From Candidatus Omnitrophota bacterium (lineage in GTDB: Bacteria > Omnitrophota > Gorgyraeia > B26-G9): a stretch of DNA of 34,441 nt. The position numbers and the translations under genes are program-made. The stretch covers positions 1 to 34,441 of the forward strand of contig JAHITE010000009.1 in assembly GCA_018817585.1 (NCBI GenBank). Reading direction: 5' to 3'. How positions within the stretch are numbered: position 1 is the stretch's first letter; each line of letters opens with the position of its first letter. The notes beneath the pieces are model-generated. The model did no database searches, had not been told where the DNA came from, and saw nothing but the letters and a program-made list of their open reading frames with translations. Shown one piece after another: positions 1-34,441 of this stretch.

Positions 1-418
1 ATAAGGCATCCGCATCAAGATGCTGCTCAATATTCAAAATTTGCTTATCTTCAATATAATAAAGCGGCTGGAAATCACTATCAAGCGCAACAAGCCTGGT
101 AAGCCCCTCCTGTTCCTCAAGAGAAAAAGCTATGCCGTCAAGGTAATCTTTAAGCGCAACCACCTGGCGTTTTTCAATATTCTCGGCAATATTAGCCGAC
201 CATAAAACTTTCCTGACTCTTTTATCTAAAGCATCAAATTTTTCTTTATATTGTTTTATCGGTATAGTCTTATAGGCCGCAAGCAAATTATAGTTGCTCA
301 CCTTTTCCTTTTTATTATTTATCAAGTAAAAGGATATTACACAAACAAAAATAGCGAGAAATAAAATTGCCGCCATCCCTAACATTAATTTGTACTTAAA
401 AGAACTAAATTTTCTCAT
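1..418 (-). CDS. N-terminal part of a membrane-anchored sensor protein (runs off the left edge)
   Basis: An open frame starts at ATG 418-416 and stays open for 139 codons to the window edge, so the protein is truncated by the window. A Shine-Dalgarno-like AAAGGTGGGG lies just before the ATG. The product begins with basic residues (MRKFSSFKYKLM), then one hydrophobic segment at about residues 12-34 rich in Leu, Ile, Val and Phe. A charged, presumably periplasmic region follows, with helical character and a LDSDFQPLYY stretch typical of Cache-like or four-helix-bundle sensory domains. This layout suits a histidine kinase, diguanylate cyclase or chemoreceptor whose output domain lies outside the window. 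Seen: start, ribosome site, membrane segment. Inferred: sensor role. Confidence 0.6.
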   Translation of the reverse strand, partial: MRKFSSFKYKLMLGMAAILFLAIFVCVISFYLINNKKEKVSNYNLLAAYKTIPIKQYKEKFDALDKRVRKVLWSANIAENIEKRQVVALKDYLDGIAFSLEEQEGLTRLVALDSDFQPLYYIEDKQILNIEQHLDADAL

Positions 419-484
419 CCCCCCACCTTTATTTTAATATTTCTTTTTTCACATCATACGTGTCTAAATTAATATTTTTAAAAA

Positions 485-578
485 GCCTAACACATCCTAT
501 AATAGTGTTGAGCGACAACTCATAACCATACAAAAGCAAGAAGGTTAGGCCATGAGTTATAATAGCACAATTATAGGA
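485..578. repeat. Interleaved inverted repeats between thyX and the sensor gene
   Basis: Two sets of complementary arms interlock here. Arms 495-503 (TCCTATAAT) and 570-578 (ATTATAGGA) pair perfectly, with further inner matches at 517-523 (AACTCAT) with 552-558 (ATGAGTT), and AACC with GGTT. A competing pair is 485-491 (GCCTAAC) with 544-550 (GTTAGGC). The region lies downstream of the thyX stop and upstream of the sensor start, both on the minus strand, so it could be a leader or 3'-UTR structure or a small degenerate mobile repeat. No promoter or terminator is convincing: the A-tract at 595-602 is on the wrong side of its hairpin for minus-strand termination. Confidence 0.5.
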
Positions 579-612
579 CAACTTCTACAGTTGTAAAAAA
601 AAGAGCACAATT

Positions 613-1332
613 CTATTTTCCCCGCAGAGGGTACTTGCCGCAGGAAAACTTTTCGCCTTCCGGACAATATTTAAGCTCTTCGCACTTTGCTCCGGCATTT
701 TTAAAAATACAAGGCAGTTTTTCCTGAGCCATGGCCAGCATTTGATTGGCTAAAGCGCGGATTTCCCACTGAGCGCGGATACAACAGCGATGTTTAAAAA
801 AATGCAGCAATTCCCGGCAGTTCATAGTCAAAACAATTTTAGTTTCCGCGGCCTGAGGCAAAACAAAACGCGCGTCCTGATTTGCCTGTTCACCAGTCTT
901 GCCCTTTTGCTTAAATCTGGATAACAGCTTATTATAGCTTAACTGAATATCCCGCATTGTCTGGATAAATTCTGCCTTAAGTTCCGAATCTGTTTCTATG
1001 GAAGGCGGAACAATATATTCAAAATTAGATTCCTGAACATAACGCTGGCTTTGCTGCGAATAGCTGGCCATCCGATGTCTAACTAATTGATGGGTAAGCG
1101 CCCGGGAAACCCCTTCAACCGCAAAGGTAAATTTTACATGTTCCAAAGGACTGTCATGGCCTGAAGCAACAACTTTGCGCACAAACGCTGTCTTATCCGC
1201 TAATGAAATATTATTGTTGAAAATATCTCCGGCAAACTGCTGGCTATAACACTGCCTACAGGCAGCATAAATAACTGAAATCGCGTCCGTAGTTGATTCT
1301 AAAAGCTGCACATTTAGCTTTACCTGTCCCAC
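613..1332 (-). CDS. thyX: Flavin-dependent thymidylate synthase ThyX
   Basis: ThyX methylates dUMP to dTMP using methylenetetrahydrofolate and FAD/NADPH, replacing ThyA. The 239-residue length fits the family. The ThyX signature RHRMASYSQQSQRY is at residues 85-98, giving RHR, Ser90, Ser95 and Arg97; the FAD-side motif GHDSPLEH is at 58-65; the RELLHFF...AQWEIR region of the dUMP/FAD site is near 173-192. The start is GTG 1332-1330, preceded by AGGAG six bases upstream. A Cys-rich C-terminal tail (CEELKYCPEG..C) could bind a metal or be disordered. It follows the GGDEF/HD-GYP gene by 34 bases on the same strand. A second, tandem ThyX-like protein lies at 14538-16064, but this one has every catalytic residue and is presumably the working enzyme. 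Confidence 0.95.
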   Translation of the reverse strand: MGQVKLNVQLLESTTDAISVIYAACRQCYSQQFAGDIFNNNISLADKTAFVRKVVASGHDSPLEHVKFTFAVEGVSRALTHQLVRHRMASYSQQSQRYVQESNFEYIVPPSIETDSELKAEFIQTMRDIQLSYNKLLSRFKQKGKTGEQANQDARFVLPQAAETKIVLTMNCRELLHFFKHRCCIRAQWEIRALANQMLAMAQEKLPCIFKNAGAKCEELKYCPEGEKFSCGKYPLRGK

Positions 1333-1366
1333 AATAAGCTCCTATTACAATGTTATACCGCTGTTT

Positions 1367-3616
1367 TTATTCTTTTTCTAATATCCGCAGAAACAAATCA
1401 ACCAATGCTGGATCAAACTGAGTCCCGGAAACATCTTTAATTATTTTCATTGCTTGTTTTTTACTGCAGGCTTTGCGATAACGCCGATTAGCAGTCAAAG
1501 CCTCATAAGTATCGGCCAAAGCGATTATTCTCGCGCCCAAAGGAATTTCATCGCCTTTTAAGCCATAAGGATAGCCATTGCCGTCCCAGCGCTCATGATG
1601 ATGGAGCATTAGAGGAATAATTGGTTGAAAGAAATGAATCGGCCTTAAAATATCCGCTCCGATTTGCGGATGTTTTTTAATTTCCTCATATTCCTGAGCT
1701 GTTAACTTGGATTTTTTCATTAAAATTTTTTCACTTATCCCAATTTTTCCCAGATCATGCAATATTGATGCCTGCCGGATTTTTTCCACTTCGTCCTTTG
1801 GTAAATTTCTGGCCTTTGCCAGTTCAGTGGAATAATGCACGGTTTTTTCAACATGTTCTCCGGTATAATGATCTTTTATTTCAATGGTCTTGGCAAAAGC
1901 AAAAATCGCTTCCGCTAAACTTTGGTTTGCCCGTTTTGTCAACTTGCCCAATTTATCCTGTAAAGCCACAACATCTGTTCCTTTTTCCAAATCAACAGCC
2001 GTCATTTGCCGCGTTCCGAGGATATCCTGATATGAATATACTTTATCGCCTCCGGTCTCTTTCACCTTATCCAAAATACAATCTGAAACTTTAATAAAAT
2101 CATTGGCTTTATGAATTTTATCTTCCGGAAAACAAGCAACCGCCACACTAATTTTCAGTTTTACCTTATGCGTCTTATTTCCAAAATTATACAGCTTGAT
2201 CAACTCCAAAAGCCTGTGCGCTAAAACCAGAACTATTTCCTTGTCTGCTCCGGGAGTAATAATAATAAACTCTTCCCCCCCATAGCGGATCACAGTATCG
2301 TATTTACGCACCATTTGAGTTAATTGATCAGCAAACTGCTTTAAAACTAAATCGCCAAACTGATGGCCATACACATCATTAATTGATTTAAAATAATCCA
2401 CATCCAGCATAATTACCGAAAGCGGTAAGGAATGCCTTTTCGCCCGCATAAATTCAGCTTCAATTGCTTCTTCAAAATAACGGTGATTATAAAGATTTGT
2501 CAAAGCATCACGCAGCGCTAACTGCTTAAGCCGCATATTCATCTTTAGCAGTTCTTTATTTAAAGACTTTATATTTCGATCCATTTGCCGCCGGCTGATC
2601 ACATTAGCAAACATATCAGCAACAACTTTTAGCAGCACCTGTATATCTTCTGACCATCGCTTTTCTTCCCGCACAGCATCAAACCCTAAAAACCCGATTA
2701 CTTTACCTTGATAAGTCATCGGAACATTAATCAGCGAACAAATATCTTCCTTTTCCCATTCTTCTTTTTCTGCCTGAGCTTGCTCCGGTAAATCCAACAA
2801 AGAAGTAACCTGAACCACTGATACTGATTTAATCTGGTTAATAATCCAGGGAAAACTGCTGATCGGAATTTGCTTTAGCCTAAGGATTTGCGGCTCAATG
2901 CCTGCGGCACACCATTCATGAGTATTATTCATCGTCTTATTATTATCTGAAAAAAGAAAAATATAACAACGATCTATGGCCGCAAACTCACCCAGCTGTC
3001 TTAAAGCATCATTAATCCCTGCTTCAAAATTCGCGTCATTTAAATTAACGAATTTAGTTGATAAATCCATAATCACGGTTTTAAATTCATTTTTATAGCG
3101 CAGTTCTTCTTGCACGCGTTTGCGTTGAGTAACATCATGTAAAACAATCATAAACGCTATCGGATTGCCTTGCTTATTTTTGAGCACAGAACTATTAATT
3201 TCAACTGATAAATATTCCCCCTGTCCAGTAATCATGCGATATTCAATACTGCGCAACGGTGATTTTAATGTCTTCTGCATATTAGCTATTGCCCGGTCTC
3301 GATCCTGGGGTACAATTATTTCAAAAGCGCTTTTGCCCAGGAGAATTTCCATTTCCTTAATCCCATATAATTCTAAAGCCTGGTCATTAACCATAATAAT
3401 ATTGCCCGATAAATCCAATAAGGCAATTGCTTCCGGAGAGATTTCCACTAAGGTATGATAGAGCTCCATGCTTTCATGCAGCACCTCCTGCGCCCGTTTT
3501 CTCCCATTTTTTAAGCTTTTTAATGAATAAATCTGTTGTTTAAGAGACTCGAGCTGTTCTAATAAATCTTCTTTTTCTTTTTGTCTATCCATGAAATCCG
3601 CCAGATCAAAAGTCAT
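1367..3616 (-). CDS. PAS-GAF-GGDEF-HD-GYP cyclic-di-GMP signalling protein
   Basis: A soluble 749-residue protein that probably both makes and degrades c-di-GMP. Domains in order: N-terminal coiled coil (10-50), PAS (about 52-165), GAF (about 185-340), GGDEF (about 368-525) and HD-GYP (about 565-745). The cyclase motif is GGEEF at 446-450, and an inhibitory I-site RKYD sits at 437-440, exactly five residues before it, so product feedback is likely. The HD-GYP domain keeps HDLGKIG (620-626) and HHERWDGNGYP (673-683). No membrane segment is visible, so PAS and GAF should sense cytoplasmic signals. The start ATG 3616 has no clear ribosome site; an in-frame ATG at 3592 is an alternative. It is divergent from the release-factor-like gene and upstream of thyX. 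Confidence 0.93.
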   Translation of the reverse strand: MTFDLADFMDRQKEKEDLLEQLESLKQQIYSLKSLKNGRKRAQEVLHESMELYHTLVEISPEAIALLDLSGNIIMVNDQALELYGIKEMEILLGKSAFEIIVPQDRDRAIANMQKTLKSPLRSIEYRMITGQGEYLSVEINSSVLKNKQGNPIAFMIVLHDVTQRKRVQEELRYKNEFKTVIMDLSTKFVNLNDANFEAGINDALRQLGEFAAIDRCYIFLFSDNNKTMNNTHEWCAAGIEPQILRLKQIPISSFPWIINQIKSVSVVQVTSLLDLPEQAQAEKEEWEKEDICSLINVPMTYQGKVIGFLGFDAVREEKRWSEDIQVLLKVVADMFANVISRRQMDRNIKSLNKELLKMNMRLKQLALRDALTNLYNHRYFEEAIEAEFMRAKRHSLPLSVIMLDVDYFKSINDVYGHQFGDLVLKQFADQLTQMVRKYDTVIRYGGEEFIIITPGADKEIVLVLAHRLLELIKLYNFGNKTHKVKLKISVAVACFPEDKIHKANDFIKVSDCILDKVKETGGDKVYSYQDILGTRQMTAVDLEKGTDVVALQDKLGKLTKRANQSLAEAIFAFAKTIEIKDHYTGEHVEKTVHYSTELAKARNLPKDEVEKIRQASILHDLGKIGISEKILMKKSKLTAQEYEEIKKHPQIGADILRPIHFFQPIIPLMLHHHERWDGNGYPYGLKGDEIPLGARIIALADTYEALTANRRYRKACSKKQAMKIIKDVSGTQFDPALVDLFLRILEKE

Positions 3617-3743
3617 AATATTTAAAAGGAATACACCGCAACCGGGAATAAAAAAATTATATCCCTTTTCTCTGCTTTTATCAAGCGATTATCTTCGTTT
3701 ATCCGCGATTTCATGTTATTATATGTTTAAGGAGCTCAAATCA

Positions 3744-4160
3744 ATGAGTACATATACAATCAGTTTGGAAAAGGAAAACGCGCTAAAAAAGAAGATGGAT
3801 GGCCTGGGGATAAAAGAATCCGATATCCAGGAAAAATTTATCCGTTCCAGCGGTTCCGGGGGGCAAAAAGTAAATAAAACATCCAGCTGTGTTTATCTTA
3901 AACATCTTCCCACCGGTATTGAAATTAAATGCCAGCAAGAGCGCTCACAGACCATGAATCGGTTTTTTGCCCGAAGGATACTCGTGGAAAAAATTGAAGA
4001 TCTGGTTTTAAAAGAAAAAAGCGCCCAACAAAAACAAATCGCCAAGATCCGCAAGCAGAAACAAAAACGCTCAAAACGCTCAAAAGAGAAAGTTTTAAAA
4101 CAAAAAAAGATGAATAGCGAAAAAAAACAACTCCGCGCAAACATAAACATAATTAACTAA
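3744..4160 (+). CDS. GGQ-domain release-factor-like protein (probable ribosome rescue hydrolase)
   Basis: The only convincing plus-strand gene. The 138-residue product has the class-I release factor domain 3 core with SGSGGQKVNKT near residues 29-39; GGQ catalyses peptidyl-tRNA hydrolysis. It lacks the codon-recognition domains of RF1/RF2. It ends in a Lys/Arg-rich tail (about residues 92-130) like the tail that ArfB/YaeJ and mitochondrial C12orf65 place in the empty ribosome. The start is ATG 3744, chosen because AAGGAG at 3729-3734 lies nine bases upstream; longer in-frame starts (3723, 3591) would place that site inside the gene. Known: such proteins free stalled ribosomes. Inferred: the same role here. 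Whether it is ArfB-like or RF-H-like cannot be decided by eye. Confidence 0.85.
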   Translation: MSTYTISLEKENALKKKMDGLGIKESDIQEKFIRSSGSGGQKVNKTSSCVYLKHLPTGIEIKCQQERSQTMNRFFARRILVEKIEDLVLKEKSAQQKQIAKIRKQKQKRSKRSKEKVLKQKKMNSEKKQLRANINIIN

Positions 4161-4171
4161 AGGTTAATCGC

Positions 4172-4185
4172 GTTAGCGCGCTAAC
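4172..4185. other. 14-bp palindrome between convergent genes
   Basis: GTTAGCGCGCTAAC is a perfect palindrome lying between the converging 3' ends of the release-factor-like gene and the radical SAM gene. It could help end transcription from both sides, but no uridine tract follows on either strand, so a standard intrinsic terminator is not shown. Confidence 0.3.
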
Positions 4186-4187
4186 TC

Positions 4188-5027
4188 TTAATATTCATTC
4201 GCGAAATACTCCGCGTATTCATGGATATGAACTTTAAGGTTTTGGAAACCATCCCCTGCTTGCTGAAAAATAACCTGCTCTAAATTTTTCATAGTTTGTT
4301 TAAAAAAAACCTTATCCCTAAGCAGTTTTTCATACTCCGGTTTATGCTCCGGGTAATGCTTTTCCATTGCTTTAATAATCAAGCTTTGCTTTGCCATATT
4401 AAAATTAATAATCTCAAACTCCGCTTGATTAATAATCCCTTTGGCTGAACTCACAATCAGCTTAATATCCGAGATCATTGGCAAAATCGGACAAAAATAG
4501 CCAATCACCTTAAGCTTCTTATTTTGCAGCTTTACTATTGTATCCAGGCCTTGTTTAAAATCAGGCGCCTGCATATCAAATTCAGTATTTAGAACATCAG
4601 GCAAAGCGTTGACCGTAAAATAAATCCTTTGGCAATTCCCTTGGGATAATAGATCAAGATAATCAGCAATTAACATCGAGCGGCTCATAATTGTAAACAA
4701 AACTGCCTGCTCATTGAGTAATTCCAATATCTGCCGGGTTATTCCATATTTTTTTTCAATTGGCTGAAAACACTCAGTAATTGAACCAAGCAAAACACTT
4801 TTCGGCTGAATTTGTTTCAGCTCTTTTTTAAGCAGATCAATCGCGTTAATTTTAACCTTAACATAACTGCCCCATGGCTCAGTTTGTTTCTGAGCGATCT
4901 TACTGAACTGAGCATAACAAAAACAGCAGCCAAACGAACAGCCCTGATAAGGATTAATCACAAAAGGCGCCAAATTTATATTCGTCGGACGCAGGATTGT
5001 TTCCACGCTTTGTTCAATAATTTTCAT
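4188..5027 (-). CDS. SPL-family (SplB-like) radical SAM protein
   Basis: A 279-residue radical SAM protein with the cluster motif CSFGCCFCY (CX3CX2C) at about residues 30-37, preceded by NPYQGC, the arrangement of the SPL/Rv2578c-like group. The rest is an alpha/beta barrel with strands such as SVLLGSITECFQP and RIYFTVNALPD. These proteins reductively cleave SAM on a [4Fe-4S] cluster. Spore photoproduct lyase is the named member, but many non-spore-formers carry relatives of unknown substrate, so DNA repair is only a possibility. ATG 5027 has a weak AAGAG site. It follows the B12-type radical SAM gene on the same strand, separated by the structured 5070-5195 element. Confidence 0.82.
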   Translation of the reverse strand: MKIIEQSVETILRPTNINLAPFVINPYQGCSFGCCFCYAQFSKIAQKQTEPWGSYVKVKINAIDLLKKELKQIQPKSVLLGSITECFQPIEKKYGITRQILELLNEQAVLFTIMSRSMLIADYLDLLSQGNCQRIYFTVNALPDVLNTEFDMQAPDFKQGLDTIVKLQNKKLKVIGYFCPILPMISDIKLIVSSAKGIINQAEFEIINFNMAKQSLIIKAMEKHYPEHKPEYEKLLRDKVFFKQTMKNLEQVIFQQAGDGFQNLKVHIHEYAEYFANEY

Positions 5028-5069
5028 AATTAACTCTTTTGTTTCAGAACATACTTTATTACAGGATTC

Positions 5070-5195
5070 GGGCTAGAATCAATCATTTTGGCTCATTCTC
5101 GCCTTACTTCCTGTAAGGCTCCGAGGATAAAGCTCTGATTTTGCCAGTCCTATCAAAATCAGGCTTTAAACCCGCCTAAATAATTATTCTAGCCC
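5070..5195. repeat. Cloverleaf-like structured intergenic element
   Basis: Outer arms GGGCTAGAAT (5070-5079) and ATTCTAGCCC (5186-5195) are a perfect 10-bp inverted repeat. Inside are two strong hairpins. The first is GCCTTAC (5101-5107) with GTAAGGC (5113-5119), loop of five. The second is AAAGC plus CTGATTTTG (5129-5143, one bulged T) with CAAAATCAG plus GCTTT (5154-5167). The three stems form a closed branched structure on either strand. It lies in the 214-bp gap between two radical SAM genes. A repeated short phrase (CTTGTGTCTTTGTGTCC) is just outside at about 5223-5239. A non-autonomous mobile repeat or a structured RNA would both fit; no second copy was noticed in this window. Confidence 0.6.
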
Positions 5196-5241
5196 TTTAT
5201 CGTTCATAGCTTTTAACTTGCAACCTTGTGTCTTTGTGTCC

Positions 5242-6549
5242 TTATTTTTCCACAAGATTATTTAAAAAAGCATTAGTCCTCTTAAATTTGTGTTTTTTTA
5301 ACTGGCTGATAAAATAATCGACTTTAGCCGCGATTGTTTTATTATTATAAAAATCTTTTTTCCTGTTTGCCTCAGTACCGGAATAATACACAAAGGGATT
5401 AACCTGCTCGATTTTCGGAATTAAATGTTTATTGTTGATTAAGAACTCCAGACTCTCCGCCAGATCATCCGCAGTCTCATCCGGATAGCCGACAATAATA
5501 CTCACGCCGAAATAAAGCCCGGCTTTTTTTAATTGCTCAAAAAATCCCAGCGCGTTTTGTTTGGTAAACCCCTTACGCATGTTTTTTAAGGTATTTGCTG
5601 AACCGGATTCAAGCCCGACAAATAAATTATAACAACCGCTTTGTTTTATCTTGGCAAAAAGCTGATCAGACATATCTGAACGTATGCCCATTTGTGCCTC
5701 CCAGTTTATCCTGCCAAAATTTCTTATTATCGCGTCACACAAATTTTCTAAATTCACTAAGTCCATGTTTAACATAGAATCATGAAAAATAAATGACTGA
5801 ACCTTGTTTTTTGCCAGATGGCCCGCGATTTCCTCAACAATATTCGCAATGCTTCTTGTTCTAATATTCTTATACAGCAATCTTTCCGAACAAAAAGCGC
5901 ATTTCCGGCCGCAACCGCGGGAAAACAGCAAAGAAACAGAATGTTTACGCGGATAAGAGTTTAAATCAATTTGACTATAGCCTAATAGCGGATTATACAC
6001 ATTTAAATCTTTTAGTTCCGAAAACACAGCTATTTTATTTTGATTAATTTTTCCCTGTAAATAATCAGCTAAAGCCTGTTCTCCTTCGCCAACTACCAAC
6101 AAATCAATATCAGGAAAAGCATTGATCGAAAATTTTCCTTGATCATTAAAATATAAACGCGTTATTTGCGGGCCTCCCAGCAATATCTTTATCTTTGGCT
6201 TATTTTTTTTAAGCAAAGCAACAAAACTCAAAGTTGTTTTAAAATTGCTTTGATAACAGGAGAATCCCACGATATCAAATTTTAACAGCTCTTCAACTGA
6301 TTGGTTTATCTGCTCAGGATATAGCTGATTCAGCCAGGAAAAAATATTTTCCTCAAGCTCGGAATCAATACTTTTCAACCACTGGGTTTTTAAATCATCA
6401 CTAACAAGACTATAAAACCGATTATTCAGATCAAAGACACGCGGCGCGCAGCCTTTTGCCAAAAGAAAACTTCCCAGACAAACTAAACTTAAAGCAGGCA
6501 ATTTTGGCCAAAAAGCCGGGACCAGGCAAAGCGCTATTGATGGATTCAT
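5242..6549 (-). CDS. B12-binding-domain radical SAM protein
   Basis: The 435-residue product has an N-terminal cobalamin-binding-like Rossmann region (about 1-165) with VGFSCYQSNF, ILLGGPQIT and DLLVVGEGE, typical of B12-dependent radical SAM enzymes of the MiaB/BchE-like superfamily. The radical SAM core follows with SRGCGRKCAFCSE (CX3CX2C) at about 210-222. Later barrel features are QMGIRSD, FVGLESGS and IIVGYPDET. Such enzymes usually perform methylations or rearrangements; the substrate cannot be read from sequence. No canonical DxHxxG motif is seen in the N-terminal part, so a base-off cobalamin is not assured. ATG 6549 has only a weak ribosome site. It lies 30 bases after the TIM-barrel gene, probably co-transcribed. 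Confidence 0.85.
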   Translation of the reverse strand: MNPSIALCLVPAFWPKLPALSLVCLGSFLLAKGCAPRVFDLNNRFYSLVSDDLKTQWLKSIDSELEENIFSWLNQLYPEQINQSVEELLKFDIVGFSCYQSNFKTTLSFVALLKKNKPKIKILLGGPQITRLYFNDQGKFSINAFPDIDLLVVGEGEQALADYLQGKINQNKIAVFSELKDLNVYNPLLGYSQIDLNSYPRKHSVSLLFSRGCGRKCAFCSERLLYKNIRTRSIANIVEEIAGHLAKNKVQSFIFHDSMLNMDLVNLENLCDAIIRNFGRINWEAQMGIRSDMSDQLFAKIKQSGCYNLFVGLESGSANTLKNMRKGFTKQNALGFFEQLKKAGLYFGVSIIVGYPDETADDLAESLEFLINNKHLIPKIEQVNPFVYYSGTEANRKKDFYNNKTIAAKVDYFISQLKKHKFKRTNAFLNNLVEK

Positions 6550-6579
6550 GATTAAAAACTTTCAATTGCGGAATAAAAA

Positions 6580-7524
6580 TTAAATCTCTTTTGCTTTTCG
6601 GAATATTTCACATACCGCGTCCCAGGATTTTTGGGGATTTTCACAAGTTTCCGAAGTCCCGATTTGCCCCTGATAAGCCCAGGCATAAAGCGCGTCGGGT
6701 TTTTCACTGATTAAAATCTCTCCTTGCTCAATAATCCTGGATTCTCTTCCGGCTTTAACTCCCCAAGCCTGCAGCCATTGGTGATGGAGTTTATTCTTGA
6801 TCTTGCACAATCCGGCCATTTCTTTTATCAAAGGACGCATCTGCTCCACAGCAGTCTGCTGATTAACCCAATAAATATCAGTACCCAGACTATCCAAAGT
6901 ATCTATCCGGGAAATATCTTCCCAAGCCTTTTGATCCTGGGGCATCATACAACACATTGTCTGCATCTGCGGATAATTTAATCTGATATAATCTGCTAAC
7001 AGGCAAACATAACGGACAATACTTTTTTTGCGAAAGAACTGCTCTTCTTCTAAACTAGCGGCAAAAAGATTTCCTCTGTGCATTGAAGCATAAAGCTCCT
7101 GACAAGCCGGACAATAGCATTTAATTATCGATGGCTCATCAATAAAATAACCCGCGAAACCAGCTGCCGCGATTTGATCAATCAGACTTTTGATATAAAC
7201 CAAACAATCCGGATTATTGTAACAGCCGCTGGGATTATGCGACCCGTCTTTATTAACTTGATGTGCTTGAGGATTATTCAGCAAAAACTGACTGGATTTA
7301 CCGCCGCCAAAATAATTTAAGGCTCCCCAGAAAATCGCCCAGGCAGTTAAACCATTATCTTTAGCGATTTGCGGAAAGAAATCCAGTTTGCCTGTCATAT
7401 AGACAAAATCATTCTCCTGGGCAGCAAGAAAAACATCATCACAGCCCAGAGACTGCATGTCTTTTAAATCTGTTTGCATATGTTTGGGGTTATGATGCCC
7501 CATGTAAGCTAAGCCTGTACGCAT
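6580..7524 (-). CDS. TIM-barrel glycosidase-like protein with DEP and Cys-cluster motif
   Basis: A 314-residue protein without signal peptide, not confidently assigned to a family. Alternating strand-helix pattern and aromatic-rich motifs (WAIFWGALNYFGG, GTDIYWVNQQ, YAWAYQGQIG) suggest a (beta/alpha)8 barrel of the glycosidase superfamily. Residues GYFIDEPS near 128-135 would place Asp-Glu at a strand end, where catalytic acids lie in retaining glycosidases. They are followed at once by KCYCPACQ, a CXCXXC cluster that could hold zinc or iron. The start ATG 7524 has no ribosome site, but an extended -10-like TGGTAAAAT lies seven bases before it, so a leaderless transcript is conceivable. It is first in a run with the two radical SAM genes. 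Confidence 0.55.
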   Translation of the reverse strand: MRTGLAYMGHHNPKHMQTDLKDMQSLGCDDVFLAAQENDFVYMTGKLDFFPQIAKDNGLTAWAIFWGALNYFGGGKSSQFLLNNPQAHQVNKDGSHNPSGCYNNPDCLVYIKSLIDQIAAAGFAGYFIDEPSIIKCYCPACQELYASMHRGNLFAASLEEEQFFRKKSIVRYVCLLADYIRLNYPQMQTMCCMMPQDQKAWEDISRIDTLDSLGTDIYWVNQQTAVEQMRPLIKEMAGLCKIKNKLHHQWLQAWGVKAGRESRIIEQGEILISEKPDALYAWAYQGQIGTSETCENPQKSWDAVCEIFRKAKEI

Positions 7525-7785
7525 GATTAGTATTTTACCATAAACTTATAAAAGTCGTATGATTCTTATCAAAATCCTTCAACCTGCTATATTGCTTGAT
7601 CTATATCCATATTGATTTGTAAAGATTCCGCTGATTCATTGCTTAGAGTTTTAATCAGGCGGTCTTAATTCGCGAGAAAGCTTTTATCAAAAATTAAATT
7701 CAAATTTTCCACTACTTCATCTTTTTTACTCTCCGCAAGAAAGCTCGATTGTAATCACTAGAGCTATTTATTATGTTTCATCAGC
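7525..7785. other. A/T-rich intergenic stretch with short direct repeat
   Basis: No gene is supported in this 261-bp gap. Two similar 14-mers, CGCGAGAAAGCTTT near 7671 and CCGCAAGAAAGCTC near 7733, sit about 62 bases apart and read in the same minus-strand frame over a short open stretch without a start codon, which may be a gene remnant. A possible extended -10 for the gene at 7524 is at the low-coordinate end. Confidence 0.3.
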
Positions 7786-9111
7786 TTATATCGCCCGCGC
7801 CAAAACATTATCTAGCGCCATTTCCGCTATGCTTTGCCTATATATCACATTACTGGCGCTAGCGGTAACCTCATCAACTAAACCCAGGATATTAGTCTTT
7901 TGAAGCTGGGCAATAACATCCTTAACCAGCGCGGATTCTTTCATATAATCAAACTGGCGATCACTTATATCTTTTTTTTGTTCTGGCATTGCTTCTACTT
8001 TTTTTCCGTGTATGGTTAAATATATTAATCCTTGAGGTTCGCCTAATATTCCCATGGCTTCAATTACGCCCAAGCGAACATCTAAATATATATCCTCTAA
8101 ACCCCTTGCTAAAAGCCTAAGTGTTTTATTATTTTTATTTATTGTTGTTTTAGCAATTATAAGCGCTGCTTGTTTTCTTGCTCTTGGACTATTATTTGTA
8201 TTTAGAAAACAACTTTTCGCTGCAGCCAGCAAATCTTGATCTTTGGCTTCTAATTTATTCATCGCGGCAATAATCGATAAAAATACCGGTTCTGTCAATG
8301 ACCGCGTAGACGCGGCCTTAACAAGATAAGCAACAGCGCTTTTTTCTTTAATTTCCGCCAGCCTTCTTGTCCCCAGCTTTTGTATCTGCTTAGACCCTTT
8401 GGATATCAAAACCCAACTGTCTGAATCAATCCAGTGGATAATCTGATCCAAATCATCCCCTGTTCCTAAGTCAATTTTTTCAAGCAAGTCAAACGCCCGG
8501 GTTCTTTCTTCAGTGCTACCGCCAAAAACTATTTCAAAAAGAGTTTTTTTTAAGCCAAGTTTTTTACTCAAACGCGGATTAAGATTGTGCATCTCAAGCA
8601 GAGCTTTTTCCGCTCTTTTTCTAAATTCTCCGTTTTTCAATATTTCATGCCCAATCCCCATTACCCTTAAAAGTCCAAAAACTCTTTCATCGTTTAAAGC
8701 TATAAGATCTTTACACGCCTTCCTGCGTATCCAGGAATTATTAACCCTAAGAATAAGAAAAAGATAAAAATCACCCTTAAACTTATTTATCCTGTATTTT
8801 GTTTGCTGCCAAAAATTGCCCGGTTTTTCAAAATCAGTATTCTCTAAAATATTTCGCGATAACTCAATTCCCTTATTTGAGTTAGAGGATTTGGCTATTT
8901 CAGCAAGAAACTGGTTCGCTAATCCAGTACTGCTAATAGTAAGCGCTGGTGACAGAGCCGCTTTACTAGCTTTGTGTTGCCCAAATACAGCATAACCGGC
9001 AAAACACATTACAGTATCTAAAAACATCACCTGAACAATTATCAAAGTGATAAACTTAAACAATGTTTTAGGTTTTAGTTTAAATATTAAGATATCTCTG
9101 TCTGACATCAT
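7786..9111 (-). CDS. Exported or membrane-anchored HEAT-like repeat protein
   Basis: A 442-residue product of unknown function. The chosen start is ATG 9111 (a second ATG is at 9108), with AAAGG a few bases upstream; a longer frame from 9180 lacks a ribosome site and would run through a likely promoter region. A hydrophobic segment at about residues 14-36 ending in CFAGYAVFG suits a signal anchor or signal peptide. The rest is almost entirely paired helices, e.g. SWIRRKACKDLIALNDERVF and ARKQAALIIAKTTINKN, resembling HEAT or PBS-lyase-type repeats used as protein-binding scaffolds. It is preceded by the terminator at 9212-9239, so it is likely its own transcription unit. No catalytic motif was seen. 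Confidence 0.6.
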   Translation of the reverse strand: MMSDRDILIFKLKPKTLFKFITLIIVQVMFLDTVMCFAGYAVFGQHKASKAALSPALTISSTGLANQFLAEIAKSSNSNKGIELSRNILENTDFEKPGNFWQQTKYRINKFKGDFYLFLILRVNNSWIRRKACKDLIALNDERVFGLLRVMGIGHEILKNGEFRKRAEKALLEMHNLNPRLSKKLGLKKTLFEIVFGGSTEERTRAFDLLEKIDLGTGDDLDQIIHWIDSDSWVLISKGSKQIQKLGTRRLAEIKEKSAVAYLVKAASTRSLTEPVFLSIIAAMNKLEAKDQDLLAAAKSCFLNTNNSPRARKQAALIIAKTTINKNNKTLRLLARGLEDIYLDVRLGVIEAMGILGEPQGLIYLTIHGKKVEAMPEQKKDISDRQFDYMKESALVKDVIAQLQKTNILGLVDEVTASASNVIYRQSIAEMALDNVLARAI

Positions 9112-9211
9112 ATAGCCTTTACTGTTTACGAAAGTTAATACCTGGATATCATATATATTAAAAGTTTTTAAGTGTACCATATTTTAGGAGCTTATGCAAA
9201 TAAAACGAAAC

Positions 9212-9239
9212 AAAAAAAAATCAGCCGCATAGCAGCTAA
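9212..9239 (-). terminator. Intrinsic terminator after the LolA/TlpA gene and IMPase remnant
   Basis: On the minus strand TTAGCTGC (9239-9232), loop TAT, GCGGCTGA (9228-9221) forms an 8-bp stem with two G-U pairs, followed directly by nine T residues (9220-9212). It ends the transcription unit coming from the 9423-10667 gene and isolates the HEAT-like gene. Confidence 0.8.
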
Positions 9240-9266
9240 ATATGTGTAAATATCCCTGATCTAAAT

Positions 9267-9415
9267 TTATTTATCTTTTATCGCTAAAATCTCCATCATC
9301 TTTTTATGAATCAAACCATTACTCGCCACAATATTTTTTTCAGTTTCCCCAAACGCGATTTTATCAGTTTCCCGGCCAAAAGCGCGGCATCAATCGCGGC
9401 AGTTAGTTCTTTCAT
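9267..9415 (-). pseudogene. Internally deleted inositol monophosphatase (SuhB-like) remnant
   Basis: From ATG 9415 the minus strand encodes MKELTAAIDAALLAGKLIKS, the expected N-terminus of an inositol-monophosphatase-family protein. In another frame, ending at the stop 9269-9267, it encodes NIVASNGLIHKKMMEIL, which matches that family's C-terminal signature (xIVASNGxIHxxMLxxL). About 200 central residues are missing, including all metal-binding motifs, and the two ends are out of frame. The repeat GGGAAACTGA occurs twice around the joint, suggesting deletion by recombination or slippage between short repeats. The ATG lies eight bases after the upstream gene's stop, so the ancestor probably belonged to that operon. 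Confidence 0.65.
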
Positions 9416-9422
9416 AAAATAA

Positions 9423-10667
9423 TTATTCCTCTGGATTTAATCTGTTTAATTGTTTTTTAAGAATTTCTTCAATATCAGGATGATAGCCCATATATACTGC
9501 CGCGATCAACCCCTGTTGATCCACTATAAATGTTTTCGGAATTGAATCTACACCCAGCTGGCTGGCTAAGCGCGCTTGCGGATCAATCAGCACTGGGAAT
9601 GAATAACTATTTTCCTCGACAATTTCCAGCGCTTTATCTTTATCAGTAGTGATTGTAATCAGCCGCGCATAGTTGTCAGTATATATATCTTGGTACAAAT
9701 TTTCCAAAAGCGGCATTTCTTTTAGGCAGGGAGGGCACCAATGCTCCCAAAAATTCACAATTAAAATTTTTCCCCGCATATCATGATAAGCGTATTTATC
9801 ATTAAAAATATCAGTCAAGACAAAATCCGGAAAGACCTGTCCGACTAATTTATTTTCCACTCCTTCAAATTCCCTAAGGCCTGCTTCCTGATCAATAATC
9901 CTGGTCATATCAATTACCTCTATTCCCGGTGCCGGGGCATAGGTAAATACTTTATCTTTAATCCCGGAATTAAGTAAAATATCACTATATTCTATCAGGG
10001 TTTTAACTTCCTGATTTTTACTCTCAGTTTCTATTTTCACCACGAATTCTTTATTCCAATCCCAGTAATAAGCTGCTTTTTCAGGAATCATTAACTCTGC
10101 CTGCGGCTGACCTTGCGCCTTAAGCATCTGAATCATTTGCTCACGCTCCTCTGGCTTTATTTCCATATCCAGAACATAGATCCCCGCTTCTTCATCATTA
10201 AGCAGTCTGACCTCGATAACATTATACAATTGGATAAAATCATCAAACTGCTGTTTAGGGTTAAACTGACTCAAAATCTCCCGGGCTTGCACTGAATCAT
10301 TAGCCAACTCTGATTTAAATACACTGATTTTCTGAGTGTCAAGATTTAGCTGCTCCTGCCATAATATATTATCGCTATAAGCCAGCAGATTTTTCACTCG
10401 ATATTTACCACTATTAGATATTATTTCAAAATCAATCTTTATTTTATCCGGAGACTTAAACTGGAGAATTCCCTGAGCGTCAACTTGCGCGTCCTGACTG
10501 CGATTTTGCTCAATAACTCGGACTTTAACATCTGACAATTTTTCATAGCTTTGCTTGATCTGAGATACAATTGACTGCGGATCAATATCTTGAGAAGAAT
10601 AGCTCGACTGACAAAAAATAACAGCTGTAATAATCAGCGCGAAAAACAACTTGCCGAATTTATCCAT
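9423..10667 (-). CDS. LolA-like domain fused to a TlpA/ResA-type thioredoxin
   Basis: The 414-residue envelope protein has a signal peptide (MDKFGKLFFALIITAVIF). An outer-membrane lipoprotein carrier-like beta domain spans about 30-255 (SIVSQIKQSYEKLSDVKV, GILQFKSPDKIKIDF, LLAYSDNILW, pattern of LolA/DUF-type sorting proteins). The C-terminal thioredoxin-fold domain (about 275-410) has CPPC at 311-314 in FWEHWCPPCLKEMP and the cis-Pro motif SIPKTFIVD. TlpA/ResA-like domains reduce or repair disulfides and haem-binding cysteines outside the cytoplasm. The CPPC active site is intact; what the LolA-like half binds is unknown. ATG 10667 has AGGAAGG. It is downstream of the MBL and GroES-like genes and before the IMPase remnant and terminator. 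Confidence 0.82.
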   Translation of the reverse strand: MDKFGKLFFALIITAVIFCQSSYSSQDIDPQSIVSQIKQSYEKLSDVKVRVIEQNRSQDAQVDAQGILQFKSPDKIKIDFEIISNSGKYRVKNLLAYSDNILWQEQLNLDTQKISVFKSELANDSVQAREILSQFNPKQQFDDFIQLYNVIEVRLLNDEEAGIYVLDMEIKPEEREQMIQMLKAQGQPQAELMIPEKAAYYWDWNKEFVVKIETESKNQEVKTLIEYSDILLNSGIKDKVFTYAPAPGIEVIDMTRIIDQEAGLREFEGVENKLVGQVFPDFVLTDIFNDKYAYHDMRGKILIVNFWEHWCPPCLKEMPLLENLYQDIYTDNYARLITITTDKDKALEIVEENSYSFPVLIDPQARLASQLGVDSIPKTFIVDQQGLIAAVYMGYHPDIEEILKKQLNRLNPEE

Positions 10668-10707
10668 TTACAACCTTCCTGATTAAATACTACTTAAACG
10701 GCTTATC

Positions 10708-11451
10708 TCATATTTCGATTTTTAGCTCGTCAAAAGCGACAATGCTTTCTTTAAAAACTTTTCTTGCTTGAAGCTGAGCAATTTTCCGAGACTTCAAAGT
10801 TTGATAATTATCAGCGTCAAAATGGGTCATAACCAATTTTTTAACTTTGGCTTGTTTTGCTAAGCTAGCAGCCTTAGCTGGATCAAGATGCGGCCAGCCC
10901 TGGTCATCCTGGCCATAACGCAAAGCGCATTCCGTGATTAATAAGTCCGCTTTATCCGCTAAATAAAAAGCATTTTCACATAATCCGGTATCCGTACAAT
11001 AACTAATTACTTTTTTGCCAAAACAAAAACGATATCCCAGACAAACACTAGCATGAATTAATTCCCGCGCTTTTATATTCATATTCTTAATATTAAAATT
11101 AGGCTTGGAATTAACAATATTTAATTTAAACGGCAGTCTTTTTACCGCCATGGTAAACGGCTGATTAAGATACTCTAATAATCCTGGCTTTAGCTGTTTA
11201 GCGATAAACAGCGTTATTCCCTGAGAAAATTTAAATTTTGCCAAAGCATGCAATCCGCTGATATGATCCAAATGCAAATGACTTAAAAACACATATGTCG
11301 GTAAAGAATCATCAAGATATTTATCAGCCTTGACCAGCCCCATCCCGGCATCAAGAATAATATTACAGGCTTTGGTTTGAATTAATGTGCAGACAGTATT
11401 ACCGGTTTTTGAGTCAAACCAGCCATTAGTTCCCAAAAAAATTACTTTCAT
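10708..11451 (-). CDS. Metallo-beta-lactamase-fold hydrolase (RNase Z/phosphodiesterase-like)
   Basis: The 247-residue protein carries the metal site SHLHLDHISG (HXHXDH) near residues 57-66, ILDAGMG before it, and later metal-ligand candidates in LIHAS, SYCTDTG and VMTHFDA. The order (GT.G at the N-terminus, T-D-T-G in the middle, T-H-F near the end) resembles RNase Z, cyclic phosphodiesterase and related ribonuclease-like hydrolases rather than beta-lactamases. It has no signal peptide, so it acts in the cytoplasm. Substrate unknown; tRNA 3' processing is only one option, since the flexible exosite arm of canonical RNase Z is not recognised. The ribosome site AAGGA precedes ATG 11451. It sits 18 bases after the GroES-like gene. 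Confidence 0.85.
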   Translation of the reverse strand: MKVIFLGTNGWFDSKTGNTVCTLIQTKACNIILDAGMGLVKADKYLDDSLPTYVFLSHLHLDHISGLHALAKFKFSQGITLFIAKQLKPGLLEYLNQPFTMAVKRLPFKLNIVNSKPNFNIKNMNIKARELIHASVCLGYRFCFGKKVISYCTDTGLCENAFYLADKADLLITECALRYGQDDQGWPHLDPAKAASLAKQAKVKKLVMTHFDADNYQTLKSRKIAQLQARKVFKESIVAFDELKIEI

Positions 11452-11469
11452 TTTTCCTTTCCCTGATAT

Positions 11470-11841
11470 TTAAAGCATATCATCCAATTGATCCCCGCGA
11501 ATCAAAGCCAGGATCGCGGCCTGGGGAACAATAATGTATTTCGCGTTTTCATATTCAATTTCCACTGCCGAACTGCGCAAGAAAATCGCCCGATCATTTA
11601 CCTTTGCCTGTAATGGTAAATACTGAGTTTTATCTTCAGTTTTTTTTCTCCACGGCTCATCACTTATATCCTGCGGTTCAGGCACCGGAATCCCCGGACC
11701 TACTTTAATTATTAAACCGCTCTGCACCTTTTCTTTTTCATATGCTCCCTGGGGAAGATATAATCCGGAATTGGTCATATCTCTCGAGCTATCCGGCTTT
11801 ATCAAAACCCGGTCACCAATAATAATCAGTTCTCTTGCCAT
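11470..11841 (-). CDS. Orphan GroES-like co-chaperonin paralogue
   Basis: The 123-residue product aligns with the GroES fold: IIGDRVLIKPD at the start, GLIIKVGPG in the middle, DRAIFLRSSAVEIEYENAKYIIVPQAAILALI at the end. It is longer than true GroES (about 95 residues) because of an insert, about residues 52-75 (PVPEPQDISDEPW and following), where GroES has its compact roof region. The mobile-loop region reads SRDMTNSGLYLPQGAYEKEK rather than the usual E..T..GI.LP, so GroEL binding is doubtful. No groEL is adjacent. Similar longer GroES-family proteins occur in other bacteria without known function. The ribosome site AGGA precedes ATG 11841. It sits between the MscS gene and the MBL-fold gene. 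Confidence 0.8.
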   Translation of the reverse strand: MARELIIIGDRVLIKPDSSRDMTNSGLYLPQGAYEKEKVQSGLIIKVGPGIPVPEPQDISDEPWRKKTEDKTQYLPLQAKVNDRAIFLRSSAVEIEYENAKYIIVPQAAILALIRGDQLDDML

Positions 11842-12091
11842 GATTGTCCTATACTAGTTTCGCGTTTGCGAGTTAACGCGTACACGAGTTAAAAAAAATT
11901 ATTCCCTAACCTCGATGATTTGTCTCGGCAAAAACACGTCTTTTCGCTAAGCCTGAGCCTGCGTCGTGCAGTCTCAGCCGCGCGTTCTCACTATTTTAAC
12001 ATCCATGTCAAAATCACGTTCGAAAGCGCCGCTCAAAGAGAATTTTTGCCTTGCGAATTATCAGCTATCAGCCATTAGCCAAGCATGCTTT
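11842..12091. other. Intergenic leader region with a hairpin and short repeats
   Basis: A 250-bp gap between mscS and the GroES-like gene. It contains a hairpin at 11953-11977 (CTGAG-C-CTGC, loop GTCGT, GCAG-T-CTCAG, one mismatch), three imperfect 7-mers in tandem at 12060-12080 (ATCAGCT, ATCAGCC, ATTAGCC) and repeated CGAGTT words near 11868-11890. No convincing open frame or promoter was found. It is presumably the 5' leader of the GroES-like gene. Confidence 0.35.
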
Positions 12092-13144
12092 TTATGCTTT
12101 ATTAACAAACAATGTTTGCGTGGGATAAGCAAATTCAATATTTTCTTTTTTAAATTCCTCCATTATCGCCAGATTAATCTTCTGCTGGATATCCATATAT
12201 TTATTGTAATCCGGGGTTAAAGCATAGTATACAACTTCAATATTCAAGCTAAAATCTCCATAAGCGCAAAAATGCGCCCGGTCAAATCTCGCTTCTTTTA
12301 TATTTTCAATTATTTTTTTAATAATCCTAGGAATTTTTTCCATCTGTTCCTGAGGAGTTTGGTAAGTTACTCCCAGTTTAAATACAACCCGTCGTTCATA
12401 CATTCTTTTATAATTACGCACCCGGGAATTAGTTAAATCAGTATTCGAAAATATCAGCTGCTCTCCGCCTAAGCTGCGAATCCGGGTTGTCTTCATCCCT
12501 ATCTGCTCAATTGTTCCCATATAGTCTCCGATAATAATAAAATCACCGACTTCAAACGGCCGATCAAATAAAATCGCGAAAAAACTAAAAACATCACCTA
12601 AAATTGCCTGCGCCGCCAAACCAACGGCAATCCCGCCAATCCCCAAGCCGGCGATTATCGTAGAGACCTTAAACCCCATATTATCCAGTAAAAACACAAT
12701 GCCGCCGCCCCAGACAATAATTTTAATAACACTAGCTACACTTTTTAAGCTTTTTTCTCTGACATCATTTTTCACTCCTTTGATGTTAAAAGACAAAAGA
12801 AAAAAGTTTATCAGCGACACTAAAAAACGGATTGCCATTATGGTAAGAACCGCTACGGCGAGAACACGCAGAGATTTAACAACCACAGCCGGTAAAACCA
12901 GATGCTGCAGACTTAAATAAAACGCTCCCAGATATAAAAGCGGCATCAGCGTTCTCTGGACAATCCGAATAAAAAAATCATCTACTTTGGTTATTGTTTT
13001 TTGAGCAATGTTTTTTAGCTTTTTGACAACAATACTTCTTAGAATTATTAAAATAAAAATACTTGCGGCAAATATCCCGATAGAAACCAGATACTGTTTT
13101 AACGTGTTGCTGAAAATCACCAAATTTAAAAATTCTGAAAACAT
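12092..13144 (-). CDS. MscS-family mechanosensitive ion channel
   Basis: The 350-residue protein has three or four hydrophobic segments (about 17-36, 65-90, 92-118, 140-185). The last is the pore helix TM3 with the Gly/Ala pattern GLGIGGIAVGLAAQAILGDV, followed directly by FFAILFDRPFEVGD and IGDYMGTIEQIGMKTTRIR, the MscS beta domain hallmark. A C-terminal alpha/beta region completes the cytoplasmic vestibule. MscS channels open under membrane tension and release solutes during osmotic downshift. The start ATG 13144 has GGAGG four bases upstream. It may be co-transcribed with the SGNH gene upstream and the GroES-like gene downstream, though gaps of 127 and 250 bp allow separate promoters. Confidence 0.93.
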   Translation of the reverse strand: MFSEFLNLVIFSNTLKQYLVSIGIFAASIFILIILRSIVVKKLKNIAQKTITKVDDFFIRIVQRTLMPLLYLGAFYLSLQHLVLPAVVVKSLRVLAVAVLTIMAIRFLVSLINFFLLSFNIKGVKNDVREKSLKSVASVIKIIVWGGGIVFLLDNMGFKVSTIIAGLGIGGIAVGLAAQAILGDVFSFFAILFDRPFEVGDFIIIGDYMGTIEQIGMKTTRIRSLGGEQLIFSNTDLTNSRVRNYKRMYERRVVFKLGVTYQTPQEQMEKIPRIIKKIIENIKEARFDRAHFCAYGDFSLNIEVVYYALTPDYNKYMDIQQKINLAIMEEFKKENIEFAYPTQTLFVNKA

Positions 13145-13271
13145 CTTTCCTCCAAATTTAAATATTTAATTATTTATAGCTCTATCCATAACAATTAGAA
13201 TGATTTTATCAAACCACTCAGACAAAGACAAGACCTTATTCGGATTAACCGCCAATAGTCCCAGGCTGTTC

Positions 13272-14537
13272 TTATTTTTCATGTTTAGCAATAATTGTTT
13301 TAGCAATAGCCTGGGCGATTATCTGACTTCCCTCTTGACCAAAATGGCAAAAAGTATCTATATACAATGGCTGCGAATAATTTTCAAAAACCATGCTCAG
13401 ATCATATACGGCAATGCCCTGTTGTTTCAACCCCTCCGCCTGTTGTCTTAAAACCGGATATCCGTTTATCACAGTTTGCCGATGCCGCGCGTCCGGGTCA
13501 AAAGCCGCCTTTAACTCCTCAGCATCCATAATTTTGGAATCCGGCACATATTGACAAGGTTGAATAAAATGAAAATATTCAATTTTATTCGCGGCACAAA
13601 GGTCGTCCATTTGTTTAGATGACCTGGCCCAAAGCGCGGTTAATTGCTCATACAAGTCTTGTTGATTATCATAATTAAACTCCGGGCCATGACCTACAAC
13701 ACTGCGCGTATCTTGAATCTGTTTATTTTGCAAATCAAAAAGCTGTGTTCTTTTCACGGTTATTCGCAAGTTTAAACTCCTATCCAAACAATAGCTGAGC
13801 AAACGCGCTGTTGATGAAAAACGCAGGATTCCGCAATGAACCAGATTAGCTTGTCTAAGTTTTTTTTGTTCAAGTTTTAATATATCCGCGAGAATTACAA
13901 TCTGCGGATATAAAATCGCGCTATCAACTACTTTTAAATCCCATCTTCGCGGAAAAAATGGATTCACCTGATTCGGAAGATTGCGCAGCACAGGCAAAAC
14001 AAGCTCATTAAACCCATCCAGATTAATTACAAAATCAAATTCGCCGCCCAATGCTAATAAATAATTTAAAACCATTACTTGCTGCGGCTGTTTATACCCT
14101 CCGATTGCCAAATTAAGCACAATAATTTCTTTATGTTCAAATTCCGGATCTTTAAGTAAATCATTTTTTAAGGTTTCCGCGCCAAATTGACCCAAAATCT
14201 CAGCCGATGAACCGCCAAAAATACCAATGATAATTTTACCATCTGTTTTTTTTTGAATAGGATTTTTTGTGTCTAAAAAACCAAATCGAGTAATATCCAA
14301 ATTATCCGGATTATAGACAAAACCAAGATACGGATGAATGATAAACTGTCCAACATTGTTTGTCATCCAAGGAGGCAAAATAACATTTAGATCAGCTTTC
14401 GGATTCTGACAAGCCGCGGCTTGGGTTGAATTATCACACCCCGCCAAATACAATGCGGCTAAACAGAATATTTCAATCAGCCCGCAAACAAGCACCCCAG
14501 CTATAAGGCAAAAAATTACTTTTTTAGGTATTAGCAT
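13272..14537 (-). CDS. Membrane-anchored SGNH/GDSL-type hydrolase
   Basis: The 421-residue protein has an N-terminal hydrophobic anchor (about 7-30, with Cys residues). The extracytoplasmic domain shows SGNH blocks: block I GIFGGSSAEILGQ (nucleophile Ser), block II NLAIGGYKQPQQ (oxyanion Gly), block III INLDGFNE (GxN-like, oxyanion Asn) and block V YIDTFCHFGQEG (Asp-X-X-X-His pair). This family includes esterases and acyltransferases or deacetylases acting on polysaccharides. No lipoprotein processing site is certain (GCDNS near residue 33 is possible). Its ATG immediately follows the stop codon of the tandem ThyX-like gene with no spacer, so the two are very likely co-transcribed. The substrate cannot be stated. 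Confidence 0.8.
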   Translation of the reverse strand: MLIPKKVIFCLIAGVLVCGLIEIFCLAALYLAGCDNSTQAAACQNPKADLNVILPPWMTNNVGQFIIHPYLGFVYNPDNLDITRFGFLDTKNPIQKKTDGKIIIGIFGGSSAEILGQFGAETLKNDLLKDPEFEHKEIIVLNLAIGGYKQPQQVMVLNYLLALGGEFDFVINLDGFNELVLPVLRNLPNQVNPFFPRRWDLKVVDSAILYPQIVILADILKLEQKKLRQANLVHCGILRFSSTARLLSYCLDRSLNLRITVKRTQLFDLQNKQIQDTRSVVGHGPEFNYDNQQDLYEQLTALWARSSKQMDDLCAANKIEYFHFIQPCQYVPDSKIMDAEELKAAFDPDARHRQTVINGYPVLRQQAEGLKQQGIAVYDLSMVFENYSQPLYIDTFCHFGQEGSQIIAQAIAKTIIAKHEK

Positions 14538-16064
14538 TTATTTAATCTTTTCCTGAATTATTTCCCTTGCTCCAGGAAGACTTAATTCAACTATTTTTGG
14601 ATTTATGCCAAATATATTTTTATATATTTCATTGTACTTATCTTTACCGCCAATGCAGGCAAACACAAAAGGCATTACTTTTTTAGCTTGAGCAGCCATA
14701 GAGCGGGAAACATTCTGAATATCCCATTGAGCATGCGCGTCTTCACGTAATCGGGAAATATGATACATTTCGCGGGCATTCACCCGAATCATAATCCGTT
14801 TTCTATGGGCATTAGTCAGAATATACGGAGCGGCCAAAGGTATTTCCTGCTTAATAGCGGAATACACTTGATTGGTTTTATCCACAATATCCTGAAAGAA
14901 ATCATCCATATTTATATCTTTAATAGACTGGGGGATAGTAATCCCCAGACTTGGGTCATAGCTTTGCGCGGTAATTGTCGACATGCGATGGCGCTTGAGC
15001 TGCCCAAAACAAGCAGATGATAAAACAATATCAAAAGTGAGATTTACATACTCAAATTCACGAAGCATGGAATCATAAAACTGCATATTCTGCCAAGCGG
15101 CTTTAAATATTTTTTTAACATCCAATTCCGGTAAATCATCAACTATCTGCCGGCATTGCGAATATGAATAATTTGATGCCGAATGAAGCAAAGCCGCGGA
15201 CACAATCGCGTCGCCGCATTTTGTAAAATCAACTAATTTAACAAGATCAATATCGTAAAAAGTTTTTTTCGTTGCTGCTGACAAAAGGGCATCAGCAATA
15301 ACCTTAAGATCAGGATATGTTTTCTGGTCACGATCATTTGCTTGGTGAAAGATTACAATAGAAGGCGCAACCTCAGAAACCTGATCATATAGCATTTTTC
15401 CCAAGGATTTAATTTCATCCAAAGGATGCGACGCGAACCTTCTTAATAAAAGCTCTAAATTTCTGGCATTAATCGTTAAGCCTACCTGTGACTCAGCAGC
15501 CAAACTAGTAATATAACGCGCATCCTCTTTTGCCCACCCCTCAAGCAAATTATGATTTTTAGGATCCAAAGCTAATTCAGCATTTTGCTGAAACACATGT
15601 TTCTTAAGTTTATCATATAACTCAAAATACGCTTTATTCTGCGCTGAAATCATATCCCGGAACATTCCTTCAAATTTAGTTCCCTGGATTTCCACAGGAA
15701 CAACAATATCATCTTGCAAAGTTATATAACGCTGCGACTTCTCAGTATAAGAACATAATCTGAATTTTTCTAATTCTTCCATGGCAAAACGAGAAACTCC
15801 CAGTATATCAAAATTAAATACCGCGTGCTCTGCCACAGAATGATGCCCCATTTTAAATATAATTGTAGAGTTTGATTTTCTTGATTTTTCCACTTCCTGC
15901 CGGGCTGATTGACGAATTTCATTAATCGCCCGCGGATCTCTACTAATCCGAGCGTATGCCGCTGATAATACTTCAGGGGTAATATCATCACGCTTACCCA
16001 GTTTTGCTTCCATCTCTTGCAAAACAGAAGCATCAACATTAAACCCAGCTAAATAAACTTTCAT
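14538..16064 (-). CDS. Tandem-duplicated ThyX-like protein with split signature motifs
   Basis: A 508-residue protein made of two ThyX-fold halves, about 45-235 and 270-470. The N half has GHHSVAEH (73-80), equal to the FAD-side GH..EH of ThyX, and KFRLCSYTEKSQRY (100-113), which keeps the S....S.R(Y) part of the ThyX signature but not RHR. The C half lacks GH..EH (REFEYVNL instead) but has RHR at 358-360 with the Ser/Arg part degraded to TITAQSYD. It also keeps REMYHISRLREDAHAQWDI (431-449), like the Arg-rich dUMP site of true ThyX, which the N half has lost. Together the halves could assemble one composite site. Canonical ThyX is present at 613-1332, so the role is unknown. Family relatives are usually just annotated as thymidylate synthase. 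It abuts the SGNH gene. Confidence 0.85.
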   Translation of the reverse strand: MKVYLAGFNVDASVLQEMEAKLGKRDDITPEVLSAAYARISRDPRAINEIRQSARQEVEKSRKSNSTIIFKMGHHSVAEHAVFNFDILGVSRFAMEELEKFRLCSYTEKSQRYITLQDDIVVPVEIQGTKFEGMFRDMISAQNKAYFELYDKLKKHVFQQNAELALDPKNHNLLEGWAKEDARYITSLAAESQVGLTINARNLELLLRRFASHPLDEIKSLGKMLYDQVSEVAPSIVIFHQANDRDQKTYPDLKVIADALLSAATKKTFYDIDLVKLVDFTKCGDAIVSAALLHSASNYSYSQCRQIVDDLPELDVKKIFKAAWQNMQFYDSMLREFEYVNLTFDIVLSSACFGQLKRHRMSTITAQSYDPSLGITIPQSIKDINMDDFFQDIVDKTNQVYSAIKQEIPLAAPYILTNAHRKRIMIRVNAREMYHISRLREDAHAQWDIQNVSRSMAAQAKKVMPFVFACIGGKDKYNEIYKNIFGINPKIVELSLPGAREIIQEKIK

Positions 16065-16184
16065 AACTATACCCCATCCTCATTTTAATTAATCAGAAAA
16101 TGTTTGGACATTCGCGAAAAAACCAACAATCCCCACGTTTAAAAGCAGTAAACCATATATACAATCATACCAAATCAGACTATT

Positions 16185-16468
16185 CTATTTCAAATAAATT
16201 TTTACTATTTCCAATTCTTTAAATATCGGATCAACATCTGTATTGACGGTCATAAAAACAATTTTAGCATTTTTATTGATTGCCTTTATTTCCTTACATA
16301 CCCGGATTCCATCTTTGCCTGGCAAAACAAAATCTATAAAAATAAGGTCAGATTCTTTTTCTTTTACCAATTTAAGAGCAGTATTAGCGCTATCCACATT
16401 ATATCCATAATCTCCCGAGCCCGGCAAACAATATATTCATCATCAACAATCAGGACATTATTTGACAT
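16185..16468 (-). pseudogene. Broken CheY-like receiver gene
   Basis: From ATG 16468 (one base after the previous gene's stop) the frame encodes MSNNVLIVDDEYIVCRA, a perfect receiver N-terminus with the acidic pair. The frame then shifts; the continuing receiver sequence GYNVDSANTALKLV, FIDFVLPGKDG (phospho-Asp) and KIVFMTVNTD is in another frame, open from a TTG at 16427. About ten residues of helix 1 are also missing. The C-terminus stops early (EIVKIYLK) before the conserved Lys of strand 5. Start and end are therefore both damaged. It was probably a second receiver of the 16470-20189 kinase operon, now decayed. Confidence 0.75.
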
Positions 16469-16469
16469 T

Positions 16470-16859
16470 TTAGCATCTTTTCTTTTTTTCAATCAGAATA
16501 GTATTTATCGTATCTTTTAATTCCCCCGGACTCAAAGGCTTCCGCAGAAAAAAATCACGCCCTCCGGCACGAATAAACTCAATCCAACTCTTTTGCATCT
16601 CCTCATGATATCCGGACATAAGCACGACTTCCGTAGCCTGACTGTTTTTTTTAATTTCTTTACACAATTCAAGGCCGTTCATTCCCGGCATGATCAGATC
16701 AGTCAGAATTATATCAAATTGTTCTTTTGCTGCTTTGGCGATTGCTTCTTGGCCAGAAGAAACAGCCGTAATACTGTAATCCTGACCTTCTAATTCCTTT
16801 TTATAAGCGCGTAAAACTATAGGCTCATCATCAACTATCATAATCTTTGCTTTACACAT
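16470..16859 (-). CDS. Single-domain response regulator
   Basis: A 129-residue CheY-like receiver with no output domain. It has the acidic pair DD at 10-11 (MIVDDEP), phospho-acceptor Asp54 in ILTDLIMPG, Ser82 in LMSGY and Lys107 in FLRKPLS, so all switch residues are present. It lies 12 bases downstream of the PocR/PAS histidine kinase and is surely its partner: kinase phosphate would pass to Asp54 and then to an unknown target or relay. It ends in a basic tail (EKKKRC). Confidence 0.92.
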   Translation of the reverse strand: MCKAKIMIVDDEPIVLRAYKKELEGQDYSITAVSSGQEAIAKAAKEQFDIILTDLIMPGMNGLELCKEIKKNSQATEVVLMSGYHEEMQKSWIEFIRAGGRDFFLRKPLSPGELKDTINTILIEKKKRC

Positions 16860-16871
16860 ATATTCCCCTTT

Positions 16872-19800
16872 TCAGTTTACCGGTAATCTGATTGTAAATA
16901 CAGTGCCCTGACCTTCTTTGCTATCCACGCTAATTGTTCCTTTATGAGTTTCCACAATTTTATAGACTATCGACAAACCCAGCCCCACTCCGCCGCCCGG
17001 CCGTTTTGTGGTAAAAAACGGATCAAATATCTTATTAAGATCTTCAGCTTTTATCCCGGAACCATTATCCTTAAACAATATTTCGATATATGCCTTATCC
17101 GCGATTTTTAGATTTTTTGTACTTATTTTAAATTTCCCCTGAGTTGATAATGCGTCGCTGGCATTAGTTACCATATTTATAATAATCTGCTGAATCTGGT
17201 TTTCATTAGCTCTGATTATCGCTAAATCCGGAGCAAAATCAATTTCGATTATTACGCTTTTTTTCTCCAGCTGATAAGCCGTAAAACTCAATATGGATTT
17301 TATTGTCTGGTTACAATCAACATCTTCCATTTCTTCAGTTGATTGCCGGGAAAAAGAATTTAAACTTTTGATTATCTTGGCCATATGCTCACAGGCTTTT
17401 TCCATTTCAGTTAAATCATCATATTCTTCGCTGTTTTTAGCTTTTTCCTTTTTATACGATCTAAGCAAACTCAAAACTCCGGACAAAGGACTGTTTAATT
17501 CATGGGCAACGCCTGCGCCCAGTTGACCAATGCTGGCCATTTTTTCCGCCTGCAAAAGTTGACTCTGCATTAATTTACGTTCCTCATATGCCTGTGCCAA
17601 TTCCAAAGCTTTTTGTTTTTCCACTTCTGCCGCGGTTTGAGCGGCAAAAATTTCTTTTTCCTGCTGTTCTAGTTTTTTTTGTTCAGTAATATCATCATAT
17701 ATCGCGATGATTTCCCCAGTAGGCAATTTATAAACATAATTTCGCCGCCAACCCTTAATTCGATTGTCTTGATAAATTTTATCCGCGAAATGTTCCGGAT
17801 TTCCGGTTTGAAAGACCTGTTTAAAAACAGCAAACAGCCCAAACTCCTTAACTGCGGAAAAAATTTCAGTTACCCGCCTACCAATAAGCTGCTCTCTGCT
17901 TATTTTATCGATTCTTTCCCCGGCTTTATTAAAATCCTTAAACACAAAATCAGCGCCATTATCCACTGCTTCGTATATCGCCACACCGCTGCTCATATTA
18001 TTAAATAGTTCCTGAAACCGTTTATTGCTCATCAGTAAATCATTTTCCGCTTTTTGGCACTGCGCGATAAACCTAGCCTGCTGAATATTTTGATAAGCTG
18101 CTGAGGAAAGTAAATTTGCCATTGCAAATAAAGTATCAGCCACATTTTGAAACTGCTGTTTTGACATTATCGGCAGTTCATTAAATGCCTTAACAAACTC
18201 TTGCTCATCCGCTCCAATTTCCCGAGCATATTGCTTTATCTTTTCTTCATTTTGCTCTTCATTCCGAACCTGACCAACCAGCCAATTAGCAATATGCTTA
18301 CCGCCAACAATAATTCTCGCGCCGGCAGTCCATAAACCAGCGCTTAAGCACGGCTGACTTCTCTGTCCTGTTTCACTGCCTTTGCCGATAATCGCGTCTG
18401 AAATAGCGCAGTTTTTCCTGCCTCTTTCTGTATTGCGGATAATATCCCTGCACAAACGGCAAAAATTGCTAGGCTTAGTTATCGGCGTGCCATCAGGACA
18501 AATAATCCTTGAAGCAACATTAGCTGAATTAGCAAACAGATCCTGCAATTCCTGAATTTCTTTAAGATTAAATAAAACATCAAAATCAATATTCACTGCT
18601 TCATCCAGCGGCTGAGACATGGCAATAATCCGTTTTTCCAGCGCGTTTTCCAGTAATTTACGCCGAGTAATATCCCAGGCGTAAATATTAACATACTTAC
18701 TTTCTAAAATCGGAGAAAAAGTTACTAAATATATTTTGTTTTTGCACTTTATTTCAAGGGTCTTTATCTTCCCTGAATTATATGCCTGAAAAACAGTATT
18801 TGTAATTTCTTGATCCAAACATGGCCCTTGTTGACAATTCCACAGATCTAAAAATTCATGGGCTGCTTTATTCGCGTATATAATTTCGCCTTTAAGTGAA
18901 ATCCGCATTACTGGATTTGGATTTTCTTCAGGAAATTTGGCTAAATCTTTTATCTGTCCCTGCGCTTTTTTGCGTTCAGAAATGTCCAAGATAAAACATA
19001 CCCCCTGATCTTTATTATCATTTAAAACTGTCGCGCCGATAATAATCGGGATTCTGGTTCCGTTTTTATGAAAATACTCTTTTTCAAAAGGACTGATTTT
19101 GTCTTTTATTTTAAGCTCTGCCAAATTTTTATTATCGAGATCAAAATATTCCAAAGGCGTCATATCCCACCAATTTATCTTACCCTCCAACAACTCTTGT
19201 CTGGTATATCCCACCATATCCAGAAAAGCGTCATTCGCCTCACTTATCTGCCCCTGCGCGTCCCAAAAAAAGATTCCAATCATATTCGAATCCACAATTC
19301 TTTGGAAACGCGCCTGATTTTCCAGAACAAACTGTTCAGATTTTTTAATTTCCGTAATATTCTGAATTGTTCCGCGTATTTTAATAACTTTATTATCTTT
19401 TTTTACAACTTCTCCGATAACTCTGGCCCATTCAGTATTACCTTTTTTTGTCTTAAACATAGCATCATACTGCATCGGCTGTTCATGCTCAATTAAATCA
19501 TGTATTTTTTGCTTAACCATATCTTGATACTCAGGAAGATACCAGTGAATATGCTCATTTATATCCGGTATCGGCTGATCATAATCCAGCTCAACGATAT
19601 CATATGTCCCTTTTGTCCAGGTTGGCTTACCGTTTTGTTCAAGATCAAATTCCCAACCGCCAATCTTGGCAATATCGCCAACTTTATTTAATAGCCTCTG
19701 TTTTTCAGCTAAGACTTCCTCTGTATTTTTACGTGCGGCAATATCAGTAAATATCCCCACAATTTGCGTAATATTCCCATTATTATCTTTAATCGGAATT

Positions 19801-20189
19801 TTAACAGTATGGGTAATCCGCGGCTTTCCCCTGTATTCATAAGGCTCTTCTAACTGCTCAATCTGTGCTGAGCGCATAATCCGCTGATCATCCGCTCTAT
19901 ATTTCTTTGCAAGCTCTTTATTAAAAAAATCAAAATCAGTTTTACCTTTAATCTCCTGCTGTGTGATATTTAACGTATCAGCATACGCTTTATTACAGAA
20001 TAGATACACTGACTGAGTATCCTTAATAAATATTTTTTGAGGAAGGTTTTCAAATAGAGTCTGGCAAGCGTGTAAATACTCCTCTGGCACTGCGGCAGAT
20101 GCGTTATCTTTATTCTCAAGTTGCTTTATTTGATTTTTCAAGGATTCAATTTCTTGAATTAATTGTTCTTTAGTTTTATTTTTTTCCAC
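16872..20189 (-). CDS. Cytoplasmic multi-PAS, PocR-domain histidine kinase
   Basis: A 1105-residue kinase from GTG 20189, which has AGGGAG seven bases upstream. A longer TTG frame from 20297 would run through a terminator hairpin and looks non-coding. Order: coiled coil (5-28), four PAS domains (about 40-155, 168-285, 290-410, 415-515), a PocR ligand-binding domain (about 533-705, with NFCRLC, GRKNC and RSQPC cysteines), a fifth PAS (720-840), a HisKA domain with phospho-His in GVAHELNSPL (His896) and an ATPase domain (NMVTNASDAL, DNGSG, FDPFFTTK, GVGLGLSI). No membrane segment. PocR domains bind small organic compounds in known cases (1,2-propanediol), so this may sense a cytoplasmic metabolite; the ligand here is unknown. 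The partner regulator follows 12 bases later. Confidence 0.93.
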   Translation of the reverse strand: MEKNKTKEQLIQEIESLKNQIKQLENKDNASAAVPEEYLHACQTLFENLPQKIFIKDTQSVYLFCNKAYADTLNITQQEIKGKTDFDFFNKELAKKYRADDQRIMRSAQIEQLEEPYEYRGKPRITHTVKIPIKDNNGNITQIVGIFTDIAARKNTEEVLAEKQRLLNKVGDIAKIGGWEFDLEQNGKPTWTKGTYDIVELDYDQPIPDINEHIHWYLPEYQDMVKQKIHDLIEHEQPMQYDAMFKTKKGNTEWARVIGEVVKKDNKVIKIRGTIQNITEIKKSEQFVLENQARFQRIVDSNMIGIFFWDAQGQISEANDAFLDMVGYTRQELLEGKINWWDMTPLEYFDLDNKNLAELKIKDKISPFEKEYFHKNGTRIPIIIGATVLNDNKDQGVCFILDISERKKAQGQIKDLAKFPEENPNPVMRISLKGEIIYANKAAHEFLDLWNCQQGPCLDQEITNTVFQAYNSGKIKTLEIKCKNKIYLVTFSPILESKYVNIYAWDITRRKLLENALEKRIIAMSQPLDEAVNIDFDVLFNLKEIQELQDLFANSANVASRIICPDGTPITKPSNFCRLCRDIIRNTERGRKNCAISDAIIGKGSETGQRSQPCLSAGLWTAGARIIVGGKHIANWLVGQVRNEEQNEEKIKQYAREIGADEQEFVKAFNELPIMSKQQFQNVADTLFAMANLLSSAAYQNIQQARFIAQCQKAENDLLMSNKRFQELFNNMSSGVAIYEAVDNGADFVFKDFNKAGERIDKISREQLIGRRVTEIFSAVKEFGLFAVFKQVFQTGNPEHFADKIYQDNRIKGWRRNYVYKLPTGEIIAIYDDITEQKKLEQQEKEIFAAQTAAEVEKQKALELAQAYEERKLMQSQLLQAEKMASIGQLGAGVAHELNSPLSGVLSLLRSYKKEKAKNSEEYDDLTEMEKACEHMAKIIKSLNSFSRQSTEEMEDVDCNQTIKSILSFTAYQLEKKSVIIEIDFAPDLAIIRANENQIQQIIINMVTNASDALSTQGKFKISTKNLKIADKAYIEILFKDNGSGIKAEDLNKIFDPFFTTKRPGGGVGLGLSIVYKIVETHKGTISVDSKEGQGTVFTIRLPVN

Positions 20190-20202
20190 TTTACTACTCC
20201 CT

Positions 20203-20242
20203 AAAAAAACATAGGACAGCCTTTTAAATGCAACGCTGTCCT
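20203..20242 (-). terminator. Terminator or attenuator hairpin before the PocR kinase gene
   Basis: AGGACAGC (20242-20235) pairs perfectly with GCTGTCCT (20220-20213) across a 14-base loop. It is followed, after AT, by seven T residues (20209-20203) on the minus strand. It can end the thi operon, but it also lies between a plausible promoter (20296-20324) and the kinase start (20189), so it could act as an attenuator for the kinase gene. Confidence 0.7.
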
Positions 20243-20295
20243 CCTCGATATTACTTAATCCCGCATTAAAAAACTTCTCACAAAACCTATAACTC

Positions 20296-20324
20296 AATCT
20301 ATCCCTTTAACATCGGAAAGTCAA
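20296..20324 (-). promoter_or_regulatory. Candidate promoter for the PocR kinase operon
   Basis: On the minus strand TTGACT (20324-20319), a 17-base spacer and TAGATT (20301-20296) resemble a housekeeping promoter. Transcription would begin near 20289, leaving about 100 bases of leader that contain the hairpin with T-tract at 20203-20242. Confidence 0.45.
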
Positions 20325-20348
20325 GCAAAAAGCCGTTGCGCTAGGACT

Positions 20349-20984
20349 TCAAAGCTCTAAGCACAATTCATTATTTAAAAAATCACTGATTGTATACTTT
20401 AAAATAATATCCGCCTGTTTAGCCGCCGCGATATTTACTTTTGGTGAAAAAGGAAAACTCTGCTGAACATCACTGCTCAAATCTCCGACAATTACCAGAT
20501 TTTTTTTAAGCCAATGAATGCTGATCAAATCTGAATCCCCGATACCGGCTATACCAGAAGCCGCGATAATCAGCTTAAGCGTAGGCAGAAGATTAGCCGT
20601 AAGCAGGCTTTTCGCTTCAGCTTTATCCAAAGCCTCAACTACAATATCGCAATCAGCAAATAATTGATTAACATTTTCTTGCTCTATTTTAATTGTCAAA
20701 GCCTGCAACTGAACAGCCGGATTAATCATCTTAAGATTTATGCTCAGCGCCTCGGTTTTTAACATCTCAACCTGCTCGTAAAAATAAAACTGACGATTAA
20801 GATTCGAATAATCCACTTTATCAAAATCAATCAGCTTAAAGTTTTTAAATCCGCTTCTTACCAAATTCATCGCGCAGTTTGAACCCAAACCACCCAAACC
20901 AGCAATTCCGATTTTTACTTTCTGTATTTTAGCAAAATTCTCAGTGGATAATTGTTCGCGCAGTTTTTGTTCAAACATATTCAT
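20349..20984 (-). CDS. thiF: ThiF-family sulfur carrier adenylyltransferase (short form)
   Basis: The 211-residue product has the E1-like nucleotide-binding fold: GIAGLGGLGSNCAMNLVRSG (Gly-rich loop, about 27-46), LIDFDKVDYSNLNRQFYF (Asp and Arg of the adenylation site) and VVEALDKAEAK. ThiF adenylates the C-terminal glycine of ThiS so that sulfur can be loaded. It lacks the CXXC zinc motifs and the C-terminal extension of E. coli ThiF, matching the shorter ThiF type found with thiSGH in anaerobes. It is last in the thiE-S-G-H-F operon, 18 bases after thiH, with AGAGGA before ATG 20984. Confidence 0.88.
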   Translation of the reverse strand: MNMFEQKLREQLSTENFAKIQKVKIGIAGLGGLGSNCAMNLVRSGFKNFKLIDFDKVDYSNLNRQFYFYEQVEMLKTEALSINLKMINPAVQLQALTIKIEQENVNQLFADCDIVVEALDKAEAKSLLTANLLPTLKLIIAASGIAGIGDSDLISIHWLKKNLVIVGDLSSDVQQSFPFSPKVNIAAAKQADIILKYTISDFLNNELCLEL

Positions 20985-21002
20985 TTGCTGTTTTCCTCTG
21001 GT

Positions 21003-22112
21003 TTACCACCTCAGCCAGTCCTTTAAAACCGGCTGATACTGTTTTTGCTGCAACATTTGCTTTATCTGGGCAACATCTCTTTTATCTGAAATTTGAAATT
21101 GCTCATCTTGGTTTTGTTCATAATTTAAAGTATGTCCGCCCACAGCAGTAGTTGAGCCCGCGGAAATCCGGGTTATGCCCAAGGCAAGTAAATCATCCCG
21201 CAGCTTAGCGGTTTCCCGAGTAGACAAATTAATACCCGCTCGCGGCAAGAATATCCGTAAAGCAAGAATTATCTGGGTCAGATTTTTATCAGAAACAGGG
21301 ATAATATCCGCGAAATCTCCTAAATGTGGTTTTATCCGCGGCACTGAAACGCCGATTTCCGCGCTCAAAAACTTTTCCTGTAAATAACCGGCATGCATTG
21401 CCATAAAAAAAACTTCTTCCCGCCAATTATTTAAACCCAGCAAAACTCCGACATTAGCAGTTCTGATCCCGGCGAATAAAGCTCTTTGCGCGGCATCCAA
21501 CCGAAAATCATAATCTTTTTTCGGACCGTTTAAATGCACCTTAGCATACACCGCTCGATCATAAACTTCCTGATAAATCGTCACCCCATCAATCCCGGCT
21601 CGAATCAACTGCGCGTATTCTTCCTGACTTAAAGCATATGTTTCAATTGCTATTGAGCTGAAGTAATCTTTTAAAATTTCCACGCATTGCTGAATATAAG
21701 ATACCGGACTCATCTGCCTAGAATCTCCGGTTAAGATCAGGATATGCTTTAAGCCTGTAGCTGAAATAAATTCTGCTTCTTTTTTAACTTCTGATAATGA
21801 TAATTTTTTCCGCTGGCTGGAATTCTCGGCCTTAAATCCGCAGTAAGCGCAGCTATTTATACAATAATTCGATAAATACAAAGGCGTATACAGCTGAATA
21901 ACTTTACCAAAATATTGAACCGTTAATTGATTTGCTTTTTGCGCCATTAGCTCCAGATATGGCTCGGCTTGCGGACTAAGTAAGACTAGCAAATCATCGC
22001 TTTCCAGCTTATCCTTACTGATAATTGTTTTTATTTTTTCAGCAGAAACAGCATTAAATTTATTTTTCAGATCTTGAGCATTATATTGCTTTAATATTCC
22101 CCTAAATTCCAT
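21003..22112 (-). CDS. thiH: 2-iminoacetate synthase ThiH
   Basis: A 369-residue radical SAM enzyme of thiazole synthesis that cleaves tyrosine to dehydroglycine (2-iminoacetate) and p-cresol. The cluster motif CINSCAYCGF (CX3CX2C) is at about 84-93, after YTPLYLSNYC. Later motifs include LTGDSRQ, YQEVYD and SVPRIKPHLGD. The C-terminal BATS-like region ends in AGSTTAVGGH, as in other ThiH proteins. Use of ThiH rather than the oxygen-dependent glycine oxidase ThiO fits an anaerobic or microaerobic life. It is 6 bases upstream-adjacent to thiG in the thi operon. Confidence 0.95.
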   Translation of the reverse strand: MEFRGILKQYNAQDLKNKFNAVSAEKIKTIISKDKLESDDLLVLLSPQAEPYLELMAQKANQLTVQYFGKVIQLYTPLYLSNYCINSCAYCGFKAENSSQRKKLSLSEVKKEAEFISATGLKHILILTGDSRQMSPVSYIQQCVEILKDYFSSIAIETYALSQEEYAQLIRAGIDGVTIYQEVYDRAVYAKVHLNGPKKDYDFRLDAAQRALFAGIRTANVGVLLGLNNWREEVFFMAMHAGYLQEKFLSAEIGVSVPRIKPHLGDFADIIPVSDKNLTQIILALRIFLPRAGINLSTRETAKLRDDLLALGITRISAGSTTAVGGHTLNYEQNQDEQFQISDKRDVAQIKQMLQQKQYQPVLKDWLRW

Positions 22113-22118
22113 CTATTT

Positions 22119-22892
22119 TTATTCCTGAGTTAAAAATCCGGTTAACGGAGATGAAGCCTGGGCAAAATCAATCCCTGGCCGCTTACTTGATAAATAAGCT
22201 TTTCTCCCAGCCTCTACGGCAAGGCTAAAAGCCAAGGCCATATTTATCGGATCTTGGGCTGTGGCAATCGCTGTATTAACCAAAACCGCGGCACAGCCGA
22301 TTTCCATGCACTTAGCGGCCTGAGAAGGCATAGCCAGGCCAGCATCCACAATAATCGGCACCTTAATCTGGCGAATCATTATCCTCACCAGTTCTTCGGT
22401 CTTAAACCCCCGATTACTGCCGATTGGCGAACCCAAGGGCATAATTGCCGCGGCCCCAGCCTTAACCATTCTTCTGGCCATGGAAATATCCGGACTAATA
22501 TAAGGCAAAACCACAAAACCCTCAGCCGCAAGCACCTCAACTGCCTTTAATGTCTCTAAATTATCCGGCAGAAGATATTGATTGTCAGAAATAACTTCAA
22601 TCTTTATCCAATTGCCGCAGCCAGTGGCTTTAGCCAAACGCGCTATTCTGATTGCTTCTCGCGCTGTTCTTGCTCCTGAGGTATTGGGCATCAGCGTGCA
22701 TTCTTCGGGAATATAGTCAAGAATATTTTCATCTTGAGATTCCAGATCAACTCTCCGCAAAGCAACCGTAACCACATCAACTTTCGCCGCGTCAATCACT
22801 AGCTTTACCAAACGCTTATCTGAAAACTTGCCTGTTCCCAGAAACAAGCGGCTTTTTATTTGTTTATCTCTGATTTTAAATATATCGCTCAT
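22119..22892 (-). CDS. thiG: Thiazole synthase ThiG
   Basis: The 257-residue TIM-barrel enzyme joins deoxyxylulose phosphate, dehydroglycine and ThiS-thiocarboxylate to make the thiazole phosphate of thiamine. Characteristic segments are [30 protein letters not shown] (Schiff-base Lys), [16 protein letters not shown] and [15 protein letters not shown]. Length and motifs are normal. Its ribosome site GGAGG lies inside the last three glycine codons of thiS, seven bases before ATG 22892, so translation of the two partners is coupled. ThiG acts in complex with ThiH. Confidence 0.97.
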
Positions 22893-22895
22893 TGT

Positions 22896-23096
22896 TCAGC
22901 CTCCTCCGACAAAACTTACAATTTCAATCATATCCTCCGGCTTTAAAATAACTTCCGGCCAATTTTGTTTAGGGATAATTTTTGTATTATATTCAACTAC
23001 AATATTATTGGGATTAAGCCCTTTACTGCTGATTAATTTTTCCAGATCAAAACAATCCTTAATTTCCTGCTGCTTGCCGTTTATTTTAAGCCGCAC
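22896..23096 (-). CDS. thiS: Sulfur carrier protein ThiS
   Basis: A 66-residue ubiquitin-like carrier ending in SFVGGG; the terminal Gly-Gly is adenylated by ThiF and converted to a thiocarboxylate that gives thiazole its sulfur. The start is GTG 23096 because GGAGG lies five bases upstream and this gives the usual ThiS length. An ATG at 23168 would add 24 atypical residues overlapping thiE, so it is less likely. The middle shows RLKINGKQQEI and VVEYNTKIIPKQ, typical of ThiS. It lies 31 bases after thiE and three bases before thiG. Confidence 0.92.
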   Translation of the reverse strand: MRLKINGKQQEIKDCFDLEKLISSKGLNPNNIVVEYNTKIIPKQNWPEVILKPEDMIEIVSFVGGG

Positions 23097-23127
23097 TTCT
23101 GCCTCCAAAATTCTGACTGATTTCTGC

Positions 23128-23745
23128 CTAATTAATTTTTTGTTTAAATTCCCGGGTAATTTGTTCAATATTTTCAGACTGCATAATAGCTCTAATCAAA
23201 GCAATATTTCGCGCACCGAGATCCAAAACAATATCAATATTTTCCAGATTTATTCCGCCAATAAACACGATCGGAATATCAGAAACAGCTAAAACCTGCT
23301 CAATCTGGCTGATGCCAATATGATAATCTTTGGTTTTTGTTGGAAAAATCGGCCCATATGCCAGATAATCGCATCCTTGTTTTAACGACTCTTTGAATTG
23401 CTCAAGACTATGCGTGGAAATCCCAATAATTTTATTCCGGCCAATAATCTGGCGGATCATCGGCATGGAAAATTTCTCTAGATCAGTTTGCCCCAGATGC
23501 ACTCCGTCGGCATCAAGCTGTTTGGCAAGATAAGGATCATCATTGACGATAAACATAACATTATTTTTTTTACATAAAGCGCGAAGCTTGTTTCCCAGCG
23601 CGACTTTCTTTGGATAAGACAAATATTTTTCCCGCATCTGGATAATATCCACGCCGCCTAAGATTGCCTGCTCGGCTATTGCTAAAACATCCATCTGCTG
23701 ATTATACTCACTGCTGAGCACAAGATATAAATTATTTTTTCTCAT
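23128..23745 (-). CDS. thiE: Thiamine-phosphate synthase ThiE
   Basis: The 205-residue TIM barrel joins hydroxymethylpyrimidine diphosphate and thiazole phosphate to form thiamine phosphate. Signature stretches are GGVDIIQMREK, FIVNDDPYLAKQLDADGVHLGQ (Asp for Mg-pyrophosphate), IIGISTH, YLAYGPIFPTKTK and IPIVFIGGIN. It is the first gene after the TPP riboswitch and terminator. The ribosome site before ATG 23745 is weak (GAG about ten bases upstream). No thiC, thiD or thiL is in the window. Confidence 0.95.
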   Translation of the reverse strand: MRKNNLYLVLSSEYNQQMDVLAIAEQAILGGVDIIQMREKYLSYPKKVALGNKLRALCKKNNVMFIVNDDPYLAKQLDADGVHLGQTDLEKFSMPMIRQIIGRNKIIGISTHSLEQFKESLKQGCDYLAYGPIFPTKTKDYHIGISQIEQVLAVSDIPIVFIGGINLENIDIVLDLGARNIALIRAIMQSENIEQITREFKQKIN

Positions 23746-23781
23746 TATTTAACTGCTCTTTTTTGATAATTTAAAATCATT

Positions 23782-23813
23782 AAAAAAAACCCTTTGCTTA
23801 ATCGCAAAGGGTT
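23782..23813 (-). terminator. Riboswitch-controlled intrinsic terminator
   Basis: Perfect 10-bp stem AACCCTTTGC (minus strand 23813-23804) with GCAAAGGGTT (23797-23788), six-base loop, followed by a run of T (23789-23782). Its 5' arm CCCTTTGC (23811-23804) can pair instead with GCGAAGGG (23835-23828) at the 3' end of the TPP aptamer, which would form the antiterminator. Confidence 0.92.
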
Positions 23814-23825
23814 TATAACTGCAAA

Positions 23826-23916
23826 CTCCCTTCGCTGGCATTATCCAGATCAGGTCAACGGGTAATTTGCTTGTTTACAGCAAAACTCTCAGAGTGTTTA
23901 ACACCCTCCCCGGGAT
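23826..23916 (-). promoter_or_regulatory. TPP (THI-box) riboswitch
   Basis: On the minus strand the conserved TPP aptamer elements appear in order: CCCGGGGAGGGTG at the 5' end, CTGAGA (23892-23887), ACCCGTTGACCTGATCTGG and ATAATGCCAGCGAAGGGA, with P1 closing UCCC/GGGA. When TPP binds, P1 forms and the terminator at 23782-23813 folds. Without TPP, GCGAAGGG pairs with the terminator's 5' arm and thi transcription continues. A -10-like TATATT (23928-23923) puts the transcript start at about 23916, right at the aptamer's 5' end; its -35 is weak. Confidence 0.95.
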
Positions 23917-24033
23917 TTTAATAATATACTAACAACTATTCCAAATTAAAACAAGCACGAATAATAATTCATTTCTTAGCTTGTATTTTTTTAAAGTATT
24001 GGAATATTTCCCTTCAAACTTATTTATTCCCAA

Positions 24034-24068
24034 TAAAAAATCCCACTCTTTTTTTATAAGAGTGGGAT
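24034..24068 (-). terminator. Terminator of the small-protein operon
   Basis: Perfect 11-bp stem ATCCCACTCTT (minus strand 24068-24058) with AAGAGTGGGAT (24050-24040), seven-base loop, followed by six T residues (24039-24034). It lies 26 bases after the winged-helix gene's stop and ends the 24825-to-24094 operon. The A/T-rich bases from here to the riboswitch (about 23930-24033) hold only the thi promoter region. Confidence 0.92.
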
Positions 24069-24093
24069 TAATTGTTTTTCATTCTTATTTAAA

Positions 24094-24297
24094 TTAACTT
24101 TTTTTAGTCAAGCAAACTTTATATTCTCCATTAGCTTCTATTTTAACATGCCCTTCGCGAGCAAGCCAGCCCAGACTCATCAGGACTACTTGTTTTGGCT
24201 GGTTTATACCTTCAATAAGTTTAGGCAATGCTACTATTCCATTCTCATCTAAATAGTGCCAGATATCTCCTGCCACAATGCCTATCTCTAGTATCAT
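24094..24297 (-). CDS. Small winged-helix (DUF2582-like) protein
   Basis: The 67-residue protein resembles the small winged-helix family DUF2582: start with GDIWHYLDENGIV, then LPKLIEGINQPKQVVLMSLGWLAREGHV, where the helix-turn-helix and the conserved GWLAREG are, and a short wing (KIEANGEYKVCL). Members are stand-alone domains of unknown target; DNA binding is inferred from the fold. Strong ribosome site AGGAGG five bases before ATG 24297. It is the last gene of a three-gene operon with the LysW-like zinc ribbon (21-base gap) and a small exported protein. Confidence 0.78.
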   Translation of the reverse strand: MILEIGIVAGDIWHYLDENGIVALPKLIEGINQPKQVVLMSLGWLAREGHVKIEANGEYKVCLTKKS

Positions 24298-24318
24298 TTA
24301 AGCCTCCTGAGTAATGTT

Positions 24319-24510
24319 CTAATCATTAAAATCTTCATCGAAAAACTCAGCGTGCTCAGAATTTGAAGAAGACAGAGATCTAAACCTTACTGGATTTAAA
24401 CGCGTAACCTCAAAATCCTCATCACACTCTGTGCAATAAACAATTTCACCAACGCTAAAGTTATCACTGTCGTCAAGAAAAGCTCGACATGAAGGACATT
24501 TCACAACCAT
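24319..24510 (-). CDS. LysW-like zinc-ribbon small protein
   Basis: A 63-residue acidic protein with two CXXC pairs (CPSC near residues 5-8, CTEC near 26-29) forming a zinc ribbon, GEIVYCTECDEDFEVTRLNPVRF, and an acidic tail ending EFFDEDFND. This is close in layout to LysW/ArgW, the amino-group carrier proteins of lysine/arginine synthesis, whose tail ends EDWGE with the substrate on the final Glu. Here the end is EDFND, so the terminal Glu needed for carrier function is absent. No lysX or argX partner is nearby. It may be a LysW-related zinc ribbon of other use. AAAGGAG lies six bases before ATG 24510. Confidence 0.7.
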   Translation of the reverse strand: MVVKCPSCRAFLDDSDNFSVGEIVYCTECDEDFEVTRLNPVRFRSLSSSNSEHAEFFDEDFND

Positions 24511-24540
24511 TACCTACTCCTTTCAAATTAAATATTTAAT

Positions 24541-24825
24541 TTATTCTAAATCAATATAATCAAAATCAACAATAACTTTCTTGCCGTCAACTGTATTCAC
24601 AATAAGCTCTACGCTATCGCCGGCTTCAATGTTCATATAATCTTTAAGCTCTGGATCAATCATAATTGTTTCATTATTAATAACCAGAGAACTCATATCT
24701 TCAGCAACTTGGCTAACAACTCCCTTTACAGATATTTCCATATCTTCCTGAGCAGTTGCCAGATTAATCCCGTAAAAACCAATAACCGCGATAAAACTTA
24801 AAACAATTAATATTCTCTTAAACAT
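24541..24825 (-). CDS. Small exported protein of unknown function
   Basis: A 94-residue product with a clear signal peptide (MFKRILIVLSFIAVIGFYG, likely cut after INLATA). The mature part of about 68 residues is rich in beta-strand pattern (ISVKGVVSQV, SLVINNETIMID, DSVELIVNTVDGKKVIVDF), like a small OB- or SH3-type barrel. ATG 24825 is chosen because AAGGAG lies just upstream; an ATG at 24849 would overlap that site. It is first in the operon and has a leader of about 200 bases after the promoter at 25030-25058. No family recognised. Confidence 0.7.
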   Translation of the reverse strand: MFKRILIVLSFIAVIGFYGINLATAQEDMEISVKGVVSQVAEDMSSLVINNETIMIDPELKDYMNIEAGDSVELIVNTVDGKKVIVDFDYIDLE

Positions 24826-24998
24826 TTTTCTCTCCTTATTAAAAAACATTTTTACCTGATTTTAAGACACTCACTATTTTTGTAAGCATCTTATTCAAAT
24901 GCCTTTATGTTAAATTAATCCGCCTTCTATTCCTGCAAAACCCTTGCTTTCCGGTTAATTTTCACCTCCTTACAATCTTTAAATTAAACAATAAGCGA

Positions 24999-25011
24999 AT
25001 ATCCTCATATT
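24999..25011 (-). promoter_or_regulatory. ArsR-operator-like site in the small-operon leader
   Basis: AATATGAGGATAT (minus strand) lies about 20 bases after the -10 box. It matches AATATGTTCATAT at the arsR promoter (25459-25471) in all but the central three bases, and both are followed by a C-containing stretch (TCGC, AGCC). Regulation by the adjacent ArsR protein is inferred. Confidence 0.4.
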
Positions 25012-25029
25012 GGAATATTACCTAGAATT

Positions 25030-25058
25030 AATATATTCCTAAACGATTTTTTTGTCAA
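25030..25058 (-). promoter_or_regulatory. Strong promoter of the small-protein operon
   Basis: TTGACA (25058-25053), a 17-base spacer and TATATT (25035-25030) on the minus strand, five or six matches per box to the housekeeping consensus. The leader to ATG 24825 is about 200 bases long. It contains an unused strong AAGGAGGTG near 24970 and a possible 16-codon frame just before the gene. Confidence 0.8.
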
Positions 25059-25097
25059 GGCTAAAATTTTGTTATAATCCTGGTTTTCTCTATATAA

Positions 25098-25433
25098 TCA
25101 GGCGTTTTCCAACACCTTTAAAAGTATTTTTTTATCATCTTGCAGTGAAGAAATTTGTTGGCATTGCTCATGAAGAAATAATGTGATTTTATATTGAAAT
25201 GACTCTGTTTTTCGAGTTAAGCGATAATAGACTAAATTACCACTGCGCCGATCCACAACCATTTTTAAAAGCCGTAAACGGGAAAGATGTTTAGAAACAA
25301 CTGACTGGCTTATCTTAAGAGTTTCACAAATAACTTTTACTGTCACTTCCTCATCATCCAGAAGATTAAGAATTCTTAAACGAGTATCTTCAGCGCAGGA
25401 TTTTAAAATCAAGCGAATATCTTTGACATTCAT
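25098..25433 (-). CDS. ArsR-family transcriptional regulator
   Basis: The 111-residue winged-helix repressor has LKSCAEDTRLRILNLLDDEE, the HTH VKVICETLKISQSVVSKHLSRLRLLKMV and the wing DRRSGNLVYYRL. The classical metal site ELCVCDL of arsenic/cadmium sensors is not present (one Cys in VICETL, another in KSCAED), so its signal may be something other than arsenite. ATG 25433 is chosen with GGAG five bases upstream; a TTG at 25448 is less likely. Its own promoter carries a palindrome, suggesting autoregulation, and a similar site lies in the promoter region of the small operon downstream. It sits between that operon and the RND pump. Confidence 0.88.
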   Translation of the reverse strand: MNVKDIRLILKSCAEDTRLRILNLLDDEEVTVKVICETLKISQSVVSKHLSRLRLLKMVVDRRSGNLVYYRLTRKTESFQYKITLFLHEQCQQISSLQDDKKILLKVLENA

Positions 25434-25458
25434 AATATCTCCGATCAAGTATATGGCT

Positions 25459-25495
25459 ATATGAACATATTAGCATATAAATTCGATTTTGTCAA
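25459..25495 (-). promoter_or_regulatory. arsR promoter with overlapping operator
   Basis: TTGACA (25495-25490), a 17-base spacer and TAATAT (25472-25467) on the minus strand. The -10 box is inside AATATGTTCATAT (25471-25459), whose arms ATATG and CATAT are inverted around TT, so a bound repressor would block RNA polymerase. Outer words TATATG and CATATA nearby extend the symmetry. Confidence 0.75.
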
Positions 25496-25526
25496 ATTTC
25501 CCGGTATTTTTCCTGCTTTAAATACT

Positions 25527-28500
25527 TTAGAGCTTGAGCTTTTTTTTCTGAAAATAAACCTTTATTCTTTCCAAATACCAGAATACCAAGGGGATAAAAA
25601 TTAAGGTATAGACAATCGAAGCAAGCATACCGCCGATCATAACCGCGCCCATTGCCTGTTTTGCCTCCATCATTGCCCAAAGCTGGGGAAATACCCCGAG
25701 CACTATGGCCAAAGAAGTCATGATAATCGCCCGAAATTTTTCCGAAGCTCCCAGCCAAAGAGCCTCTTTTACCGGAACTCCTGCTTTCATTTTAAGTAAA
25801 GTATAATCCAGCAAAAGAATCGCGTTATTAACTACCAACCCCACCAGCATAACCATACCCATCAAAGATAAAACATTGTTTGTGTATCCCATAAAAAACA
25901 TGGCATAAAATACTCCGACAAAAGAAGTAAATACAGTCATCATAATCGCGATCGGATATATTGCTGAATCTAAGATCGCGGCCAAAAGGATATAAGTTAA
26001 GATCATTGCTAAAAGAAAAGCTTTGCCGATTTCCTGATTAGCCTCTGATTCATTTTCCGCGTCTCCCACATATTTATAGCCATAACCTTTAGCAAAAGCC
26101 AGAGCTTTAAATTCTTTATCTAAAACCGGCCGGACAAACCCAGTATTACTTTTCGATAAATATCCCTCTAAACGAATAACTCTTTTCCGGTCGCGATGCT
26201 TGATTGTCGGCAAAGCCTTAGCATCTTGAATCATTCCCATTTCAGTTATCGGCACTAACCCTTTGCTGGACATAATCATAATTTGCTCAAGATCCGCAAA
26301 ACCAGAAGCATATTGATCATTAAGCTCAATGTTTATTTCATATTCTTCGCCCTGTTCTTTATAAATATTAGTTGTATCCCCATAAATACTGGTTCTTAAT
26401 GTCTGGGCAATATCACTGCTGGTCAGACCATAAGCAATCAGCCGAGCCTGATCCGGAATAAACTTTATTTCTTTTTTCGGCGCTTTAAAAGAAGAGCTTA
26501 CTGACCGAAAATAACCGCTGTTTTCCATAATCTTTTGCATGGATTGGGACAAAGCAATCGCCTGTTGGTAGTTTTTTCCAAAAACATTAATCGATATATC
26601 GCCTTCTTCTCCGCCGCCCAAACCGACGCGCATGATATTAATTTGCGCGTCAGGAATCATAGACATAAATAAAGTCAGTTCATCAATTATTTCCAAATCT
26701 GAGCGCGCTCTTTTTTTTGAAGAGACAAGCGTAACCATAGTCACCGCGTTTTCCACTCCATTTTCACCCAGCTGACTCAAGTAAGATTTTTGTTCCGGTA
26801 ATTGCTTGATCCTTTGCTCAATAATCTCAACCACTGACAAAGTTCTTTCAATTGTCGAACCTTTGGGCATAACCAGCATTACTTTTATTTTATCCTCATC
26901 ATCAGCGGGAATAAACTCGCCGTCAATATAGGGCATAATAAAACTCAGAGAATAAAACGAAAGGATAACCAGTAAAATTGTAATCAATGGACGTCTAAAC
27001 ATAAAATCAAAAATTCTTTTATATTCCTGTTTACAAAAATCAACTATTTTATTGTTTAAGCGAACCGGCAGTAAAAATATTTCTTCCAGCTTATTTTTTT
27101 TCTTTTCCCCTATTTTTTGTTTTTTTAATAATAATCCGCAAAGCATCGGAGTCAAGGTAAAAGAAGCAATCAAAGAAAACAAAGTAGCGTAAACAACTGT
27201 TAATCCAAATGATTGGAAAAATTTACCGACAATTCCCCCCATCATGGCTATGGGCAAAAATACAACCAGATTTGTCCCGGTTGAAGACAATATTGCTCCG
27301 GCAACCTCTCGCGTGGCGCTGACTGCCGCGTGCTGCGCGTCTTCATGATGCTGCATATGCACCAGCACATTTTCAATAATTACAATCGCGTTAGCGATCA
27401 ATGTGCCCAATGCCGTGGCAATCGCCATCAGCGTCATCATATTAATCGTAAATCCGGAAGCGCTGACTGGCCAGAAAGTAGAAATTATTGACGCGGGAAT
27501 AACAATCGCGGCAATAAAAGTAAGACTCGCCTGTCCGGTAAATAGATATAAAATAAAAACTGTTAACAAAATTCCTAAAATAATATTAAACTGCGCGTCC
27601 GTTGTTTCATTTTTAATAAAATCTGTCGTATCCGAAGCTATCTGAATCTCCATGCCCTCCGGCAATTCCGCTTTAAATTCATCCATTCTCTTTCTGATCT
27701 GATTGGCAATATCAACCGCGTTGCCGTCCGAAACCTTATTTAAAGAAAGCCCGACAACTTCTCGTGAATTAAATCGGGCAATTGATTCAACTTTTTTAAA
27801 GCTGTCTTCAATCTCCGCGATTTCATATAAACAGAATTTATTGCCGTCGCGGGAACTTAATTCAAAATTTCTGATTTGCTCAACATCCTGGAATTCTCCG
27901 ACAAATCTTACGCTTAAAGCGGAAAAACCTTTCTCCAGCTCTCCTCCGGGAATATTCCGGTTTTTCATTTTAAGAGCAGTAATTACTTCACCGATAGAAA
28001 TATACTTTTGCTTCATTAATTCCGGATTTAAACGAACATTAATCTGCCTTTGTTTTCCGCCGTAAACATCAACTTTAGCCACGCCTTCAACTGACGCCAG
28101 TTTTGTTTTAAAAGTTTTATCCGCGTACTCATAAAGCTGCCGGCTATCTATATCTTTGCCAGATAATACAATCTCAATTACCGGCTCTATCAATGGATCA
28201 AATTTTTCAATAATCGGCGACTCAATATCATCCGGCAAATCATTTAAGATTGCTTCCACTTTATCTTTAACTTCTATGGATTTCACATTTACATCCGCGG
28301 ACAATAAAAACTCAATGTAAACAAAACCGAAATTATCATGCGAATCACTGCGAATCTGATCAATCTGGGATATTTCCGAAACCGCGTCTTCTATTTTATT
28401 CACAACCAAAGTTTCCACTTCCAGCGATGTGGCTCCCGGATAGGTTACCGCGACTGTGATAATCGGAAACTCAATCCGCGGAGTTTTCTCAACCAGTAAT

Positions 28501-28586
28501 GTGGAAAAAGAAAATATCCCCAGCACAACAAATACAATAATCAGCATGATTGTCGTTACCGGTCTTTTAACAAAAAATTCTATCAT
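25527..28586 (-). CDS. RND-family efflux permease with altered proton-relay residues
   Basis: The 1019-residue inner-membrane pump has the RND layout: TM1 (about 10-30), a large periplasmic loop, TM2-6 (about 330-480), a second loop and TM8-12 (about 855-1005). The start MIEFFVKRPVTTIMLI and the duplicated halves are typical of the AcrB/MdtB/CusA superfamily. In TM4, AcrB has GLLVDDAIVVVEN; here it is GTLIANAIVIIEN, so Ala398-Asn399 replace the two Asp that carry protons. In TM10, GLVVNNAILLLDY has Asn920 where AcrB has Lys940. The gene is last in the tetR-tolC-adaptor-RND operon. Substrates unknown. It may use another coupling scheme or belong to a less-studied RND group. Confidence 0.93.
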   Translation of the reverse strand: MIEFFVKRPVTTIMLIIVFVVLGIFSFSTLLVEKTPRIEFPIITVAVTYPGATSLEVETLVVNKIEDAVSEISQIDQIRSDSHDNFGFVYIEFLLSADVNVKSIEVKDKVEAILNDLPDDIESPIIEKFDPLIEPVIEIVLSGKDIDSRQLYEYADKTFKTKLASVEGVAKVDVYGGKQRQINVRLNPELMKQKYISIGEVITALKMKNRNIPGGELEKGFSALSVRFVGEFQDVEQIRNFELSSRDGNKFCLYEIAEIEDSFKKVESIARFNSREVVGLSLNKVSDGNAVDIANQIRKRMDEFKAELPEGMEIQIASDTTDFIKNETTDAQFNIILGILLTVFILYLFTGQASLTFIAAIVIPASIISTFWPVSASGFTINMMTLMAIATALGTLIANAIVIIENVLVHMQHHEDAQHAAVSATREVAGAILSSTGTNLVVFLPIAMMGGIVGKFFQSFGLTVVYATLFSLIASFTLTPMLCGLLLKKQKIGEKKKNKLEEIFLLPVRLNNKIVDFCKQEYKRIFDFMFRRPLITILLVILSFYSLSFIMPYIDGEFIPADDEDKIKVMLVMPKGSTIERTLSVVEIIEQRIKQLPEQKSYLSQLGENGVENAVTMVTLVSSKKRARSDLEIIDELTLFMSMIPDAQINIMRVGLGGGEEGDISINVFGKNYQQAIALSQSMQKIMENSGYFRSVSSSFKAPKKEIKFIPDQARLIAYGLTSSDIAQTLRTSIYGDTTNIYKEQGEEYEINIELNDQYASGFADLEQIMIMSSKGLVPITEMGMIQDAKALPTIKHRDRKRVIRLEGYLSKSNTGFVRPVLDKEFKALAFAKGYGYKYVGDAENESEANQEIGKAFLLAMILTYILLAAILDSAIYPIAIMMTVFTSFVGVFYAMFFMGYTNNVLSLMGMVMLVGLVVNNAILLLDYTLLKMKAGVPVKEALWLGASEKFRAIIMTSLAIVLGVFPQLWAMMEAKQAMGAVMIGGMLASIVYTLIFIPLVFWYLERIKVYFQKKKLKL

Positions 28587-28612
28587 TATTTTCTCCTGAA
28601 AGTTTTTAAATC

Positions 28613-29287
28613 TTATAATTCATTTATGATCTGGATCCGCTGGCCGTCACTTAAGGCTGATTGTCCGCTGTAAATCAAAACATCTCCAGGCTTAATCCCG
28701 CTTTGTACAATAGCGCCATAACCATCGCGGCTGGAAATTTCTATCCGCTCTTTCCTGGCAATATTATCATTGCCTTTCCAGACATAAAAACTATTATCCT
28801 TTATATCAATAATATCATTAGGGATATTTATCGAGTTTTTAAAAATATTGGTAAGCACAAAAACAATCCTCTGGTCTGAATCAATAAATTCCGGCTGGCT
28901 AAGAGTTACAGCCACGCTGTACATCCCGGTTTCAAGAGATATTTCATTACTAATCGCTTTTACCTTGCCGATTAACTGCTGTTTATTATCCAAAAAATAT
29001 ATCATTTGCCCCACAGCCAGCTTTTCTCTGACATTTTTGCTCACAAAACCAGCCCCCTGATTATCCTTGCTCAAACTTACAGTCAACCGAATATATTCCG
29101 ACACATCTTCGGCTTTTGCTTTTTTAACCGTAACCGGAATGCCTTTTTCCTGCCACTGGGCAATACTGCTGACAACCTGCTTGGCTCTTTCTCTGGTTAT
29201 CTGATTTTGTCTGAGCAATACCATACAAAAGAAAACAATAACAATCAAACAATATATTCCTAATCTAACTCTTGATTTTTTTCCCAT
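28613..29287 (-). CDS. Short RND-type periplasmic adaptor lacking the hairpin domain
   Basis: A 224-residue membrane-fusion protein with an N-terminal anchor (about 9-25). The start of the mature part, GIPVTVKKAKAEDVSEYIRL, matches adaptor N-termini. The beta-barrel (VGQMIYFLDNKQQLIGKV, ISLETGMYSVAVTL) and membrane-proximal parts (INIPNDIID, GIKPGDVLIYSGQSALSDGQ) follow directly. The lipoyl half-motifs and coiled-coil hairpin that usually lie between them (about 100-150 residues) are absent, so it is far shorter than the usual 350-400 residues. Position between tolC and the RND gene says it works with them. Contact with TolC must differ from AcrA-like adaptors. Confidence 0.8.
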   Translation of the reverse strand: MGKKSRVRLGIYCLIVIVFFCMVLLRQNQITRERAKQVVSSIAQWQEKGIPVTVKKAKAEDVSEYIRLTVSLSKDNQGAGFVSKNVREKLAVGQMIYFLDNKQQLIGKVKAISNEISLETGMYSVAVTLSQPEFIDSDQRIVFVLTNIFKNSINIPNDIIDIKDNSFYVWKGNDNIARKERIEISSRDGYGAIVQSGIKPGDVLIYSGQSALSDGQRIQIINEL

Positions 29288-29291
29288 TATA

Positions 29292-30587
29292 TTATTCCTT
29301 TAGCGTCAATTTTTCGACCATGGCTTTTGTGATCGCGATATTATACAGCGTCTGCTCAAGCCGCAGCTTTTGACTGGTCAACAGCTGTTCCGAGTCATTT
29401 AAATCCGTCAAACTGATTTGCCCTGACTCAAACATATCTCTGGTAATATCATACGACTCTTTAGCCAGCCGCACTGCCTGATTGTTGGCCTCAAGAGTAT
29501 TTTGGTATTCCGTATATTCTCCTACTGCCACCTTAAGCCCTAGCAATAAATTTTCCTCTTCATGCTTGCGCAGCAAAAGCAGATTGTCTCTATCCGTTTT
29601 TGCCTGTTCAATGATTGCTCTTTTTTCTCCGCCATTCCACAACGGCACATTGACCCTGATACCCGCGGAAACATACGGATCCATCGCGTCTGAACCAATA
29701 TATTTTTTATCATTCGATCCGCCATTATAATCACTACTGGCAAACAAAGAAACAGTAGCCAGCGTATCAGCCCGCCGACTGCTCAGCACAGATTCCGCGG
29801 CACTAATTTGCGCGTCCAGCGATTTCAGCAAAGGTTGATTCGCGTATAACTTACTCACTTGCTGCTCATAAATAAAATTATCCGAATTTACCGCGAACTG
29901 ATCAATCAATTCTATTTCCGTATTAAGCGGAAGATCAACTAAAGTATTAAGAGTTTTTAAAGCAGTTTGCCACTGACTGCGGGCATCATTAAGCTGGGGA
30001 ATCCGGGCGGCAATATCCGCGTCCATCTTAATAATATCTCTTTTTGAGTTTCTGCCTGCCTGTGAACGCTGCTCTAAAAGAGTTTTATTTTCGACAATCG
30101 TATTATAAGATTCCTGAGTAATTAAAAAAGCTTTTTTCGCGAAAAGTAAGGAATAATAACTAAGCTTCGCGGTATATATAATATCAAGCTGCTTTACCTG
30201 TTTATTGAGTTTCAAAGCTTCTACTGACTTTTTTGCCGCGTCAACCGCCGCGCTGACCTTACCAAAAGACCATAAAAGCTGGGTAGCAGTTATACCGCTG
30301 GACAACTCATAATCTGTTGTTTTATCCGCGCTCAATGGATATTGATCATTATGCGTCCAGGTCGCGTTAGCGTTAAAATGCGGCAGCAATCCGGAACGCG
30401 CCTGTTTATAAACCGCGGTAGATTTTTTAAAATTGTTTTCCGAAATTTTCAATGATTCACTGGCTTTAAGCGCGGCATCGATTGTTTCTTTTACACCCAG
30501 CTCTATTCCAGCATAAGCCAAAGATGTCCACCCCAGCAGCAGGATTCCAGAAACAAGCATAATTTTTTTAGTTTTTATTAATCTCAC
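29292..30587 (-). CDS. TolC-family outer-membrane efflux protein
   Basis: The 431-residue product has a signal peptide (MRLIKTKKIMLVSGILLLGW to AYAG) and the two helical repeats of outer-membrane efflux proteins: LGVKETIDAALKASESLKISE, then AAVDAAKKSVEAL, and the second repeat from SLDAQISAAESVL to YDITRDMFESGQISLTDLNDSEQLL. Strand regions WTHNDQYPLSADKTTDYEL and VSLFASSDYNGGSN form the barrel. It provides the outer-membrane exit of the tripartite pump. It overlaps the tetR gene by four bases (ATGA) and is followed four bases later by the adaptor gene. Confidence 0.92.
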   Translation of the reverse strand: MRLIKTKKIMLVSGILLLGWTSLAYAGIELGVKETIDAALKASESLKISENNFKKSTAVYKQARSGLLPHFNANATWTHNDQYPLSADKTTDYELSSGITATQLLWSFGKVSAAVDAAKKSVEALKLNKQVKQLDIIYTAKLSYYSLLFAKKAFLITQESYNTIVENKTLLEQRSQAGRNSKRDIIKMDADIAARIPQLNDARSQWQTALKTLNTLVDLPLNTEIELIDQFAVNSDNFIYEQQVSKLYANQPLLKSLDAQISAAESVLSSRRADTLATVSLFASSDYNGGSNDKKYIGSDAMDPYVSAGIRVNVPLWNGGEKRAIIEQAKTDRDNLLLLRKHEEENLLLGLKVAVGEYTEYQNTLEANNQAVRLAKESYDITRDMFESGQISLTDLNDSEQLLTSQKLRLEQTLYNIAITKAMVEKLTLKE

Positions 30588-31246
30588 TTTAAATTACCTC
30601 CCAAACCAATCCACAGAGTTTTTAATTGTCTGGCCATCTGCTCTGAAGAAGTATGAAAATTTTTAAATTTAACAGCCATCGGAGTTCCCACCATAATTGT
30701 TTTCAACGCGACACAGACATTATTAATATCAATGCTCTTGGGCAGCTCTTTATTGATTATTGCTTTTTGCAAACACTCTTTAAAAAATAAATCCAGACAA
30801 TCACCGGGAGAGATGATCTCCTCAATGCCTTTCAGCTCAGGATAAGCATAATATTTTTCCGCGTTTGATATTTTAAACTCATGCGGATCTTCTTTTTCTT
30901 TGATCAGCGATGAGATCATTTCATAAACCAGATAAGGATTATTAAACTCTTCAAACAAAACTTGAAACGCCCGACAGATTAAATCATAGGATTTATTTGT
31001 TTTAACTTTATCATAGGCTGTCCAAACAACTTTTACCGCGTGCAGCTGCATACAAAAATAAACAATTTCAATTTTTTTTGGGAAATAATTAAAAAAAGTG
31101 CCTTCAGAAACTTCCACGCTGGCGCATACCTGGCGGATTGAAATATCCTCAAACCGCGTATGTTCCAGGCGTTTTATAAACTCTCGCATTAAGGCGATTT
31201 TGGTTTTAGCGCTTTTTTTCTCTCTTAAAGAATACTTCTCTGGCAT
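30584..31246 (-). CDS. TetR-family regulator of the efflux operon
   Basis: The 220-residue protein has a TetR DNA-binding domain at about 12-65: KTKIALMREFIKRLEHTRFEDISIRQVCASVEVSEGTFFNYFPKK read in pieces, with the HTH ISIRQVCASVEVSEGTFFNYF. The helical C-terminal domain would bind the inducer, probably a pump substrate. It is the first gene of the operon, so it likely represses its own transcription and that of tolC, adaptor and pump. GGAGG lies four bases before ATG 31246, and the consensus promoter at 31273-31301 overlaps a palindrome. Confidence 0.9.
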   Translation of the reverse strand: MPEKYSLREKKSAKTKIALMREFIKRLEHTRFEDISIRQVCASVEVSEGTFFNYFPKKIEIVYFCMQLHAVKVVWTAYDKVKTNKSYDLICRAFQVLFEEFNNPYLVYEMISSLIKEKEDPHEFKISNAEKYYAYPELKGIEEIISPGDCLDLFFKECLQKAIINKELPKSIDINNVCVALKTIMVGTPMAVKFKNFHTSSEQMARQLKTLWIGLGGNLK

Positions 31247-31272
31247 ACTACCTCCTTCTAGCTTACATTATA

Positions 31273-31301
31273 ATTATAGCACGCTATATTTTTAATGTCA
31301 A
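31273..31301 (-). promoter_or_regulatory. Consensus promoter and TetR-type operator of the efflux operon
   Basis: TTGACA (31301-31296), a 17-base spacer and TATAAT (31278-31273) on the minus strand match the housekeeping consensus perfectly. The palindrome TATAGC-GT-GCTATA (31288-31275) overlaps the -10 box, a fitting place for autorepression by the TetR protein. Confidence 0.85.
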
Positions 31302-31366
31302 GAGCACTTTTTCCTTAAAAAATAAAAAGCAAAGATGCGGAAACTTATACCGTGTGGATTCCCGCT

Positions 31367-31650
31367 TTAATTTGCAATCCGGGACAAATCGGAACGAAGC
31401 GAAGATAAAGATTTTCTCAGTTCAATCATGCAGTATAATGTTACGGCATATCCGGTTAAAAGCCTACGCATGGATTTTGAAAGAGAAGTACTTCCGGTTT
31501 GGATTAAAAAATAAAAATGGTTACTCATGATGCACCATGCATAAATCTGCATACTGCTTATTGACAGGACTTCCTGGCTCAGAGCATAGGACTTCTTTTT
31601 ATCGTGATCTTTTCCAAAATATACTTGGCTTCTATCCCGCGCTGTAATGC
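31367..31650 (-). pseudogene. Decayed REP-associated (RAYT/IS200-like) transposase
   Basis: The minus strand encodes pieces of a Y1 transposase of the RAYT type. A GALQRGIEAKYI fragment near 31645 matches the N-terminal GALxH..xRGIExxxIF motif. A shift into another frame then gives SQEVLSISSMQIYAWCIMSN and LIQTGSTSLSKSMRRLLTGY. The HUH motif, normally NHFHLL, reads NHFYFL, so the second metal His is lost. The sequence turns unrelated after GYAV, without the GHLFQNRYKS part. The open frame from 31552 to 31367 (61 codons) is only the best-preserved piece. It lies between the efflux and phosphorelay operons; the rest of this 414-bp gap is the tetR promoter. Confidence 0.8.
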
Positions 31651-31660
31651 CCCGAAAAAC

Positions 31661-32563
31661 TTATTTAATATTGTCTTCTAACTTGCTCTTTAATTCGACA
31701 ATCGTTTTTTTTAATTCTATCATTTTTATTTCTCTGTCAACAGTTGCTTTATGAAAAACCTCTAAAGACACAAGTTTTTTCTTAAGCTCGGTTTCCATAA
31801 CCTTACGAGCGCTAATATCAATTATATACTCTATTACAAGCTTAATCTCACCATTCTCATCAAATATAGGGTCACCATGTACCTCAAAAACGTATTCATT
31901 CCCTTCCTTATCCCGGTGAACCTGCTCCATTATAACAGAACCTTTGGTTTTGGTCACTTCCTTTAATGGACATATTCCTCCTAAGCATGGCGCATCTAGA
32001 TCATGCAGTACTTTATAACATTTACAACCGATGCTTAGTCCTTTTTCTAAGCCTGCCTTGTTTACAAGAACTACCTCGTAATCTCTATTAAGTACGTAAA
32101 AAGGATACGCGAAAGAATTAAGTACTGTTTGCGTAAATTGAGACTGCTTATTAATCTCAGTCTGTAATACAATGTTGGCTTTTTCCATCTTATATCGATT
32201 AATTGCGCGATTCATCACCACAGGCAAAACAGATGGATATGTTACATCTTTTGTTATATAGTCATATGCCCCTTCCTGCATAAGCGCGACAGCTATTTTT
32301 TCTGAGCCAGCAGAAGTAATCGCCACCAAAGGAATATTGATGCATCTACTCTTAAGCTCTTTGAGCACATCTAATGCTGTAGCACCTGCAAGATTATAGT
32401 CACACAGCACCAGATCAAAAAACTCCTGGGATAATTTCGTCAACGCGCTCTCGGTATTATTTGTTGTCTCCAGAGTATACTTATCTGCTATAGTTTTAAA
32501 AACACGCTCAGTTATAAATACATGGTCAGGATTATCTTCTACTAAAAGTACTCTTATTGCCAT
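31661..32563 (-). CDS. Response regulator with C-terminal PAS domain
   Basis: A 300-residue protein with a receiver at about 1-125 (acidic residues in LLVEDNPDH, phospho-Asp55 in LVLCDYNLAG, Lys in DYITKDV) and a PAS domain at about 145-262. The PAS contains a Cys-rich stretch, GCKCYKVLHDLDAPCLGGIC, of a type seen in PAS domains that may bind a cofactor or react to redox state. A coiled coil ends the protein. There is no kinase, cyclase or DNA-binding output, so it probably passes its signal by protein contacts. Ribosome site GGAG before ATG 32563. It lies 63 bases after the Rcp1-like regulator, in the same operon as the kinase. Confidence 0.88.
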   Translation of the reverse strand: MAIRVLLVEDNPDHVFITERVFKTIADKYTLETTNNTESALTKLSQEFFDLVLCDYNLAGATALDVLKELKSRCINIPLVAITSAGSEKIAVALMQEGAYDYITKDVTYPSVLPVVMNRAINRYKMEKANIVLQTEINKQSQFTQTVLNSFAYPFYVLNRDYEVVLVNKAGLEKGLSIGCKCYKVLHDLDAPCLGGICPLKEVTKTKGSVIMEQVHRDKEGNEYVFEVHGDPIFDENGEIKLVIEYIIDISARKVMETELKKKLVSLEVFHKATVDREIKMIELKKTIVELKSKLEDNIK

Positions 32564-32626
32564 TATTTTGCTCCAAGCGACAATGTTGTTTATGCCTGCC
32601 TTCGATCATATATCTTTCACTTTACT

Positions 32627-33076
32627 CTACTTAGGAATATTCACATTTAAAAGTCCCCAATAAAAACCAATTTGAGCGACAAGATCAGCAAAATTATCAT
32701 AATCAACCGGCTTTTGTAAAAAACTATTACACCCATAGTCATAACTTTTAACAATATCTTCATCCCTGCGCGATACAGTAAGCATAATAACAGGTATCTT
32801 TTTGAGTTCATCCGTTTCTTTGATTTTTTTCAATACTTCAATGCCATTAAGCCTCGGCATATTAATATCTAAAAGTATAAGTCCTGGCCTCGGATACTTA
32901 TCTTTATCAGTATACTCTCCCTGATGAGTCAAAAAATCTATTGCCTCCTGCCCATCCCGCACGACAAACAGCCGATTCGCCAAGCGGGCATTCTTAAAAG
33001 CTCGCTTTGTTATCACAATATCATCAAGGGTATCTTCTGCTATTAAAATATCAACTACCTGTTCGTCGCTTTCCAT
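32627..33076 (-). CDS. Rcp1-like single-domain response regulator
   Basis: A 149-residue receiver of the longer Rcp1 type (extended loops, e.g. HQGEYTDKDKYPRP before strand 3). Acidic pair AEDTLDD at 14-19, phospho-Asp70 in LILLDINMPRLNG, Thr in VIMLTVS and Lys in FLQKPV. Rcp1 regulators typically partner with phytochrome-like kinases, whose dimerisation domain resembles that of the adjacent kinase. It lies 55 bases after the kinase gene with GGGAGG before ATG 33076. Confidence 0.92.
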   Translation of the reverse strand: MESDEQVVDILIAEDTLDDIVITKRAFKNARLANRLFVVRDGQEAIDFLTHQGEYTDKDKYPRPGLILLDINMPRLNGIEVLKKIKETDELKKIPVIMLTVSRRDEDIVKSYDYGCNSFLQKPVDYDNFADLVAQIGFYWGLLNVNIPK

Positions 33077-33131
33077 TTTAAACCTCCCTGCTTCCTAATC
33101 AAACAAATTATATTATTGCTCTAATTAAGTT

Positions 33132-34441
33132 TCAGCTTATCTCTTCGCCTCCCTCTAAAACACTGCCTCTTCTCTGTTCAACTAAGGCTTTTTGCACATC
33201 TTCGCTGGAAACCAATTCCTTATCAATAAGAATCTCGCCAAGTTTTCTCCGTTCTAATATAGCATCCTTATCTTTTAAGATTGAAAAATGAAACGTTGAA
33301 CCTTCCCCAAACGTAGAATCAACCCAAACTTTTCCATGATGCATTTGAATAATTTTTTTAACTATTGCCAAACCAGCCCCGGTTCCTTCGTATTTTTCTT
33401 TAACATTAAGCCTTTGAAAAATATCAAATATTTTATCATAGTATTTCTCTTCAATTCCTATCCCGTTATCTTTTATGTAAAACCTATGATGCGTTTTGGC
33501 TTCAGAGTACCCTATCTCAACAAGTGGATCCTTCTTGTCCATAAACTTTATCGCGTTCGACATTATATTCGCGAACACTTCAGTCAGCCTTACTTTATCA
33601 CAAAATATAATAGGCAGCGCGTCCTTAATAACAATTTCAACATTTTTCTCTTTTATTGAGCACTCAAGCCGCAGTTTCACTTCATCAATAATATCATTGA
33701 CCGCACTATCGCTAAACGGATTTCTCTTTTGCTCCAGGCGTGAAACTTCGAGTAAATCCTCAATAAGCTCCTGCATCTTTTTCGCGTTAGCCCGCACACG
33801 ATTCAGGTAATATATCCCCTGTTCATCAAGCTTATCCAGATAATCATCCATAATAAATTTACTAAACGCGTCAATAGAACGCAACGGCTCCTTTAAATCA
33901 TGTGAAATAATATAGGTGAACGATTCCAATTCTTTGTTAACAGCCTCGACCTCATGCGTATACTCAGTTAATTTATGCTCCATAACCATCCGCTCCTTTA
34001 TTTCTTTCTCAAGCAAATACTTTGAAGCAGCTATCTCCTGCAGTTTCGCGGACATCGCGTTAAATTCACCTAACATCTCTCCAAACTCATCTTTTGAATT
34101 AATTAAGGCTTTGTACCCAAAATGTCCTTTCGAGATTTCATGAGTTCCTTTTATAAGAAGTTTCATTGAAGAACTTATCATTTTTGTTGATTTTACTATA
34201 AAAATAATAACAATTAAAAGTGTTGCTATCAAAAGCGTCAAACACGCTTTCCGCAGATTTCTTGCCATTGTGTCAATTTGTCCCACCCCCATAGATAAGT
34301 TCGCCACTTCCTCATCTTGGAATTCATATAGCATTTCCTGAATCTCTTCTGACTCTTGATAAACCAACTCCTCGATCTTTCTTCGCGCGGCAACATCGTC
34401 TTTCTCGGCGATCAACTCAATAATCTCCAAACCATGCTCAT
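33132..34441 (-). CDS. Membrane sensor histidine kinase with C-terminal MshEN-like motif (partial at its N-terminus)
   Basis: The frame is open to the right window edge, so the N-terminus is outside; a TTG at 34430 is not a convincing start. It contains the end of a helical extracytoplasmic region, a membrane helix (KACLTLLIATLLIVIIFIV), a HAMP domain, a coiled coil, HisKA with phospho-His in YIISHDLKEPLRSI, and an ATPase domain (NIMSNAIKFM, DNGIGIEEKY, FDIFQRL, GTGAGLAIVKKI). After the kinase core comes RRKLGEILIDKELVSSEDVQ, which resembles one repeat of the PilB/MshE N-terminal domain (RLGELLVxxGLIxxxxLxxAL), a module that binds c-di-GMP in MshE. The two following receivers are its likely partners. 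Confidence 0.9.
   Translation of the reverse strand, partial: EHGLEIIELIAEKDDVAARRKIEELVYQESEEIQEMLYEFQDEEVANLSMGVGQIDTMARNLRKACLTLLIATLLIVIIFIVKSTKMISSSMKLLIKGTHEISKGHFGYKALINSKDEFGEMLGEFNAMSAKLQEIAASKYLLEKEIKERMVMEHKLTEYTHEVEAVNKELESFTYIISHDLKEPLRSIDAFSKFIMDDYLDKLDEQGIYYLNRVRANAKKMQELIEDLLEVSRLEQKRNPFSDSAVNDIIDEVKLRLECSIKEKNVEIVIKDALPIIFCDKVRLTEVFANIMSNAIKFMDKKDPLVEIGYSEAKTHHRFYIKDNGIGIEEKYYDKIFDIFQRLNVKEKYEGTGAGLAIVKKIIQMHHGKVWVDSTFGEGSTFHFSILKDKDAILERRKLGEILIDKELVSSEDVQKALVEQRRGSVLEGGEEIS

Follow-up and report, generated by a model that had tools for sequence, protein, structure and literature searches.

Can a protein made of two ThyX-like halves, neither with a complete active-site signature, be a working flavin-dependent thymidylate synthase? 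The question is raised by a 508-residue tandem protein encoded in the window, the whole 34,441-nucleotide stretch analysed here (contig JAHITE010000009.1 of Candidatus Omnitrophota bacterium assembly GCA_018817585.1). The first-pass annotation had read this protein as two ThyX-fold halves that keep complementary parts of the active site and could together build a composite one, and had taken its coexistence with a canonical ThyX as a hint that its substrate may be a different nucleotide or a flavin. The genome (2.64 Mb in 125 contigs, 92% complete) does contain such a canonical protein; by PF02511 searches it has these two ThyX proteins and no others, and no ThyA was detected in it.

The tandem open reading frame consists of two ThyX domains in one chain (Table 1). 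PF02511 matches each half separately, the N half at 119.8 bits and the C half at 83.6, where the cut-off is 24.8; the first matched stretch covers residues 30-235 and the second lies in the C half. The whole protein scores 143.4 bits against TIGR02170, above the cut-off of 87.9. An AlphaFold2 model of the full-length protein, built from a 50-sequence alignment, has a pLDDT of 83.5 and a pTM of 0.82, and the order of the main strands and helices is the same in its two halves. All 50 PDB matches listed by Foldseek for this model are ThyX structures. The C half modelled alone (pLDDT 89.3) also matches ThyX in every listed case, with a best E-value of 3.8e-11 and TM-scores up to 0.64/0.73 against T. 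maritima ThyX. The prediction for the monomer, which had been proposed as a check, thus bears out the claim that the halves have the ThyX fold in common.

Table 1. Features of the tandem ThyX locus. Positions are those of the window; residue equivalents in brackets use T. maritima ThyX numbering, and invariance refers to 82 aligned tandem sequences.
Feature	Position	Strand	Basis
Tandem ThyX-like protein, 508 aa	14538..16064	-	ORF with an ATG start, read from 16064 to 14538
N half, residues 1-253, ThyX domain	15306..16064	-	PF02511, alignments
C half, residues 262-508, ThyX domain	14541..15281	-	PF02511, structural model, Foldseek
GHHSVAEH, residues 73-80 (H53...E58 H59)	15825..15848	-	H74, E79, H80 invariant
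KFR, residues 100-102, in place of RHR (R78/H79 lost, R80 kept)	15759..15767	-	Alignments
SYTEKSQRY, residues 105-113 (E86/S88/R90/Y91 loop)	15726..15752	-	T107-Y113 invariant
QLKRHR, residues 355-360 (Q75 and RHR)	14985..15002	-	Q355, K357, R358, H359, R360 invariant
R423...R431...R440...HAQW, residues 423-447 (R147, R165, R174, AQW)	14724..14798	-	82-sequence alignment
Canonical single-domain ThyX, 239 aa, 13 kb from the tandem	613..1332	-	TIGR02170, 192.6 bits; RHRMASYSQQSQRY intact

The motifs named in the first-pass annotation all lie where it had placed them: GHHSVAEH, KFR and SYTEKSQRY in the N half, and RHR (residues 358-360) and the segment from R431 to HAQWDI, which extends to residue 449, in the C half. 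When the halves are aligned to canonical ThyX, the N halves keep H53 (18 of 18), E58, S88, R90 and Y91; they mostly have Glu for Q75, Lys for R78, Phe for H79 and Gln for R147, and the AQW segment is absent. The C halves keep Q75 (17 of 18), R78, H79, R80, R147 (17 of 18), R174 and AQW, and are without H53, S88, R90 and the loop motif at positions 86-91. Pooled, the two halves supply every catalytic and dUMP residue: H53, S88, R90 and Y91 come from the N half, and Q75, R78, H79, R147 and R174 from the C half. Neither has the contiguous single-domain signature of RHR followed by S.RY (S88/R90/Y91), because the N half reads KFR...SQRY and the C half has RHR without S.RY, and we therefore file the tandem as a ThyX variant rather than as a canonical member of the family. 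An RHRx7S pattern is formally present in the C half by way of S368, but we rejected it because this Ser is kept in only 10 of the 82 sequences. The complementary split described in the annotation is real, although less clean than described: in the N half an Arg that had been missed (R209) still aligns with R174, the N163/R165 pair is kept in both halves (as N199/R201 in the N half), and by alignment E58 and Y91 are still Glu and Tyr in the C half. On the alignment, the loss in the N half is confined to Q75, R78, H79, R147 and the AQW segment.

How two such halves might make one site can be seen from published structures. T. maritima ThyX has four active sites, each formed where three monomers meet, and H53, which hydrogen-bonds to Y91, comes from monomer 3 (PMC11940539). 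In the structure of PBCV-1 ThyX, Gln75 and Arg182 (which we equate with R174) are contributed by monomer A and Ser88/Gln89 by monomer B (PMC3498832). When the tandem sequences are compared with these structures, the alignment supports a division of the retained residues by donor subunit, with the first donor's set in the C half and the sets of the second and third donors in the N half.

We consider it likely that the tandem protein is a flavin-dependent thymidylate synthase, derived from an internally duplicated gene, whose specialised halves form obligate composite sites and carry out the ordinary ThyX reaction. From the published structures and the alignment, we infer the following quaternary arrangement, site geometry and reaction. 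A ThyX gene would have been duplicated internally and its two halves would then have specialised, so that two polypeptides come together as a pseudo-tetramer with two halves of each kind. In every working site the flavin- and dUMP-activating residues (the equivalents of Q75, RHR, R147 and R174) would come from a C half, the substrate loop (equivalent to S88-R90-Y91) from one N half, and the His that stacks on folate and flavin (H53) from the second N half, since at a site with a C half as first donor both other donors can be N halves. Given the donor-wise division, 222 symmetry would leave two complete and two blank sites per pseudo-tetramer, and each half could then drop the residues required in the blank ones alone. 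The reaction would most likely be dUMP + CH2THF + NAD(P)H -> dTMP. What speaks against this account is the N half's Arg at R174 and intact N163/R165 pair: judged by alignment, the degenerate site is not fully stripped. The two degenerate sites, each with an N half on the flavin side and a C half on the loop side, might have been retained to do something else, for example to sense nucleotides or to bind a second ligand, with R102 (R80), N199, R201 and R209 forming part of the site and the enzyme being an asymmetric, allosterically controlled synthase; we think this elaboration unlikely.

A different substrate (a nucleotide or a flavin) to be methylated or reduced, the suggestion drawn from the coexisting canonical ThyX, would leave the fold and composite site in place and assign dTMP synthesis to the canonical enzyme. 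The window genome and a few other carriers do have both proteins, and the N-half residues K100-F101 and the Glu at Q75 are themselves conserved. Coexistence is, however, the exception. Of 50 genomes with the tandem, two also encode a canonical ThyX, one has a 132-residue fragment and the remaining 47 give no additional PF02511 match; searches with PF00303 found two strong ThyA proteins and six weak matches. Even when every genome with any further PF02511 or PF00303 match is left out, weak ones included, there remain 40 of the 50 carriers in which neither a second ThyX nor a ThyA-type match was detected. Most carriers are incomplete metagenome-assembled genomes, and the 40 include the complete chromosomes CP070684 (L042) and CP070807 (L049). 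A methanogen-type ThyA model added only weak matches. The 50 carriers yielded no convincing thymidine kinase: the matches in 14 of them are weak (E-values of 3e-5 to 8e-4), mostly to frames of about 360 residues, and are probably P-loop (RecA-like) proteins. If the tandem acted on something else, these 40 genomes would have no known source of dTMP. All the dUMP-contacting residues, moreover, occur once per pair of halves. We therefore rejected another substrate as the main reading and regard it as very unlikely.

The wider genome content fits the same picture. Dihydrofolate reductase is present in only three of the 50 carriers, two of which are the genomes with a strong ThyA, a rarity expected of ThyX users. 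In the phylum, PF02511 matches occur in 105 of 286 genomes, as a canonical single domain, as the window protein's tandem family (family A) or as a second tandem family (family B, below). In 25 of the 35 phylum carriers of known completeness, which partly overlap the set of 50, the only PF02511 matches are the two in the tandem and there is no ThyA; among 13 family B genomes no ThyA match was found. Read most simply, the tandem is the cell's dTMP-making ThyX, and because it is the sole thymidylate synthase found in many bacteria, it is probably a working one. It is not always the sole enzyme, given the two carriers with a strong ThyA and the few with a canonical ThyX, and its role is less certain in the window genome, which is one of the latter. 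Five Aminicenantes or Acidobacteriota carriers give weak ThyA matches. One of these matches, on the Aminicenantes chromosome CP070750 (L137:965-1933, minus strand), is a 323-residue relative of methanogen-type ThyA in a genome that also has the tandem; it scores 114.9 bits against TIGR03283, below the cut-off of 174.55, and the matches in the other four carriers are of about the same size.

Relatives of family A are widespread. A scan of genome contigs with a single query protein gave 348 matches, and the best 80 of these 348 are full-length or nearly full-length tandems with 51-88% identity in the best segment. Their record titles name Omnitrophota, Elusimicrobia, Aminicenantes, Acidobacteriota, Auribacterota, WOR-1, Fibrobacterota, Latescibacterota and others, labels that come from metagenome-assembled genomes, some of them possibly misbinned. 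The closest named relatives among the matches listed are Omnitrophota genomes of this kind. The complementary residue set varies little or not at all among 82 aligned members, holds equally in an alignment of 50 members with 52-88% identity, and the split is intact in relatives at 38-43% identity. In the 82 sequences the invariant N-half positions are G73-H74-H75-S76, A78-E79-H80-A81, R92, E96, R102-L103 and T107-E108-K109-S110-Q111-R112-Y113, and those of the C half are Q355, K357-R358-H359-R360, Q367, Y369, H420, R423, R431, R438 and R440; D442, Q446 and W447 are each present in 81 of the 82. The two-domain form, for which a search across genomes had been suggested, is thus found in many phyla, and the retained residues are conserved among its homologues. 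Five contigs called viral in the IMG/VR listing (L139-L143; 40-470 kb) also carry family A, with 38-59% identity and the split intact. Across the Omnitrophota loci that we read there are no common neighbours; in Aminicenantes only, purN/purL/purQ and tyrS lie near the gene.

Between the window gene and a relative from the same genus, dN/dS is 0.06/0.72 (approximately 0.09) in the N half and 0.07/0.71 (approximately 0.10) in the C half. Both halves are under purifying selection, so neither is decaying, and the word "decayed" in the first-pass annotation was misleading; on conservation and dN/dS we rejected a decaying pseudogene. The lack of a complete single-chain signature in either half might still be taken to mean that the protein is a catalytically dead or regulatory paralogue of ThyX, but we find this highly improbable for a protein whose catalytic residues are invariant across many phyla, whose dN/dS is near 0.1, which is usually the only thymidylate synthase found, and which is carried by large contigs listed as viral.

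Family A is not the only tandem ThyX. In the same phylum, family B (L016, L020, L025, L124-L132) comprises proteins of about 530 residues. All 12 have GHHTT.QH and SEQVSQR[YF] in the N half, with HxH replacing RHR, and DSQDQRHRM with the R147/R174 equivalents and no loop in the C half. The polarity of retained residues between the N and C halves is the same as in family A, whereas identity to family A is only 23-28% over the matched part, and family B differs from it by the HxH and a C-terminal CPEG....CG. This C-terminal motif reads CPEGDRFCG, and in the three loci read the gene adjoins an aminopeptidase-P-like gene. Chlamydial ThyX, reportedly studied by Griffin et al. in 2005, is also long, and presumably family B resembles it. 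A third diverged tandem ThyX occurs in the human faecal phage record MT835736.1 (L145:2935-4299), which is unannotated; its N half has EFR...SRRY and its C half has RHR and RAQWEI, again with the same polarity. The composite site proposed for complementary halves has therefore gained support: the residues divide by donor subunit, are fixed across phyla, and recur in two diverged tandem groups. Trees of the half-domains have very long branches, and AU tests (p = 0.45, 0.30 and 0.29) are compatible both with a single shared duplication and with separate events. That each half has a modified site of its own, as R80, N163, R165 and the Arg at R174 in both halves of family A might suggest, is a reading we hold to be most improbable, because it leaves unexplained why no single half, whether of family A, family B or the phage protein, has both the H53/S88/R90 set and the R78-side set in full.

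Compared with canonical ThyX (FDTS), such as T. maritima TM0449 and M. tuberculosis ThyX, the tandem is alike in the fold of each half, in its pooled motif residues, in its expected FAD/dUMP/folate chemistry and in co-occurring with the absence of ThyA and DHFR. It differs in having two domains in a chain of about 500 residues, in having no half with the full RHR...S.RY, and in the two sites predicted per assembly against four in the ThyX tetramer. Duplication of the ThyX domain was already known: Valas and Bourne 2009 (PMC3224940) noted it, as uncharacterised, in Chloroflexi. We liken that protein to the tandem by its description only, and the passages of that paper on the duplication make no mention of a site shared out in complementary parts. 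We found no account of such a split in the open-access literature, where this paper was the only one found on the fusion.

With composite sites as proposed, the tandem would be a natural and widespread example of how gene fusion turns a multi-subunit active site into an obligately composite one, and this in an enzyme that is essential and belongs to a drug-target family. Each residue of the ThyX site could then be probed as a single copy, free of the four-fold symmetry of the homotetramer. Judged by the distribution of the tandem, thymine in many uncultured lineages (Omnitrophota, Aminicenantes, Elusimicrobia and others) may be made by an uncharacterised form of ThyX, which annotation that requires the single-chain RHR signature would misread as defective.

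Two further observations concern other proteins. A 260-residue open reading frame in another genome (L134; G296:C97) is a single-domain ThyX-like protein with RHR and with S-T-H-Y in place of S.RY (RHRAGFAYSQESTHY), so that R90 is replaced by His. In the window, positions 11470-11841 of the minus strand encode a 123-residue GroES-like protein that scores below all GroES equivalog cut-offs and matches in two separate stretches, which suggests an insertion.
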